Of a stretch of 64,000 nt of DNA, positions 1 to 64,000 are shown piece after piece; position 1 is the first letter of the stretch, and each line of letters starts with the position of its first letter. Location: assembly GCF_000970205.1 (NCBI RefSeq), contig NZ_CP009512.1, forward strand, positions 930,001-994,000, written 5' to 3'. A program made the position numbers and the translations under genes. The notes beneath the pieces were generated by a model. That model was not told the DNA's origin. It saw nothing but the letters and a program-made list of their open reading frames with translations, and made no database searches. This DNA comes from Methanosarcina mazei S-6 (GTDB taxonomy: Archaea; Halobacteriota; Methanosarcinia; Methanosarcinales; Methanosarcinaceae).

Positions 1-648
1 AATGAAAGTGATGAAAGTTTTACCCTCCCTGAGATTCCTGAAGTCCCGACATATATTGAAGAAGATCCAGCTTACTCTTATTCTGCAGAACGCAGGAGGA
101 TGTCTCTGAGTTTCCAGAGAGCCATTAACTCAGATGAAGAAAGGATAAAGGAAGAAATTTTCAATATCACAGGAAAGTCTTCGGGATATAATATGGAAGA
201 TGCATGTGCTGTGTATAACCATGTAAACAGGCAATGGAAGTACAGGTATGACAAAAATGCCGAGTTTTTCTTCAGGGCTTCACAGACTATAGACAGCGGA
301 TATGTAGGAGACTGCGACGACTATTCCATTGTTATCTCTGCCCTTTTGAAGAATATGGGGTTTAACACAAGGGTGGTTACCACATATAACGGGTCATACG
401 GGCATGCTTTTCCCGAAATCTATATCGGGGATGACCTTGATACTGTTTACAGAATAACGGACTATATAGCAGAAAGGTACCCTTTTGCTGAAAGCGTCTG
501 GTATTGCGAAAGAGAACTGGACGACGGGAAGAAACAGTACTGGCTCAACTTCGACTGGAGCGGGTCAAATGGATATATGCACCCGGGAGGCGTGTATTTT
601 GATGGGAAGAGTGTCATATATTACCCGAATGGCCTTGTAGAGTATTAA
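1..648 (+). CDS. Transglutaminase-like cysteine protease domain protein (5' partial)
   Basis: The reading frame is open from the first base of the window, so the gene starts upstream and an internal ATG at 100 is probably not the start. The visible part holds a transglutaminase-like core: a Cys in the motif GDCDDYS followed by ALLKNMGF, then a His in YGHAFPEIYI, the usual Cys-His spacing of papain-like transglutaminase folds. The C-terminal end is rich in Tyr, Trp and Gly. The substrate cannot be told; in archaea such domains are often found in exported or membrane-bound proteins. A hairpin with a T-run follows the stop. Confidence 0.75.
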   Translation, partial: NESDESFTLPEIPEVPTYIEEDPAYSYSAERRRMSLSFQRAINSDEERIKEEIFNITGKSSGYNMEDACAVYNHVNRQWKYRYDKNAEFFFRASQTIDSGYVGDCDDYSIVISALLKNMGFNTRVVTTYNGSYGHAFPEIYIGDDLDTVYRITDYIAERYPFAESVWYCERELDDGKKQYWLNFDWSGSNGYMHPGGVYFDGKSVIYYPNGLVEY

Positions 649-655
649 CGTTTAC

Positions 656-677
656 AGGGAGGCTGTACTCCCTTTTT
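656..677 (+). terminator. Hairpin with T-run after the transglutaminase-like gene
   Basis: A perfect 6-bp stem (AGGGAG at 656-661, CTCCCT at 668-673) with a 6-nt loop is followed directly by a run of T. It lies 8 bp after the stop codon, as expected for a transcription end. The rest of the gap up to 919 is AT-rich and shows no other feature. Confidence 0.6.
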
Positions 678-919
678 ATGCCCGGCCCCTGTCAATACCG
701 GCTGGTTCTGGAGTTCAGATCTATTTTATGTGCTCTTGCGTGAAGAAATTAATACTGTTTTAATCTTTTTTTCGTTATGGGTGTAAGTATTGAAACTAAA
801 TTTTTATGATTAACTTTATATGATCATATCTCCACCCTATTTTAGTGGAGGGTATTCCGGTTCAGGGCATCAGGGGAAAGTAAAGCCTGAAGATCTGTTT
901 GATTAAGAGGGGGATTTTT

Positions 920-1393
920 GTGATTGCTGATTTTAGGGAGATTATAAAGGGAGACAGGGTGAGGGCTAATACGCCTCCTGAAATTAATGAAGCAATTGAC
1001 CGTGAAATCGCTGCAAGCGTACGGTTCTATGCGGGCAAGACCGACTATGAGATTTCCAGGAGGATAGAAGAGCTTTGCAGTGAATGGGATATAGGGCGCC
1101 ATGTTGAAACTCGTGCGGCTGTGATTTCCATTGTCGGGCTGGTGCTTGGTTTTAAAAGGGGCAGAAAATGGTTTGTCCTGCCTTTAATAGCCACAACTTT
1201 CCTGCTTCTTTATGCTGTACTGGGATGGGCTCCTCCTGTACCTTTTCTCAGAAAAGCCGGTATTCGTACCAGGCAGGAAATTGATGTCGAAAAATATGCC
1301 TTGAGGGTTTTGCGCGGCGATTTCGATGATCTTTTTTACCAGGAAAACAGGACAGAAAACGCAGAGAATTTTTCTGAAATTGATGATGTTTAA
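920..1393 (+). CDS. DUF2892/YgaP-like membrane protein, copy 1
   Basis: About 157 residues. The likely start is GTG at 920, because a strong ribosome site (GAGGGGG, 907-913) sits just before it and the protein then lines up with the next gene from its first residues (ADFREIIKGDRVRANTP against VEFGELVRGDRVRANTP). A soluble N-terminal part of about 70 residues is followed by two close membrane segments (AAVISIVGLVLGF and FVLPLIATTFLLLYAVLGW) and a Pro-Pro turn, the layout of DUF2892 proteins, with a charged cytoplasmic tail. The family's CPLY-type cysteine is absent here (WAPPVP). Function unknown. Confidence 0.7.
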   Translation: MIADFREIIKGDRVRANTPPEINEAIDREIAASVRFYAGKTDYEISRRIEELCSEWDIGRHVETRAAVISIVGLVLGFKRGRKWFVLPLIATTFLLLYAVLGWAPPVPFLRKAGIRTRQEIDVEKYALRVLRGDFDDLFYQENRTENAENFSEIDDV

Positions 1394-1474
1394 GGGGCAG
1401 AAACTTTAAAGATAAATTTTTGATTTTTATTAATTTTTAAATTTATCTGGAACGTATTTTTTGCCAGGGGGAAT

Positions 1475-1954
1475 ATGCCGGTGGTTGAATTTGGAGAACT
1501 TGTGAGGGGAGACAGGGTAAGAGCCAACACTCCCCGCGAAATTAATGAAGCTATCGATGCTGAAATTGCAGCAACTGTCCGTTTTTATTCGGACAGGACC
1601 GCCTACGAGATTTCTGAAAGAATTGAAGAACTTGATCATGAATGGGATATTGAACGATATATTGAAGCCAATGCAGCTATGCTTTCTTTTACTGGAGCGG
1701 TGCTTGGCTTAAAAGAGAGCAGAAAATGGTTAATCCTGCCTGTTGTGGTTTCAACTTTCCTGCTTCAACATGCCATACAGGGCTGGTGTCCTCCTGTATC
1801 TTTATTCAGACGGCTTTTTATCCGGACCAGAAAAGAAATAGAAGCTGAAAAATACGCCCTGAAAGCCCTTAGAGGAGACTTTGATGTCGTTTCCTTCCAG
1901 GAAAGTGGAAGGGACAGTGCAAAAGAAGCCGTCAGCAGCAGTGGAGGCATTTAA
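1475..1954 (+). CDS. DUF2892/YgaP-like membrane protein, copy 2
   Basis: 159 residues, a tandem paralogue of the preceding gene, 81 bp downstream. It shares the GDRVRANTP N-terminus, the RIEEL..EWDI segment, the paired membrane helices and the tail EKYAL+ALRGDF. Unlike copy 1 it keeps a cysteine after the second helix (GWCPPVSLFRR), closer to the family pattern. The start ATG at 1475 follows a GGGGGAAT ribosome site. The pair probably arose by local duplication. Function unknown. Confidence 0.72.
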   Translation: MPVVEFGELVRGDRVRANTPREINEAIDAEIAATVRFYSDRTAYEISERIEELDHEWDIERYIEANAAMLSFTGAVLGLKESRKWLILPVVVSTFLLQHAIQGWCPPVSLFRRLFIRTRKEIEAEKYALKALRGDFDVVSFQESGRDSAKEAVSSSGGI

Positions 1955-2111
1955 GATTCCGGTTAAATTACCGGTCATTTATTTTTAGCGTTTATTGTTT
2001 CCGATTTTATAATGGCTCCCGGGTGTTTTTTCCGGAACAATTCTTACTCTGCGCGGGTTAATACCGATTATTCTTTACAATTCATATATCCAGACAGCTT
2101 TATATTATATC

Positions 2112-3404
2112 ATGCGTCTGGTCCAGGTGCTTATACCCGAAGGGAAACGCGAGTCTGTCTTGAGCGTTCTTGATAATGAACAGATCGACTATGCTGTCTG
2201 GGATGAAACAGGAAGAGGGGATTTCGAAGCTCTTGTTCAGTTCCCTATTCCCTCCATAGGCGTCGAGCCCATACTTGACAAACTCCGCGAAGCCGGGGTA
2301 ATTAGGGGAGTTTACACCATAGTATTGTCTCCTGAAACGGTAATTTCCGAGCATATAGATATGCTGAAGAGCCGGTATGCAGGGGAACGTATTTCAAGGG
2401 AAGAACTGATTGCGCGTGCACGGAGCCTTGCACCTGCAGCTTCAACCTATTTTGCTTTTCTGATCCTGAGCACGATCATTGCAACTGCCGGGCTTTTGCT
2501 AGATTCGGCTGCGACGATTATAGGGGCAATGGTAGTGGCTCCGTTGATGGGACCTGCAATAACTGCCAGTGTCGGGACGGTTGTGGATGACAGGAAGCTT
2601 GCCTCTCGAGGAGTAGTGCTTCAGGTCACAGGTCTCGTGATGGCAATTGCAGTTTCTGCACTCGTAGGTTTCTTTATCAAGGAATCTTTCTTCCTGCCTC
2701 CTGGCCTCGATATTCGGGATGTGACCCAGATTGCTGAACGCATAAGCCCCAATTTCCTTTATGTGTTGCTTGCCCTGGGGTCCGGCCTTGCAGGCGCTAT
2801 CAGCGTAATTCGAAACGTAGGATCTGCTCTTGTAGGAGTTGCCATCGCCATTGCTCTTATCCCTCCTGCCGCAACATCAGGGCTTGGAATTGCATGGGGA
2901 CTGCCTGGGGTGGCTCTTGCTGCTGCTTTGCTTGTGGTCATCAACATGCTTGCAGTCAATGTCTCTACACTTGTCCTGTTCTGGCTTTCCGGGTTCAGGC
3001 CGCCTGAATTCTCTGCAATCAACCATGCACGTTATGCCGTGATCTCCCGCAGTGCTCTTCTCCTTATTGCAATCACCATTCTTTCTGTAGTTCTGATCCT
3101 TGTCAGTTTTTCATCCTACCAGACCTATGTAATTGAACAGAAGGTGAACGAGGAAGTCAATTACATGTTTGAAGAGCCCATGTACAGTGGAATTGGGCTG
3201 ACACCTGTCGAAGTCTCTATAGGTTACGACTCTGGCAATATCCTTTTAGAAGAACCTGTAAGGGTTGATATTGTTGTGGCCCATCCTGCAGCACAGGAAG
3301 TCCCGGAGGATATTGCAATTCAAATAGACAGACGCCTCACTGAGGCTATAAATAGAAATTTCGAGGTCAGAGTCGGTTTCGTTGAGACTCAGCAGACTGC
3401 ATAA
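2112..3404 (+). CDS. DUF389 family (TIGR00341-like) multi-pass membrane protein
   Basis: 430 residues. An N-terminal soluble alpha/beta part (about 1-95, beginning MRLVQVLIPEG) precedes a membrane region of roughly six to seven helices (about 110-345) with the Gly-rich motif IIGAMVVAPLMGPAITA, a hallmark of DUF389 proteins. A soluble C-terminal domain follows (about 350-430). Length and layout fit the archaeal members. The start ATG has no clear ribosome site, but a TATA-like ATATAT lies about 25 bp upstream (2083-2090), so the mRNA is probably leaderless. The transported substrate or role of the family is not established. Confidence 0.8.
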   Translation: MRLVQVLIPEGKRESVLSVLDNEQIDYAVWDETGRGDFEALVQFPIPSIGVEPILDKLREAGVIRGVYTIVLSPETVISEHIDMLKSRYAGERISREELIARARSLAPAASTYFAFLILSTIIATAGLLLDSAATIIGAMVVAPLMGPAITASVGTVVDDRKLASRGVVLQVTGLVMAIAVSALVGFFIKESFFLPPGLDIRDVTQIAERISPNFLYVLLALGSGLAGAISVIRNVGSALVGVAIAIALIPPAATSGLGIAWGLPGVALAAALLVVINMLAVNVSTLVLFWLSGFRPPEFSAINHARYAVISRSALLLIAITILSVVLILVSFSSYQTYVIEQKVNEEVNYMFEEPMYSGIGLTPVEVSIGYDSGNILLEEPVRVDIVVAHPAAQEVPEDIAIQIDRRLTEAINRNFEVRVGFVETQQTA

Positions 3405-3416
3405 AATTCGTTATTT

Positions 3417-3764
3417 TTGTGTAATTTAAAGCGAGAAGATGGGAGTGAAAAGATAGACGAGCCTGCTTTTTACTGCTGTGCCCAGAATTTTATTGATCGA
3501 ATCGGGTGCATGTCAGAAATTGAATGTTCCGCCACAAAAGATGAAAATTATGAGAAAAAGAGAAACCTGAAAGCAAAGCCCGTGATTGCAAACTATTTCC
3601 CCGGAACCAGCCCATTGCCTCTATTTTTTATTGAACGGAACAATTTGAATAAAGAAGAGTTCAGCCTTTTAAAGAGGCACTGGAAAATGTTCAGGAAAAA
3701 TTTTCCTGTGGCAGGAATACTCTATTCAAATGGCAGGCCGTTTATTTGGCATGAAAGTCCATGA
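3417..3764 (+). CDS. Hypothetical ORF ending at the IS110 junction
   Basis: The reading frame is open for up to 115 residues; the start could be TTG at 3417 or ATG at 3510. It begins 13 bp after the DUF389 gene. I recognise no family; the second half reads like protein (RHWKMFRKNFPVAGILYSNG). Its stop codon (3762-3764) lies just inside the edge of the IS110 insertion, so the original C-terminus may have been different. It may be a small real gene, or a fragment cut by the element. Confidence 0.35.
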   Translation: MCNLKREDGSEKIDEPAFYCCAQNFIDRIGCMSEIECSATKDENYEKKRNLKAKPVIANYFPGTSPLPLFFIERNNLNKEEFSLLKRHWKMFRKNFPVAGILYSNGRPFIWHESP

Positions 3765-3776
3765 TGAGAAAACTCA

Positions 3777-5021
3777 TCACGTACTCTCTCCTTCCTTTTT
3801 TCCCATAATTGCGATAATTCCACTAATTATTGTTATCCTTTCATCAACCGAGAATATCTCTGCCTCAACAATCTTTCTCTTTTTAACTTCTCCCTTTTGG
3901 TATCCTGTTTCATCTTCGTACATCTCATCGTTTGTGATCAAATGCCATATTATTGTTGCAATTTTCCTTGCTAAGGCAATAATTGCCTTAGCATATCCAA
4001 TTGTCTTCTTTTTCCTGTTAAAAAACTCCTTTAATCTGCTATTTTTCTTTCTTGCTGCTGCTTGAGCAATCTGAGTTAGAATCCACCTTGCTACTTTTGA
4101 TCCTCTCTTAGTGATTCTTCCGTTATGGTATTTATCTGCAGATTGATACACATTAGGAACTATTCCAAGCCATGAAGCAAGTTTATCTCCCGTTGGAAAA
4201 TCCCTGAAATCTCCTATTTCAGCAATTAGAGTTGCCGCACCAAGCTCCCCAATACCTGGAACTGACATCAAAATTTCCATTTCTCTTTTATGCTTTTGAT
4301 AAGCATAATTGAAAATTTCTCTTTCAAGAACTTCAATTTCTTCATCTAAATGTTTTATAAGATTCAGACATATCTGAAGCCTTATTGCAGCACTCTGTGA
4401 TATTTCTCTATCCAGAATTTCCCTTATCTGAACACTCTTTTTCCGAACATTTGGAGAAAGCGACTCTATAATTTGATCAATATTTTTACCTGAAGAGATT
4501 CCTGCTAGAATTGCTCTACCATTTTTTCCAAAAATGTCAGTCAGAACATCACCCAGATGTAACATTTCGGAGGAAAGAATTGCATGAGCTTCATTTTTAA
4601 TGTCCGTTCTTTTTCTTACAAGAGTTAGGCGAAGCCTGACGTATGACCTGAATTCTCTATGTTTCTTCGGAAAAACTCTTGATGGTTGAACCATCTTATT
4701 CAATGCAAGTTTTGCAATTACTTCGGAATCTATTTTATCTGTTTTTTTATGTGTAAATGCTTTCATATCTCGAGCATTTCCAACTATAACAGGCAAATGA
4801 TCTATCAATGCCTCATAAATCGGAACCCAGAAATCACTTGTTGATTCACAGGCAACAACATCACATTTTTCAGAGGTTACTAAATTTTTAAGATCTAAAA
4901 TCCCATCATCATCTCTGGCAAAACGATGTTGTTGTTTTTCACCGGATCTACTGAGGATAGTAGCAATAACAAAACGTTTGTGAATGTCTAAACCACAAGA
5001 TTTGTTTATTTCTCCGTCCAA
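3777..5021 (-). CDS. IS110-family transposase (DEDD recombinase)
   Basis: 414 residues. The N-terminal RuvC-like DEDD domain begins GLDIHKRFVIATIL (first Asp) with Glu in VVACESTSDFW and the acidic pair in KTDKIDSEVIAKLA. The C-terminal Transposase_20 domain has SVPGIGELGAATLIAEIGDF and the Ser-containing NGRITKRGSKVARW region. The start is TTG at 5021, because a stop codon in the same frame lies three codons upstream. The gene is intact and full length for the family. A small hairpin (GATGAG/CTCATC, 3763-3778) overlaps the stop region. Confidence 0.93.
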   Translation of the reverse strand: MDGEINKSCGLDIHKRFVIATILSRSGEKQQHRFARDDDGILDLKNLVTSEKCDVVACESTSDFWVPIYEALIDHLPVIVGNARDMKAFTHKKTDKIDSEVIAKLALNKMVQPSRVFPKKHREFRSYVRLRLTLVRKRTDIKNEAHAILSSEMLHLGDVLTDIFGKNGRAILAGISSGKNIDQIIESLSPNVRKKSVQIREILDREISQSAAIRLQICLNLIKHLDEEIEVLEREIFNYAYQKHKREMEILMSVPGIGELGAATLIAEIGDFRDFPTGDKLASWLGIVPNVYQSADKYHNGRITKRGSKVARWILTQIAQAAARKKNSRLKEFFNRKKKTIGYAKAIIALARKIATIIWHLITNDEMYEDETGYQKGEVKKRKIVEAEIFSVDERITIISGIIAIMGKKEGEST

Positions 5022-5217
5022 TTTACATTACTCCATCATTTCCAGGACAGTAGAATTGCTTCAAAGGCAATTTGGCATCCGTGATCAAGGTCACATCTGG
5101 GCCTTCGATGGCAATTCAATGGTTAGTTTTTTGACGGCTTCGGAGAACCAAAGTAAAAACAACCTTCCTGTCCAAAGGTAATGATGGAGTTCTATTATCA
5201 AAAAAGCTAAGTGAAAA
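5022..5217 (-). ncRNA. Candidate bridge-RNA region of the IS110 element
   Basis: In the IS110 group the non-coding end upstream of the recombinase encodes a structured bridge RNA of roughly 150-200 nt that recognises target and donor. This element has a non-coding stretch of that size in that place. It contains a long-range inverted repeat, ACTCCATCATTTCC (5030-5043) against GGTAATGATGGAGT (5177-5190), with one mismatch, plus smaller repeats such as TTGCTTCAAAGGCAA. No RNA is shown to exist; the call rests on position, size and pairing potential. Confidence 0.35.
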
Positions 5218-5270
5218 GGATTTTCATTTTTTGGGCATGTTATTCCAAGAATATCATGTGTGTTTTTTGT
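5218..5270 (+). repeat. Right half of a split hairpin repeat (copy A)
   Basis: Positions 5222-5270 match 33118-33166 at 44 of 49 positions without gaps. The left half of the same repeat (3748-3760) lies on the other side of the IS110 element and shares 11 identical bases with 33095-33105. In the 33 kb copy these halves are joined through a perfect 8-bp stem. Read on the minus strand, both copies end with similar codons before a TGA, so copy A may be a remnant of an AhpD-like gene end with its downstream hairpin. Confidence 0.7.
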
Positions 5271-5288
5271 GCAAAGGTAACCGATTTT

Positions 5289-6875
5289 ATGAATGAAAAT
5301 GATTTTGAATTCCTGTATGAAAATATCCATAAGTCTTTTTTATACTTTGCAGATAAGCACTCTTTAGCACTGCTTCAGACAGGGCAATGTGTAATGACAC
5401 TTTGTTTCGGGTTCAGAGATGCTGAAAGCCTTGAAACAGCTAAAAAATTTGTAGAGCATAACGGGCATGATATGCATTTATTCAAAAGAACATTTGTTGA
5501 GACGTGGCTCATAGATTTGAATTCTCTGGAAATTATTCAGGGCACGGGCATTCTCAGAAAAGCAGGTCAGACCATAACAGAAAATGCTGACGAGCTTTTG
5601 AAAAAAAATAGGGCTTCAAACTTAAACGGAGCCAGTTTGTCTCCGGATGCATTGACAAAGCCTTCTTCTTTTATCCAGTACGTCAGGGAATTCGATTCCA
5701 GAATCCGGGAAGGTAAAGTCAGGGTACCGGAATGCTGGGTTGAAAGGTTCAGACCTGAATGCATCAACCTGAAAATACTCTCATGTAAGAAGCAGATCCA
5801 GAAAATTGAAACTAAAAAAGAGGAATACGAACGAAAAACAGGACAGGCAGTACTTTCAAGGTATAAAAACTCGAGATATAAAGAAGATATTTCCAGACAG
5901 GGCTTTTCTGAAGACAGATTTTCCAAAGAAGGTTCTCCTAAAGAAAGCTTTCCTATAGAAAACTTTTCAAAAGAGAATTCCTTCATAGATAGCCTTTCTT
6001 TTGATGGCTTTGATAAAGAGATTGAGTTTGTACTGAAGAAACAGAAATATCTTGATTCAATTGAGGAAAACATATCTCTCATTAAAAAAATGAGGTTCGA
6101 ATGGGAAGAATCCCTGACTAGAGTAAGAGAATTACACGGGGAATTTAAAATACTGGACCGGGAATATAAAAACTCCTGTTACCAGCTCACGAAAACACTG
6201 TTCGAACAGGAGATGGAAGCCGTCAAAAATGATCCTGATTTAAAAAGAATATTTGCTGACATGCTTCAAACACTGTCTGAAATCAATAACAGAAACAGGA
6301 AAATTTCGGAACTGCAAAACAAAAAAACCGGATTTGCCGACAGGGTAAAAACCGAAACAAAAATAATATATTTAAAAGGACTTAATCAGGTTGATGACTG
6401 GAATAAGGATAAAAGATGGGTTGAAATGGGAGAAAAGGTCGTAAATTCCTCGTCTTCCGCAGCACATTTGAGTTCATCAGGAAAGATTATTAAAACTATT
6501 GAAAAAATCAAAAATGAAAAAGAAATTCTGAACGATAAACATTTCAAGGAAATAAAAGTCCAGAGCCGGATTAAAGAAAATATAAAAAGTATGTCGGATA
6601 AAAATGAGATAAATATGTCAGGTAGGAGTGAACATTCCTACCCCTGGCTGGAGCTGGAAAAAGAGCTTACTGAAAAAGCCCTGATGAGTAAACAGGAACT
6701 TTCAACACTATTTTTATCTTTGGGGAAATCTTTCCGAAAAATCTCACAGAAATATTTCAGTTCTGACCTTCAAACTCTGGATAACGAACTAAGGGCCTGC
6801 GAATCTCAAATAATGGAGCTTGAGTACGAAATAGACGGTTTGAAGGCAGAGTTAAGGAAGCTTACTTATGTTTGA
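5289..6875 (+). CDS. Hypothetical coiled-coil protein
   Basis: About 528 residues from ATG 5289; an open frame reaches a GTG at 5211, but that part overlaps the hairpin repeat and is unlikely to be coding. Residues 1-110 look globular. A central Ser/Phe/Lys/Glu-rich stretch (about 185-235) repeats short units such as FSKE and ESFPIENFSKE. The rest is strongly helical with heptad character. No family was recognised. It overlaps the next gene by 8 bp, so the two are translationally coupled and probably work together. The AAAGG near 5273 is a possible but distant ribosome site. Confidence 0.6.
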   Translation: MNENDFEFLYENIHKSFLYFADKHSLALLQTGQCVMTLCFGFRDAESLETAKKFVEHNGHDMHLFKRTFVETWLIDLNSLEIIQGTGILRKAGQTITENADELLKKNRASNLNGASLSPDALTKPSSFIQYVREFDSRIREGKVRVPECWVERFRPECINLKILSCKKQIQKIETKKEEYERKTGQAVLSRYKNSRYKEDISRQGFSEDRFSKEGSPKESFPIENFSKENSFIDSLSFDGFDKEIEFVLKKQKYLDSIEENISLIKKMRFEWEESLTRVRELHGEFKILDREYKNSCYQLTKTLFEQEMEAVKNDPDLKRIFADMLQTLSEINNRNRKISELQNKKTGFADRVKTETKIIYLKGLNQVDDWNKDKRWVEMGEKVVNSSSSAAHLSSSGKIIKTIEKIKNEKEILNDKHFKEIKVQSRIKENIKSMSDKNEINMSGRSEHSYPWLELEKELTEKALMSKQELSTLFLSLGKSFRKISQKYFSSDLQTLDNELRACESQIMELEYEIDGLKAELRKLTYV

Positions 6876-7857
6876 TATCTGGAAGCCGGAAATATTTCAT
6901 GGCCGGAGAAAAGAGAAGAATTTTTTCGAAGGCTGGTATTTTAAGGTGGTGGACCACAGCGAAAAGAATGCCTGTGCAGTCATACCCGGTGTCTCCATAA
7001 CTGGCGACCCTTCGAAGTCCCACGCATTTGTAATGTTCCTGGATGCCAGGGCGCAGCGAATGCGCTATTTCAGGTATCCTCTCGATGAGCTTAAAGCGAG
7101 TGACAAAAAGTTTGAACTCTCTATTGGCGGGTCCTTTTTCAGCTCCGAGAGAATGAATCTCACCCTCGGGCAGGGTAGAGGCCTGATCACTGCCCGAATC
7201 AGTTTTAAAGGCACTTACCCCTGGCCTGTGAAACTGTTATCCCCAGGGGTGATGGGCTGGTATGCGTTTGTGCCTGGAATGGAATGCTATCACGGCATAT
7301 TGAGCATGGACCACTCTATCGAGGGGTTCATCGAGGTTGACGGCATAAGGACAGATTTCACTGGCGGCAAGGGCTATATTGAAAAGGACTGGGGCGTCTC
7401 AATGCCTTCCTCCTGGATATGGATGCAGACCAACCACTTCGACCGGGAAGGTGTATCACTCTCAGGCTCAATAGCGAAAATACCATGGTTTGGCAGTTAT
7501 TTTACGGGTTATATCTTCGGTTTTTTGTACGATAAAAAGCTGTACAAATTTACGGCTTATTCCGGGGCAAAAGTCACTTTACTCGATGTGACCGCAGATA
7601 ATACTCGGATCCGGCTGGAAAATAAAACATATCGGCTCGATATCGATGCGGACAGGTCGAAAGGCGTCGATCTTCCTGCTCCAAAACTGGGAGAAATGAC
7701 GGCTAAGGTAAACGAGTCGCTAAATTCCAGCATCAATGTGGACTTGTTAAAGAAAAAAGGTTCTGGCACCGAGCTTATCTATTCGGGGACAGGAAGAAAT
7801 GCCGGACTGGAATTCGTGGGCAATATTACGGAACTGATAAAGGGGTTGAAGAAATGA
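6868..7857 (+). CDS. Tocopherol cyclase-like protein
   Basis: 329 residues. The opening WKPEIFHGRRKEKNFFEGWY and the motif GKGYIEKDWGVSMPSSWIW are typical of the tocopherol cyclase-like family (PF14249), which in plants and cyanobacteria closes the chromanol ring. Methanogens do not make tocopherol, so the archaeal member probably acts on another lipid or quinone-like substrate, or only keeps the lipocalin-like fold. It starts inside the end of the upstream coiled-coil gene (8-bp overlap). Confidence 0.78.
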   Translation: MFDIWKPEIFHGRRKEKNFFEGWYFKVVDHSEKNACAVIPGVSITGDPSKSHAFVMFLDARAQRMRYFRYPLDELKASDKKFELSIGGSFFSSERMNLTLGQGRGLITARISFKGTYPWPVKLLSPGVMGWYAFVPGMECYHGILSMDHSIEGFIEVDGIRTDFTGGKGYIEKDWGVSMPSSWIWMQTNHFDREGVSLSGSIAKIPWFGSYFTGYIFGFLYDKKLYKFTAYSGAKVTLLDVTADNTRIRLENKTYRLDIDADRSKGVDLPAPKLGEMTAKVNESLNSSINVDLLKKKGSGTELIYSGTGRNAGLEFVGNITELIKGLKK

Positions 7858-8460
7858 TTAGGAAAGTTGATTCTTCATAGTTTTAAATCAGTAAGAGTAT
7901 CTATATCTTTACTCTTTCAATTCTTTTTTATGCTTGCAAAATGCGCAAATGTAACCTATGACAGTTTATACAAATCAACTCCTGCAATGCACAAATCTGG
8001 ACTAAATTTTAATTGTATTTAGCGTTACATTTTTTAATTGTATTTAGCGTTACATATTTGACTGGGAATTCGTTTGCTGCCTGACAAGAAAACTGGATTT
8101 TGTTTTAGCTTGATTTTGGGTTCAGAGAACCGATTTTAAATAAAATAAAATAAAGAGTCCTGAATATTTTTTGATTGGAATGAATCAGGGTTTTCGAAGG
8201 GATTTCACATTACATGAAGCAGATTCTCCTGTAGACAGGCGTGCTTCATGGCAGGGAATAATTCCAAATGTATATCTATCAGTAGTTAAATTCTATAACG
8301 GTCAAATTACAAAGAGAGAATTTTAGCAATAATTGTTAAATGAGAAAAATTTAAATTAATGCATTTGCTATTTTTATAGATTAACTTTTATATTCTCGCG
8401 TGTGAGTGGTCGCAACAATAAGATAAAGTCAGGTATACTGCCGTCAAAGATAGGAGTCTG
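7858..8460. other. Intergenic region with two repeats
   Basis: About 600 bp with no convincing gene. It holds a direct repeat of 24 bp with period 25 (8007-8030 and 8032-8055; core TATTTAGCGTTACAT) and an inverted repeat ATGAAGCA/TGCTTCAT around 8214-8252. Either may be a regulatory site for the sensor kinase gene downstream, but nothing shows this directly. An AT-rich stretch near 8340-8400 could hold the kinase promoter. Confidence 0.5.
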
Positions 8461-11175
8461 ATGGGAATTATGAAAACAGACCTGGAGCAATTTCCGGCAA
8501 AGAATCCGAATCCTGTGCTGAGTGTGGCAAATAATTGTACTGTTCTTTACTCAAACAAAGCAGGTGAGCCCTTATTACACGAATGGGGTGTGGTGGTAGG
8601 GGAAAAATTGCCGTCCTATTTAAGAGACCTCGTGAAGAGTGTAATTACTTTAAATAGACCTGAAAAAATGGAATTAAAAATAGAGAAAAAAGTATACCTG
8701 GTCGCGTTTCATCCTTCATCTGAAGAAAAATGCGTAAACATTTATGGGTTCGACATAACTGACCAGAAAGAGCTTGAAGAAAGGCTCCGTATCAAGGAAA
8801 AGCAGAACGACATTCTCTACAGAATAGGAAAAGTCGCTCTTGAATTCGAAAGCCTGCAAATCTTTCTGGATGAGAGCGTAAAGCTGATTGCAAATATACT
8901 TGAAGTAGAATATTGTAAAATTTTGGAACTTATGCCCGACGGAAACTTCCTGTTAAGGGCTGGGTCTGGATGGAAACATGGGCTTGTAGGGAAAGCTATT
9001 ATTGGGGGAGAAAAGGAGTCACAGGCGGGATGTACCTTATTTTCAGGTATGCCTGTGGTTGTGGAAGATTTTGCAGGAGAAAGCCGCTTTAAGAAACCTG
9101 AAATACTGAGAATGCACGAGGTTAATAGCGGAGTAAGTGTTACAATCGGCAGTATCGGGAAAATATTCGGAGTACTTGGTGTCCATTCCAGGAAAAAAAG
9201 GAAGTTTACTTCAGATGATACCTATTTTCTCAGTTCGGTAGCTTTTTTAATTGCACAGGTAATCGAACGCAAAAAAGCAGAAGAAGCCCTGAAAGAGGCA
9301 CACGACAGTTTAGAAGAAACAGTTACAGAACGTACATCAGAGCTTGAGAAATCTTATATTTCGTTAAAGGAAAGTGAAAGTAGGCTTGCTGAAGCTCAAA
9401 GAATGGCTCATATTGGAAGCTGGGACTGGAATCTTATAACTGGTGAAGTATGCTGGTCTGACGAGCTATATCACATTTTTGGACGTTCCCCTCAAGAATC
9501 GGGCGCAACTTATGACGAGTTCCTGAGTTATGTGCATCCAGATGACAGGGACCGTGTAGATAATGCCCTAAAAAAGGGTTTAAATGGAGAATCTGTTGCA
9601 GGTAACTACAGGATAATTTTAGGTGACGGAGAAGAGCGCATAGTCCGTACAGAGGCTGAAGTTGTTTTTGATGAGAAAAATAACCCTGTTCAGGTGAAAG
9701 GAACGGTTCAGGATATCACTGAGATAAAAAAAGTAGAAGAACAGCTCAAGATCCTGGCAAATATTGTGGAATCATCAAACGATGCTATTGGAACTATATC
9801 CCTGGATGGCAACATTACAGGCTGGAATCAAGAAGCTGAGAATGTTTATGGTTATTCGGTGGGAGAGGTTCTGGGAAAGCCTGTATCTATCGTTACTCCA
9901 CCTCATTTAGATAAAGAAACCATAAAACTAATTGAAGAGATAATGCATGGGAAAAAGGTCCAGCATTATGAGACCTTAAGGTTAAGGAAGGACGGTACGA
10001 CAATATACGTCTCGATAACTCTTTCTCCTGTTTTTGATTCCTATGGAAAGCTGATTGCTATCTCTTTCATTTCCAGAGATATAACAGAAAGAAAAAAAAT
10101 AGAAGAAAAACTTCGTGAAAGCGAAGAGAAGTACCGCAACATCGTGGAGACTGCAAATGAAGGCATAAGCATAGTTGATGCTGAAGAAAGAATTACTTTC
10201 GTCAATAAGAAGATTGAAGATATGTTTGGTTACAGTTCGGAAGAACTCATTGGCGGATCGATGTGGGATCTTCTCAGTGATGAAAGTAAGACTATTATCA
10301 AACAGATGTTAGAAAAAGGTTGGAAAAATGTCAATGAGAGCTTTGAAATTAAATTTATACATAAAGACGGCTATCCAGTTTGGACATATACAAACTCCAA
10401 ATCTCTTTTTGATAAGGATGGTAAGTTTTTTGGAACTATGAACCTTCATACTGACATTACAAAACGAAAAGAAGCCGAAGAAGCCCTCAGGAATTTCGAA
10501 ATTGCCCGTAAAAAGGAAATCCATCACAGGATAAAGAATAATCTTCAGGTAATCTGCTCCCTTCTGGACCTTCAGGCTGAAAAGTTCAGAAGCAGAGAAT
10601 CTGCTGAGGATACGGAAGTCCTTAACGCTTTCATAGAAAGTCAGAACAGAGTAATGTCAATCGCTCTTATCCATGAAGAGCTGCACGAAGGCAGGGGAAC
10701 GGATACATTAAACTTCTCGCCTTACCTCGAAAAACTTGTTGAAAATCTTTTCCAGACTTATATACTTGAAAATGTCAATACGAGCCTGGACATCAAGCTG
10801 GAAGAAAACATTTTCTTCGATATGGATACTGCTATCCCATTGGGAATTATCGTTAACGAACTTGTTTCCAACTCCCTGAAGTACGCATTTTCAGGTAGAG
10901 ATTATGGGGAAATTCAAATCAAACTTTACAGGGAAGACTCTGCAGAACACGAAAACAAAGAGCAGAGAGTCATAAAAGAAAGTTATGGTGGCACTAATGT
11001 TATTTTAATAGTTTCGGACAATGGAATTGGTATTCCTGAGGACTTTAATCTGGAAGATTCCAGCTCTCTTGGCTTACAGTTAGTAAAAATCCTGGTTGAC
11101 CAGTTAGAAGGCCAGATTGAGTTAAATAGAGATTCCGGAACTGAATTTACTATAAGATTTACAGTACAAATATAA
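8461..11175 (+). CDS. PAS/GAF sensor histidine kinase (HisKA_2 type)
   Basis: 904 residues, apparently soluble with no clear membrane segment. Domains in order: a PAS-like segment (about 10-110), GAF (about 125-270), a short coiled coil, a PAS_3-type domain (HIGSWDWNLITGEVCWSDELY, about 305-425), two more PAS domains (about 435-555 and 560-680), then the HisKA_2 dimerisation box EIHHRIKNNLQVICSLL with the phospho-accepting His near 688, and an HATPase_c domain (NELVSNSLKYAF, DNGIGIPEDF, SLGLQLVKILVDQL). A GGAG ribosome site precedes ATG 8461. No response regulator gene is adjacent, as is common in Methanosarcina, so its partner and signal are unknown. Confidence 0.92.
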   Translation: MGIMKTDLEQFPAKNPNPVLSVANNCTVLYSNKAGEPLLHEWGVVVGEKLPSYLRDLVKSVITLNRPEKMELKIEKKVYLVAFHPSSEEKCVNIYGFDITDQKELEERLRIKEKQNDILYRIGKVALEFESLQIFLDESVKLIANILEVEYCKILELMPDGNFLLRAGSGWKHGLVGKAIIGGEKESQAGCTLFSGMPVVVEDFAGESRFKKPEILRMHEVNSGVSVTIGSIGKIFGVLGVHSRKKRKFTSDDTYFLSSVAFLIAQVIERKKAEEALKEAHDSLEETVTERTSELEKSYISLKESESRLAEAQRMAHIGSWDWNLITGEVCWSDELYHIFGRSPQESGATYDEFLSYVHPDDRDRVDNALKKGLNGESVAGNYRIILGDGEERIVRTEAEVVFDEKNNPVQVKGTVQDITEIKKVEEQLKILANIVESSNDAIGTISLDGNITGWNQEAENVYGYSVGEVLGKPVSIVTPPHLDKETIKLIEEIMHGKKVQHYETLRLRKDGTTIYVSITLSPVFDSYGKLIAISFISRDITERKKIEEKLRESEEKYRNIVETANEGISIVDAEERITFVNKKIEDMFGYSSEELIGGSMWDLLSDESKTIIKQMLEKGWKNVNESFEIKFIHKDGYPVWTYTNSKSLFDKDGKFFGTMNLHTDITKRKEAEEALRNFEIARKKEIHHRIKNNLQVICSLLDLQAEKFRSRESAEDTEVLNAFIESQNRVMSIALIHEELHEGRGTDTLNFSPYLEKLVENLFQTYILENVNTSLDIKLEENIFFDMDTAIPLGIIVNELVSNSLKYAFSGRDYGEIQIKLYREDSAEHENKEQRVIKESYGGTNVILIVSDNGIGIPEDFNLEDSSSLGLQLVKILVDQLEGQIELNRDSGTEFTIRFTVQI

Positions 11176-11677
11176 ATTATATATATAAAGTAAAATCGAA
11201 TTCTTGTACGATAATTGCGGCTCCCGACTAATTCAGGACAAACTGTAACTCAATGGTCTATCGAAAATTAGCTAGCAGCTATTATCGAAAAAGATATAGA
11301 TACACTTGGATTCGGTTGAGGATTAAAACGTCAAAAAGTGTTATTTTTTATGTCATATATCTATGAATTTTGTTGGAAAATAGTTATACTTGGTATTCGA
11401 AGTTGTGCGTAAAATTCGTTAACCGATGCCAAATGGATATAGATGGTAACTACTTTTTCAGGTTCATCTCTTAAACTGTCTTTAAATTCTCTTATTTTTA
11501 TCATATGAAACAGTTTCGGTCACTTCATAAATTAATTAATATATATAATTTTTTAGAAACGAAGAGAATATATTGGATAAATTCTAACTATGTTAAACTC
11601 TGTGATGTTACAAATCAGAATAATTGTGTTAAGCAGATTCTGAACAATGTTTAGCTTATATATAAGAGGTTTTAAAA
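11176..11677. other. Intergenic region upstream of the F430 cluster
   Basis: About 500 bp, AT-rich, with no gene seen. A TATA-like stretch (AATTAATATATATAATTTT, about 11531-11549) could start an mRNA near 11570, giving cfbA a leader of about 100 nt. A second TATA-like TTATATATAAG (about 11656-11666) is too close to the cfbA start to be its promoter unless translation begins elsewhere. An AGAGGT ribosome site precedes the ATG. Confidence 0.35.
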
Positions 11678-12070
11678 ATGACCGAGAAACTTGGAATTCT
11701 GGCCATCGGCCACGGGAGCAAACTGCCTTACAACAAGGAAGTAGTAACCCAGATCGCAAATTACATCGCACAAAAGCACTCTGATGTTGTTGTTAGAGCA
11801 GGATTTATGGAAAACAGCGAGCCGACCCTTGAAGAGGCAATTGAAGGCTTCTCCGGTACAGGAGTAACAAAGATTTCAGCAGTGCCTGTTTTTCTGGCTT
11901 CAGGCGTCCACATCACAAAGGACATCCCTGAAATCCTGAGCCTTGACAAAGAAGGGTGCGGAATCCTTGAAATCGATGGGAAGGAAGTCCCCCTTTGCTA
12001 CGCAAAGCCTCTCGGTGCTGACGAACTGATCGCAGAACTCGTCTTCAAGAGGGTCCAGGAGTCCCTGTAG
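11678..12070 (+). CDS. cfbA: Sirohydrochlorin nickelochelatase
   Basis: 130 residues, the length of the small single-domain CbiX chelatases (CbiXS). It inserts Ni into sirohydrochlorin, the first committed step to coenzyme F430. The N-terminal [14 protein letters not shown] carries one metal-binding His and GVHITKDIP the second. The gene opens a run of five F430 genes on one strand; cfbE starts 26 bp later. The homodimer is known in the family to bind the tetrapyrrole between two subunits. Confidence 0.95.
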
Positions 12071-12096
12071 GAATAATATTCGAGTCCGGTTTTATT

Positions 12097-13548
12097 ATGG
12101 GCCTGCTGCGGAAGAAGCTCGCCGTGCTTGACCTTACTCACGGCGGCATTCCAATCGCAAAAAAGCTTGCAGCCCTGGGAAATGATGTGTCCGGGGTGGA
12201 CGTTTACGGGACCGTGGACCCTGCGCTTCTCGGGGAGCTTGAAGAAAAATACGGCATCCGCTGTTCAAAAGCTCCCCTCCCCGTTTCCGAATTTGACCTC
12301 CTGGTAGCACCCGTACACCTTGATTCTGCTTACTCCATGCTGGAGGAAGCCAGAGCAGCAGGAAAAACCATTCTTTCGCACCACGAAATCGTGGGAAAGA
12401 TCCTTAAAAAAAACCCGTGGCTTTCGGGCACAAAAATAGTAGAGGTAACGGGCGTAAAAGCAAAAACAAGTACTGCCTCCCTTCTCGCTGACATGCTCTC
12501 TCGCAGGTTCAAAGTTGTGCTCCACACCTCCCGGGGACTGGAAGTCTGGGATAACGGTTTTCACTCTTCAATTTACAGGGGCCTGAGCATCACTCCTGGA
12601 AGCATCCTTACAGCCGTTGAAAAAAGCCTTGAGGCGGGAGTAGAACCTGATTTAAAGCCTGAATTCTTCATATTTGAGATTTCTATCGGAGGCACCGGGA
12701 CAGCAGATTTCGGGATTCTTACAACTCTTTCCCCTGATTACGGGATCGCAAACAACACAGCCCTTGCAAGCGACGCAAAACTCCAGCTTATCCTTAATGC
12801 AAAACCCGGAAGTGTCCTTCTCATCAATTCGGGGGCGGAAAAAGCCCTTGAAGCTGCAAAAAAAACCCAGGCAGAGGTTCTCACCTTTAAAGACCCTTTT
12901 CTTGCAGAGGCTCATGCAAACATTTCTGAAACTGGCAGGACTCCGGACTTTGTCCTGGAAACCGAAAAAGCTTCAGGCATTTCAGAAGTTTCGGGCTCTA
13001 CCCTGCGTTTTCTCAGCCGGGGAAAAGAAATCTTTTCAGCTTCCCTGAGCCCGGGATACAGCAGTTCTGCATACAGGACTGCTTTTGTTGCAGCCTCTGC
13101 CGCAGCTCTCGAACTCGGGGTTGAGGTAAAAGATGTAGTTTCCGTGCTTGAGGAGTTCAGAGGGCTTTCAGGCAGGATGCAGGAAAAAGAACTTAACGGG
13201 ATTGCCCTGATTGACAACTCAAATTCCGGGATGGACATCCTTTCTGCAGAAAAAGCCCTTGAGTATGCCCTTCTTAAGAAAAAAGACGAAAAAAAGAGGA
13301 GTGTAATCCTCGTCCTCGGAGAAGAAGCTTCCCAGGTCTGTGAAGGGCTGCCTCCTGCCTCAGTGCAGAAGTTTGTAGAAAAATCAGGTACAAAATGCGG
13401 GCAAATTATACTGGTAGGAGAAAGGATGCAGGAAGTAACTGCTAAAAACGCTTCCTATGCAGGCAGCATCCAGGAAGGGCTTTCAAAAGCTGTGGAACTT
13501 GCGGGAACTGAAGATATTATCCTTTCCTCTGTGAAATGTTTCCGCTGA
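12097..13548 (+). CDS. cfbE: Coenzyme F430 synthetase (Mur ligase-like)
   Basis: 483 residues. A Mur-ligase-type ATP-dependent enzyme for the last step of F430 synthesis, which closes ring F by activating a carboxylate of seco-F430. The N-terminal [25 protein letters not shown] resembles a nucleotide-binding start. The ATP loop appears as [19 protein letters not shown] (about 110-130). Mur central and C-terminal features follow ([38 protein letters not shown]). It is 26 bp after cfbA and probably cotranscribed. Confidence 0.93.
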
Positions 13549-13958
13549 GAAATGTTTTGAGGTGGCTTCAAATGTGTGCTGTTTTTTCGAAACTTTTCCT
13601 CTCCAATCTGGAAAACAGGGAACACATGTGTGGTTGTCTACGTTTCAGGATTCGTTTCGGGCAGCAGGCTTTTTGCAGAATTTTTATGATACAATTTTAT
13701 ACAGGGTCTTCCAATCTGTATTCGTTTCCGTTGCCTGTCTGATTTCATCACTGATTTAACTATCATTCATTAACCCTTAGCCGACCGTCACCTGTTTAAT
13801 TTATATGGCTATTTCACCTGTCTAACTGTATTAAAATTCAAATAATCATGTTTTCGGGCACCTTTCCCGTTAATGCAGGGGTAATTGTCCTGCGGGACTC
13901 CGAAATTTTCCGGATGGAACCCATACCGGTATTCGTATAATCAGAAAGAGGATTTGTC
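13549..13958. other. Gap between cfbE and cfbD
   Basis: 410 bp. Open frames here (for example 13536-13759) overlap the cfbE end and look like random sequence, so I call no gene. The sequence near 13795-13815 (TTTAATTTATATGG) could be an internal promoter for cfbD. An AGAGGAT ribosome site precedes the cfbD ATG. Confidence 0.4.
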
Positions 13959-15071
13959 ATGACTCAAAAAGAGATTTCAATTATCCATCCCCGCCCGAGT
14001 TCAATCGTTGCGGCTCTTTATACTCTCAGGGACTTAAACGTAGATGTTGCAATCCTGCACGGGCCTCCAGGCTGTTCTTTCAAACATGCAAGGCTGCTTG
14101 AAGAAGACGGGATCCATGTGGTAACCACAGGGCTTGACGAAAACGGTTTTGTGTTCGGTGGGCACGATAAGCTTGTGCAGGTCATCAACAAGTCAATCGA
14201 GTTATTCAACCCGAAAATCCTGGGCGTTGTCGGGACCTGCGCCAGCATGATCATAGGAGAGGAAATGCACGAAGCCGTGCTTGAAGCAAACCCGGACATC
14301 CCTGTAATTGAAGTCGAAGTTCACGCAGGCTATCACAACAACACAAAAGGCGTGATTTTTGCTCTGGAATCCGCACTCGATGCCGGGATAATTGACCATA
14401 AAGAGTTCGAGCGCCAGGAATACCTCCTCCAGAAAGCCACAGAGGTTGAAAAGAAATTCGGGGCTGCAAGCAAAGAGTACCTTGCTCCCTCCAGGGGCGA
14501 CGTCAAATATAAAGTTGCAAAGAGGCTTGTTGAACTCCTGAAGGAAGGCAAGAAAGGCCTGATCATAATGAACGCCAAAAAAGAAACCGGCTATATGTTT
14601 GCAGATATTACCCTTGCAGTCAATGAGGTTGCAGAGGCTCTCGGGAAAAAGGAAAACCTGGTAAACATGGCAAACATTGACCCTGAGCTCGGGCTTCCCC
14701 GTGTCAGGCAGCATGCAGAATATATTATGCGGGACTTCAAAGCCCACGGGGTCGAGATTCACGAGATAATCGGTGGCATGGACGAATACCCTGTTGCAGG
14801 GGAAAAGGTCAGCGAGCTGATAAAAGAAAAATACAGTGATTATGATTTTGCCGTTATCACAGGTGTCCCACATGCAGTTCCCATGGAAAACATAGGGCAT
14901 ATGGAATTGATCTCGATCACAAATGGTCCAAGGCAGGTTCTCCCATTAAAAGAAATGGGGCATGAGCATGTTATGGTTGAGATTGACCTCCACCCAAAGA
15001 CCCTTGGAGTAAGCCAGATCGTGGAGTCCGAATTCGGAGCCACATTAAGGGAAGTTGCAAAGGAAGCCTGA
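13959..15071 (+). CDS. cfbD: Ni-sirohydrochlorin a,c-diamide reductive cyclase, NifD-like catalytic subunit
   Basis: 370 residues. A nitrogenase-like protein shorter than NifD (about 480). With CfbC it reduces and cyclises Ni-sirohydrochlorin a,c-diamide to seco-F430. Conserved cysteines that can bind the Fe-S cluster are seen in [15 protein letters not shown] (about residue 41) and [15 protein letters not shown] (about 94). The C-terminal half has the Rossmann-like pattern of the family. cfbC follows after 88 bp. Confidence 0.94.
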
Positions 15072-15159
15072 AATGGGAAAGAAAGACCGGATAAAAAACC
15101 AGAGTCCATGATAAATCAGGATAAAGCCGGAAAATATTCAATAGCGGGAGGAAGATCCT

Positions 15160-15957
15160 TTGAAAAAACAAAAGATCATTGCAATTTACGGAAAAGGCGG
15201 CATAGGCAAGTCGAGCACAGCTTCAAATGTTGCAGCCGCCTGTGCGGAAGAAGGCAAGAAAGTTATGATCATAGGCTGTGACCCCAAAAGCGATTCTTCG
15301 ATAACCCTTCTCAGAGGGCGGAGAATTCCGACAATTCTTGACCTCCTCCGCGAAGGCGTGGATGTTAAGGAAAAAGACATTGTCTTTGAAGGGTATGCAG
15401 GCGTCAAATGCGTGGAAGCCGGAGGCCCGGAGCCTGGAATAGGCTGTGCAGGACGCGGAATTATAGTCGCAATCCAGAAATTAAAGAGCGTCACCGGAGA
15501 CCTTCTGAAAGAACAGGACCTCATAATCTACGATGTACCCGGGGATATCGTCTGCGGCGGGTTTGTTGCCCCTGTCAGGAAAGGCTTTGTAAACGAGGCT
15601 TATGTCCTGACCTCGGGAGAGTACATGCCCCTTTATGCAGCAAACAATATCTGTAAAGGGCTTTCCAAAATCGGGATGCCTCTCAGCGGAGTTATCTGCA
15701 ACTCAAGAAACGCAAGCAGGGAAGAGGAAATTGTCAGAAAGTTTTCCGAAGAAATCGGCAGCCAGTTAATGGCTTTCATTCCAAAGAGGCAGGCAGTACA
15801 GGACTGGGAGAGGGAAGGCTATTCCGTTATGGAGAAAGCTCCTGACTCCGATATTGCCGAAGTCTACCGCCAGCTTGGAAAAGCAATCCTGGAAAATGAA
15901 AAAAAGGTTATGGCAGACCACCTGAGCGATGAGCGGCTGAGGGAAATGACAAAGTAA
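15160..15957 (+). CDS. cfbC: Ni-sirohydrochlorin a,c-diamide reductive cyclase, NifH-like reductase
   Basis: 265 residues. The ATP-driven electron donor to CfbD, a homodimer bridging one [4Fe-4S] cluster. It shows the P-loop [18 protein letters not shown] (about 7-24), and the cluster cysteines appear in GIGCAGRGI (about 94) and [11 protein letters not shown] (about 129), as in NifH. The start is TTG at 15160, chosen because GGGAGGAAG sits just upstream and the next codons ([13 protein letters not shown]) give the expected N-terminus. Confidence 0.94.
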
Positions 15958-16107
15958 ACCGGAAGTTCTGGAACGCGAACTGGAAATAATTGAAAATAAG
16001 CGAAACATGAAAAAATAAATTCTTAAAAGCATCATAACTGCAAAACTATCCGTAAAAACTACCTGTGCCGCAGTAAATAGAAAAACCACATCAGGGGTAG
16101 TGAAAAC

Positions 16108-17604
16108 ATGTCCCAAAGCAACCATCCGGGCGGAAAAGATGCCGGGAGTATTCCCAGAGTCCTGATTTCCGCAGACCGCTCTTCTTCAGGCAAGACCACA
16201 ATTTCCATGGGGCTCATGGCTGCCCTTGTCTCACGAGGGTATAAAGTCCAGCCTTTCAAGGTCGCCCTTGACTATATCGACCCCAGTTACCATACCGAGA
16301 TCACGGGCAGGTTCTGCAGGAACCTTGACGGATACCTTATGGATGAGCACGGAATTCTTGATGTTTACACCCATGCCTGTGAAACCGGTGGTGGGGCCGA
16401 TATTGCAATTATTGAAGGTGTTCGCGGGCTTTTTGAGGGTTTTGAAAGTCTAAGCGACGTCGGGAGCACTGCCCAGATTGCAAAGATCCTTAAATGCCCT
16501 GTGGTTTTCGTAATCAATGCTCGCAGCATTACACGCTCAGCTGCTGCTCTCATAGGCGGGTATAAGAACTTCGACCCCGATGTTGAGATCGCGGGAGTAA
16601 TCCTCAATAATATCGGAGGCCGCCGCCACGCACAGAAGGCAAAAGAGGCAATAGAACATTATACCAGCGTGCCTGTTTTAGGGATCATTCCAAGGGACCC
16701 TTCGATGCAGATTTCCATGCGGCACCTCGGGCTTATGCCGGCTCTAGAAGGAAGGCGGAGGCTCGGAGATGGAGGGTTTGAGAACAGGCTACACGGCATT
16801 GAAGAGATTATCAATAAAGGAATTGATGTGGACCGTTTTCTGGAAATTGCAAAAAGTGCAAAACCTCTTACAGCTCTGGAAAACAGTATCTTTTCCCCTG
16901 CCGTAAATGAAAATTCTCCAAAGCCGAAGATAGGGGTTGCTCTTGATGAAGCTTTTAATTTCTACTACCGCGACAATATCGACCTCCTGGAAATTGCAGG
17001 TGCTGAGATTGTTTACTTCAGCCCTGTAAATGACCCCGGGCTTCCTGAGGTTGACGGGCTTTACATAGGAGGCGGCTACCCCGAACTTTTTGCAACCGAA
17101 CTTGAAGCCAACGAAACCATACGGAAAGCCATCAAAGAAGCTTCTGCTGAAGGTATGCCCATATATGCCGAATGCGGAGGGCTCATGTACCTTACGGAAA
17201 AAATCAGTACCGGTGTCCCCGGGAAAGGCACTTATCACGATGCTTCCATGCCCGAGTCCACTTATTCAATGGTCGGGGCTCTTCCGGGCCACACAATTAT
17301 GGGACAGACACGGGTTGTCAGTTACAATATCGGGACCCTTGCAAGGGACTGCCCTATAGGGAAAAAAGGCAACAGCTTCAAAGGGCACGAATTCCACCAC
17401 TCTGAAATCCTTGAAATCCCGGATGATGCGGAATTTGCAATAGCACTCTCCAGGGGCACGGGGATAAGAGGCGACAGGGACGGGCTCATAGTTAACAATA
17501 CCATTGGCTCTTATGCACACCTTCACGGAGTTGCATACAGGGAGCTTGCCGGCTCTCTAGTCGAAGCTGCAAGAAAGTTCAGGGATTCCAGGGTTTCCAG
17601 CTAA
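16108..17604 (+). CDS. cfbB: Ni-sirohydrochlorin a,c-diamide synthase
   Basis: 498 residues, CbiA/CobB-like. It amidates the a and c acetate side chains of Ni-sirohydrochlorin using glutamine and ATP. The N-terminal dethiobiotin-synthetase-like domain begins RVLISADRSSSGKTTISMGL (P-loop). The C-terminal class I glutaminase domain holds the nucleophile in PIYAECGGLMYL and the His in GHEFHHSEI. The start ATG follows a GGGGT ribosome site. It is 150 bp after cfbC and ends the F430 cluster. Confidence 0.94.
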   Translation: MSQSNHPGGKDAGSIPRVLISADRSSSGKTTISMGLMAALVSRGYKVQPFKVALDYIDPSYHTEITGRFCRNLDGYLMDEHGILDVYTHACETGGGADIAIIEGVRGLFEGFESLSDVGSTAQIAKILKCPVVFVINARSITRSAAALIGGYKNFDPDVEIAGVILNNIGGRRHAQKAKEAIEHYTSVPVLGIIPRDPSMQISMRHLGLMPALEGRRRLGDGGFENRLHGIEEIINKGIDVDRFLEIAKSAKPLTALENSIFSPAVNENSPKPKIGVALDEAFNFYYRDNIDLLEIAGAEIVYFSPVNDPGLPEVDGLYIGGGYPELFATELEANETIRKAIKEASAEGMPIYAECGGLMYLTEKISTGVPGKGTYHDASMPESTYSMVGALPGHTIMGQTRVVSYNIGTLARDCPIGKKGNSFKGHEFHHSEILEIPDDAEFAIALSRGTGIRGDRDGLIVNNTIGSYAHLHGVAYRELAGSLVEAARKFRDSRVSS

Positions 17605-17807
17605 AGAGTTACGAGCAACTTGCCTCCTCTGCAGGCAGAAAAAACAATATTATATTAAGCCGGATTATTATACACCAGTTATTAATAAGAGCCGGATTCT
17701 TAAATGCCAGGGTAAAAATCCGGTCCGGTGCAAATCAGACTGTTAAAAACCGGGATCTTATAAAATAAATTTTTATGTAACTTATTTTCATCCCATTTTC
17801 TTTTCAG

Positions 17808-18869
17808 GTGAATCTATTGAAAACACAACTTAAAGGGGACAGGGTCCTCGCAGGAAAGGAAGCTGTAGCCGAACTTTACAAAACAGGTTATTTCGGGCGT
17901 CCAAAAGACGACGGGCTTGAACTCTCACTTGTGGAGGCTGCGTACCTTCAGTCCCGAGGAAAACTCGACATCGAGCTTGAAGGAAAACTGCTAGGTTTCA
18001 GGGCATTTTTTGAACAGGCTTCTCTGAGGCAGCAGAATTTCGAGCTTAAGTACATCGTTTACAAGGACCTCAAAGAAAGAGGATATTATGTCCAGCCCTC
18101 ATCCGCGGATTTCAGGGTGTACCCTCGAGGCAGCCACCCGGGAAAAAGCGCAGCAAAAATTTTTGTTCACGTCCTTTCCGAAAGGCAGCCCCTTTCTGTA
18201 AAACTTTTGCAGGAATCCGTCGCTTCTGCAGAAAATGTCCACAAGCAGTTCATCCTGGCTGTTGTGGACGAAGAAAGTGACCTCACCTTTTACGAAATCA
18301 AATCCGCTTCTCCCAAAGGGGAAATGCCTGAGCCCTTCCCTGCAGTCAAAGCCGATGCAACTTTCCTTGAAGACAGGGTAATAGCCTGGGATGCAGAAGC
18401 CTCCGGGGCACTTTATTCCAGGGGCTTTTACGGGAAAATGCTTGATCCTGAAAGGCTGCAGCTTTCGCTGGTCGAGTCCCTCTACCTTTTTTCGAGAGGG
18501 GTTATAGTCGTCCGGGACAGGAAAGGAAAAATCTTCTCATTCGAAGAGTTTGTTGAAAAAGCTTCGGAAATCGAAGGCTCTTTCCTGCGCAAATACAGCG
18601 CATATAAAGCCCTCAGGGACTCCGGGCATGTGGTTAAGACAGGATTTAAGTTCGGGACACATTTCAGAGTCTACAGGAAAGTCGAATCAATAGAAAAAAT
18701 TCCCCACTCAGAATACCTTGTGAACGTTATCCCTGCAGATTATGAGTTCAGGCTTCCGGTCATGTCCGGGGCTGTAAGGCTTGCAAACAGCGTAAGAAAA
18801 AGAATGCTTTTTGCGGTCGAGAAAGGGGAAGAAGTCGAGTACCTTGATATAGGCAGGGTCAAAATGTAA
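17808..18869 (+). CDS. endA: tRNA-splicing endonuclease, two-repeat archaeal type
   Basis: About 350 residues, twice the size of the one-domain enzyme: two homologous halves in tandem (GYFGRPKDDGLELSLVEAAY and GFYGKMLDPERLQLSLVESLY), as in the form that works as a homodimer. The C-terminal half keeps the catalytic residues: Tyr in FRVY, His in IPHSEYLVNV and Lys in SVRKRML. The N-terminal half has FRVY but lacks a clear matching His/Lys set, so it is probably structural. It cuts bulge-helix-bulge introns from pre-tRNA. The start is GTG 17808 or more likely TTG 17817 (MKTQLKGDRV). Confidence 0.93.
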   Translation: MNLLKTQLKGDRVLAGKEAVAELYKTGYFGRPKDDGLELSLVEAAYLQSRGKLDIELEGKLLGFRAFFEQASLRQQNFELKYIVYKDLKERGYYVQPSSADFRVYPRGSHPGKSAAKIFVHVLSERQPLSVKLLQESVASAENVHKQFILAVVDEESDLTFYEIKSASPKGEMPEPFPAVKADATFLEDRVIAWDAEASGALYSRGFYGKMLDPERLQLSLVESLYLFSRGVIVVRDRKGKIFSFEEFVEKASEIEGSFLRKYSAYKALRDSGHVVKTGFKFGTHFRVYRKVESIEKIPHSEYLVNVIPADYEFRLPVMSGAVRLANSVRKRMLFAVEKGEEVEYLDIGRVKM

Positions 18870-18991
18870 TTCCGTTTGATTCTATTGATCTCATATTGCT
18901 TCTGTATTATTTCTTAAAGAACGAATGTGTTTTATTGACTTTACTTCTGGCTTGTTACGTTTTCATCCCGTAAAGAGGGTGAAGTATAAAA

Positions 18992-19387
18992 ATGTGGGAT
19001 ATTATTGCAGTGGACATTTCAGGAAGGCACAGGATAAAAGGCGGCTACTACATGGTCTGTGCAGCAGCAGCTCTCACTGTTTCTGCTGACCACATAGAAA
19101 AGGTAAAACAGGTAAAAATTCTTCCAGTCTGGCTTAAAAAAGCTCCAGGTCTCCTTGATATTGTCCAGTTAATTGAGGATACGGCTGACCAGCTTTCCTT
19201 TGAGGGCACGATTGTGGCAGAAAAAGGGGATATGTATAACCAGCCCCTCTGGGTGCCTGAAAGCATGTTTTCGCAGGCATTTAAGTACCAGGAGTCCATG
19301 GCTGAGAGGAGAGCTATCGAGCTTGCCCACCACATCTCTCTGAGTGCGCGAAATTTACTTATTAAAGAACTCAACATCGAGGCGTAA
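18992..19387 (+). CDS. DUF2209 family protein
   Basis: 131 residues, opening with WDIIAVDISGRHRIKGGYYMV, a pattern seen in the archaeal DUF2209 family; the fold resembles an RNase H-like start (Asp in VDISGRH), which is inference only. A GAGGGTG ribosome site precedes the ATG. The stop codon overlaps or adjoins the expected start of hflX, so the two genes are probably coupled. Function unknown. Confidence 0.78.
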   Translation: MWDIIAVDISGRHRIKGGYYMVCAAAALTVSADHIEKVKQVKILPVWLKKAPGLLDIVQLIEDTADQLSFEGTIVAEKGDMYNQPLWVPESMFSQAFKYQESMAERRAIELAHHISLSARNLLIKELNIEA

Positions 19388-20676
19388 AAATTCCAGCAGA
19401 TAAGAAAACAGAGGCTGAAAGCCGGGTAATTTTAGTAAAAAGGACAAACCCGCGGGCTGACCCAGAACGCAGTGAATACCTCTTTGAGGAACTGAAAGAG
19501 CTTGCAAGAGCCGCAGGCTATATCCCTGTCGGTGAGCTTACCCAGACAAGGTTTCCTGACTCAAGGTACCAGCTCGGGAAAGGAAAGATAGAGGAACTTG
19601 CCGAACTTGTGAGGCAGAAGAGAGCCGGAAAGGTAATTTTCTATAACAGACTTTCCACAATTCAGCTTTTCAATATCTCGGAAATCTGCGGGTGCCAGGT
19701 AATGGACAAATTCCAGCTTATCCTGGAGATTTTTGCAAAAAGAGCTACTACACGCCGTTCCAAACTTCAGGTTGAACTTGCCAGGCTGAAATATGAAATT
19801 CCAAGAGCGCGAGCTATTGTTTCCCTTGTGAAAAAAGAGGAAAGAGCAGGTTTTATGGGGCTTGGGGACTATGAAGACGCCTACGAGCAGGACCTGAAGA
19901 AAAGGATAGCCAGGATCGAAGATGAACTCGAGTCTGCAGGAAAAGATGACGAGTCTCTCCGGGCTTTTCGGCACAGGAAAGGCTTTTCCCTTGTCGCTCT
20001 TGCAGGTTACACCAATGCCGGAAAAAGCACACTTTTCAATGCGATTGTTAATGAAAGCGTTGAAGCCAGGAACATGCTTTTTACAACCCTTGTTCCTACA
20101 ACCAGGGCGCTTGACCTGGGAGGAAGAAAAGCACTTTTGACGGATACCGTGGGATTTATAGAGGAGCTTCCTCACTGGCTTGTCGATGCATTCAAGTCGA
20201 CCCTTGATGAAATCTTTCTTTCCGACCTCATCTTGCTGGTGGTTGATGCAGGTGAAAAACCCGAAACAATCCTGCAAAAGCTCTCCACGTCCCACGACAC
20301 TCTCTGGGACCGCATACAGGGAGTTCCGATAATCACAGTGCTTAACAAAATCGACCTGCTTGAAGAAGCCCAGCTTGAAGCTCTTATGGAAGAAATTGGC
20401 TATATGGCTCCCAATCCTGTATTTGTTTCCGCAAAAAAGAAGATCGGAATGCAGGAGTTAAAAGATGAAATAATCAAACATCTGCCTGCCTGGTCTTTCT
20501 ATTCTTTTTCTCTCCCCAATTCGGAAAAAGGGATGTCAGTCCTCTCCTGGCTCTACGATGAAGGCATTGTGCACAGGGTCGAGTACGGAGAAAGGATTTC
20601 AGTGGATTATGAAGCCAGAGAAGACATAATTAACAGGATAAAATCTCTGGAACTTAATCCTGATGAGCAGGGTTAA
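19384..20676 (+). CDS. hflX: GTPase HflX, start codon abnormal
   Basis: About 430 residues, normal for HflX, a ribosome-associated GTPase. The N-terminal HflX domain is clear (VKRTNPRADPERSEYLFEEL, QLGKGKIEELAELV), followed by a coiled-coil linker and the G domain: G1 GYTNAGKST, G3 DTVGFIEELP, G4 NKIDLL. The frame is open only from 19366 and has no ATG, GTG or TTG before GTG 19606, which would remove most of the N-domain. The natural place for the start is GTA at 19384, overlapping the DUF2209 stop; a GTG there would give the usual GTGA overlap. The gene is otherwise intact. Confidence 0.85.
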   Translation, partial: VKIPADKKTEAESRVILVKRTNPRADPERSEYLFEELKELARAAGYIPVGELTQTRFPDSRYQLGKGKIEELAELVRQKRAGKVIFYNRLSTIQLFNISEICGCQVMDKFQLILEIFAKRATTRRSKLQVELARLKYEIPRARAIVSLVKKEERAGFMGLGDYEDAYEQDLKKRIARIEDELESAGKDDESLRAFRHRKGFSLVALAGYTNAGKSTLFNAIVNESVEARNMLFTTLVPTTRALDLGGRKALLTDTVGFIEELPHWLVDAFKSTLDEIFLSDLILLVVDAGEKPETILQKLSTSHDTLWDRIQGVPIITVLNKIDLLEEAQLEALMEEIGYMAPNPVFVSAKKKIGMQELKDEIIKHLPAWSFYSFSLPNSEKGMSVLSWLYDEGIVHRVEYGERISVDYEAREDIINRIKSLELNPDEQG

Positions 20677-20737
20677 ATTTGTTTTTAATTCCCTTTCAGG
20701 CAGCACGGAATTATGATAAACTTTTCCAATTATATAA

Positions 20738-22456
20738 CCTACTCTCGGCAGGTAAACATATAGATTAATATTATTAATTTTATATCTCTTTCCTGGTCTT
20801 CCCATGTCAGAGAAAAACAGTAGTAGAAGAGTTGAATCTTCCTTAAAACGTACAAGGTTCTTAGGTCACCTTGGTCTCATGGCTGGAGTTTTCAGAGAAC
20901 TTGAAGTTGACAAACTGATCGATGAGAAACTTCCCAAGGAAAGGGATCACAATGTTCCTCACTCAGTTTGCATCCTTGCCATGGTACTCAATGGTCTTGG
21001 TTTCATAGGGCAACGTCTGTACCTTTTTCCTGATTTTTTCAAAAACATTTCTACTGAAAGGCTTTTCGGAGACAATGTAACAAGAGAAGACCTGAATCAA
21101 TATGCTATCGGAGAGACTCTTGATAGAATCGTAAAATATGGCCCTACAAAACTGTTTACGGAAATTGCTCTTCACATTATGGCTCGTCTACCTATTCCTG
21201 TTCACTGTTTACACGCTGACACTACAAGTGTCAGCGTTTATGGGGATTATGAAGACGAAGAAACTGAGTCTATTGATATTACTTTTGGAATTCCCAAAAA
21301 CGGAAGATGGGACCTCAAACAATTTGTACTGAGCTTGATTGTTAATCAGCATGGCATACCTCTTTTCATGAACACCCATTCAGGAAATGCTTCCGACAAA
21401 AACACAATTCTGGAAGCTATCAACTCTCTTAAATCAGTTCTAAGGCCTGAAAGCAAAGTGTACTATGTCGCTGATAGTTCCTTTTACACAGACAATAATA
21501 TCAAGAACATAGGAACGTCATTCTGGATCAGTCGCGTTCCTGCAACAATTACCGAGGCAAAGGAACTGTTAGCTGCAAATCTGAACCTGAAAACGCTAAA
21601 AAGCGACGAAAGATACTCATTTTATCAAACCTTTGTGGAATATGGTGGAGTTAAACAAAAGTGGGTTTTGCTGCTTTCTCACAAGATGAAAGAGAAAAAA
21701 GAGCAAACTCTCAGAACAAAGCTTGACAAAGAGTTTGAAAAAGCAGAGAAGTCTTTTAAAAAGCTGAAAGGAGAGGACTTCTTCTGTGAAGATGATGCAT
21801 TAAAAGCCGCAGAGAAATGGATTCAAGATTTCCCCTCAATTGTGTTTGAAAATGTTGATTTGAAAGCCATTAAAAAACGTGAATCGGGTAAAAGAGGCAG
21901 ACCTTCAAAAGATGAGAAATTAAAGACTTATTACAGGATTGATGGCAGTTTAAAGACTAATGAAGCTTTTGTTTTGAAAGAAATGGAGAAAATGGGACTT
22001 TTCATTCTTGCAAGTAATGATATCAGTATTTCTCCTGAAGATATGCTGAAGTATTACAAAGGACAGGACAATGTAGAAAAAGGATTCAGGTTCTTGAAAA
22101 GTGATACGTTTAGCATATCGAAAGTTTACCTCAAGAAAAAATCCCGAATTGAAGCACTGACTATGATAATGGTTCTCTGCTTAATGATTTATTCAATTGC
22201 AGAATGGAAATTAAGAACAAAGTTAGAAGAAGAAAATGAAACGGTTCCAGATCAAAAAGGGAAGTCAACAAAAAGACCTACAATGAGATGGATATTTTTC
22301 AATTTCCAGGGAATTACAGAACTTAGGATTCAGAAACAAGGAGAAATAGAGTCCGAAATATTGAATATGGAGGATATTCACTGGAAGATACTGAGGCTCA
22401 TGGGAGAAAAATATGAAAATATCTATCTCTAATTACGTCAACCTGCCGAATGTAGG
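20738..22456 (+). mobile_element. IS1634-type insertion sequence, complete
   Basis: The ends are defined by 16-bp inverted repeats matching at 14 positions (20738-20753 and 22441-22456; CCTAC...CGGCAGGT). Both are flanked by the same 6-bp direct repeat ATATAA (20732-20737 and 22457-22462), a target duplication of the size made by this family. The element is about 1.72 kb with one intact transposase gene and lies downstream of hflX without breaking a recognisable gene. Intact ends suggest recent insertion. Confidence 0.85.
20804..22432 (+). CDS. IS1634-family transposase
   Basis: 542 residues. The N-terminal DUF4277-like part (SLKRTRFLGHLGLMAGVFRELEV) is followed by an IS4-type DDE core: Asp in CLHADTTSVSVYGDY, Asp in KVYYVADSSFYT, and Glu in KGQDNVEKGFRFLKSD. 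A Lys/Glu-rich insertion separates the second Asp from the Glu, as usual in IS1634. The frame is uninterrupted and sits between well-formed inverted repeats, so the protein is probably active. Confidence 0.92.
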   Translation: MSEKNSSRRVESSLKRTRFLGHLGLMAGVFRELEVDKLIDEKLPKERDHNVPHSVCILAMVLNGLGFIGQRLYLFPDFFKNISTERLFGDNVTREDLNQYAIGETLDRIVKYGPTKLFTEIALHIMARLPIPVHCLHADTTSVSVYGDYEDEETESIDITFGIPKNGRWDLKQFVLSLIVNQHGIPLFMNTHSGNASDKNTILEAINSLKSVLRPESKVYYVADSSFYTDNNIKNIGTSFWISRVPATITEAKELLAANLNLKTLKSDERYSFYQTFVEYGGVKQKWVLLLSHKMKEKKEQTLRTKLDKEFEKAEKSFKKLKGEDFFCEDDALKAAEKWIQDFPSIVFENVDLKAIKKRESGKRGRPSKDEKLKTYYRIDGSLKTNEAFVLKEMEKMGLFILASNDISISPEDMLKYYKGQDNVEKGFRFLKSDTFSISKVYLKKKSRIEALTMIMVLCLMIYSIAEWKLRTKLEEENETVPDQKGKSTKRPTMRWIFFNFQGITELRIQKQGEIESEILNMEDIHWKILRLMGEKYENIYL

Positions 22457-22462
22457 ATATAA

Positions 22463-23027
22463 AAATCATTGGCATATTAAACTTATGTTTGCCAATATTT
22501 TTCTTCTCAGAAAGTTTTTTGCATAATTTGAATATTGTTCGTATGTCTACGAAAGACATTTATACCCAAAAGTCGTTTGTTTATTTGCGAACGGGTGTCT
22601 ACTGAAGATATCAGACCCTCCTAATATCCTAAACTACCCCTACACCAGATTTTTTAAAATAAGTGTGCCCGTTCGTGATTCCTCCTTTTGCCTCTTATCT
22701 GATTTTTGCTTAAATCTTAATTTATTCGTATTCAATCGAAATGCTTTTATTTTATCCTGCCGTCACTATAAAATGCGGGAAGATTTCTCTTTCTGGAGGT
22801 AGCGCCTCTTTTCTTTAAAGTGTGAACCCGGTATCCTGAAATCCTGCCGCAGTTAGTTGACTTTTTTCAAACTATTTTTTTCAAAGTATTTTTTTCATAC
22901 TATTTTCCTATTATTTTACCACTTTTTTCCTGTTCTATTATAAGCAGGAGATTTTACATACGTCTGGTTTCTTTTTTCTTTTCCCCTTCAAAATTTATAT
23001 AAATTCTACTTGCAATTTTATATTATC
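22463..23027. other. Intergenic region after the IS1634 element
   Basis: About 565 bp without a convincing gene. It contains a separated 8-bp inverted repeat CGAACGGG/CCCGTTCG (22588-22595 and 22668-22675) and T-rich runs. TTTATATAAATT near 22993-23004 is a good TATA box about 25-30 bp before the next gene's ATG, which suggests a leaderless mRNA. Confidence 0.4.
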
Positions 23028-23702
23028 ATGAAATTCGATCTTCACGTACATTCCGAGCATTCAAAGGATAGCAATTCAAGCCACAGGGACATTATTGAGG
23101 TTGCCCGCAGACGGGGGCTCGACGGGTTTGCTATCTGTGACCACGACACTGTGGAAGGCGGCCTCGCCTGCGCGGAAAAAGCCCTTGAACTCGGCCTTGA
23201 AATTACAGTACTCCCTGGGGTGGAAGTGAGTTCTTCAAAAGGGCATATTCTGGTTCTGGGAGTAAAGGAAAATATCGAGCCCCTGCTTAGCCCGGAAGAA
23301 ACAATCCTGAAGGCAAGGAAACTTGGCGGCACAGTTATTATCCCCCACCCATTCAAACGCAGTTCCCACGGGATAGGAAGTTTCGAAGGGCTTGATATTG
23401 ATGCGGTTGAGGTCTTCAATTCTCGCTGTCTTTTTAACTCGGCCAACAGGAAAGCCCTGGAAGAAGCAAAAAGGCTCGGAATACCCGGAGTGGCCGGGAG
23501 TGATTCCCATATTCCCGAGATGGTGGGGCAGGCATATACTGAAATCGACGCTGAAGAGAATACGGTTGAAGCAGTACTGAAGGCTATCAGGGAAGGGAAA
23601 GTCGCCCCTGCAGGGAAAAACACTCCAACTTCAATTATCCTTGAACAGATGTCAGGAAGCGCAAAAAGGAAAATAAAGAGAAAGTTATTCGGAAAATCTT
23701 AA
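23028..23702 (+). CDS. PHP-domain phosphoesterase
   Basis: 224 residues from ATG 23028; the upstream in-frame TTG (23010) would add six residues outside the domain. PHP motifs that bind the metal cluster are seen in order: FDLHVHSEHSKDS, GFAICDHDTVEGG, PGVEVSS, IIPHPFKRS, VAGSDSHIPEM. This short single-domain type resembles the TrpH/YciV-like 3',5'-nucleotide or oligonucleotide phosphoesterases. A TATA box at the right distance and no ribosome site suggest leaderless translation. It stands alone. Confidence 0.88.
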   Translation: MKFDLHVHSEHSKDSNSSHRDIIEVARRRGLDGFAICDHDTVEGGLACAEKALELGLEITVLPGVEVSSSKGHILVLGVKENIEPLLSPEETILKARKLGGTVIIPHPFKRSSHGIGSFEGLDIDAVEVFNSRCLFNSANRKALEEAKRLGIPGVAGSDSHIPEMVGQAYTEIDAEENTVEAVLKAIREGKVAPAGKNTPTSIILEQMSGSAKRKIKRKLFGKS

Positions 23703-24023
23703 AAAACGACTGGAACTATTAATTTTTTAGATAGTATTAACTGTTCTAATATTGCTTGATTTTCCTTTATTTTTACCCTTATCTGTTTTTTCTAGATTTT
23801 TCTGGATTTTTCTGGATTTTTTCCGATTTTTCGGATTTATTTTTCGGACTTTTTATCCGGATCTATTTTCTTGATTTGTTTTCTTGAAGTCCAGATTATT
23901 CAGTTCCTTTTCATGACTATAAATTTATACAATGCTTTTTATATATTACTCAGGGATTAATCTTCTGTAACCTCTGATTTAAAAATCATTTTTTCCGAAA
24001 CCGGGAATGCCTGGCTGCTGAAA

Positions 24024-24701
24024 ATGAGCCAGGGTACTGGGGGCTCAGTATTGGAAGGCATGGCTGCTGGAAAATGTATAGGCATATTGTCCCGAATTGA
24101 GGCTAAGGCTCTTGACAGATTCTGGAAGGATACTTCTGCAGGCAAATATCCGATAATTGACCTTGAAGGTAATATGGGTTATTCGCTTTCTGACCAGGAA
24201 GGCCTTCTGTTTGTCAGGAACGATTTTACATCTTCGGCTTACGAAGAATGCGAATTTGTCTTCGGAAACATATTCCTGCCGGACACTGTCCAGGAACTCT
24301 TTTCCGGAGATAAAGTGCTGTTTTTAATGGTATACAGGAAAGAAACCCGGAGTCTTTTATTAGCCGAGCTTGAAGCAGACATCAGGTGCATGCTTGACCT
24401 GCCTCATGGGCTTTACTACTTTTTTGCGCTTGTTCTTGACGCAGGAGCCAGAAACCTTCCTGATTCCAGAATTTTTGCAATTGGCCTTCCCTGTAAAGAA
24501 AACATGAACCGTCCGGAGCGCGAGAAATTCTATCTCAAACATCCGGCTGACATCCTGGAATTCGTAGACCCTGCCCCTTTAGAAATTAAACGCGGGGGGC
24601 CTTTCTACCTTAATATGATTTTAGTAAGTGCCGAGAAAATCCCTGAATGCTCCCTTATTTTTTCCGAATTATGGCAAGAAGAACCCTCGCCTCCCCTTTG
24701 A
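24024..24701 (+). CDS. Hypothetical protein, start uncertain
   Basis: 225 residues from ATG 24024, but this ATG has no ribosome site and the same frame reads as good protein back to 23961 (TSDLKIIFSETGNAWLLKM). The true start is probably near 23967 (GTA) or an unusual ATT/ATC; a TATA-like TTTTTATATATT (23936-23947) lies about 25 bp upstream of 23967. No family was recognised. Aromatic and acidic residues are plentiful and no membrane segment is seen. It ends 48 bp before the cupin gene. Confidence 0.6.
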   Translation: MSQGTGGSVLEGMAAGKCIGILSRIEAKALDRFWKDTSAGKYPIIDLEGNMGYSLSDQEGLLFVRNDFTSSAYEECEFVFGNIFLPDTVQELFSGDKVLFLMVYRKETRSLLLAELEADIRCMLDLPHGLYYFFALVLDAGARNLPDSRIFAIGLPCKENMNRPEREKFYLKHPADILEFVDPAPLEIKRGGPFYLNMILVSAEKIPECSLIFSELWQEEPSPPL

Positions 24702-24749
24702 AAAAAATAGTAAAAATAAATATATAGTTGCCAGCCCCAGTAATTTTGA

Positions 24750-25115
24750 ATGCAGCTAAAAACCGAATATGGAAAGATAGATCCCTATATTACAAAAGAC
24801 GGTTCAATAATCCGTGAACTCATGCACCCCGCAATCCACGGAAATTCCGGACAGAGCCTTGCCGAAGCTACCGTGCCTGCCGGAGGACAAACAATGCTCC
24901 ACAAACATGCAGTGGCTGAGGAAATCTATCACATCACGGAAGGCTGCGGGATAATGACCCTCGGCGGGCAGGAGTTTGAAATCCGTAAAGGAGATACCGT
25001 CTGTATTCTACCCGGAACTCCGCACAGGATAATGAACACCGGTGAAAAAGAACTGAAAATTCTCTGCTGCTGTGCGCCGGCGTATTCGCATGAGGATACG
25101 GAATTGATGAAATGA
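24750..25115 (+). CDS. Small cupin-domain protein
   Basis: 121 residues forming one cupin barrel. Cupin motif 1 carries the metal ligands (MLHKHAVAEEIYHITEG), and motif 2 is GDTVCILPGTPHRIMN. Family members include isomerases, mannose-6-phosphate isomerase-like enzymes and binding proteins; the substrate cannot be told. AAATAAATATATAG (24714-24727) is a TATA box placed for a transcript starting at or just before the ATG, so the mRNA is probably leaderless. Confidence 0.85.
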   Translation: MQLKTEYGKIDPYITKDGSIIRELMHPAIHGNSGQSLAEATVPAGGQTMLHKHAVAEEIYHITEGCGIMTLGGQEFEIRKGDTVCILPGTPHRIMNTGEKELKILCCCAPAYSHEDTELMK

Positions 25116-25163
25116 TCAGTGGTTTTCTTCTTTTGTCATTTTTACACCTGTCCATCGTAATTT

Positions 25164-26201
25164 TCAACCTTTCTCCACATACCACTCGTCCCTTGCCTCC
25201 ACAAGCGCCCTTATATTAGAAAGCGGAGTCCCTGGTGCGATCCCGCATCCCGGCGCAAGAATATCCACACCTGCTGAAAGGCATTGTTTTGCTTCTGCCT
25301 TCACGGCATCCGGGGTTCCGAAAAGCAGAGTTCTTGAGGGAGAAACATTTCCGATTAACCTTGCCCTGTCGCCAATAGCCTCTTTTGCAGCTTTCAAGCT
25401 CACTTTTTCTTCTATGCTGATAGCTTCGAAACCGCATTCCGAAAGAGTTCTCAGGGAATCTCCAGCATCGCCGCAGATGTGCAGTATCACGGGACCATTT
25501 ACTTTTCTGCAAAGGCGTTTGTAGAAAGGTTTTACCGAATCTTCAAGGACTGAAGGTGGCATCATTCTTGATCCCACTATTCCGCCGTCGGGCATACAGA
25601 GGGCATCTGCTCCGTGGTCGAAAAGTGTGCTTGCATACTCAATACAGAGTTCGGTGCAAGTTTCCATAAATGTATTAAAATAGTCTGGCTTTTTTAGTGC
25701 CCAGATAAGGCAGTTTTTAATTTCGGCAATGTGAGTAAAAACTGTCAGAGGACCTTCCATGCCTGCAATCAGGGGAATTTTCCTTCCTTTTTTGTTTTCA
25801 ATCATATCTACCAGAATTTCAGTTGCTTTGAGGACAGCCGGGATCCTTCCTTTTTCGAGCAGGTTTTCAGGAATCCCTAGATTCTCGGGCCCTTTTGAGA
25901 AAGGGTGAGACAGAACCGAGGGCTGAATGTCTTTTGTACCCATTCTTACATCACAGCCCATGGTTTCAGCGAGAACGGTCAGGCAGTAAGGATAGTGGAC
26001 AGCTTCAAAGCCTGCTATTTCGTGCCATGCAATTGCCAGTTTTGCCATCTTTTCAGGGTCTGAGTGGGCTTCCGGCCAGGCTGCTCCGGTCATGTCCATA
26101 AGCTCTACGGTTCCGGTCTGGGTAACAGAAAGGGCAGGGATCCTGTTAACAGGATTTCCGTGAAGGGCGTTAAGAAAGTTTTTCCTGAGGCTTTTTTCCA
26201 T
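25164..26201 (-). CDS. MtaA/MtbA-like methylcobamide:CoM methyltransferase
   Basis: 345 residues from ATG 26201, chosen because a GGAG ribosome site lies 9 bp upstream and the protein then begins like MtaA (NALHGNPVNRIPALSVTQTGTVELMD). Belongs to the uroporphyrinogen decarboxylase-like methyltransferases that move a methyl group from a corrinoid protein to coenzyme M. The zinc motif is present: His and Cys in VILHICGDAG and Cys in APGCGIAPGTPLSN. No corrinoid protein or substrate methyltransferase gene is nearby, so the methyl donor is unknown; calling it mtaA or mtbA would be a guess. Confidence 0.86.
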   Translation of the reverse strand: MEKSLRKNFLNALHGNPVNRIPALSVTQTGTVELMDMTGAAWPEAHSDPEKMAKLAIAWHEIAGFEAVHYPYCLTVLAETMGCDVRMGTKDIQPSVLSHPFSKGPENLGIPENLLEKGRIPAVLKATEILVDMIENKKGRKIPLIAGMEGPLTVFTHIAEIKNCLIWALKKPDYFNTFMETCTELCIEYASTLFDHGADALCMPDGGIVGSRMMPPSVLEDSVKPFYKRLCRKVNGPVILHICGDAGDSLRTLSECGFEAISIEEKVSLKAAKEAIGDRARLIGNVSPSRTLLFGTPDAVKAEAKQCLSAGVDILAPGCGIAPGTPLSNIRALVEARDEWYVEKG

Positions 26202-26344
26202 TTTTCTGGCTCCGGTACTGTTCAAATGAGTACCCTTTTCGAAGGAATACCTTTTCCAAAGAAGTACTTTTTTCAAAGGAACATTTTTAAATTGATTTTT
26301 ATTTTATTCTGGTTGCATCATTCAAATCTGTTCTCTTTTTGTAG

Positions 26345-29300
26345 TTACTGCAAATCCGGAAAAACTCTGGTTTTTGATAGTTCCTCCATTTCAATTTCCT
26401 CCAGGATTTCAAAAGCAAGGTTTGCTGCAAGTTCATTTTCCGAATCAAGTAAATTCTGCATCTGCTCTTTGTCTTCCTTTGTACAGATCTTCATAAGAGC
26501 TCCGGCAGCTTCTGCTTTTACAAAGCGGTTCTGGTCGTAAAGTGTATTTATAAGAGGCTCTATGGCTTTTTTCGGTTTTATCCTGCCAAGAGCTTTTGCA
26601 GCAGCCAGCCGTGTGAAATCGTCCTTATCTTCAAGAGCAAGAATAAGAGGAGCAGCTGCACTTTCAGCTTTAATCCTGCCAAGAGCCTCAGCAGCTCCCC
26701 ATTTTCCTTCATTGTTTTCATCAAGGAGTGCGCTAACAAGAGGCTCCACGGCTTTTCCGGAATGTATTTTCCCGAGAGCGCGCGCGGCTTCACCCTTAAC
26801 AAAACCAATAGTATCGGAAAGCATTGTATCTATCAGGGGCTCAATCGCTTTTTCGGACCCCGTCTGCCCGAGGGCTTCGGCTGCAAAGCGCCTTACAACA
26901 GGGTCATGGGATTTGAGAGCACTGACCAGGCGGGGGACGGCTTTTTCGGAACCGAGGCATGTCAGTATTCCGGCAAGGAGCCTCCTTACTTCATCGTCTT
27001 CGTCGTCAAGAGCATTAATCAGGGACTTGAAGGCTCTTTCAGGCATGTTTTTTGATATATTTTCCAGAGACCTTGCTGCTTCTCTCCTTACAAGTTTATC
27101 TTTATCCTCAAAGGCACTATCAAGGGAATCGAAGACTTTATCCGACATCTGGTTCCGGTTTCCGTCCGGGTTCATCTGTCCAAGGGCTCTAGCCGCCCCC
27201 TGCCTTACAAACTGGTTTTCTGACATAAGTGCCTGGCTGAGCAGCTCAAGGACTCTTTCGGACTCGAGCTGGCCGATAGCCTTTGCTGCTTCTTTCCGTA
27301 CAAAGCGGTTTTCATCCCCCAGCACAAAAAGAAGCGGGTAGATTGCTTCTCTGAATCTTATCATTCCCAGTGCTTTTGCAGCTTCCAGGCGGACGAAATG
27401 GCTTTTGTCGTTGAGCATTCTTACCAGTGCATCGGCAGCCGTTCCTGAATCTGCTATTTCGGGTACTATCTCGCCCAGAGCTTCTGCAGCCGCCTTTCTC
27501 ACGAATTCATCTTCATCCGAAAGTGCGGAAATAAGGTGCTCGAGTGCTTTATCCGAACACGCCGTTCCAATAGCCTTTGCTGCTTCCCTTCTGACGTAAT
27601 GGCTTTTATCCTCCAGTATATCCGTGAATCTCTCAGAAACTCTGTCCGATTTTATTTTTCCAAGAGCTTTTGCAGCTATCCACCTGACAAATTCATCTTC
27701 GTCCTGAAGGGCAACAAGGAACGGTTCAACGGCTCTTTCAGACCCCATCTGCCCAAGAGCTTCTGCAGCCCCGAGCCTTACGAGCTTATTCTCTTCCTGA
27801 AACGCTTTTATAAGTGGGTCTGCCGCTTCCCGCGGGTTTGCTCGGCTAAGAGCTCCTATAGCTCCAAAGCGAACGAAATCATCCTTGGATCCGAGTGCAA
27901 GAACGAGAACTTCCAGCGCCTTCTTTGACCCAATCTTCACCAGTGCGTCCGTAGCCTCCAGGCGGACAGCCCGGTTCCTGTCTCCGAGAGCATCTGTAAG
28001 TACTTCCACTACTTTTTCGGACCCTATCAAGCTAAGAGCCTTTACGGCTTCTATTCTCACGGAATAATCCTCATCTCCAAGTGCAGCCGTCAGAGGGGCA
28101 AGCGCTGTCCTGGATTTCGTTTCTCCAAGAATTCTTACAGCCTCTCTTTTTATGCCTGTATCCCTATTTTCAAGTACTTTTGAACTGGCTTCAATTCCAC
28201 AGGCACCAAGGCTTCCCAGGCTGTGAATTGTCCTTATTTTTTCCACTGTATATCTACTGTCAAGCCTGGAGGCAAGTGTTAAGCATAATTTCTTTTTTGT
28301 TTCAGGGCTTGCTTTTCCTGCACATTTTGAGGCAAGGTCTAAATTCCCACAGGAGATCATGGAATTTACCAGTTCATCCCCTGATTCGACCATCTCAGAT
28401 GTAAATATAACCGTATTTTTCCACTCCGGGTGCAGGTATGCTTCTGAAATATCCTTTCCTTCATCAAGGAATGTTTTCAGTTTTAAAGCCGCAAAAAATT
28501 CCTGAAAAGACCTGTCTATTCCGAACCTTACCTCTGAACGGGTTCTCGACAGCAGGCCAAGTTCAAAACAGGTTCTGAGAAGCCTTCTGGCTTCTGCTTT
28601 TTTTGCTTCTGCCTTTTTAATTATTATTTCTTCGCCGGTGCTTATTTCTTCACTCTCTCTTTTAACAGGCGTTTCTCTTTTGACAGGCATGCCGTGCCTG
28701 GCATATTTTTCTGCCAGTTCAAGGGCATAACCGTACCTGCATGAAATCTCTTTCCTGCGCTGGATTTTAAATGCCAGGTCCATTAGAAAATTTTCCAGCT
28801 CTTTTCTCCATACATCCGCTCCTTCCGTTTTTATACTCCCGGGGTGAGTATTTCCAGAGCCATAGGAGTCTGCTTTTATCCGATAATTCATGAAAAGTTC
28901 TGAAACGAAATCAATGTAAAGTTCTGCCCGGCTGGAAGGAATAGAGTCAGAATCAAAAGGAACAGGCTCCCTGTCAGACCTTTTCTTTCCCGCGTTCTCC
29001 ATTTGAGCGATTGAAATCCTTATCCAGAGCTGGAGCAAAAAGGGGTTACGGAGAAAAGGATGTGAATTAATCTTATTCAGGACCCTGGCTTTCAAAAGTT
29101 TAGCCTGCCTCTTATTGGGGACGTAATTATCTATAAAAAGCCCTGTTTTTTCATCTGATAATTTTTCAAGTTCGCAGACCGCAAATGTGCTTTTTATATT
29201 CCCCAAAGGTCCGTGCCTTGAAGCAATAATGTACCTGCAGTCTTCATGATCCGAAATAAAGTCAGAAATTTCTTTAAAAGGGGAAAAATAATCTGAAGGC

Positions 29301-29773
29301 GAAAGCATGTCCAGCCCGTCCAGAAGCAGTACGGCTTTGCCCTGGAGTAATTTCCTGAAATCGGTCCCTGATATCCCCTTTTCCTTCGCTTCTGATTTCA
29401 GGTAGTTATAAAATGAGCCTTTAGTATAGGAATCAAGAGTCACATAAAGAGGGAAGTATTCCTCTTTTTCCTCAAGGCAGGTTCGGGAAAAAATAAAATT
29501 AAGCCATTTAAGCGTGAATGTTTTTCCCGAACCTGCCTCTCCGCAAATTAGAAGGTTTTTTTCTTTTTCTACAAGCTGTGAAATCCTGAATTCGTGCACC
29601 AGATAGAGTTTTTCTTCGAAAAGCCGGCGTGTGATTGTCAACGTCTCCCTGGCAGACAGTTCAACATAAAAATCGCATATTTTATTTCTGTTTTCTACCG
29701 TCTCTTTTTCCAGTATCGTGTTTTTCAGGTAATTTTCCAGCTCCTCATTTACCTTTATTCCAGTCTCAGGCAT
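26345..29773 (-). CDS. NACHT NTPase with HEAT repeats (STAND / NLR-like)
   Basis: 1142 residues. A short N-terminal segment (about 1-70) precedes a NACHT-type P-loop NTPase: Walker A LLICGEAGSGKT (about 74-85), Walker B AVLLLDGLDML (about 147-157), then winged-helix-like regions to about 500. From about 510 to 1130 there are about 18-19 HEAT repeats of the PBS-lyase type, each 31 residues with the pattern D-(x)-VR-(x)-EAAKALG-(x)-I. This NTPase-sensor layout is that of STAND proteins, which include bacterial and archaeal NLR-like antiviral proteins. The small N-terminal effector segment is not recognised. It is a single gene with a tandem repeat in its upstream region. Confidence 0.85.
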   Translation of the reverse strand: MPETGIKVNEELENYLKNTILEKETVENRNKICDFYVELSARETLTITRRLFEEKLYLVHEFRISQLVEKEKNLLICGEAGSGKTFTLKWLNFIFSRTCLEEKEEYFPLYVTLDSYTKGSFYNYLKSEAKEKGISGTDFRKLLQGKAVLLLDGLDMLSPSDYFSPFKEISDFISDHEDCRYIIASRHGPLGNIKSTFAVCELEKLSDEKTGLFIDNYVPNKRQAKLLKARVLNKINSHPFLRNPFLLQLWIRISIAQMENAGKKRSDREPVPFDSDSIPSSRAELYIDFVSELFMNYRIKADSYGSGNTHPGSIKTEGADVWRKELENFLMDLAFKIQRRKEISCRYGYALELAEKYARHGMPVKRETPVKRESEEISTGEEIIIKKAEAKKAEARRLLRTCFELGLLSRTRSEVRFGIDRSFQEFFAALKLKTFLDEGKDISEAYLHPEWKNTVIFTSEMVESGDELVNSMISCGNLDLASKCAGKASPETKKKLCLTLASRLDSRYTVEKIRTIHSLGSLGACGIEASSKVLENRDTGIKREAVRILGETKSRTALAPLTAALGDEDYSVRIEAVKALSLIGSEKVVEVLTDALGDRNRAVRLEATDALVKIGSKKALEVLVLALGSKDDFVRFGAIGALSRANPREAADPLIKAFQEENKLVRLGAAEALGQMGSERAVEPFLVALQDEDEFVRWIAAKALGKIKSDRVSERFTDILEDKSHYVRREAAKAIGTACSDKALEHLISALSDEDEFVRKAAAEALGEIVPEIADSGTAADALVRMLNDKSHFVRLEAAKALGMIRFREAIYPLLFVLGDENRFVRKEAAKAIGQLESERVLELLSQALMSENQFVRQGAARALGQMNPDGNRNQMSDKVFDSLDSAFEDKDKLVRREAARSLENISKNMPERAFKSLINALDDEDDEVRRLLAGILTCLGSEKAVPRLVSALKSHDPVVRRFAAEALGQTGSEKAIEPLIDTMLSDTIGFVKGEAARALGKIHSGKAVEPLVSALLDENNEGKWGAAEALGRIKAESAAAPLILALEDKDDFTRLAAAKALGRIKPKKAIEPLINTLYDQNRFVKAEAAGALMKICTKEDKEQMQNLLDSENELAANLAFEILEEIEMEELSKTRVFPDLQ

Positions 29774-29780
29774 AAGAATC

Positions 29781-29889
29781 CCAGCATTTTCATAAAGATT
29801 CTATCATTTTCTTAAAGAGTTTATCATTTTCTTAAAGAATTTATCATTTTCTTAAAGAATTTATCATTTTCTTAAAGAATTCATCATTT
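29781..29889. repeat. 20-bp tandem repeat upstream of the NACHT-HEAT gene
   Basis: Five units of exactly 20 bp (29781-29880), the last three almost identical (TTATCATTTTCTTAAAGAAT), with a partial sixth unit to 29889. The outermost unit towards the gene is degenerate. The array begins 7 bp upstream of the NACHT gene start codon, so it forms the leader or promoter of that gene. A 20-bp period puts each unit on nearly the same face of the helix. Confidence 0.9.
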
Positions 29890-29980
29890 GTAGAAGACCG
29901 ATGAAATCCCCTGCTACTTCTCCACCGAGCAGCCGATAAATCTCGATTACATGCTCAGGGAGGACGATACCATCAAAATC
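29881..29980 (-). pseudogene. Remnant of an alpha/beta hydrolase gene
   Basis: Read on the minus strand, this stretch encodes LPEHVIEIYRLLGGEVAGDF, which looks like the C-terminal part of alpha/beta hydrolases (typically ...EMFRLLGGGVAGDLAGLP...). A stop lies just upstream and the frame runs out into the 20-bp tandem array, so only about 33 codons remain. A preceding minus-strand ATG (near 30069) starts a 26-codon frame ending in TGA (MKSKLVVVSVSYNNGLYREV) that may be part of the same decayed gene. Confidence 0.45.
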
Positions 29981-30184
29981 CTAAGGTTTCATTTTTCTTC
30001 TCCTTTGAGCACTTCGCGGTAAAGCCCATTATTATAAGAGACAGAAACAACCACGAGTTTACTTTTCATTCTGATACACTCCCTATGCTGTTAAGATTCT
30101 GCAGAATTTTTCCAGGCTTGGTTTTTACTCTATGTTTTTATAAACATTATGTTATAAAATAGCTATTTATTTTCCCTGCTAATG

Positions 30185-30997
30185 TTAGTATGGCAGCCTT
30201 ATGTTTTGCCCGGAATATCTGAACCTGGCTAATGTCCTGGGACCCCACAGGAACGTCACTACCGCAGCTAAAATTGCAGTGATCACTCCGGTAATAACCG
30301 GGTCATAATGTGAACCATAATTTGGAAACAGAAACTCGCTGACATTCATCATGTCGTGAAAGAGAACTGCTGCAAATACACTTTTTCCAGTATTGTTATA
30401 GAGCCAGAAAATAATGATTCGAAGTGCTACTGTAGAGATAAATTGTCCTGCAGTCCATGTCGCAGTATGGTGAGTTTGAAAATGCCATCCCGCAAGATGC
30501 CACATCCCCCATATCGACCCCATGAGAATTCCAGCTCCTGATGCACCCCAGCGATGCTGCATGGGGTCAGCTGCATATCCCATCCAGCCTGCTTCTTCAA
30601 ATACAGCAGCAATAAAGAACATGACAAAAAACAGAGGAATCGCCAGAACAGGAATGTGAGGCTCGGGAAGCGGCTTTCCCATAAAACGCATTACCAGATA
30701 AGATAGCAGCATAATGGCTGGCATCAACAAAAAGATAGGCAGGTACCAGATCTTTGGATTTATTTTTCTATAATTGAGAGTCTTTTTCAATAGCTCCTTT
30801 ATTCCTTCAAATTTGCTTTCTTTATAAACAAGTATCGAAGCTGCTATGAGCGGGCAAACTAACATAAAAGAACTCACAGGAAGATTTATCGGGAGAGGCA
30901 GTGGCCTTCCGCCAAACAACAGAAACGGAATTGAAAGAGCGAAAATTAATACAAAGAAGGTTAAAGGAGACTTCTCCGATGATACATCGCTGCTCAT
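30185..30997 (-). CDS. CPBP-family intramembrane metalloprotease (CAAX protease-like)
   Basis: 270 residues with about seven to eight membrane helices. The family's catalytic motifs are present: EE in AAVFEEAGWMGY, His in GSIWGMWHLAGWH, and His in VLFHDMMNVSE. These proteases (Abi/CPBP) cleave prenylated or membrane proteins; in prokaryotes some serve in bacteriocin immunity or defence. A GGGG ribosome site precedes the ATG. Confidence 0.85.
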   Translation of the reverse strand: MSSDVSSEKSPLTFFVLIFALSIPFLLFGGRPLPLPINLPVSSFMLVCPLIAASILVYKESKFEGIKELLKKTLNYRKINPKIWYLPIFLLMPAIMLLSYLVMRFMGKPLPEPHIPVLAIPLFFVMFFIAAVFEEAGWMGYAADPMQHRWGASGAGILMGSIWGMWHLAGWHFQTHHTATWTAGQFISTVALRIIIFWLYNNTGKSVFAAVLFHDMMNVSEFLFPNYGSHYDPVITGVITAILAAVVTFLWGPRTLARFRYSGQNIRLPY

Positions 30998-31127
30998 GTC
31001 CTGTGACCCCTGATGTTTATTTCTCCCATGTCGAAAATGGTTTTTTCTGCTCTTTTTTTCTGCTCTTCAGATATGTCTAAACATCTTTGAGGAGAGTTTT
31101 TCCCGGCCTTCGTAGTGGGGATAGCAC

Positions 31128-31547
31128 TCATTGAGGAACAACAGCAATTGCATCCATCTCTACCAGAAAATCAGGGTTTGCCAATCCTGACACGAACATA
31201 GCGGTTATGACCGGTGGGTCAGGTCTTCTGCCCCAGAATTTCTGGAACGCTTCAAAACCTGGCTGGAGAGGTTGCCCCTGGACTACGTATAAGTTCCATT
31301 TGACTACATGCTCCAGTTCAGCGCCTCCAGCTTTCAGCGCTGCTTGCAAATTGGCTAAAACCTGCTCAGTCTGCTTTTTGATGTCCCCTTTTCCAACAAT
31401 TGTCCCGGAAGCATCTACTGCGTCCTGACCTCCAATGTAAATCGTTTTCACCTGACCGGTTACTGCAACTACGTTTGTGAATGCCGGGTTTTTGTGCAGA
31501 TCGTCAGGATTTATATAAGAAACCTGCCCTTTAGTTGAATCTATCAT
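31128..31547 (-). CDS. RidA/YjgF/Rid family protein
   Basis: 139 residues, the usual length. The family hydrolyses reactive enamine or imine intermediates as a trimer. The fold is recognisable from the N-terminal NAVVAVTGQVKTIYIGGQDAVD-like strand pattern and the centre LANLQAALKAGGAELEHVVKW. The C-terminal arginine motif usual for deaminases (...R...A.....LP....VE) is replaced by PPVITAMFVSGLANPDFLVEMDAIA, without the key Arg, so deaminase activity is uncertain. GGGGGAT precedes the ATG. Confidence 0.85.
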   Translation of the reverse strand: MIDSTKGQVSYINPDDLHKNPAFTNVVAVTGQVKTIYIGGQDAVDASGTIVGKGDIKKQTEQVLANLQAALKAGGAELEHVVKWNLYVVQGQPLQPGFEAFQKFWGRRPDPPVITAMFVSGLANPDFLVEMDAIAVVPQ

Positions 31548-31664
31548 CGTTGAAAATCCCCCAATTACATATGTTTTACCTTACAGAGAAAATAACAAAC
31601 GGTTTGCTGTTTTGCAGAAATGTCCTTTAAGAAAGCTGCTGGACAATATCCACAAACGTCCGGT

Positions 31665-32138
31665 TCATTGTCCCTTATGTGCCTGCTTTAGCTTTTCTAT
31701 GTCAATTTTATCCATCTGAAGCATTGCTTCCATAACTCTTCTGGATTTTTCAGTATCAGGGTCACTCAACAGTTCTCCCAGAACAGTGGGAACTATTTGC
31801 CACGAAATGCCGTATCTATCTTTAACCCATGCAGGACCCTGTTTTTCTCCGTCCAGAGAGAGTTTCTCCCACAACTCATCTATTTCTTCCTGAGTCTCGC
31901 AGTTGACAAAAAACGATATGGCTGGTGAGAAAGTAAATTCTGGGCCGCCGTTTAACGCAATGAATTCCTGTCCTTCAAGCTGGAATGTCATGGACATCAC
32001 AGCTCCTTTCGGCCCGGGCCCTGCTTCTCCATAGCGCACAGTGCTTAATATTTTTGAATTCTTAAAAATGGAAATATAGAAGTTAACCGCTTCCTCAGCC
32101 TGGCTGTCGAACCATAAAAATGGGGTGATTTTTTGCAT
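31665..32138 (-). CDS. VOC-family PhnB-like protein
   Basis: 157 residues. The opening [27 protein letters not shown] is typical of the PhnB / 3-demethylubiquinone methyltransferase-like group of the vicinal oxygen chelate superfamily. It continues with [30 protein letters not shown] and YGISWQIVP. Usually dimeric; the role in archaea is unknown. It stands in a run of small single-domain genes often found together (SRPBCC, VOC, RidA), which suggests a shared regulon. Confidence 0.88.
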
Positions 32139-32191
32139 GTATTTTTCTCCGGACTTATTATTTTAAACAGTTTTTTCTTTCAATGGAAGTT

Positions 32192-32686
32192 TTATTTTTT
32201 CATTTTTTCCAGCAACTCATCAAGACGTTCATAAGAATCATTGATACCTTCTTCCATACCTGACTGAAGCATACCATCGCGGTCTTCAATCGTCTGGAAG
32301 ACAGAATGAGATGTTAATTTTGTCCTGTCACCTGGCAACGCTTCAAATCTCGCTGTGTCAAGGATGACATGCCCTTTTTCCGGAAGCCCTTCAAATTCAA
32401 AGGTACTGATTATTCTTTCCGGTTCTGTAACATCGTGGTTTACCCCGTGAAATGCATACTCATTTCCTTCCGGGTCTTTCTGGATATACTGCCATGAACC
32501 GCCGTTTTTCGGTTCAAATATCTTAAGAGCCGTTGTGAACCCTCTGGGTCCAATCCATTGTGTATAAAGATCCGGGTCTGTAAATGCTTTAAAAACAAGC
32601 TCTCGCGGAGCATCAAATTCCCGTGTGATAATAATCTCCTGCTTTCCAGGTTCTGCAGTAATCCTGGTAGGATTATTTTTTGCCAT
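32192..32686 (-). CDS. SRPBCC (AHSA1-like) domain protein
   Basis: 164 residues from ATG 32686; the frame runs to TTG 32704, but a GGGG run lies between the two and fits the inner ATG ([13 protein letters not shown]). AHSA1/START-like features are seen: [28 protein letters not shown] near the start and the final amphipathic helix with [17 protein letters not shown]. Such proteins bind small hydrophobic ligands. It is 54 bp upstream of the VOC gene and is probably in one transcript with it. Confidence 0.88.
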
Positions 32687-32846
32687 TTCCCCATACCCCT
32701 TCAATGAGCTAATCCGTAGTTTGAAAACAGAAAGTATGAAGCCTTTTTTCCCATCAGTGCTTCATTCACCTTTCCCATGTAACTATAAATCGCGTCCTAC
32801 AAAAAGGCTACCGTATTAAATGGAGGTATTTCTAAACCGTTTGGCA

Positions 32847-32888
32847 AAGTGTATGTTCAGGTCTATAGTAAGTGTATGCTCAGGTCTA
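32847..32888. repeat. 19-bp direct repeat upstream of the SRPBCC gene
   Basis: Two copies of a 19-bp word (32847-32865 and 32870-32888, one mismatch; core GTATG[T/C]TCAGGTCTA), period 23. They lie about 160-200 bp upstream of the SRPBCC start, so they could be operator sites, but no regulator can be named. The rest of the region 32820-33095 is AT-rich and shows no gene. Confidence 0.6.
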
Positions 32889-33094
32889 CAATTGAACTGA
32901 TACAGAGCGCATTTTTGTTTTTATATTCACAGGAACTTATAACAAATTTCCTCACCGGTAGCCAGACTGATTATTTAAAAACCGAGGTTCAAAAAGTAGT
33001 TTTTGATTTTTGGGACTGATCCCTTATCATTGAAAGCAGACTCAGCCAAAAAAGTAATTAAAAAAGGAAGTTACAGTTTTTCTATTTTTTTCCT

Positions 33095-33166
33095 GGCATG
33101 AAAGTACTTCCAGATACTTTCATTTTTTGTGCCTGTTATTCCAAGAATTTCATGCCTGTTTTTTGT
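33095..33166. repeat. Intact hairpin repeat (copy B), match to the IS110 target
   Basis: A perfect 8-bp stem TGAAAGTA/TACTTTCA (33099-33106 and 33115-33122) with an 8-nt loop, followed by a T-run. It overlaps the 3' end of the AhpD-like gene (stop at 33150-33152). Bases 33118-33166 match 5222-5270 (44 of 49) and 33095-33105 match 3748-3758 exactly. In the other copy an IS110 element occupies the loop. As read on the plus strand it resembles a terminator. Confidence 0.75.
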
Positions 33167-33503
33167 AAAAATCCAGTGCATTCAATGCAAATCGAGAATA
33201 AGCAGCAGGGCCCCCTCCCATTTCGAGGGCCACATCTATAGTCTCATATATCTCTTTATCTGATGCACCTGTTAAACAGGCCTGTTGGACATGCCATTCT
33301 ATACAGGGCTCACATTTGGTAACAATAGAAATAGACAGGGCCATGAGTTCCTTATGTTTCCGTGAAAGGCTGCCAGCTTCAAATGCTTTCTTTTCTAACT
33401 CCAGAAATGAGTTATAAGTACTGCAATTTTCTAAAAATCGGGAATGATATTGTTTTCTATCATTCATACTTTGATTCATTTTATCTTTGACGAATGCATC
33501 CAT
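33150..33503 (-). CDS. AhpD-like carboxymuconolactone decarboxylase family protein
   Basis: 117 residues. It has the redox pair and His of AhpD-like proteins in KCEPCIEWHVQQACLTGASDKE and the typical helix IYETIDVALEMGGGPAAYSRFALNALDF. Members act as peroxidase partners or decarboxylases; with the CxxC pair a redox role is more likely. A 27-bp direct repeat lies just upstream. The stop codon lies within the hairpin repeat described separately. Confidence 0.88.
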   Translation of the reverse strand: MDAFVKDKMNQSMNDRKQYHSRFLENCSTYNSFLELEKKAFEAGSLSRKHKELMALSISIVTKCEPCIEWHVQQACLTGASDKEIYETIDVALEMGGGPAAYSRFALNALDFYKKQA

Positions 33504-33534
33504 GCGATCACATCCTGATCTACAGTATTAATCA

Positions 33535-33593
33535 AACATTTACTTGATTATTTCTTCTCAGAATCTAACATTTACTTGATTATTTCTTCTCAG
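33535..33593. repeat. 27-bp direct repeat upstream of the AhpD-like gene
   Basis: Two identical 27-bp copies (33535-33561 and 33567-33593; contains ACATTTACTTGATTATTTC), period 32, i.e. three helix turns. They start 32 bp upstream of the AhpD-like ATG, where promoter and operator sites are expected. The remaining gap to 33866 is AT-rich. Confidence 0.75.
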
Positions 33594-33765
33594 GCTTAAA
33601 AACGGGATTAATTCTAAGTAATTCAGTTCTAATGCAAGCAAAGTTTTCAAAAATGATTTTTATAATCCGAAATCGATTTATAACTTCAATCCGGCATTTA
33701 GAGGAAAAACTAAGGGTTATGGGGGGCTCATTAATAAAAAGAGCTCATTAATAAAAAGCCTGGAA

Positions 33766-33882
33766 TAAATCAATTTTTTAATGAATCGAGTATGATTAGA
33801 ATATCTCTTGTGTGAGGGACTTTTTGTTCACCACTTTCAAATGCCTGTATTTTACGGGTGAAGCAATTATTCCGTATCCCTA
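33766..33882 (-). pseudogene. Possible remnant of an XRE-type regulator
   Basis: On the minus strand, overlapping the end of the ClC gene, a short frame reads KLGIRNNCFTRKIQAFESGE and then QKVPHTRDILIILDSLKN before TGA. The R-I-x-A-F-E-x-G core resembles the recognition part of XRE-type helix-turn-helix domains. The frame is closed by a stop just upstream, so no intact gene exists. The match is short and could be chance. Confidence 0.25.
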
Positions 33883-35636
33883 ACTTTTTCTATCACTTTC
33901 TTGTTGTATGAGTTTACGACGTCGCTCCGGGTAATGAGACCCAGGAGTTTTGTCTTTTCCTCGTGGTCCACGACAGGAAGCCTGCCTATCTGCTTTGATC
34001 CAAGGCGTCTGAGAACGGCTTCAAGGGTTTCGTCGGGATAGGCTACTTCTACGGTGCGGGTAGCGATGTCCCCTATTTTCTTGTCAACTTCTCCATACTT
34101 TACTTTGCTGCGGAGGTCTGAAAGTGTTACTATCCCTGAAAGTTTGCCTTTTGAATCCAGCACCGGAAAACCGGCATGACGGCTCGCCTGCATGAGGGCG
34201 ATAAGGGTCCCCACATTTTTTTCTTCCGAGACGGTCTGGACATGTGTGACCATTGCATCTTTCACAAGCATGGAGTCCATAATATCTACTTCCCTGCCTT
34301 TCCGAATCTTGAACCCTTTCCTGCGGAGCCCTTCCGTGAAAATCGACTCAGGGTACAGGGCATTTGACATCACGTTGCTCAGGACGCAGGAAAACATAAG
34401 TGGAAGAATGAGGCTGTAGTCTCTGGTCATCTCAAAAAGGATCAGGATAGCGGTAAGTGGCGCCCTCGCAGTTCCGGCAAAGACAGCCCCCATCCCTATC
34501 ATGGCATAGGCTCCCGGCTCTGCTATCGTCCCCGGAAAGAGGAGATTTGCAGCTGTCCCGAAGGCTCCTCCAAGCATTGCGCCTGTGAAAAGAGAGGGTA
34601 CAATTGTTCCTCCTGAACCTCCCGATCCCAGGCTCAGGGAGAATGCGAGTATTTTCAGGAAGAGAAGGATTAACAGGAGGTTAAAGGCAAGCTGGCTGTT
34701 CAGGGCATCCATGATAACGTTATATCCCATCCCGAGAACTCTGGGATAAAATAGGCCGAGTGCGCCCACCGCAAGACCGCCAAGGGCAGGCTTGAAGACG
34801 GGGTGGACAGGGATTTCCGAAAAAAGGTCTTTCATATAATAAAGAGCCTGGATAAGGATAGTTGAGATCACTCCTGCAAGGAGCCCGAGGATAAGGCAGA
34901 GCCCGACCTCTTTATAGGGGCTGACCAGCTGGTAGGAAGAGATCTCTATGGGTTTTATCCCGAAAAGAGTGCTTGAGACAAGGGTTGCAAAGACAGATGA
35001 AATTACTATCGGAATAAAGGTTTTTGTTTCAAGTTCCCCGTAAATCACTTCCACCACGAAGACCACGCCTGCAAGCGGAGCGCTGAAAGCAGCTGCAATC
35101 CCTCCGGCAGCCCCGCACCCGAGAAGGACCTGGAGCTGTCTTTCCGGGCTTTTCAGGATTTTCCCGACAAAAGAGCCTGTCCCTGCTCCTGCAAGTACAC
35201 CCGGAGCCTCCTTTCCGAGAGCGCCTCCGGAGCTGATAGTAATTATTGAAGTGAATACTTCCAGAAAAACATCAGTGAGCTTTATTCTTGCTCCTCTGAG
35301 GGTTACGGTTTCTATAAGACCTTCTACACCGTACCTCTTTTTTATCAGGAAGTGAGAGATCGCCCCCACCACCAGCCCTCCGAGGGCGGGCATGAAGATT
35401 ACGTAGTAATGCGGGAATTCGTGTAAAGAGAACCCCTGCTGCATCCCAAAAAGAGTATTGCTGTACTGGAGAGCGCGGTCATAAACTCCTATAACGAGCC
35501 CTGTCAGGAGTCCTATTAAAATGGCAATTGAATTGACCCTGGTAGCTTCTGTATCAAACCTGCTGATGTACTCGATTAGCCTGGGGTATTCTTTTATTCT
35601 GTGGATACCGAATCTGGACTCTGGCTTAACTTCCAA
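33867..35636 (-). CDS. ClC-type chloride channel/transporter with CBS domains
   Basis: 589 residues. The ClC membrane core (about 35-430, ten or more helices) has the selectivity-filter motifs: GKEAPGVLAG (variant of GREGP), GSGGSGGTIVPSLFTGA (GxFxP variant) and the Gly-rich MIGMGAVFAGTARAPLTA. Two CBS domains follow (about 455-575: VKDAMVTHVQTV, IGDIATRTVEVAYPDE), usually binding adenine nucleotides to regulate the channel. The filter Glu in GKEAP is present, which suggests exchange rather than pure channel activity. The start is TTG 35636 after a GAGAGG site. Confidence 0.93.
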   Translation of the reverse strand: MEVKPESRFGIHRIKEYPRLIEYISRFDTEATRVNSIAILIGLLTGLVIGVYDRALQYSNTLFGMQQGFSLHEFPHYYVIFMPALGGLVVGAISHFLIKKRYGVEGLIETVTLRGARIKLTDVFLEVFTSIITISSGGALGKEAPGVLAGAGTGSFVGKILKSPERQLQVLLGCGAAGGIAAAFSAPLAGVVFVVEVIYGELETKTFIPIVISSVFATLVSSTLFGIKPIEISSYQLVSPYKEVGLCLILGLLAGVISTILIQALYYMKDLFSEIPVHPVFKPALGGLAVGALGLFYPRVLGMGYNVIMDALNSQLAFNLLLILLFLKILAFSLSLGSGGSGGTIVPSLFTGAMLGGAFGTAANLLFPGTIAEPGAYAMIGMGAVFAGTARAPLTAILILFEMTRDYSLILPLMFSCVLSNVMSNALYPESIFTEGLRRKGFKIRKGREVDIMDSMLVKDAMVTHVQTVSEEKNVGTLIALMQASRHAGFPVLDSKGKLSGIVTLSDLRSKVKYGEVDKKIGDIATRTVEVAYPDETLEAVLRRLGSKQIGRLPVVDHEEKTKLLGLITRSDVVNSYNKKVIEKVRDTE

Positions 35637-35916
35637 ATGTTCGCGCCTCTCAGGAGTTTTTTACGCTTCAACTCTTTTTTTGAAAAAAGTAAATCCTCAG
35701 GGCTCTGAATAACTCTTAATATTAATCTGCCTGAATTTCTTTTTCTGCCCAGAAGATTTCAAGCATTTATTTAAATGTATCTCTCTAAAATATATATCTA
35801 TGTTTCAGGGTCCAGTCCAATTTCTGAGAGACTCATTTTCCTTTTATTTCTACTCTAGCCTGTTTAATTTACACTAACTTCTCTGGTCAATAAAAGCTGT
35901 TAGTTAAGCCTGTTGC

Positions 35917-36495
35917 TTATTTCTTTTTATGAACCAGCTCCAGGACATCGCACAGCTTTTTTGCAGTTTCGAAAACGGTCTGCATTCCTACGGAGTCTTC
36001 TTCTGAAGGGTTCCAGGTTATTCCACCGAAGTGTGCATTGTCTCCAACCACTATCATCCCATGGATATGCATCCAGTCATGAATGGACTGTATAGTTTTT
36101 TCCTGTCCTCCGTTTCTTGAGCCTCCGACTGAAAGAGCTGCTCCAACTTTGTTTTTAAGTGCAAAGTCTTTACGGCGGAGCAGTACACTCCTGTCAAAAA
36201 GGGCTTTGAGCTGGGCAGGGTAATTTCCCATATATACGGGAGCTGCAACAATTACACCATCTGCTGCCCTCATTTTCTCATAAATTTCTTCCATACTGTC
36301 ATCGATCACACAGCAGTCTTTTTCTCTGCAAGCCCCGCAAGCTTTGCACGGAGCGACCTCAGAGCAGGAGAGGAAAACGGTGTCTGTTTCAAATCCTCTT
36401 TCTTTTGCTACTTCAAGAGCGCTTGCAATCATTTTCTCGCAGTTCTGGCCCTTTCTCGGGCTTCCTGAAATTCCCAATATTTTCATTCGTTTCAT
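35917..36495 (-). CDS. Iron-sulfur flavoprotein (Isf-like)
   Basis: 192 residues. A flavodoxin-like NADPH-dependent FMN reductase fold (KILGISGSPRKGQNCEKM; ADGVIVAAPVYMGNYPAQLKA) with the compact cysteine motif CKACGACREKDC (about residues 50-61), the [4Fe-4S] motif of the Isf family first known from Methanosarcina. Isf proteins use reduced ferredoxin and remove O2 or H2O2. The start may be ATG 36495 or, nine bases on, ATG 36486, which has GGA before it. Confidence 0.9.
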   Translation of the reverse strand: MKRMKILGISGSPRKGQNCEKMIASALEVAKERGFETDTVFLSCSEVAPCKACGACREKDCCVIDDSMEEIYEKMRAADGVIVAAPVYMGNYPAQLKALFDRSVLLRRKDFALKNKVGAALSVGGSRNGGQEKTIQSIHDWMHIHGMIVVGDNAHFGGITWNPSEEDSVGMQTVFETAKKLCDVLELVHKKK

Positions 36496-36534
36496 TCCGG
36501 AATTCTTTTATATCTATTTATCATTTATATTCAT

Positions 36535-36637
36535 AACAAATCTTTCAAATATTAATGACAGATCTTTCAGACATCTGTAACAGATCTTTCAAATATTAAT
36601 GACAGATCTTTCAGACATCTGTAACAGATCTTTCAAG
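36535..36637. repeat. 44-bp tandem repeat between isf and pta
   Basis: Two full units with period 44 (starting 36535 and 36579) and a partial third (36623-36637), nearly identical, containing AGATCTTTC and ACATCTGT words. It lies in the divergent region: 40 bp upstream of the Isf start (minus) and about 200 bp upstream of pta (plus). Position suggests a regulatory role, but none can be shown. Confidence 0.85.
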
Positions 36638-36772
36638 TTATAAAAAATTTCAGCAGAGATTGCCTTCGGTCTTCATATACTTTAGGATAAATATTTTAAT
36701 ATAGATATATACACGGGCTCTTAAAATATATATTTTTGATTTTTATATATCCCTCTATGCTTTTTACGTAAA

Positions 36773-36825
36773 TTTATATATCAAGAGCCAGCTAAGTTAA
36801 TTACTCTAATTATATAGGAGGTTGG
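36773..36825 (+). promoter_or_regulatory. Putative pta promoter and ribosome site
   Basis: A TATA-like TTTATATAT (36773-36781) lies about 50 bp before the pta start; a second one (TTTTTATATATC, about 36750-36761) lies further upstream. A strong ribosome site TAGGAGGT (36816-36823) precedes the TTG start. Confidence 0.5.
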
Positions 36826-36829
36826 TTGA

Positions 36830-37831
<1,002 letters not shown>

Positions 37832-37934
37832 TATTAGATGTTAAAACAGCGTTTTATTAACTTTCATATATAGTAACATTTATCCGGAAACTCTAAATGT
37901 AATTGAAAGTAATGGATTGAACTGGGGTTCACAA

Positions 37935-39161
37935 ATGAAAGTACTGGTTATAAACGCAGGGAGTTCTTCTCTCAAATATCAATTAATTGATATGACAAAT
38001 GAGTCCGCTCTTGCAATAGGGCTCTGTGAGAGAATAGGTATCGATAACTCTATTATCACCCAGAAGAGGTTTGACGGCAAAAAGCTGGAAAAACAGACCG
38101 ATCTTCCCAACCACAAGATCGCACTCGAAGAAGTTGTCAAGGCTCTCACAGATTCTGAATTCGGTGTTATAAAGAGCATGGACGAGATCAATGCTGTCGG
38201 GCACAGAGTTGTGCACGGTGGGGAAAAATTCAATTCCTCGGCTTTGATCAATGAAGGCGTAGAACAAGCAATCAAGGACTGCTTCGAACTGGCACCTCTT
38301 CATAACCCTCCAAACATGATGGGAATTTCTTCCTGTCAGGAAATTATGCCTGGGGTCCCGATGGTTGCTGTCTTTGATACGGCATTCCACCATACAATCC
38401 CGCCATATGCTTACATGTATGCTCTGCCGTATGAACTGTACGAAAAGTACGGGATCAGAAAATATGGTTTCCACGGCACCTCTCACTTCTATGTTGCCAA
38501 GAGGGCTGCCGCTATGCTCGGAAAACCCGAACAGGATGTCAAGGTAATCACCTGCCACCTTGGTAACGGCTCAAGCATTACAGCTGTTAAAGGCGGAAAA
38601 TCCATTGAAACTACTATGGGCTTTACCCCTCTTGAGGGAGTTGCAATGGGAACCAGGTGCGGTTCTATTGACCCCGCAGTTGTCCCCTTCATCATGGAAA
38701 AGGAAGGACTGTCAACCAGAGAGATTGATACCCTTATGAACAAGAAGTCGGGTGTGCTTGGGGTTTCCAGTCTGAGCAACGACTTCAGAGATCTTGACGA
38801 AGCAGCTTCCAAAGGCAACCAGAAAGCCGAACTTGCCCTTGAGATCTTCGCATATAAGATCAAGAAAGTCATAGGTGAGTATATAGCCGTTCTCAATGGT
38901 GTAGACGCAATAGTCTTTACCGCAGGTATCGGAGAAAACAGCGCAAGCATCAGAAAGAGAATCCTTGCTGACCTTGACGGAATTGGCATCAAGATCGACG
39001 AAGAGAAGAACAAGATCAGAGGCCAGGAAATCGACATCAGCACTCCGGATGCAACAGTCAGGGTCCTTGTTATCCCAACCAATGAAGAACTGACCATTGC
39101 AAGGGACACAAAGGAAATCTGTGAAACCGAAGTAAAGCTGAGAAGCTCAGTGCCTATCTGA
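37935..39161 (+). CDS. ackA: Acetate kinase
   Basis: 408 residues from ATG 37935, the known length in Methanosarcina; an in-frame upstream TTG at 37917 would add a non-conserved extension. It makes acetyl phosphate from acetate and ATP. ASKHA-fold motifs: [17 protein letters not shown] (phosphate 1), [30 protein letters not shown]-like [12 protein letters not shown], and [10 protein letters not shown]. The active-site Asp appears in [11 protein letters not shown] and the Arg in [10 protein letters not shown]. Followed by a strong terminator. Confidence 0.97.
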
Positions 39162-39162
39162 T

Positions 39163-39199
39163 GGTAAAGGAACCTTTCCTTTGCCTTTTATTATCTTTT
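39163..39199 (+). terminator. Terminator of pta-ackA
   Basis: A 10-bp stem GGTAAAGGAA/TTCCTTTGCC (39163-39172 and 39176-39185, one G-T pair) with a 3-nt loop, followed by TTTTATTATCTTTTT. It begins just after the ackA stop. Confidence 0.75.
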
Positions 39200-39202
39200 T
39201 TA

Positions 39203-39491
39203 CCCCGAATTGCGGCTCGGGAGTACGCTGTCCTTCCCGAATTGCGGCTCGGGAGTACGCTGTCCTTCCCGAATTGCGCATCGGGAGTACGCTGTCCTTC
39301 CCGAATTGCGCATCGGGAGTACGCTGTCCTTCCCGAATTGCGGCTCGGGAGTACGCTGTCCTTCCCGAATTGCGGCTCGGGAGTACGCTGTCCTTCCCGA
39401 ATTGCGCATCGGGAGTACGCTGTCCTTCCCGAATTGCGGCTCGGGAGTACGCTGTCCTTCCCGAATTGCGCATCGGGAGTACGCTGTCCTT
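39203..39491. repeat. 32-bp tandem hairpin repeat, nine units
   Basis: Nine units with an exact 32-bp period start at 39203 and every 32 bp after. Each carries CCCGAATTGC[GGC/GCA]TCGGG, whose ends CCCGA/TCGGG can pair, then AGTACGCTGTCCTT. Two unit types differ at two or three central bases (GGCT and GCAT) in the order G G C C G G C G C. All reading frames stay open through it, which makes spurious ORFs on both strands. There are no unique spacers, so this is not CRISPR. It lies between ackA and the ATP-grasp gene. Confidence 0.95.
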
Positions 39492-39734
39492 TTCACTCGC
39501 TCCGCTCGCTCAAGAGGACTAATTTTTGGTTTTCCAAGCAAGTTTCACTTGAAAGGACTGATTTATAAGTTATAGCAGTGACTTTGCTCAGGAAACTATA
39601 TTCTGATTTTTCGAAGTAAAACTCACTCCAGAGGATTAAAGTAAACTTTTTTCAATTTGAAGTTAAGACCTCACAATTTTTAACTTATTAATGAAATTAA
39701 TTATCTTAAAGAATAACTGTTCTGAGGGCGTCAT

Positions 39735-40487
39735 ATGAGTATGAAGCAGGTAGATCCAGCCTTTACGGTATCCGGTTCAGATAAAGCTCTGGCGGATGAA
39801 ATTTTCAAAGCTGCACTGGATGTTCAGCGGCGAACACCGGGCCTTGAGTCTTTAGGCATTCTGGAAGCGTATGGTATTCCAGTGGTGAAAACTGTGTTTG
39901 CAAAAACTGAAGAGGAAGCCGTGAAAGCTGCTGAGGAGATAGGTTATCCTCTGGTGATGAAGGTTGTTTCTCCGCAGATATCACATAAATCGGATGTTGG
40001 AGGGATCAGGCTTTCTCTGCAAAGTGGAGATGAGGTGAGGGCAGCTTATCTGGGGATGATGGAAAAGATTCCTGAAAAAAGGCCGGATGCGGTTCTTGAA
40101 GGAGTACAGATACAGAAAATGCTCTCAGGGGGAAATGAAGTAATTATAGGGATGATCCGCGACCCGACATTCGGGCCTATGTTAATGTTCGGGCTTGGCG
40201 GGGTTTACGTGGAAATCCTCAAGGATGTGAGGTTTGCCATTGCCCCTGTGAATGAAAAGGAAGCCAGGGAGATGATTACAGGGATCAAAGCCTATCCTCT
40301 TCTTGCCGGAGCGCGGGGTGCAAAGCCTTCGGATATTGACGCTCTGGTGGATGCCATCTTAAGAATCTCAAGGCTTGTCTGTGATTTTCCGGAAATTGAG
40401 GAGTTTGAGATTAATCCTATGATGGTTTTGGAAGAAGGGAAGGGAGCTTTTGCAGTGGACATGAGGCTTACATTGAAGAAAAATTAA
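39735..40487 (+). CDS. Acyl-CoA synthetase (ADP-forming) beta subunit, ATP-grasp
   Basis: 250 residues. An ATP-grasp_5 domain like the beta subunit of ADP-forming acetyl-CoA synthetase: [37 protein letters not shown] (with the His-containing loop), [46 protein letters not shown]. The catalytic CoA-binding alpha subunit is not encoded in this window, so it is either a separate gene elsewhere or absent. Placed beside pta-ackA, it may link acyl-CoA and ATP, but this is inference. The gap before it holds the 32-bp repeats. Confidence 0.88.
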
Positions 40488-40856
40488 TTTTTTATATAAA
40501 TTGGTAATCTGAAGAACAAGTGAGATTCTGGATTACTTTTATCGTGAACAGGCTTTTTTCTCCCTCTTTATTTCTTAACCTGTCCATACTCTGTCTGTTT
40601 ATATCCAGAGCCCGTTTTACTGCCGTTCTACGTACACGATTTATTCCGTATCCTGGCTTATTTTTCTGTCTTAGAGGGGTAAATCCTCTTATTTTTTTAT
40701 ATGCTCGCCAAAAATATTTTTTCGATATCAACTCCCGGTGGTTTCGGAATTATGAGACGTCTCGGGCTCAGGTCAAACTAAAATTATAACATTTGTTTCA
40801 TACATACTGGAGGTAGTAAATGAGGTGGTAGTACGATCCAAGAACGAAAAAAATTC
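40488..40856. other. Intergenic region after the ATP-grasp gene
   Basis: About 370 bp, with open frames on both strands that look random (40520-40789 plus, 40492-40731 minus). No gene is called. CTGGAGGTAG (40808-40817) looks like a ribosome site for the next gene. Confidence 0.4.
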
Positions 40857-41486
40857 GTGCTGGCTGTGGGTATCCTGCTCCTCTCAAGCATTGTCGCCGT
40901 TGATCTTCTGCTTGAAGACACTCCGGTGGTAATCCAGCTCGAAGGAGACACGTTCAAAGTTGTGGATATTCCGTATGTGTATACAGTAAAAGAAGCGTAT
41001 ATCCTTCTTTTCTCCGGGTTTACGGGAGGGCTGGCTCTGGCTCAGGTATTGCGGTCTTCAGGGCTTCAAGAACCCGTTTTTTCCTTGACTACCCCTTCAG
41101 CCCGGGTAAAAGTTCTTAATCTTGCAGTCGAGGACCCCCAGGAGAGGAGTTTTGAGGTCTCATCTGATTCTGCTGAGAATTTCCAGGGTGAAGGGTTCCA
41201 GCCTGATAGGGCTCATATAGACCCTACGGCTGTCCTTTTGCGGGTCCTTGAAGGGGATGAAAAAAAAGCTGTCGAACTGATTGCGGCAAAAGGGGGAAGA
41301 ATTCTCCAGAATGAACTCGTGAATTCCCTTGATTTTTCCAAAGCCAAAGTTTCCAGGGTCCTTATTAACCTGGAAAGGCGGGGCATAATAACAAAGAAAA
41401 AGTACGGGCTTACCAACTGCATTTCGATAGCTAATGAGCTTAAGGATAATGCCGGAATGAAGGATAAAGGGGCTGAGGGGGAATAA
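40857..41486 (+). CDS. Membrane-anchored winged-helix regulator-like protein
   Basis: 209 residues or a little more. Two hydrophobic N-terminal stretches (VLAVGILLLSSIVAVDLLL and AYILLFSGFTGGLALAQVL) suggest a membrane hairpin; after a linker, a winged-helix domain of MarR/TrmB type sits at the C-terminus (KKAVELIAAKGGRILQNELV, SLDFSKAKVSRVLINLERRGIITKKKYG). The start is unclear: GTG 40857 is the first usual codon, but the frame is open back to 40824 (TIQERKKF...) and a ribosome site lies near 40810. Such membrane-bound regulators are common in Methanosarcina. The next gene starts directly after it. Confidence 0.7.
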   Translation: MLAVGILLLSSIVAVDLLLEDTPVVIQLEGDTFKVVDIPYVYTVKEAYILLFSGFTGGLALAQVLRSSGLQEPVFSLTTPSARVKVLNLAVEDPQERSFEVSSDSAENFQGEGFQPDRAHIDPTAVLLRVLEGDEKKAVELIAAKGGRILQNELVNSLDFSKAKVSRVLINLERRGIITKKKYGLTNCISIANELKDNAGMKDKGAEGE

Positions 41487-41487
41487 A

Positions 41488-42366
41488 GTGAGGAAAGGAA
41501 CCTTGATTTGTGTTTTAGTTTTCTTTCTTATACTGCTATTGGGAATTTTCTGGTATGGAACAGGGCCTGATGTACATATCGCAGATATGAGCGCTGCTCC
41601 TATTGGAGTTCAGGAATCAGGACAGCTGGACATAGTGCTCAGGAACAATGGTACAGGACCTGTAGACGTGTGGCTTGAGGTTGAAAATACTTTTGTGGAC
41701 AGTGACGGAGTGGCTCACCACAATTCCGGACTGCTCATACCTTCGGATTCCGGAGACCCGTGGGATACTGAGTTTGTTTCGCACGAGAAGCCGATCCATC
41801 TTCTTCCGGGAAATAACTCGGTTGGCGTATGGATAGGGTATTATCTTCCCGGAGAATATCCTGTAAAAGTGAAGGTTGTGGAGAATAGCAGGACTCTTGA
41901 TGAAGATACCTATCTGGTAGAGATTCTTCCTCCCGAAATTCCCAGAGATCTCTACCTTAAACTGGAATATGAAATGGAGAGAAGGAATACTTCTGATATT
42001 TACAGGATCTACGGCTACCTTATCAACAAAGGTCTAGGCTCCGAAAAGAATGTATCCACAAACTTTACAGTGATAAACGAGAAGACCGGGGACCTGGTGT
42101 TTACATCTTCCGAGATCTATGGTGTGGGTGAGTATGACAAGACTCCTCTCTGGACCTGGTCGGATTATCCCTATGCAGTTGTGGAAATAGCATATGGAGA
42201 GCCCTCAGGAGAATCTTATATGCCCGTCCAGAATGCGGTGGTTGGAAAAAGTGGAGATCGTTTCAGGATTAATGTGACTTCGACGTGGCAGAACAGGTCG
42301 GTTTCTGCTGAGTTGTTAGTTCCTCCTGGAGGGAAAGGGGGTGATGCATATGATAAAGCTGTGTGA
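41488..42366 (+). CDS. Exported membrane-anchored protein with CARDB-like domain
   Basis: 292 residues. A positively charged start and one hydrophobic segment (MRKGTLICVLVFFLILLLGIF) form a signal or anchor; the rest lies outside. The first 130 external residues look like a CARDB-type beta sandwich (SGQLDIVLRNNGTGPVDVWLEV; YYLPGEYPVKVKVVEN), with a second such region after. Several N-glycosylation sites (NGT, NNS, NVS, NFT, NVT, NRS) fit an archaeal surface protein. The start GTG is one base after the previous stop; the next gene overlaps its end by about 20 bp, so the three genes form one unit. Confidence 0.72.
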   Translation: MRKGTLICVLVFFLILLLGIFWYGTGPDVHIADMSAAPIGVQESGQLDIVLRNNGTGPVDVWLEVENTFVDSDGVAHHNSGLLIPSDSGDPWDTEFVSHEKPIHLLPGNNSVGVWIGYYLPGEYPVKVKVVENSRTLDEDTYLVEILPPEIPRDLYLKLEYEMERRNTSDIYRIYGYLINKGLGSEKNVSTNFTVINEKTGDLVFTSSEIYGVGEYDKTPLWTWSDYPYAVVEIAYGEPSGESYMPVQNAVVGKSGDRFRINVTSTWQNRSVSAELLVPPGGKGGDAYDKAV

Positions 42367-43708
42367 ACTTCTCGGCAGCAGGTCTGCAAAACTTTTTCTT
42401 CTCCTGCTCCTGTTCTCCGGAATCTGTGCTGGTTGTCTTGGCCAGGAACCTATCGAGGCCAGGGTGGACAAACTGGTACGGAGCCTCGGGAATGAAGACC
42501 GGAATGTAAGTTATGCTTCAGCTTATGCACTTATCGATATAGGGGAGCCTTCGGTCAATTCTCTTATAAAAACTTTAGAAGATGATAACCCGCAGGTACG
42601 CAGCCTTGCCGCCTATTCCCTTGGAAGAATAGGAGAACCGAGAGCATCAAAACCTCTTATTGAGGCTCTTGAGGACCCTGAACCTGAAGTCCGTATGAAT
42701 TCGGCTGAGGCTCTTGGAGAGCTGAAAGCTCCGGAAGCCGCGGACCTGCTTATTGAGCTCCTTGATGACGATAATGATGAAGTGCGCAGCAAAGCCGTAT
42801 TTGCTCTGGGAGCCATAGGGGACCCGAAAGCTGCTCTTGCTCTCATAGAGCTGTTTGATGACAGGGAACTCGGGAGGTCTGCAGCTGGTGCTGTGGGAAA
42901 CCTGGGGGACGAAGAGGCAGTTGAAAAACTTATTGAGCTGCTTGACAGCCGGAACCCGGATGTCCGTATCAACAGTATTCGTGCCCTTGGGCAGATCCAG
43001 AACCCTGCTGCTGTTCCCTACCTGGTTGAAATGCTGGACGATAAGGTCCCGGAGGTTCGAGAGGAAGCTGCCAGTGCTCTGGGTTACTTTAAAGGACCTA
43101 AAGAAATTGCCCGGACAGAACAGCCTCTTATCGATGCGCTTGGAGACGACGAGTTCGAGGTGCAGAAAGCTGCTGCCTACTCCCTCGGAGATATTGGAAG
43201 TAAAGAAGCAATACCCTTTATTGTGGCATTCCTTCAAGCTGAAAATCCGGCTCTCCACAGTGTTGCTGTCCATGCCTTGGGGAGATATAATGATCCTGAT
43301 GCCACAGCCGCCCTGATCGATGCCCTTGATGATGAGAGCCGGCATGTAAGATTGGTAATTGTTCATTTTCTTTCCGAGACTGGAGATCCTCAAGCAGTTG
43401 ATCCTTTTATTTCTTTACTTGGAGATGAACGTCATGAAATAAGGCAAAGTGCTGCAAATGGTCTGGGCAAACTTGGAGATCAGAAAGCCGTTGGACCTCT
43501 CCTCAAAGCTATGGAGACTGAAAAGGAAAGGGATGTTAGGGTTGCGGAGATCCGGGCTCTTGGGGAACTCGGAGGACCGGAAGCTGTCGAGGGTTTGCGC
43601 CGGATCAGCACGGATATGGAAGAATATAGGAATGTCAGAACTGCTGCGGAGGAAGCACTCAATAATATAGAGGGAGGAAGGGAGGAGAATTACTCTCCTA
43701 CTTCCTGA
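42350..43708 (+). CDS. HEAT-repeat lipoprotein
   Basis: About 452 residues from ATG 42350 (GTG 42341 and ATG 42344 are also possible). A hydrophobic N-terminus ends in a lipobox-like ICAGC, so it is probably lipid-anchored outside the membrane. From about residue 35 on it is made of some thirteen HEAT repeats of about 31 residues (DDNPQVRSLAAYSLGRIGEP, DDNDEVRSKAVFALGAIGDP). Its start lies within the end of the upstream gene. HEAT solenoids bind proteins; the partner may be the upstream exported protein. Confidence 0.82.
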   Translation: MIKLCELLGSRSAKLFLLLLLFSGICAGCLGQEPIEARVDKLVRSLGNEDRNVSYASAYALIDIGEPSVNSLIKTLEDDNPQVRSLAAYSLGRIGEPRASKPLIEALEDPEPEVRMNSAEALGELKAPEAADLLIELLDDDNDEVRSKAVFALGAIGDPKAALALIELFDDRELGRSAAGAVGNLGDEEAVEKLIELLDSRNPDVRINSIRALGQIQNPAAVPYLVEMLDDKVPEVREEAASALGYFKGPKEIARTEQPLIDALGDDEFEVQKAAAYSLGDIGSKEAIPFIVAFLQAENPALHSVAVHALGRYNDPDATAALIDALDDESRHVRLVIVHFLSETGDPQAVDPFISLLGDERHEIRQSAANGLGKLGDQKAVGPLLKAMETEKERDVRVAEIRALGELGGPEAVEGLRRISTDMEEYRNVRTAAEEALNNIEGGREENYSPTS

Positions 43709-43831
43709 TACGCTGGAGGTAACAATGAGGCTTTATCAGCCTATCTCCCCGCTATACTGTGTCTTTTTCCCTGCCAGGGAGACCTGTGCTCATGATGCAT
43801 TTTCAATCATAGTCATTGCAATCCGGGTCTG

Positions 43832-44025
43832 TTAATCCTCTACCAGTTCTATTGCGTCGGTAGGGCAGACCTCAACGCACTGTTCGCATTCTATGCAGTC
43901 TTCAGGACGCGCCACAACTGCTCTCTTTCCTTCTTCTGTTTCTTCCGCGTCAAAAACGTCCACAGGGCATGTATCATAGCATTCAAGTGAACAATGCATT
44001 TATTATAGTCAATTCTTGGGTGCAC
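43832..44025 (-). pseudogene. Ferredoxin gene with a one-base deletion
   Basis: Read on the minus strand this is a paralogue of the ferredoxin at 44142-44336: a GTG start giving HPRIDYNKC, then after a frame change SLECYDTCPVDVFDAEE, and RPEDCIECEQCVEVCPTDA to TAA. The whole is 194 bp against 195 bp for the intact gene; the missing base lies near 43991-43996, where an AATGGT-like codon pair has become ATTGT. The rest is undamaged, so the loss is recent, or it is a sequencing error. Confidence 0.8.
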
Positions 44026-44141
44026 TTTTATCCCTTCAGGATTTTCGGCTTATTCCGGAATCTCTATCGTTTTTTTTCTGCTGAGCTCTTGCCGGGTACT
44101 CTGTTTGCTTTTCCTGGCAATTCTTTCCGGAGGTCTGAAAT

Positions 44142-44336
44142 TCACTCCTCTACCAGCTCAATAGCATCTATCGGGCAGGCTTCCACACATTGCTCGCATT
44201 CTATACAGTTTTCCGGGCGGGCTACAACTGCTTTTTTTACCCCGTTCATTTCTTCAATATCAAAAACTTCTGCAGGACAGACCTCATAACAGGCAAGAGC
44301 GCCGTTACATTTGCTATAATCAATTACTGGATGCAT
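44142..44336 (-). CDS. Small ferredoxin with two iron-sulfur motifs
   Basis: 64 residues. The C-terminal motif CIECEQCVEACP is a full [4Fe-4S] site. In the N-terminal motif KCNGALACYEVCP the second cysteine is replaced by Ala, leaving three ligands, so a [3Fe-4S] or unusual cluster is likely there. It probably carries electrons. A GGAG ribosome site precedes the ATG. A broken paralogue lies 116 bp downstream. Confidence 0.92.
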   Translation of the reverse strand: MHPVIDYSKCNGALACYEVCPAEVFDIEEMNGVKKAVVARPENCIECEQCVEACPIDAIELVEE

Positions 44337-44359
44337 ATTTTCTCCATTTAATCGGTTTT

Positions 44360-44656
44360 TTACTGGATTTTAACATCTACCGTTTCTGTAGATTCCCTGT
44401 AGGGCACTTTCACATACAGTTTTCCATCAGTGTATTTTGCAACAGCTTTTTCCGGGACTACATTACAGCAAAATGCGTATGTTCCAGCGTATTCAACTCC
44501 GGTTTCTTCCTTTTTTGCCCTTATGAAAAAGCCTTCTTCAACCATTTTCAATTCAATATTCTCTTTCTTTACCCCGACCATATCTACCTCTATAAGCAGA
44601 TTTCCCTCATCATCAGAACATGAAAGCACATCAGGTGACATTTTCACCATTGACAT
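44360..44656 (-). CDS. Small Hsp20-like domain protein
   Basis: 98 residues, little more than one alpha-crystallin-like domain: LLIEVDMVGVKKENIELKMVEEGFFIRAK and GKLYVKVPYRE at the end (the usual NGVLTVTVPK region, changed). It lacks the I-x-I tail and the long N-terminal arm needed for large oligomers, so it may be a p23- or ArsA-HSP20-type protein rather than a classical chaperone. A GGGGGG ribosome site precedes the ATG. It is upstream of the ferredoxin by 23 bp, probably in one transcript. Confidence 0.8.
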   Translation of the reverse strand: MSMVKMSPDVLSCSDDEGNLLIEVDMVGVKKENIELKMVEEGFFIRAKKEETGVEYAGTYAFCCNVVPEKAVAKYTDGKLYVKVPYRESTETVDVKIQ

Positions 44657-44799
44657 CTCTTACCCCCCGGTATTGTAAAATAATTCTTATTTATGTGACA
44701 TAATTATAAAGCAAATCTAGATAATTATAGCGGGATCGCTTTATTTATATTTTATGAGGAATAACGCCTTTTCAGTTCCATTTTTCTTCTTTCTATTTT

Positions 44800-45071
44800 T
44801 TTCTCCTTTTCAATTATTTTTCTTCTTTACTATTATTTTTCTTCCCTTCTATTATTTTTCTTCTTTACTATTATTTTTCTTCTTTACTATTATTTTTCTT
44901 CTTTACTATTATTTTTCTTCTTTACTATTATTTTTCTTCTTTACTATTATTTTTCTTCTTTACTATTATTTTTCTTCTTTACTATTATTTTTCTTCTTTA
45001 CTATTATTTTTCTTCTTTACTATTATTTTTCTTCTTTACTATTATTTTTCTTCCCTTCTATTATTTTTCTT
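44800..45071. repeat. 19-bp tandem repeat, about 14 units
   Basis: An array of a pyrimidine-rich 19-bp unit (TTACTATTATTTTTCTTCT) with exact period, starting near 44800; units in the middle are identical, those at the ends vary. It lies between the small Hsp20 gene and the uracil-DNA glycosylase gene and reaches the latter's stop codon. A long frame through it (44754-45137) is only low-complexity Phe/Ile/Leu and is not called. Confidence 0.93.
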
Positions 45072-45664
45072 TACTGCCAGAGCTCCCTGTTTTTATCAAT
45101 GAAACCGCGCTGGACTTCTATCTTCGAAGCTGTGTAAATCAGGGCTGCAGGATGGTAAAGTTTAAGGATTGTCCTTCCCTCATGTTCTACCGGGACTCCC
45201 CACTCCAGTTTTCTTTCCGGGCAAAATGACTTTTCAGCTGTGTTGCCCAGGAGAATTATGAGTTTGGGGTTAAGAAGGGTTATCTGGGCAATAAGGAAGG
45301 GTTTGCAGCATTCTATTTCCTGTACCCTTGGCTTTCGGTTTCCCGGGGGACGGCATTTAACTGTGTTTGTTACGAACCAGTCTTCTTCCGAAAGCCCCAT
45401 ATACTCAACCATCTGGTCCAGCTTTTTTCCCGCCCTGCCGTAAAAGGGAATTCCTGATTTGTTCTCACTTTCTCCGGGGGCTTCTCCTATAAAGAAAACT
45501 TTCGGATTGCAGGATCCTTTTCCTATCACTCTTTTAATTGCACTTTCATGGAGAGGGCACCTTATACAGGCTATTATCTCCCGTGCTACAGTCTCATACC
45601 CTGCTTCAACCAGTTTTCTAACCCTTTCTTCACGGTTTCCGCAATTCTCTTCCTCTGCTACCAT
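45071..45664 (-). CDS. Family 4 uracil-DNA glycosylase
   Basis: 197 residues. Removes uracil from DNA. Motif 1 FIGEAPGESENKSGIPFYGRAG and the motif 2 region LYHPAALIY are those of family 4. The [4Fe-4S] ligands are probably CIRC (about residue 34), the cysteine pair in EIECCKPFL and the Cys in EKSFCPERK. The stop codon touches the 19-bp repeat array. Confidence 0.92.
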   Translation of the reverse strand: MVAEEENCGNREERVRKLVEAGYETVAREIIACIRCPLHESAIKRVIGKGSCNPKVFFIGEAPGESENKSGIPFYGRAGKKLDQMVEYMGLSEEDWFVTNTVKCRPPGNRKPRVQEIECCKPFLIAQITLLNPKLIILLGNTAEKSFCPERKLEWGVPVEHEGRTILKLYHPAALIYTASKIEVQRGFIDKNRELWQ

Positions 45665-45876
45665 ATCGATTGCCTCTCTGGCTTATTCTTTTCTTATTTT
45701 TCATATAAAAATAGTAATCTATCTCTTGAGATGTATACGAGGACAAACTTATTTATGGAAAAAATTCCATGACAAGATAACCAATACTGAAAGAATAAGA
45801 TTCTCTTAAATTTTATTTATCAAGCTTTATTCTTCGATATATATAAAATTTTGTTTACAAAGGTGTGCTGAGGGTA

Positions 45877-47115
45877 ATGACTTCCAGAAACTTTCTTACG
45901 ATCGATGATTTTGACATACGCGGAAAGACGATTCTTTTAAGGGTCGACATGAACTCTCCTATGGACACTCAGGGTCACATTCTGGACGATATGAGGATCA
46001 GGAGTCATATTGCCACTCTTAAAGACCTTGAGAGTGCAAAAGTCGTTGTGCTTGCGCACCAGAGCCGGCCTGGGAAAAAAGACTTCACCACTATGAAACC
46101 TCATGCTCACCTGCTGTCCAGGTATCTGGGCAGGCAAGTTACTTATGTGGACGACATCTTCGGGACTTTTGCGAAGACTCAGATCGCTTCTATGGAAGAC
46201 GGGGACGTCATCATGCTCGAAAACGTCAGGTTCTATTCTGAAGAGAGCCTCGAGAGGACTACAGCCGAGCAGGCCAATACTTTTATGGTTAAAAAACTGG
46301 CACCCTTTGTTGATATTTTCCTTAATGACGCGTTTGCGGTATCTCACAGGTCTCATCTCTCTGTTGTAGGCTTTACCGAAGTCCTCCCTTCCGGAGCAGG
46401 CAGGGTAATGGAAAAAGAACTTATTTCCCTGGAAAAAGGAGTTAAAAGTGGAGAGAGGCCAAGCGTTTTCGTGCTGGGGGGGGCAAAAGTGGACGACTCA
46501 CTTAGAGTAACCGAAAATGTCCTCACAAACGGGGGAGCTGACAGAGTCCTCCTTACAGGGGTAGTTGCAAACGTTGCCCTTGCCGCTTCCGGAGTAAATA
46601 TAGGAAAAGCCAATCTGGATTTCATTAAATCCCAGGGCTACGAAGACCAGATAGAAAGGGCGAGAGGTTTGCTTGCGAAGTTCGAAGATAAAATCGGACT
46701 TCCGAAAGACGTTGCTTTAAATGATAACAAAAAGCGTGTTGAAGCTCCTATTTCCGAACTTAATTCCGATTCTCTGCCCATTAACGATATAGGTCTTGAA
46801 ACCATTGTGGACTACACCAATGAAATCCAGAATGCCAAAACAGTTGTCCTGAACGGCCCTGCCGGGGTTTCAGAGATTGAGGACTTTGCCCTCGGAACCC
46901 ATGAAATTATAAAAGCTGCTATTAAATCCGATTTCTCTATCATTGGCGGCGGGCATATCTCTGTGGAAGTTGCACACCTCGGGCTTGAACACCGCTTTTC
47001 ACACATAAGCACTGGAGGAGGAGCCTGTATTGATTTCCTTGCAGGGGAAAAGCTGCCAGGCGTCGAAGCTCTCAAGGCTGCTTACAATAAGTATCAGGAA
47101 GCTAAAAAGCTTTAA
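45877..47115 (+). CDS. pgk: Phosphoglycerate kinase
   Basis: 412 residues from ATG 45877, with AGGG upstream; GTG 45865 would add four residues. Converts 3-phosphoglycerate and 1,3-bisphosphoglycerate, used for gluconeogenesis and glycolysis. Motifs: LLRVDMNSPMD (a variant of RVDFNVP), VVVLAHQSRPGKKDF, VIMLENVRFYSEE, NDAFAVSHRSHLSVVGF, VFVLGGAKVDDSLRV, VVLNGPAGVSE and the final ISTGGGACIDFLAGEKLPGVEAL. The archaeal type is about this length. Confidence 0.96.
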   Translation: MTSRNFLTIDDFDIRGKTILLRVDMNSPMDTQGHILDDMRIRSHIATLKDLESAKVVVLAHQSRPGKKDFTTMKPHAHLLSRYLGRQVTYVDDIFGTFAKTQIASMEDGDVIMLENVRFYSEESLERTTAEQANTFMVKKLAPFVDIFLNDAFAVSHRSHLSVVGFTEVLPSGAGRVMEKELISLEKGVKSGERPSVFVLGGAKVDDSLRVTENVLTNGGADRVLLTGVVANVALAASGVNIGKANLDFIKSQGYEDQIERARGLLAKFEDKIGLPKDVALNDNKKRVEAPISELNSDSLPINDIGLETIVDYTNEIQNAKTVVLNGPAGVSEIEDFALGTHEIIKAAIKSDFSIIGGGHISVEVAHLGLEHRFSHISTGGGACIDFLAGEKLPGVEALKAAYNKYQEAKKL

Positions 47116-47325
47116 AGGCCTGTTTCCTGCAGCTTCCGGCAATGCCAGAAACCTACTTTAACCAGCTTCGATAAACATACTGTTACACCGGCGCACAGAC
47201 ATACAAGTAAACAGATACCCATAAGCTGATAATGACTTATAATCTGGCTGGTCTTCAGCTTAAAGATATGATTAACAGCTTAAGCTTATAAAAGGTTAAA
47301 TGCAGTTACAGGTGTTGGTTCAAGC

Positions 47326-47925
47326 ATGCTTACAGAAACAGAAGGCAGGGCTGCAGTCAAGCTTGCAAGGAAAACTATTGAAATATTTTTGTCGAAGGGA
47401 AAGTCTCCCAGACCTGACGCGTCAGGTGTTGAGCTTTCTCCGGTCTTTGAAGAATATAGGGGCGTTTTTGTCACATTAACCGAGGGCGGCCTCCTGAGGG
47501 GATGTATAGGTCATCCTTACCCTGATTCAACCCTTAAAGAAGCAATACTGGACTCCGCAATCTCTGCGGCAACCCGTGACCCTCGCTTTCCTACTGTTGA
47601 ACAGGACGAGATGAAAAATATATTGGTTGAGGTTACTATACTGACCCAGCCTGAAAAAATCAATGCTTCTCCAAAGGAGCTTCCGGATAAGGTGGAGATC
47701 GGCAAGCACGGGCTTATCGTAAAACAGGGCTACTGCCAGGGTCTGCTGCTTCCACAGGTGGCGCCTGAGAATGACATGGATTCCATTGACTTTCTGAGCC
47801 ACACATGCATGAAAGCAGGTCTTTCTCCGGATGCCTGGGTTAAAGGGGCAGAAGTCTACTGTTTCGAAGGGCAGATATTCAAAGAAAAGGAGCCTGACGG
47901 GGAAGTTATAGAAGAGAAGTTCTAA
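47326..47925 (+). CDS. AMMECR1-domain protein
   Basis: 199 residues, the whole AMMECR1 domain, with its signature [18 protein letters not shown] and [19 protein letters not shown], and [11 protein letters not shown]. The family occurs in archaea and eukaryotes, often as one domain; the Cys in RGCIG is conserved, and an enzyme or RNA role has been proposed but is not settled. It stands alone with no clear ribosome site. Confidence 0.92.
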
Positions 47926-48392
47926 AGAAAAGTTCTGAAAGAGATATCCTGATTTTTTACTAAATCTGATTTTTTACTAAATCTGATTTTTTTACTGAAT
48001 CTGATTTTTTTACTGAATCTGATTTTTTTACTGAATCCTGACTTTTTGAATATTTTTTTGAGAATCTGGAGTTATCTCTACGGGATCTTGAATACTTTTA
48101 GAAATCTGGATATTACAATTCAAATGTAGAGTGATCTTTTTGAGAACCTGCAGGCTCGGAGAGCCAGGACTTCTGGACAGTCTGTTTACAGTTTCTCAAA
48201 AAGATTTTTTAGGCAGAGGTGACTTTTAGTTTTTCAGGCTAATTTCAGGAAATGGCAGCTCTGAATTTAATCCGTTTTATTGGTGGTTTGTTTGTCTGTT
48301 TGAATAATTTACCAGACTCTCATCATTCATTTTGAATCGTTCATTTTTAATCGTTAATTTTGAATCATTCATTTTGAATCATTTATTCTGAA
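47926..48392. other. Intergenic region with two short tandem repeats
   Basis: About 470 bp between two convergent genes. At 47948-48045 a CTGATTTTTT(T)ACT[A/G]AAT word of 17-19 bp repeats about five times. At about 48325-48405 a TTTTGAATCATTCA word of about 14 bp repeats about six times, reaching the Hsp20 stop. No gene is seen between. Confidence 0.7.
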
Positions 48393-48851
48393 TCATTCAA
48401 TCTGAATTCTTTTCTCAGTTACGTCTTTCGTCTTTGGAAGCGTGACTGTTAAGACGCCGTTTTTGAGCTGGGCAGTTGCCCCGTCTTCGGTTACGTTATC
48501 AGGAAGAGGTATCTCACGGTAGTAGCGCATGAAAGACCTCTCTTTCCTGAGATAGCCTTCTTTTTCCGTCTCCTCCTCTTTTCCTTTCTGTGCGCTGATT
48601 ACAAGTAAATTATCTCTCAGGTTCAGCTCGACATTTTCTTTGTCAATGCCGGGCAGGTCTGTTGTAACAATTACTTTATTGTCTTCTTCCGCAACATCGG
48701 TCAGAGGGGACAAGGTATCACTTACGTACCTGTTTTCAAGTGCAGGAAATGCTCTCATCATCTGTTCCATATATTCCTGCATCCTTCTGACCTCATCAAA
48801 CGGGTCCCAGCTGTACACGTCACGGGATGGTCTCTTAATTGGCAGTTTCAT
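48393..48851 (-). CDS. Hsp20 small heat-shock protein
   Basis: 152 residues from ATG 48851, placed after a clear AAGGAGG; TTG 48857 is less likely. A classical small heat-shock protein: a proline-rich N-terminal arm (about 1-45), the alpha-crystallin domain (VIVTTDLPGIDKENVELNLRDNLLVISAQK; ...FMRYYREIPLPDNV; KNGVLTVTLPKTKD) and the C-terminal I-x-I (RIQIE). It forms large oligomers that hold unfolding proteins. Confidence 0.93.
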   Translation of the reverse strand: MKLPIKRPSRDVYSWDPFDEVRRMQEYMEQMMRAFPALENRYVSDTLSPLTDVAEEDNKVIVTTDLPGIDKENVELNLRDNLLVISAQKGKEEETEKEGYLRKERSFMRYYREIPLPDNVTEDGATAQLKNGVLTVTLPKTKDVTEKRIQIE

Positions 48852-49547
48852 GTACAAATTCCTCCTTGCTCAAATTACTCAGTTTACTTCTGTTGATTTA
48901 TTGAGGTTGGTTGGTAATTTTTTGATCTTATCTGTAGGTGTTCCGGAGGTATGGAACAGTTTATTTCTTTTCTCCACGGGAAGTTGCCTTAAAGCATGGG
49001 AAGCTTTCCGGGTAGGAAATTCCTGTTTTCTCTGTCCATACTTGCAGGCAAAATAGATGAGAGCTTTAAACTCTCATCTGCCCTGTTGGAGGGAGAAATC
49101 CGTTTTTAAAGGTGCACAGGTTCACCTTCAGTCTGTTCGCAGATCTTGTTTACAGGTCTTGAGATGTAACTGGTTGCGTTGCCTTACAGTTAGTAATTTA
49201 TGGTTACTGTAAGTTTGTATTGTTTCTCAGTTACTAACATTTAGTTAGTATTCATTATATTTAAACTCTTTGTTCAGCCTCTTTTTTTAATTTATTCATA
49301 ACAGGTTATTTTTCTGGAAAAAATCAGAGTTTGCAGATGGAATGGCTTTTTTATGAACTTGAAGAGCTCAGGAGTTTACCAGATGGCTTTATTCTGCCGA
49401 AGAAAAAACTGATTAATGAGACTGAAGATCAGTGAAATAAGAATGAAAATGAAAATGAAAATGAAAAAGAAAGAATAAACGAAAACTAAACTTTCACCAG
49501 GCAAGCTGAGTTTACACAATAAATTCAGGAATTTCTCAGGCGTGGAC
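48852..49547. other. Intergenic region with hairpins
   Basis: About 700 bp. Two inverted repeats stand out: CTTACAGT/ACTGTAAG (49183-49190 and 49206-49213) and TACTAAC/GTTAGTA (49232-49238 and 49244-49250). A GAAAAT/GAAAAA-type short repeat is at 49441-49480. One small frame is listed separately. The Hsp20 promoter should lie just after 48870. Confidence 0.5.
49337..49435 (+). CDS. Possible 32-residue small protein
   Basis: ATG 49337 to TGA 49435 encodes 32 residues beginning MEWLFYELEELRSLPDGFIL and ending in KKKLINETEDQ. It looks like protein in composition but has no clear ribosome site, and may be a remnant. No family recognised. Confidence 0.2.
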   Translation: MEWLFYELEELRSLPDGFILPKKKLINETEDQ

Positions 49548-50615
49548 TCAACTTATTTTCTCTATAAAAGAAACGAAGCTGGCTCTTAATTTTTCTTTTG
49601 TCGCGTCCGAAAATTCATCCAGCTTATCAAGGGTTTTCAGTGCCTGTTCAAAATAGAACTTTGCAAGGTCAGGGTCTATTTCAAGGTAGGTTGCTCCCAT
49701 AATCACATACAGGTAGAGGAAGTTATCATATTTCTCTGTGAGTTTGCTGTAAAGCTCCTGTATCCTGTCATATTTCCTTTTTTCTGCCAGCTCTGATATG
49801 TAAATTCCTGCAAATTCATAAAATTCCGGGCCGTTTTCCAGCAGGAAATCGAACTTCTCTTCATCTTCCATCAGGCGGAATTTGTCCTCCATTTCCGCCA
49901 CCAGCTCTTCATCGCTTAATTCCTTTTCTTTTAACCTTTCTCCAGCCTGTTTTTCTCTTTTTACTTCCCTTTTTTGCCTTTCTCCTGCATCTTCTCCCCG
50001 GAGCCCTTCTATATCCTCGTATTCTTCCCTATATTCTTCCCCATATTCTTCTATAAATTCAAAATAATCTTCCTCTTCCCCTTTCATGAGCATAAGGTCT
50101 GCGTGCTTATCCGAGAGGCCAATTTCGGCGGCAAGCTTCTTTATTTCTTTTTCATATTCTTCCTTTTCTCCCTCTGTGAAAAGGTCCATTATATAGGCTA
50201 CCCATTTTATGTATGCCTGTTTGTCTCCCATCCAGGACCTGTTACTGATAACTTCCAGAACGTAATCTATTACCAGGTTTAATTCGTGGACTATTATCGG
50301 CTTTTCTTCAAGGACTTCTATAAGGCTTTTAATAATCTCTTTTTCAAGGCCACGGTTAAAAAAAGAAATGGGTCTGCTGCAGTTTTTCCTGAGATTCTTC
50401 AGTGCTGCTACTGCGTCTTTATCCGTTATTTTTCTGTCAACTTCATAATAGTAACGGGCAATCGAATACTCGACCGTTCCGATATACCCGGCATACTCGT
50501 ATTCCTTTCCCTGCAGGCTTTTTATTTTCTTTGCTTCCGGTGTATCGGGTGCAAGGTAAAGGAAAAGCGAGCCTTCCTCCTCTCCAACGGATCTATCCTC
50601 AGTTTTATGATTCAT
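49548..50615 (-). CDS. Acidic hypothetical protein with TPR-like C-terminus
   Basis: About 355 residues from ATG 50615, chosen because GGAGGGG lies 8 bp upstream; the frame extends 13 codons further to TTG 50654 within the purine-rich tract. N-terminal part (about 1-190) helical, no match. Centre (about 200-240) a run of Glu, Lys, Arg and Tyr. C-terminal part (about 270-350) looks like two or three TPR-like helical pairs (RIQELYSKLTEKYDNFLYLY, DPDLAKFYFEQALKTLD). Function unknown. Confidence 0.72.
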   Translation of the reverse strand: MNHKTEDRSVGEEEGSLFLYLAPDTPEAKKIKSLQGKEYEYAGYIGTVEYSIARYYYEVDRKITDKDAVAALKNLRKNCSRPISFFNRGLEKEIIKSLIEVLEEKPIIVHELNLVIDYVLEVISNRSWMGDKQAYIKWVAYIMDLFTEGEKEEYEKEIKKLAAEIGLSDKHADLMLMKGEEEDYFEFIEEYGEEYREEYEDIEGLRGEDAGERQKREVKREKQAGERLKEKELSDEELVAEMEDKFRLMEDEEKFDFLLENGPEFYEFAGIYISELAEKRKYDRIQELYSKLTEKYDNFLYLYVIMGATYLEIDPDLAKFYFEQALKTLDKLDEFSDATKEKLRASFVSFIEKIS

Positions 50616-50624
50616 AACTTCCCC

Positions 50625-50930
50625 TCCTTCACTCCCTGCTTTTTCCTTTTTCATCTCCCCTTTTTAACTCTCCCCTTTTCTTTTTCCTCTTCTTTTCTCC
50701 CTTTTCTTTTCTCTTCCCTTTTTCTTTTTCCTCTTCTTTTCTCCCTTTCCTCTTCTCTTCTCTTCTCTTCCCTTTTTCTTTTTCCTCTTCTTTTCTTCCT
50801 TTCCTTTCCTTTCCTCTTCTCTTCTCTACTCTTTTTCTCATTCCTCTTTCTTTTTCTCTATTCTCTTTCCTTTTTCTCATTCCTCTTTCTTTTTCTCTTT
50901 TCCCTTCTCTTTAGCGCCAAATTTCCCAAT
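50625..50930. repeat. 300-bp pyrimidine/purine strand-biased tract
   Basis: On the plus strand nearly every base is C or T from about 50631 to 50915, built of irregular CTTTTC, TCCTCTT and TTCTTTTTC words. Such tracts can form triplex (H-DNA). It lies between the acidic hypothetical gene and the acetyltransferase gene, both on the minus strand. The frames through it (for example 50629-50880 minus, 50286-50939 plus) are low complexity and not called. Confidence 0.85.
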
Positions 50931-50935
50931 CCATA

Positions 50936-51364
50936 TTAAGAATCTTCCCACTCCATTAAAATCTGAACGCAGCCCGTATATTCTTCGACTTCCTGCCCTG
51001 TTGCCCTGAGCCCATTCTTTTCGTAAAAGAGGATGGCTTTTTTATTATCCCTGTAGGCTTTAAGGAAAAGCCTTTTTTTCAGGGATTTTGCATGCTCAAG
51101 CAGTTCTTTTCCTGCTCCTTTTCCCTGTGCTTCGGGAGCTACAAAAAGTGCACATACTATCTCTCCTGCAAGTGAAATAAAGCCTGCGACCTCTCCTTCC
51201 TGTTCGTAAACATAATTTTCTGAAAAGGGGAGGTACTCTTTTTTCATCGCAGGTCTGTACGAAGCCCAGAAAGAGGCTGGCACAAAGGGATGGGCAATAA
51301 CTGAGGCATCGTACCATATTCTTACCATGTCTTCCAGATCGTTTTCCCTGTAAACTCTGATCAA
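50936..51364 (-). CDS. GNAT-family N-acetyltransferase
   Basis: 142 residues from TTG 51364: AGGAG lies about 8 bp upstream, inside the longer open frame (to 51385), and the protein then begins IRVYRENDLEDMVRIWYDAS as usual. The GNAT acetyl-CoA loop is VAPEAQGKGAGKELLEHA, a form of the Q/RxxGxG/A motif; the end (FYEKNGLRATGQ) is typical of the RimI/YjaB-like group. Substrate unknown. Confidence 0.9.
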   Translation of the reverse strand: MIRVYRENDLEDMVRIWYDASVIAHPFVPASFWASYRPAMKKEYLPFSENYVYEQEGEVAGFISLAGEIVCALFVAPEAQGKGAGKELLEHAKSLKKRLFLKAYRDNKKAILFYEKNGLRATGQEVEEYTGCVQILMEWEDS

Positions 51365-51881
51365 CGCACCGGCTCCTGTTTTCAAGCTTCCCTGTTTTGT
51401 AACTTCAAGTTATCTGATTTGTAGAGAATTTACTGGCCCAGTGTTAAGGTTTCTCTGTTTTAAGGCTTTTACTGGTCTAAAGCTTAAAGCATATTCGCAT
51501 AAATTGAATTTCAACTGAGTTGAATAGCAACTGAAGCGATTTTTAATAAACAGAATCTCAAATGAACTGAATTTCACATAAACCGAATTTCAAATGAACT
51601 GAATTTCAACTGAATCGAATCTCAAATAAATCTAATCTTATAACATAGCGGACACCAAAAGTATCCACTGAAAGATCATGGAGGCTCTGAAGTATTGGAT
51701 GACACGGGTTATATCAAGGCTATTTAAAGACTTTAGATAAAAAATTAAGAAAAAAGGTAGTTATTTATAGAAAGAAAAATGTTTAAAAAATACCAGGCCG
51801 AAAGGGCTTCGGTCTGTAAAGGGGCTTTCACGAAAAACGGGTCCGAATCAAAAATAAAAAGTCGGAAAAAGTTTTTATATT
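51365..51881. other. Intergenic region with short direct repeats
   Basis: About 500 bp. Between 51500 and 51640 the word AACTGAATTTCA and near relatives (TGAATTTCAACTGA, CGAATTTCAAATGA) repeat about six times at irregular spacing of 14-22 bp. The word TCTCAAAT also recurs. No gene seen. Confidence 0.55.
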
Positions 51882-52052
51882 TTAATCCATGGCTTCGATC
51901 TGGCGGATCAAGTCATTGGCATATCTTTCGGATAACTCCACATGTGGACCGCATGGTACGACTCTTACCAGCTTCCCATACCTGGATACGTACATGTCAG
52001 GCCCATGTGAAGTTTTTACTTTTGTAAAATTATATCCTTTAGGAAAGGTCAT
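51882..52052 (-). CDS. Small hypothetical protein, 56 residues
   Basis: From ATG 52052, with TGGAGG 8-10 bp upstream, encodes TFPKGYNFTKVKTSHGPDMY and then VSRYGKLVRVVPCGPHVELSERYANDLIRQIEAMD. A good ribosome site and balanced composition support a real gene. No family recognised; one Cys, basic middle, acidic end. Confidence 0.6.
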   Translation of the reverse strand: MTFPKGYNFTKVKTSHGPDMYVSRYGKLVRVVPCGPHVELSERYANDLIRQIEAMD

Positions 52053-52337
52053 TGATTTAACCTCCACTTGTTATTATGTCTGGCATTCCATATTAATATT
52101 TTTTTACCTAATAATCGTTATGAATTATGGCTTCTGTGGATGAATCTGTTTTAGACTTATTTCAATTCAGGTATAATTATATTTTCACTTATATAAAATA
52201 AGTTTTAAATATCTTTCAATATAAAGGTCATTTTTATAACTCAGTTAACAGGCTTCATCATTTAAAATTAAATCACAATCATATCGGTGAAAAATAAACT
52301 GTATACAGATAAAAAAAGGTTCAAAGACGGTTATAGT

Positions 52338-52760
52338 TCACTGGTATTTTTCAATTATTTTAATGAGTTCTTCTTCGTCTCTGGCAAGGGCAACTATAGC
52401 CATCTCCAGCATCAAGTTAACTATCCCGTCCGAAAGCTCCCTGAAATCCGTCCTGAGCCCTATCACCGGCTTTCCTTTTGCATAGGCATAACCTGCCTCC
52501 CATGCTGTCCCGGCATCCACGTCTGCACCGTCAAGGACTGCAACAATAATGTCCGAGGCATCAATGCCTTCCACACATTTTAGAAATATGCATTCCTGGT
52601 TCTGTCTTTCGCGCTCCTGTGCCGCATCTTCTGCGTCTTCCTGGGGCAAAAAAACAGAAAAACCATTATTGAGCAACGTATCTCTTAATTTTCTGTTATA
52701 TTCGAGTTCGGCATGCGTAAAGAGAGGGCCTGCAAGATAAACTAACTTTTTTTCGCTCAA
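52338..52760 (-). CDS. Nucleoside 2-deoxyribosyltransferase-like protein
   Basis: 140 residues from TTG 52760, placed after CAGGAGG; the longer frame to 52793 covers that ribosome site and is not used. Opens KKLVYLAGPLFTHAELEYNR, the first motif of the family, and continues with DIIVAVLDGADVDAGTAWEAGYAYAKGKPVIGLR, where the Glu in GTAWEAGYA is the nucleophile. Breaks or exchanges the N-glycosidic bond of deoxynucleosides; DNPH1-like hydrolase activity is an alternative. Confidence 0.88.
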   Translation of the reverse strand: MSEKKLVYLAGPLFTHAELEYNRKLRDTLLNNGFSVFLPQEDAEDAAQERERQNQECIFLKCVEGIDASDIIVAVLDGADVDAGTAWEAGYAYAKGKPVIGLRTDFRELSDGIVNLMLEMAIVALARDEEELIKIIEKYQ

Positions 52761-52990
52761 ATTCTTTCCTCCTGTTCCTCCGGAAGTCAGCACTCATAAG
52801 AATTTTATTGCAGGAAAAAAGGCTGATAAAGGTAAAATACTTTACCTTATTATTCGGTTTTCTCAGAGGCATTTGCTTGATTGAAGCTGGTATTATCTGA
52901 CCGGAATATTCTGGAATATCCTTATATATCTGGAAATTTAAACTTTACTGTCTTAATATTAATTATATGACTTTTCTCTTCCCGGGGGAT

Positions 52991-53482
52991 ATGATGGTAA
53001 AGAAATTTTCAGCCTTAAAGGGCTCAGATGAAAAGGGTCTCGCTCCTGTTATCGGGACGGCAGTTACAATAGTCATCGTGTTTATTCTTGCAGGACTGGT
53101 TTCTTCAGTCTTTTTTGAGGAGTACGGCAATCCATCCAATAAGATATCACCAACAGCAAAACTGCAGATCTATTTTACCGGGGACGAGAGTTCCCTTGAG
53201 TTCAAACATGAAGGCGGAGATCAGCTTTTTTTCGACAGTCCTTCTATATCGGTTATTATGGACATTAACGGCAGCTCGTATCCGCTAAATGACTCCGAAC
53301 TGGGAGCTCTCGAAACCGGAGAAAAAGGAGTTCTTGCGTTGAATAAAAGCGAATTGCTGCCTTCAATGGAGCTGAAGCCGGGAGAATGGGTTTCGGTAAA
53401 GGTAGTTGATTATGATAGTGGCGGCATTATCGCAGAAAATGATCTTGAAGTTAAAAGACAGATGCTTATAGAGCCGGAATGA
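52991..53482 (+). CDS. Archaeal type IV pilin-like protein
   Basis: 163 residues from ATG 52991 (or 52994), after CGGGGGAT. The N-terminal signal is that of the DUF1628 pilin family: a charged start (KKFSALKGSDEKG) then LAPVIGTAVTIVIVFILAGLV; a prepilin peptidase would cut just before the hydrophobic helix. The rest is an external beta-rich domain with N-glycosylation sites (NGS, NDS, NKS). It may form or decorate surface filaments. It stands alone. Confidence 0.85.
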   Translation: MMVKKFSALKGSDEKGLAPVIGTAVTIVIVFILAGLVSSVFFEEYGNPSNKISPTAKLQIYFTGDESSLEFKHEGGDQLFFDSPSISVIMDINGSSYPLNDSELGALETGEKGVLALNKSELLPSMELKPGEWVSVKVVDYDSGGIIAENDLEVKRQMLIEPE

Positions 53483-53608
53483 GCCCGGATCAAAACAGAT
53501 CTTATGAGCCATTATCTGCGTGCCAGCAACCCCCAGATCCTTCTCTCTTGTTTTTTTCGATAACAAGCTTAATTATCTTGTATTGACATTACACTGGCAG
53601 TGAATACC

Positions 53609-54622
53609 ATGATCAAGGCAGGAATTATAGGAGCTTCCGGATATACAGGAGGAGAACTCCTGCGCTTACTTGTAAGCCACCCCGATGTCAGTCTTGAACT
53701 GGCGACCTCCCGGAGTCTTGCAGGAAAACCCGTAGCAAGCACTCACAGGCACCTCGAAGGCTTTCTGGACCTGAAGTACGAAAACCCCGGGCTTGAAGAA
53801 ATCAGGGAGCGTTGTGACTTGGTTTTTTTGGCGGTGCCTCACGGGACCGGTATGAATTACGTCCCCGAACTGCTCGACGGTAGCACAAAGGTAATCGACC
53901 TCAGCGCGGACTACAGGCTTGATATTCCGGTATTTGAAAAAATTTATGGAATAAAACACAGCGACCCGAGGAATGCAGTGTACGGGCTTGTAGAACTTCA
54001 CCCTGAAGCAGCCAGAGAATATTTTGTGGCAAATCCGGGCTGTTTCCCTACAGGAGCGATTCTCTCAGCAGCCCCGCTTGCAGCAGCCGGGCTGATAGAT
54101 ATCGCGGTATTCGACTCCAAAACAGGGATTTCAGGGGCAGGAATTTCTCCAACTGAAACCTCGCATTACCCGAATCTTGCAGAAAATATTGTCCCGTATA
54201 AACTTACAGCTCACAGGCACAGGGCTGAGATCGTACAGGAACTAACGAGGCTTGACGGAAATCTCCGAAACATCAGCTTCACTCCGCATGTAATCCCAAC
54301 CATCAGAGGGATCTCTACAACTGCACACCTCTTTACAAAAGAGCCTCTTTCGACCGAAGATGTCAGGGGAATTTATGAGGAGTTTTACAGGGATAAGCCT
54401 TTTGTCCGGCTCCCGGGAGGAGTCCCGTCCCTTACTGCGGTCAGGGGTTCTAACTTCTGTGATATTGGCTTTGAAGCAGATAAAGAGAATAACAGGGTTG
54501 TTGTACTCTCGGCAATCGATAATCTTGTCAAAGGCGCATCCGGGCAGGCTATCCAGAACATGAACCTTATGTTCGGGCTGGTTGAGACCCGCGGTCTCTG
54601 GACGCCTGCCACAGCTCCATAA
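53609..54622 (+). CDS. argC: N-acetyl-gamma-glutamyl-phosphate reductase
   Basis: 337 residues from ATG 53609 (GTG 53600 also possible). Third step of arginine synthesis. Motifs: IKAGIIGASGYTGGELLRLL (NADP binding), the catalytic Cys in FVANPGCFPTGAILS, and the His in PHVIPTIRGIS; also SGAGISPTETSHYPN. Followed by a CBS gene and argJ on the same strand, which suggests an arginine operon. Confidence 0.96.
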   Translation: MIKAGIIGASGYTGGELLRLLVSHPDVSLELATSRSLAGKPVASTHRHLEGFLDLKYENPGLEEIRERCDLVFLAVPHGTGMNYVPELLDGSTKVIDLSADYRLDIPVFEKIYGIKHSDPRNAVYGLVELHPEAAREYFVANPGCFPTGAILSAAPLAAAGLIDIAVFDSKTGISGAGISPTETSHYPNLAENIVPYKLTAHRHRAEIVQELTRLDGNLRNISFTPHVIPTIRGISTTAHLFTKEPLSTEDVRGIYEEFYRDKPFVRLPGGVPSLTAVRGSNFCDIGFEADKENNRVVVLSAIDNLVKGASGQAIQNMNLMFGLVETRGLWTPATAP

Positions 54623-54695
54623 ACGCAGAGCAGGCGAGAATATATAACTGGTGACGGATAAAAATAAAGAATGGAATTTATTTTGGGGTAGTCCG

Positions 54696-55160
54696 ATGAA
54701 AGTAAAAGATGTCATGAATCCTGATGTTGTATTCTGCAAGCCTGAAAATACAGTTCGGGAAGCTGCAAAGATCCTTAAGGAAAACAACATCAGTGGAGCT
54801 CCTGTCCTTGAGGACGGAAAGCTTGTAGGGATAGTAAGTGAGGCTGACCTTCTTGAGCTGCTGGTGATCCCGGAAAAAGGAAACCTCTGGCTCCCGAGCC
54901 CTTTTGAAATAATAGAGGTGCCCATAAGGGAACTCCTGAGCTGGGAGGAAACCAAAAAGATGCTTTCTGATGTTGGTTCTACAAAGCTGGAAGAGATGAT
55001 GACAAAGAGTGTGCACACAATCTCTTCCGAGGCATCCGTTGAAGAAGCCTCAGAACTTATGGTCAGGCACAGGATCAACAGGCTTCCTGTGATTGAAAAT
55101 GGTTATGTTGTCGGAATTGTCACGCGCGGAGACATTATAGAAGGACTTGCAAAACTTTGA
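54696..55160 (+). CDS. CBS-domain pair protein
   Basis: 154 residues from ATG 54696. Two CBS domains fill the protein: VKDVMNPDVVFCKPENTVRE...GIVSEADLLELL and MMTKSVHTISSEASVEEASE...GIVTRGDIIEGLAKL. Such pairs bind adenine nucleotides and regulate other proteins. Between argC and argJ (its stop is 17 bp before the argJ ATG), so it may sense energy state for arginine synthesis, but this is inference. Confidence 0.9.
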   Translation: MKVKDVMNPDVVFCKPENTVREAAKILKENNISGAPVLEDGKLVGIVSEADLLELLVIPEKGNLWLPSPFEIIEVPIRELLSWEETKKMLSDVGSTKLEEMMTKSVHTISSEASVEEASELMVRHRINRLPVIENGYVVGIVTRGDIIEGLAKL

Positions 55161-55177
55161 GTCTAAGGAGAGTTTTC

Positions 55178-56365
55178 ATGAAGCAAATAGAGGGCGGAAT
55201 TTGTGCAGTAAGGGGCGTATCTGCATACGGGATAAAACCCGGAAAAATGGGGATAGCTGTTATCCGTGCGGAAGGGCCTGCGGCAGGTGTTTTTACAAGG
55301 AATAAGGTAGTTGCGGCTCCTGTTACACTCAGCAGGGAACGGATTGAAACCGAACACAGGCTGTCTGCTGTGATTGCAAACAGTGGAAACGCCAATGCTT
55401 TTACTGGTGATGACGGTTTTCTGGACGCTATGGAAATGGCTTCTATGGTCGCTGAAAATCTAGGCCTGGACCCTGATAACGTTGCCGTTGCCTCGACAGG
55501 AGTAATCGGCAGGAGGCTTGACGTCTCCTTTATAAAGGAACACCTTCCTGAAGTCCTTGAAGGGCTGGGCAGTTCTCCCGAATGTAGCCGTGCAGCAGCA
55601 AAGGCTATCATGACCACGGACAGAGCCCTTAAAGAATCTGCTGTGGAACTTGACTGCGGGGTAAGGATAGGGGCAATTGCAAAAGGCTCCGGCATGATAG
55701 AACCGAATATGGGAACCATGCTCTGCTTTGCATATACTGATGCAAAGGTGCCTGCCGATGTCCTGGATGCGGCTCTGAAGATAGCTGTCGACAAAACCTT
55801 CAACATGGTTGTCGTGGACGGGGACACGAGCACGAATGATATGGTGCTTTTTACCTCCACCTGTAAGTCCGGAGTCAAGCCCTGCCTGGATTGCCTTGAC
55901 GACTTTGAGGAAGGGCTTGTTTGTGTGTTTACCGACCTTGCAAAGAAAATGGCTAAAGACGGGGAAGGTGCGACCAAACTTATAGAAGCCAGAGTTACAG
56001 GGGCAAAAAAATACGAAGATGCCAGACTTGTTGCAAAAACCATTGTCCGCTCTCCTCTGGTGAAGTCTGCCATTTTCGGAAAAGACCCTAACTGGGGCAG
56101 GGTTGTAGCTGCAGCAGGGTATTCGGGTGCCGAGCTTGAGCAGGAAAGGCTCACTCTATCTTTCTCAGGAGGAGGAGAGGAGGTCGAACTTGTAAAAGCT
56201 GGGGAAATATCAACGGCTTCGGATCTTTCCCTCCTGAAGAAAATAATGGCAAATGATGAGATTATCATTAACCTTGACCTTGCAATGGGAGAAGAATCCG
56301 CAACTGCATGGGGCTGCGACCTGACTTACGATTATGTCAGGATCAATGCCGAATACACAACCTGA
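55178..56365 (+). CDS. argJ: Glutamate N-acetyltransferase (ornithine acetyltransferase)
   Basis: 395 residues from ATG 55178, after AAGGAG; GTG 55157 would add seven residues before that ribosome site. Moves the acetyl group from N-acetylornithine to glutamate. It is made as a precursor that cuts itself before the Thr in VASTGVIGRRLD. Other motifs: NSGNANAFTGDDG, VDGDTSTNDMV, KDPNWGRVVAAAGYSG. Ends the argC-CBS-argJ unit. Confidence 0.96.
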   Translation: MKQIEGGICAVRGVSAYGIKPGKMGIAVIRAEGPAAGVFTRNKVVAAPVTLSRERIETEHRLSAVIANSGNANAFTGDDGFLDAMEMASMVAENLGLDPDNVAVASTGVIGRRLDVSFIKEHLPEVLEGLGSSPECSRAAAKAIMTTDRALKESAVELDCGVRIGAIAKGSGMIEPNMGTMLCFAYTDAKVPADVLDAALKIAVDKTFNMVVVDGDTSTNDMVLFTSTCKSGVKPCLDCLDDFEEGLVCVFTDLAKKMAKDGEGATKLIEARVTGAKKYEDARLVAKTIVRSPLVKSAIFGKDPNWGRVVAAAGYSGAELEQERLTLSFSGGGEEVELVKAGEISTASDLSLLKKIMANDEIIINLDLAMGEESATAWGCDLTYDYVRINAEYTT

Positions 56366-56707
56366 ACCGAAAAAGAACGGTATTGTGTACGGGTATCGGG
56401 CACGGGTGTTGGGTGCACAGGGTAAACTCTGGAATATGCAGTTTTATGTGCCTGTTATGCCTGGATTTTATTTTTGATGCCTGCTATGGGTCTGGAAGCC
56501 GGCATCAGATCAGACTGGACTGCCCTCAGGCTCCCAATCTACACAATGTTAAATAAAATAACGTAGAATGGGAAATAGAGTAAAATACAGCAGATAACTC
56601 CTGTATTCAAAACCAGGGATTTATCCTGGTTTATTTATTTCATTATTCCAGAATAATATGTTTCTTGATTCTGGATACTTTATTTTATTCCCAGGGGGTT
56701 TACTGAC
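56366..56707. other. Intergenic region with terminator-like hairpin
   Basis: About 340 bp, no gene. An imperfect stem AAACCAGGGAT/ATCCTGGTTT (56610-56620 and 56623-56632) followed by ATTTATTT could end the argJ transcript or lie in the leader of the next gene. Confidence 0.5.
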
Positions 56708-58183
56708 GTGGACATGGAAGAATGGGAACAGCGCCATAATGAAGCATTTTACGATGCTAAAGAAGCCCTTCCTTATCTGGACGGGATGTTTGTAGCTTAC
56801 AACAGCAATATTGATGCTATCAGGCACCTGGATGAAGAAGCCCTGACAAAGCTTATCGGGTTTTTCGATGAGGCTGAAATTCAGGAAAGGGTTGCGGTAT
56901 ACCCGAGAGAAATTGCCGATCCGTTGGATTTCATCGCCCGCCTGCTCATAGCTATGAGGGAAGGGAAAGCCGCAGAAGTGCCCACATATACCGAAGAAAT
57001 CCATACGTGGCTGAAAGAACACCTTGGTTTCGACTATGCCAGAATGGGAGGCCAGGCAGGAATTATTTCAAACCTTCTTGCCCGGTTAGACCTGAAAAAG
57101 GTTGTGGCTTATATTCCCTGGCTTTCAGCAGAGCAGGCAGAATATTTTGAAGATAACGGCAACATCCTTCACCCTAAAGTAGAAAATGGAGAAGTCGTCC
57201 TCAAGACTCCTGCAGAGGCTTTCAATCCCGGGATGGGGTCAAAGGTCAACTGGATATTTGAGTTTTCCAAAGACCTCAAAGTGTCCTGCGCAGGGAGCAC
57301 TTTCAAAGTGCCCAGGGACAACCGCCTGATTATCTCTTCCCGCCCCAAATGGATCCGCCTTGATATGGACAGAGCGATATATGACCAGCTTGAGACCATC
57401 TTTCCGGTTGACGGGGCAATGCTTTCCGGTTATCAGATGATAAAAGAAGAATATGAGGACGGGTCTACCTACAAAGATTATGTTGAGCATTCCGTAGAAG
57501 TCATTAATAAGCTGAAGTCATTGAACCCTGACCTCCGTATCCATGTGGAGCTCACTTCCATCCAGAACCGGGTTATAAGAAAGGCAATCCTTACAGAAAT
57601 TGTTGCAAGGCATGTCCATTCTCTCGGGCTTGACACTGTAGAAGTTGCAAATGCTCTTAATGTACTCGGATATGAGGAGCTTTCATATTCCGTGATCCGG
57701 AAGGGAGAAAACGGGATTATGTCCCTTTACCAGGGGGCTGTCCAGTTAATGAAGGACCTTAAACTTGAAAGGGTACATGTTCACTCTCTTGGCTTCTATA
57801 TATGCATCCTGGCAAAAGGCCACCCTCTAACCCTGAAAGAACACAGGGATGCCCTGCTCTTCTCCTCTGTCCTCGCAGCTTCCCGGGCCCTTCACGGAAA
57901 AATCGAAGACCTTAATGAAGCCGAAACCGGCCTGGACGTGCCTGTCTCAGCCCAGGGCCTGGAAGATCTGGAGACCTTCAAGCTTTACTGTACAGGAAGA
58001 AAGCTATGCAGCCCGGATGAATTTGAATACGGGTACATATACGGGTCAGATCATGACGCTATCCTCATACCATCCAAAGTGGTGGACAGGCCAAAAGCAA
58101 CGGTAGGAATAGGAGATACCATTTCCGCAGGGGCTTTTGCAGCCATGCTTGCAAGGATGAAACAGATAAAATCAGGGAAATAA
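56708..58183 (+). CDS. ADP-dependent phosphofructokinase/glucokinase family protein
   Basis: 491 residues from GTG 56708 (or ATG 56714). The archaeal ADP-dependent sugar kinase family: ribokinase-like fold with FVAYNSNIDAIRHLDEEAL (sugar-binding Asn-Asp), RMGGQAGIISNLLARL, VDGAMLSGYQMIKEEY, HVELTSIQNR, and the catalytic Asp in the anion-hole motif TVGIGDTISAGAF. Uses ADP to phosphorylate fructose-6-phosphate or glucose; the two activities cannot be told apart here. Confidence 0.92.
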   Translation: MDMEEWEQRHNEAFYDAKEALPYLDGMFVAYNSNIDAIRHLDEEALTKLIGFFDEAEIQERVAVYPREIADPLDFIARLLIAMREGKAAEVPTYTEEIHTWLKEHLGFDYARMGGQAGIISNLLARLDLKKVVAYIPWLSAEQAEYFEDNGNILHPKVENGEVVLKTPAEAFNPGMGSKVNWIFEFSKDLKVSCAGSTFKVPRDNRLIISSRPKWIRLDMDRAIYDQLETIFPVDGAMLSGYQMIKEEYEDGSTYKDYVEHSVEVINKLKSLNPDLRIHVELTSIQNRVIRKAILTEIVARHVHSLGLDTVEVANALNVLGYEELSYSVIRKGENGIMSLYQGAVQLMKDLKLERVHVHSLGFYICILAKGHPLTLKEHRDALLFSSVLAASRALHGKIEDLNEAETGLDVPVSAQGLEDLETFKLYCTGRKLCSPDEFEYGYIYGSDHDAILIPSKVVDRPKATVGIGDTISAGAFAAMLARMKQIKSGK

Positions 58184-58194
58184 GTTATGTTATA

Positions 58195-58242
58195 AATTTC
58201 CAGAAATTTCTGAGAAGAGACTTTTCTGGAAATTATTTTCCG
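58195..58242 (+). terminator. Terminator after the first ADP-dependent kinase
   Basis: A perfect 12-bp stem AATTTCCAGAAA/TTTCTGGAAATT (58195-58206 and 58223-58234), loop 16 nt, followed by ATTTTCC. It lies 12 bp after the stop codon. Confidence 0.6.
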
Positions 58243-58358
58243 GATAGGTTTTCCAGGGTAGATTCTTATCTTCCACGCTTTATAACGGATTAAGTGATTC
58301 CCAGCATGGAAGCCTGAAAAAGGCTCCCTCTCCGTTTTAATTTACAGGAACAGGTCAG

Positions 58359-59900
58359 ATGAAAATACTTTGTGGCTATAATGTAAATATAGACTCCGTA
58401 TACAGGATAAACGGAGCTGAAATCTCGGAACTGCTGAAGTCGTTTGAAAAGGCTCAAATTCTTGAAAAAATGGAGAACCCTCCCGGGAAAATCCTTTCAG
58501 AGTCTGATTTCGTGGCAGGGCTAGTTTACTGTATGAAAAACGGTTGTGGAGCCGAATGGCTTGTTTTTGAACAGGGAGTCTTTGAGTTTTTGAAGAACCG
58601 GTATCTTGAAAAGTCCATTGTAAGAATGGGCGGAAATGCAGGGATTATGGCAAACGTCCTTTCCGAGATGGGGGCTTCGAGAGTCGTCCCGAATGTTGCT
58701 GTTCCTTCAGAAACCCAGCTCTCTTTATTCTCAAAAAAAGCAGTCTATTTTCCGGGCACTCCTCTTCAGGCAGATAAAGAGCCGGGAAAAGTAAACCCTG
58801 AAGACGAATCTATAAAAAATACTCAGGAATCTGAAGATGCGCGTAAATCTGAAGATGCACATAAATCTGAAGATGCACATAATGCACGGACAGGCAGCAC
58901 AGGTACTTCCAGAACCCAGGACCCTATCCATTTCGTTTTTGATTTTTCAGAAGGCGAAACTTTTTCCCTTTATGGAAAAGAAATCCGGGTCCCCAGGGAA
59001 AACCGCTTTATTGCGACCTGCGACCACCTGAACTTCAGGCTCTTTACCAGCGCTGCTTTTGAGAATTATGCCCTGGACAATGCAGGAGAAATGGACGGGG
59101 CACTCATATCAGGCTTCCATCTCCTTCTTGATACCTATCCTGACGGCAGCACTTACGGAGAATATCTTGAAAATTCTTTTTCCAGGCTTAAAACCTGGAA
59201 ATCAAAAAATGAAAATCTCAGGATTCATGTGGAACTGGGGCATTTCGCAAGCAGGGATATAGCAAACTCTGTATTTTTAAAATCTGCCGGAATTTCGGAC
59301 AGCATCGGAATGAACGAAGACGAGCTTGCAATCTTTAATTACCTGCACGGAGTCCCTGCTGAAGGCCTTTTGCGTATGGAAGCCGAGTCCATAGGAAAGG
59401 CAGCCTGTAAACTTGCTTTTATGAACGGGCTTGAGAGACTCTTTATTCATACAAGGGAGTTTGTTCTGACTGTATCAGGGCCGGATTCCGGAAATTCTGA
59501 CAGTTCAGGAATTTCAGAAAAATGGGATGAAAAAAAATGGAAAGACAGAGAAAGTCCAGCTCTGCTGAAGGAAGCCGGGAAAATAATCGAAGCCATGAGC
59601 TTCGGACAGAAGTGTGCAGGAGCATATGCCGCTTCAGGGAAGCTCGAAGGGCGGGAATTTATGGAAAAAGAGGCTTTGAAACTTCAGGAAAGCGAGATTG
59701 GAAGAAAGCAGTTGCAGCTTTTCCTGAAAGCCTTCGGAGGAGCTGCCTGTGGACGGGGAGCATATGCTTTAATGGAAGGCTGTATGCTCTGTATTCTCCC
59801 CACTCTTCTCTGCAAATCCCCGATAACTACGGTTGGGCTCGGGGACACGCTGACTGCGGGAACTTTTTTGAGGGGGCTTGAGCTGGATGTACAGACTTGA
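58359..59900 (+). CDS. ADP-dependent kinase paralogue with acidic repeat insertion
   Basis: 513 residues. Paralogue of the preceding kinase: CGYNVNIDSVYRINGAE, VRMGGNAGIMANVLSEM, MDGALISGFHLLLDTYPDGSTYGEYL, HVELGHFASRD, and the end VGLGDTLTAGTFLRG with the catalytic Asp. It differs by an inserted region at about residues 145-185 that repeats [A/S]EDA[R/H]KS three times and by another insertion near 370-390. Its end overlaps the next gene. It may be a divergent kinase of different sugar specificity. Confidence 0.85.
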   Translation: MKILCGYNVNIDSVYRINGAEISELLKSFEKAQILEKMENPPGKILSESDFVAGLVYCMKNGCGAEWLVFEQGVFEFLKNRYLEKSIVRMGGNAGIMANVLSEMGASRVVPNVAVPSETQLSLFSKKAVYFPGTPLQADKEPGKVNPEDESIKNTQESEDARKSEDAHKSEDAHNARTGSTGTSRTQDPIHFVFDFSEGETFSLYGKEIRVPRENRFIATCDHLNFRLFTSAAFENYALDNAGEMDGALISGFHLLLDTYPDGSTYGEYLENSFSRLKTWKSKNENLRIHVELGHFASRDIANSVFLKSAGISDSIGMNEDELAIFNYLHGVPAEGLLRMEAESIGKAACKLAFMNGLERLFIHTREFVLTVSGPDSGNSDSSGISEKWDEKKWKDRESPALLKEAGKIIEAMSFGQKCAGAYAASGKLEGREFMEKEALKLQESEIGRKQLQLFLKAFGGAACGRGAYALMEGCMLCILPTLLCKSPITTVGLGDTLTAGTFLRGLELDVQT

Positions 59901-60735
59901 TCCCGATTTTTTCAACCTTGATTATACCCTCGACTGCGGCCAGGTCTTCCGCTGGGAAAAGAATGGAGACTGGTGGACAGGGGTTGTAGGAAACAATGTT
60001 ATCCGTCTTTCCCAGGAGGAAGACAGCCGGGAACTGCTAATTGACTCCAAACTCCCTCCCGAATTTTTCTCCCGTTATTTTCGCCTTGACGACGACCTCC
60101 CTTTAATTTACGAGAGCATCAACAGGGACCTTCTGATAGACAGGGCAATAAAAAGATATAAGGGCCTGCGCCTGATCCGTCAGGATCCCTGGGAATGCCT
60201 GATTTCTTACATGCTTGCCACGGCTTCGAGCATTCCGACAATTCAAAAAAGGATCTGTCTTCTGAGCCGGATCTTCGGACAGGAGCTCGAAGACGGATAT
60301 TTCAGTTTTCCGGACCCTGAAACTCTTGCAAACGCTGATATGTCCATGCTTGACCTCTGTAAGCTGGGCTTCAGGGCAGACCGCATAAAAATGGCAGCAG
60401 AGGAAGTCTGCTCAGGGGAACTGGACTTTAACACCCTTTTCCGCCTTGAATACAAATACGCCAGAGAACGCCTTATGAGGCTCCGCGGCATAGGGGAAAA
60501 AGTTGCTGACTGCGTCCTCCTTTTCGCTTTTGAGAAAATGGAGTCTTTCCCTGTAGATACCCACATCAGGCAGATCATCCAGCATTACCATATCGATGAC
60601 AGCTACTTCGAAACCTGCACAAACCTGAGCTGTATGGGAGACTGGGGACGGGAATATTTCGGACGCTACTGCGGGTATGCCCAGGAGTATCTTTATTATC
60701 AGAAAAGGGTTGAGGGGTTTGTGAGTCTTTATTGA
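59887..60735 (+). CDS. OGG1-type 8-oxoguanine DNA glycosylase/lyase
   Basis: 282 residues from ATG 59887 (TTG 59878 is the outer start); it overlaps the upstream gene by about 14-23 bp. N-terminal domain: FNLDYTLDCGQVFRWEKNGDWWTGVV. Glycosylase core: helix-hairpin-helix LRGIGEKVADCVLLFAFEKMESFPVDTHI with the catalytic Lys in GEKVAD and Asp in VDTHI. Cuts 8-oxoguanine out of DNA. Size and motifs fit the archaeal/eukaryotic OGG1 group rather than AGOG. Confidence 0.93.
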   Translation: MYRLDPDFFNLDYTLDCGQVFRWEKNGDWWTGVVGNNVIRLSQEEDSRELLIDSKLPPEFFSRYFRLDDDLPLIYESINRDLLIDRAIKRYKGLRLIRQDPWECLISYMLATASSIPTIQKRICLLSRIFGQELEDGYFSFPDPETLANADMSMLDLCKLGFRADRIKMAAEEVCSGELDFNTLFRLEYKYARERLMRLRGIGEKVADCVLLFAFEKMESFPVDTHIRQIIQHYHIDDSYFETCTNLSCMGDWGREYFGRYCGYAQEYLYYQKRVEGFVSLY

Positions 60736-60972
60736 ATTCTCTTCACTAATTCCTTTTTAATGATTTTTGACTTTTAGATCCAAATAATTCAATTTGATTA
60801 TAAATTGATACAGGAACTCAAGCCTGTATTTTCTTCTTTTATTCAGTTTGTATAATCATAATATGAATCAAAAACATTAATAATTTTTATAAAATATATG
60901 TTTAAATCAAATTATGCTGGCATATTCTGACGCAGGCAATAAGATAATCACTGAAATTAAAAAAATTATTAT
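60736..60972. other. AT-rich intergenic region
   Basis: About 240 very AT-rich bp. A TATA-like TTTTATAAAATATATG (60887-60902) could start the next gene. No gene seen. Confidence 0.35.
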
Positions 60973-61605
60973 ATGATTCCTTTGAAGACTTATGTTTATT
61001 GTCTTATGTTAATTGTTTTTCCCTTCGGTGGTGGTATTATTTCTAATTTAAAATTTGATCGAAAAGAGAGGTTATTTGATAAAAGAGAAAGGGACAATGA
61101 TGGGAAAGAAAGATTATTTGAAAGAGATATTGATCGAAAAGAGAAGTTAGCCCAAACTTATATTACGGTTTATGGTTTGTTTATTGTTTTTGGTCAAATT
61201 GAGACTGATTCAAAGCCTGTGATTCGTGTTGCTTTTAGTTTTTTTATTTTTATGATATCATATTGTATATTAATCTCCAATCTTAGTTATTCGACTAATA
61301 ATTCATCTACTAATAGTTTATTAATTACTACTGCCAATGTAGCTGCATTTTATTCATCTGGTTTATTTAGTTTTTCTTTTTTAATGTTTCTTTCTCAAGA
61401 TTTTTATTTACCAATTTATAGAATTATAACGGATTATCAAACAGGGGTATTCATTCTGATATTATGGAGTTCTAGTTTTTTGTCATTACTATTTTCTAAA
61501 CATAAACCTAAAATTATTCAATTATGGTTTATTATTGTCTTTATTGTCTTCTTCATAGATCAGACCAGAGATATGCTAGCAGATTTACATTCTTTGATGG
61601 TTTAA
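60973..61605 (+). CDS. AT-rich multi-pass membrane protein, hypothetical
   Basis: 210 residues. One N-terminal hydrophobic segment, a charged loop with repeats of RKERLF and DRKEKL (residues 29-55), then about four more membrane helices. Codons are far richer in A and T than in neighbours, which suggests a foreign or fast-changing gene. No family recognised. The charged loop may be a coiled-coil between helices. Confidence 0.6.
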   Translation: MIPLKTYVYCLMLIVFPFGGGIISNLKFDRKERLFDKRERDNDGKERLFERDIDRKEKLAQTYITVYGLFIVFGQIETDSKPVIRVAFSFFIFMISYCILISNLSYSTNNSSTNSLLITTANVAAFYSSGLFSFSFLMFLSQDFYLPIYRIITDYQTGVFILILWSSSFLSLLFSKHKPKIIQLWFIIVFIVFFIDQTRDMLADLHSLMV

Positions 61606-61718
61606 TGAGAACTAATGGAAAGTACCTATCCTGTGTAAGAGTTCGGGGGGCAGCTCCCTGAGTACTCTTCTCTATGAAAAATCGAATATTGAGGAATGAT
61701 TTGTACTTAATAGTAAAT

Positions 61719-63083
61719 TTACACCCATTTCCTCAAAAAAACCCTGAAATCCTGATCTTTTAACCTGCAAATTTCCGCATTTTCAATAACCTCAAAGCCT
61801 TTATTCACGCTCTGATAAACCTGTTTTCCCAGGGAGCAGTTTAGAAGCTGTTCTTCAAGGAGCCCTTTTGCAGTTGTGTATTTTCGGTGGACTTCATAGA
61901 CGTACTTCCCGTTTTCGATATATCCTCCAAAAACATTTTCAGCTCCTTCATACTTGTCTTTGAACTTCTCAGCATGTTCCCTGACCCATACCGGAGGACC
62001 AGTTCTCTTTTTCACGTTGGGGAGGGTGCCTGAGATAAGTTCGAGCATAACCACGGTTTGGGGTTTCCCTGACCAGACGCCGGTTTTGATCACTGAAAAA
62101 TCGTATTCGCTGAGGAGGGAAGATGCAGCCTGTTCCATTTTATACAGTTGCGGATAGAGCACGTCGTCCACAACATCAGGCGTCTCGAAGACGATTGCAA
62201 GCTGTGAAGTTTTCCGGCTTTCCAGTTTTTCAAGAAACTCTTTATCCTCGATGGGCAGGGGAGATTCAGGGAAAAAGAATTTGATTTCCGGGCTTTTCAG
62301 AAACTCCCTGCAGTGGTCTATGAACATGCAGAATTTGTCAAGAGAGAGGGCTGCTGCAACATTCCGCTTCGGGTCTGTCGGGTCCACCATTACCAGGGGT
62401 TCGCTGTGCTCCAGTTCCGAGTGCTGCATAATATCTATTTTCTTGCCGGGCTTCCATGAAGAGGCTGCTTTTACGGTTTTTTCGAAAGAGCCGTAGTAAA
62501 TGATAAGGAGTTCGGTCAGGTAGCCTGAAAATCCCTGTGTTTTCAGTTCCGAGCCGTAGACTCTGCCCCCGCGCATAAACTGCTTCATGAGCAGGACATC
62601 ATCTTCCCTACCTTTTATGCGGGATTTTATGAATTCATTATGGAAAGGTGTCCTGTCGACTGCGGATTTTAGCTGGCATGCAGAACAGACCCGGAAGCAA
62701 GGGACAAGGTCCACATCAAAGCCTTTGTAAACAATATTCAGGTAAGGGTGTTCAGCATGGCGGTCTTCGGCATATTCCGCGTGTTTTGCAACTTCCCTGG
62801 CAATTCCCATTCCTCTTATTTCCAGGTCTTTTCTGGAAGTTTCTTCGGGAAAGCTGATAAAAACATCAATATCGTGAGTTCCTGAGAGCCAGGTGCCTCT
62901 TGCAGCAGAACCCACCATCTTCACAAAAATATCAGGCACGCAAAGTTTCTCTGCTGCTGCTTTTACTTCTGCGGCAAGCTCATCCTGAACAGCCATGAGT
63001 TCTTTCCTTTCGGCTTCCGTGGGTTTAATCTTTTCAAGGACGGCAAGCTTCAGGTCTTCTGAAATACTGGTATCTGTATCCAT
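61719..63083 (-). CDS. cca: CCA-adding tRNA nucleotidyltransferase, archaeal class I
   Basis: 454 residues, the size of archaeal CCA enzymes. Adds CCA to tRNA 3' ends without a nucleic acid template. The nucleotidyltransferase motif is GSAARGTWLSGTHDIDVFIS (about residues 61-80) with the catalytic Asp pair in DID, and the third acidic residue in FDVDLVPCF. The tRNA-binding middle and tail follow (GFSGYLTELLIIYYGSF; DPTDPKRNVAAALS). Confidence 0.95.
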   Translation of the reverse strand: MDTDTSISEDLKLAVLEKIKPTEAERKELMAVQDELAAEVKAAAEKLCVPDIFVKMVGSAARGTWLSGTHDIDVFISFPEETSRKDLEIRGMGIAREVAKHAEYAEDRHAEHPYLNIVYKGFDVDLVPCFRVCSACQLKSAVDRTPFHNEFIKSRIKGREDDVLLMKQFMRGGRVYGSELKTQGFSGYLTELLIIYYGSFEKTVKAASSWKPGKKIDIMQHSELEHSEPLVMVDPTDPKRNVAAALSLDKFCMFIDHCREFLKSPEIKFFFPESPLPIEDKEFLEKLESRKTSQLAIVFETPDVVDDVLYPQLYKMEQAASSLLSEYDFSVIKTGVWSGKPQTVVMLELISGTLPNVKKRTGPPVWVREHAEKFKDKYEGAENVFGGYIENGKYVYEVHRKYTTAKGLLEEQLLNCSLGKQVYQSVNKGFEVIENAEICRLKDQDFRVFLRKWV

Positions 63084-63668
63084 GCCGGGACGGCTCCATA
63101 CGTTATTAATCGTTTATGACAGTAAATTATTGAATATGCAATTTATTCTCGAATCTGCAGTGATTCTTAATTTTATAATGATTCTTAACTGGTACTGACT
63201 TTCTGGTTACCTGCTGGTAAATTCAGTTAATTAGTTCGTGGTTTTACTGGACTTGTAATTTCAAAGGTCAGAAACCTTCTCTTTTAACTTATATTTTGTG
63301 GATCTTTATATAGAATATAGAATATAAAATTTTGAAATACTGGTTATTTCCCGGATTGTAAGGCTGGAAAATTTTCTTTCATCCGGGCATTTACACGTTT
63401 CTGTTCCTATGTCGCTGGATGCTCTTTGAGGAGTCCTGGGATAAGAATAGAGTGTGAACTTTAAATAAAATGAACTGCATTTCTATTCCCCGAATCCGGC
63501 AGTTTTGCTGGTTTGCCTTACCTTTAATTCAAGCTTAATTCAATTAATTTTATTTTAATTTCGGCTTGATTTCAGTTTAACTGCAGCTTATATCAAATTG
63601 CCTTACTTTAACTCCTATCTGCCACCTCATAAGTTTCCCATTCCCTATAAATCCGGTTGTGAAAAAAT
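63084..63668. other. Intergenic region between cca and the transporter
   Basis: About 585 bp, AT-rich, between divergently oriented genes. It should hold both promoters; TTTATATAGAATATAG (63305-63320) is TATA-like. Short TTCAATTAATTTTATTTTAATTT-like runs near 63538. No gene seen. Confidence 0.35.
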
Positions 63669-64000
63669 ATGCTTGTCTGGCTTTACTGGATCATCACTCT
63701 AACAATTGCTACCTATGCATCCGTGTATATTATTAAAAAAATGCCTGAGAATGGATTTGCAGCCCTCACCGCTTTCTATGTAGTTTACCTCGCAGCTTCG
63801 CAGGTACTTGCTACACGCATTATCGTGTTTGACCTTGGCTTCTATTCCTTTTTCGCGCCCGCAGCGGTTTTCATTTATCCTTTTATTGCCCAGGTCGTGG
63901 ATATGATTAACGAAGTCTACGGGGAGAAAAGGACGCATATATCCATCCTTATCGCTTTTGCTACCCAGGTACTTTTTGTACTCTTCATAGGCATGGTTAC
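63669..64000 (+). CDS. YhhQ/VUT-family queuosine precursor transporter (3' partial)
   Basis: 110 codons to the window edge. Hydrophobic helices and the family motif YPFIAQVVDMINEVYGEKRT, which marks the VUT (vitamin uptake-like) transporters. Bacterial YhhQ imports queuosine precursors; in archaea a role in supply of 7-deazaguanine bases for archaeosine is plausible. The gene continues beyond the window. Confidence 0.88.
   Translation, partial: MLVWLYWIITLTIATYASVYIIKKMPENGFAALTAFYVVYLAASQVLATRIIVFDLGFYSFFAPAAVFIYPFIAQVVDMINEVYGEKRTHISILIAFATQVLFVLFIGMV

Follow-up and report, generated by a model that had tools for sequence, protein, structure and literature searches.

The nine-unit tandem array behind ackA of Methanosarcina mazei S-6 is the multiplied left half of a dispersed intergenic element

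The nine 32-bp units that follow the acetate kinase gene ackA of Methanosarcina mazei S-6 are the multiplied left half of a dispersed intergenic element, and not a feature of ackA. They lie in a stretch of 64,000 nucleotides (contig NZ_CP009512.1, positions 930,001 to 994,000, forward strand), called the window, to which coordinates refer unless stated otherwise. It is nearly certain that the array arose from this dispersed family by tandem expansion in place; that it is the expansion of a REP/BIME-like interspersed element under concerted evolution is judged moderately probable, the REP-like working of the family being the uncertain step of the explanation. The local array thereby becomes part of a dispersed family in a well-studied group of methanogens, whose copies share sites between species, and these shared sites make the concerted evolution of interspersed repeats, as well as the search for a fold-recognising factor, directly testable.

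The array and its surroundings

The features of the region are collected in Table 1. The first-pass annotation described an exact 32-bp period repeated nine times and two unit types arranged as G G C C G G C G C, and both descriptions hold: the units are perfect and abut, and the types differ at two loop positions (GGCT in type G, GCAT in type C). The start that it gave, 39203, is one base too early. TRF reports on the window a period of 32 with 9.0 copies and a score of 520, and the unit pattern (at most three mismatches) has 9 matches in the window and none in 100 shuffles of it. As was also proposed, the CCCGA/TCGGG arms enable every unit to form a hairpin, HP1, which in a single unit folded as RNA has 5 bp, an 8-nt loop and an energy of about -7.5 kcal/mol. 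In the minimum-energy RNA fold of the tandem array, pairing between units dominates rather than nine separate hairpins (-140.1 kcal/mol, z -3.97). The array does stand directly after the ackA terminator, seen as a terminator-like hairpin with a T-tract. What had been missed is that the last unit is continued by another hairpin, HP4, with an AT-rich tail after it, and the whole feature extends from 39204 to about 39648; similarity to the flanks of relatives resumes at about 39638-39677.

Table 1. Features around the array behind ackA, in window coordinates.
Feature	Position	Strand	Basis
pta, just upstream of ackA	36830-37831		Pfam PF01515
ackA, acetate kinase	37935..39161	+	Pfam PF00871, E 1.8e-159
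ackA terminator-like hairpin (GGTAAAGGAA / TTTCCTTTGCC) and T-tract	39163..39201	+	read from sequence
Nine 32-bp units, each HP1, spacer and left arm of HP4	39204..39491	+	
HP1 (CCCGA/TCGGG) of last unit	39460..39477	+	
Putative pseudoknot helix: HP1 loop bases able to pair with spacer bases	39468-39470 with 39482-39484	+	covariation
HP4 (GTCCTTTT/AAGAGGAC) joined to last unit	39486..39519	+	model search, covariation
AT-rich tail, degenerate units of ~40 bp beginning near AAGAGGACTAATTT	39520..39648, right end approximate	+	
Next gene, ATP-grasp domain protein	39735..40487	+	Pfam PF13549, E 3.5e-85

The unit has no stop codons, so that on either strand several reading frames run through the array (ORFs of 108-135 aa, window 39147-39575), and gene finders may therefore call false proteins there. 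A coding role was considered and set aside, as periods found elsewhere (such as 32, 37 and 133 bp) are not multiples of three.

A dispersed element of the Methanosarcinaceae

The unit pattern, again with at most three mismatches, has 26 matches in the genome (one contig, 4,142,816 bp). In the copies elsewhere the unit is followed by the rest of HP4 and then by an AT-rich tail with a recurring AAGAGGACTAATTT, just as in the last unit of the array; the element thus consists, in order, of HP1, a spacer, HP4 and the tail. A covariance model built from twelve aligned copies, in which no helices but HP1 and HP4 were specified, gives 58 matches in this genome at E<=0.01. Manual merging leaves 41 places, of which 21 are on the + strand and 20 on the - strand. 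Besides ackA, therefore, the element is present at 40 places, in answer to the suggestion that the genome be searched for more of the unit. According to a rough ORF call the places lie mostly between genes. A strand bias suggested by the first pattern search (25 forward, 1 reverse) was dismissed in view of the merged places. In the 20 nt left of the 41 copies the mean T content is 0.39 and that of A 0.23, an uncontrolled comparison.

The family-wide model search (E<=1e-4) gives matches in 45 of 111 Methanosarcinaceae genomes: in all 30 genomes of Methanosarcina and in 15 of the 81 others. Three other genera have the element in every sampled genome (1/1, 2/2 and 4/4), and in two further genera some of the genomes give a small number of weak matches; none of 15 genomes from outside the family has a match. 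Element counts per genome are among the best 46 candidates scored in the 111-genome survey, and among the best 131 in the survey with the 15 outgroup genomes. Absence of the unit from related genomes, which would have argued against a conserved role, is thus not what is seen: the whole genus carries the element, though not this array. A search with a fragment of the unit gave 15 stretches, 12 of them from Methanosarcina or Methanosarcinaceae; the other three (Streptomyces, Oligoflexia, Persicitalea) contain a chance 18-mer without the unit and were left out. One query against each of the plasmid and phage collections gave no match. No Rfam family matches above its gathering score anywhere in the window, and six loci with longer copies match only rRNA at E<=1. 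In the open-access literature of PubMed Central that was searched, no account of such a repeat in Methanosarcina was found.

Some copies are longer. Those at L119, L114, L165, L156 and L202 contain two extra hairpins between HP1 and HP4, of the types CAGGAAATC..GATTTTCTG and GTTGCAC..GTGCAAC, and when read from the sequences the arms of both also seem to change together. The copy at L165 lies behind the 23S and 5S rRNA genes (C1:1353664-1357769 of this genome). A regular expression for long copies returned mostly false composites and served for sequence inspection only.

The element is not oriented with respect to genes. The left gene points towards it at 22 of 41 places in this genome and at 8 of 20 in two relatives, or 30 of 61 together, not counting four places of the two relatives with no called gene on one side. 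This random orientation is evidence against a general role in 3' untranslated regions.

The region behind ackA across the genus

Matches to ackA were found in 28 of the 30 genus genomes, at 30 loci altogether. By the covariance model, the element is present behind ackA in five of the 28 (this genome, G005, G007, G003 and G002), a count in which a few draft genomes have little or no sequence after the gene. In G002 the element follows a second acetate kinase gene. That genome (L112 / L139) has a pair of consecutive acetate kinase genes, with 93% and 76% identity to AckA of the window, and carries the element behind the first gene of the pair and none behind the second. A terminator-like hairpin, by contrast, can be read from the sequences after ackA in most genomes of the genus. 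The array is therefore not part of the general ackA signal.

These observations bear on the proposal that the array is an RNA-stabilising 3' element. Its place directly behind the gene and its stable fold agree with an mRNA element specific to ackA; but such an element would be absent from most genomes of the genus, the conserved terminator-like signal precedes the array, the unit occurs at the 40 other places of this genome, and the orientation of the family to genes is random. The comparison does not support the proposal, which is considered highly improbable. The array probably has no specific role for ackA, and it should not be read as an ackA regulator.

Between this genome and G005 the left flanks of the ackA-site element match as far as its start, so that both copies probably derive from one old insertion. 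Regions without the element have about 100-180 bp of other sequence in its stead, and comparison of ackA regions with and without the element reveals no clean target duplication. Tandem arrays of period 5 or more are found in 16 of 27 regions behind ackA; the idea that this region is a hot spot for arrays was abandoned, since within the window 11 of the 19 intergenic stretches that measure 250 bp or more also contain one, which sets the background. In other species, unrelated arrays follow the ackA terminator at L113, L115, L120, L129, L133 and L134, with units of 12, 6, 17, 15, 15 and 13 bp, respectively. Further arrays between genes of the window, at 29785-29889, 36527-36636, 44780-45071, 47949-48047 and 50639-50911, have AT-rich or pyrimidine-rich units, the largest being 19 bp x 15.5.

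Covariation and the single-strand fold

Two alignments fitted to HP1 and HP4 were analysed for covariation. Their source sets comprise 84 and 65 sources, with most overlapping loci of one place omitted. In the alignment from two relatives (109 distinct rows) 97.4% of the cells in 16 pairs are standard and 10 pairs have changed on both sides; in the alignment of this genome and others (85 distinct rows) the values are 96.8% and 12 pairs. None of 500 shuffles, which ignore the kinship of the copies, reaches any of five whole-structure measures in either alignment. When the partners are slid by 1 to 3 columns, pairing falls to 27.8-59.4% (109 rows) and 35.3-55.6% (85 rows).

A scan of all pairs among positions 1-32, for which 67 of 215 rows are distinct and ungapped, ranks pair 9-25 first, although this pair is absent from the model. 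Its two positions lie in the loop of HP1 and in the spacer that precedes HP4, so that it crosses HP1, and in the two-relative alignment it occurs as CG (36), GC (31), UA (25), AU (2) and other combinations (6). The three-pair loop-spacer helix to which it belongs has 95.3% standard cells, and none of 500 shuffles is as high on three of the measures. On the remaining two, 185 and 456 of 500 shuffles are as high, because only one pair varies much. Some high-ranking pairs of the scan are not complementary, so subfamily structure adds to the signal. HP1, HP4 and the crossing loop-spacer helix all covary. Judged from the alignments, the last implies a pseudoknot with HP1, or else an alternative fold or switch.

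In HP4 the pair of positions 32 and 55 is a nearly invariant U.G on the + strand, in 104 of 106 and 79 of 79 cells. Apart from this pair, G.U and A.C cells number 30 to 20 and 14 to 14 in the two alignments, counts that favour neither RNA nor single-stranded DNA.

Same sites in other species and joint switching

For at least 20 of the 41 places, comparison of flanks shows that another of the sampled species has the element at the corresponding site, a lower bound because for G013 and G001 part of the matches were compared. At shared sites 32 pairs agree in orientation and one pair is opposed. At 13 of 20 shared sites pair 9-25 has switched to another Watson-Crick pair; over 30 comparisons it is switched in 19, the same in 9 and mismatched in 2, but G018 and the ERenArc genome, both compared at one site, are probably the same genome, in which case 19 of 30 becomes 18 of 29. 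In this count this genome contributes a single pair for each site, rows gapped at the pair or with another hairpin aligned to HP1 were dropped, and where a species had several units a later row could stand in for a mismatched one; these choices favour pairing. Likewise, pair 28-59 is C-G in 32 of 60 rows of the relative G001 and in 1 of 56 rows of this genome. The aligned sequences thus indicate that the copies undergo concerted change in which pairing is kept. Archaea of this group are described as polyploid, which makes gene conversion a natural cause of such change, although a similar picture would arise if new copies took the place of old ones.

The tens of intergenic copies, many of them at the same place across species, might also serve as duplex DNA targets of a protein with a chromosome-organising or regulatory role, and the species-wide shift at pair 28-59 looks as if the sites follow a protein. 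A duplex site does not, however, call for covariation between loop and spacer, and the copies are divided almost evenly between the strands with no orderly layout seen, so that this explanation is improbable. The array itself, as had been proposed, is a possible protein-binding site.

The alternative of a structured RNA family, either free-standing or within untranslated regions, with the ackA array as a multiplied part of one copy, fits the covarying stems and crossing helix, the nearly invariant U.G on the + strand and the retention at the same sites in the same orientation. It is nonetheless rather unlikely: the orientation to genes is unbiased, no Rfam family matched, and the G.U and A.C cells show no lean to RNA. 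Against the preferred reading of a REP/BIME-like interspersed element, retention at the same sites across species could also mean a cellular function.

Comparison with known repeat systems

The 58 matches at 41 places constitute many short palindromic intergenic copies, as in REP/BIME, and the family resembles the REP/BIME/REPIN elements with RAYT (TnpA-REP) in being short, palindromic, intergenic and present in tens of copies. It shares with REP/BIME the occurrence in clusters, tandem reiteration and a mosaic structure. The section of PMC8266576 on E. coli REP describes mismatches that form a bulge in the hairpin; the nearly invariant U.G is a comparable conserved departure from perfect pairing. 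The passages of PMC3733652 and PMC6006769 that were consulted do not mention Methanosarcina.

There are also differences. Inspected by eye, the aligned consensus has no GTAG at the foot of either hairpin, though diverged feet are possible, and no link to Y1 genes was noticed. Among the Y1 and TnpB genes searched no mobiliser was found: over 24 genomes the number of elements and that of Y1_Tnp genes are uncorrelated (Spearman -0.005), and the 17 Y1/TnpB loci of this genome have no convincing element within 1.5 kb, the best reaching 10.6 bits. G012, with at least 38 elements, and G023, in which elements are present, have no Y1 match. A link to Y1/IS605 was accordingly rejected for lack of number correlation and of flanking copies and for the presence of elements in genomes without Y1. 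The relative G042 has 79 Y1_Tnp matches, far above the other genomes. Furthermore, the Methanosarcina element has the covarying crossing helix between loop and spacer, which distinguishes it from REP/RAYT, and it belongs to an archaeal family with direct tandems rather than the alternating orientation of REP/BIME. Because neither a Y1 gene flanked by copies nor a GTAG foot was found, the element is not filed as a member of REP/BIME.

Like a MITE the element is small, non-coding and dispersed. As apparent differences, terminal inverted repeats or target duplications were not noticed, and no parent insertion sequence was identified among the Y1 and TnpB loci; the repetition of half units on the left and of tail units on the right makes the ends of the element fuzzy. 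To CRISPR the array bears the likeness of direct repeats of ~32 bp with a palindromic part. The units abut without spacers, and the unit is dispersed over the genome, which agrees with the earlier statement that the array is not CRISPR.

Tentatively, the family may represent an undescribed class of archaeal interspersed element, in which the selected unit would be a pseudoknotted single strand, either RNA or single-stranded DNA, with a putative co-evolving factor. Such a factor is suggested because copies at the same site exchanged their pairing letters jointly, species by species.

Local expansion

In the proposed mechanism, the left module of one copy of the dispersed non-coding Methanosarcinaceae element expanded in tandem behind ackA. 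The element would act like an interspersed repeat of the REP/BIME type, its folded single strand (HP1 with the loop-spacer pseudoknot, then HP4) being recognised by a putative protein, while gene conversion or replacement between copies would keep these alike within a species. Hairpin-provoked slippage or unequal recombination could then multiply parts of a copy in place and yield the nine 32-bp units. The slippage and block duplication put forward on the pattern of the two unit types gain support from the amplification of the same module with other periods elsewhere: tandem periods in this genome are 32, 37, 39 and 133 bp, and those in two relatives are about 67 to 121 bp. The arrays seen are direct tandems, and HP1 half units of 14-16 bp lie to the left of many copies.
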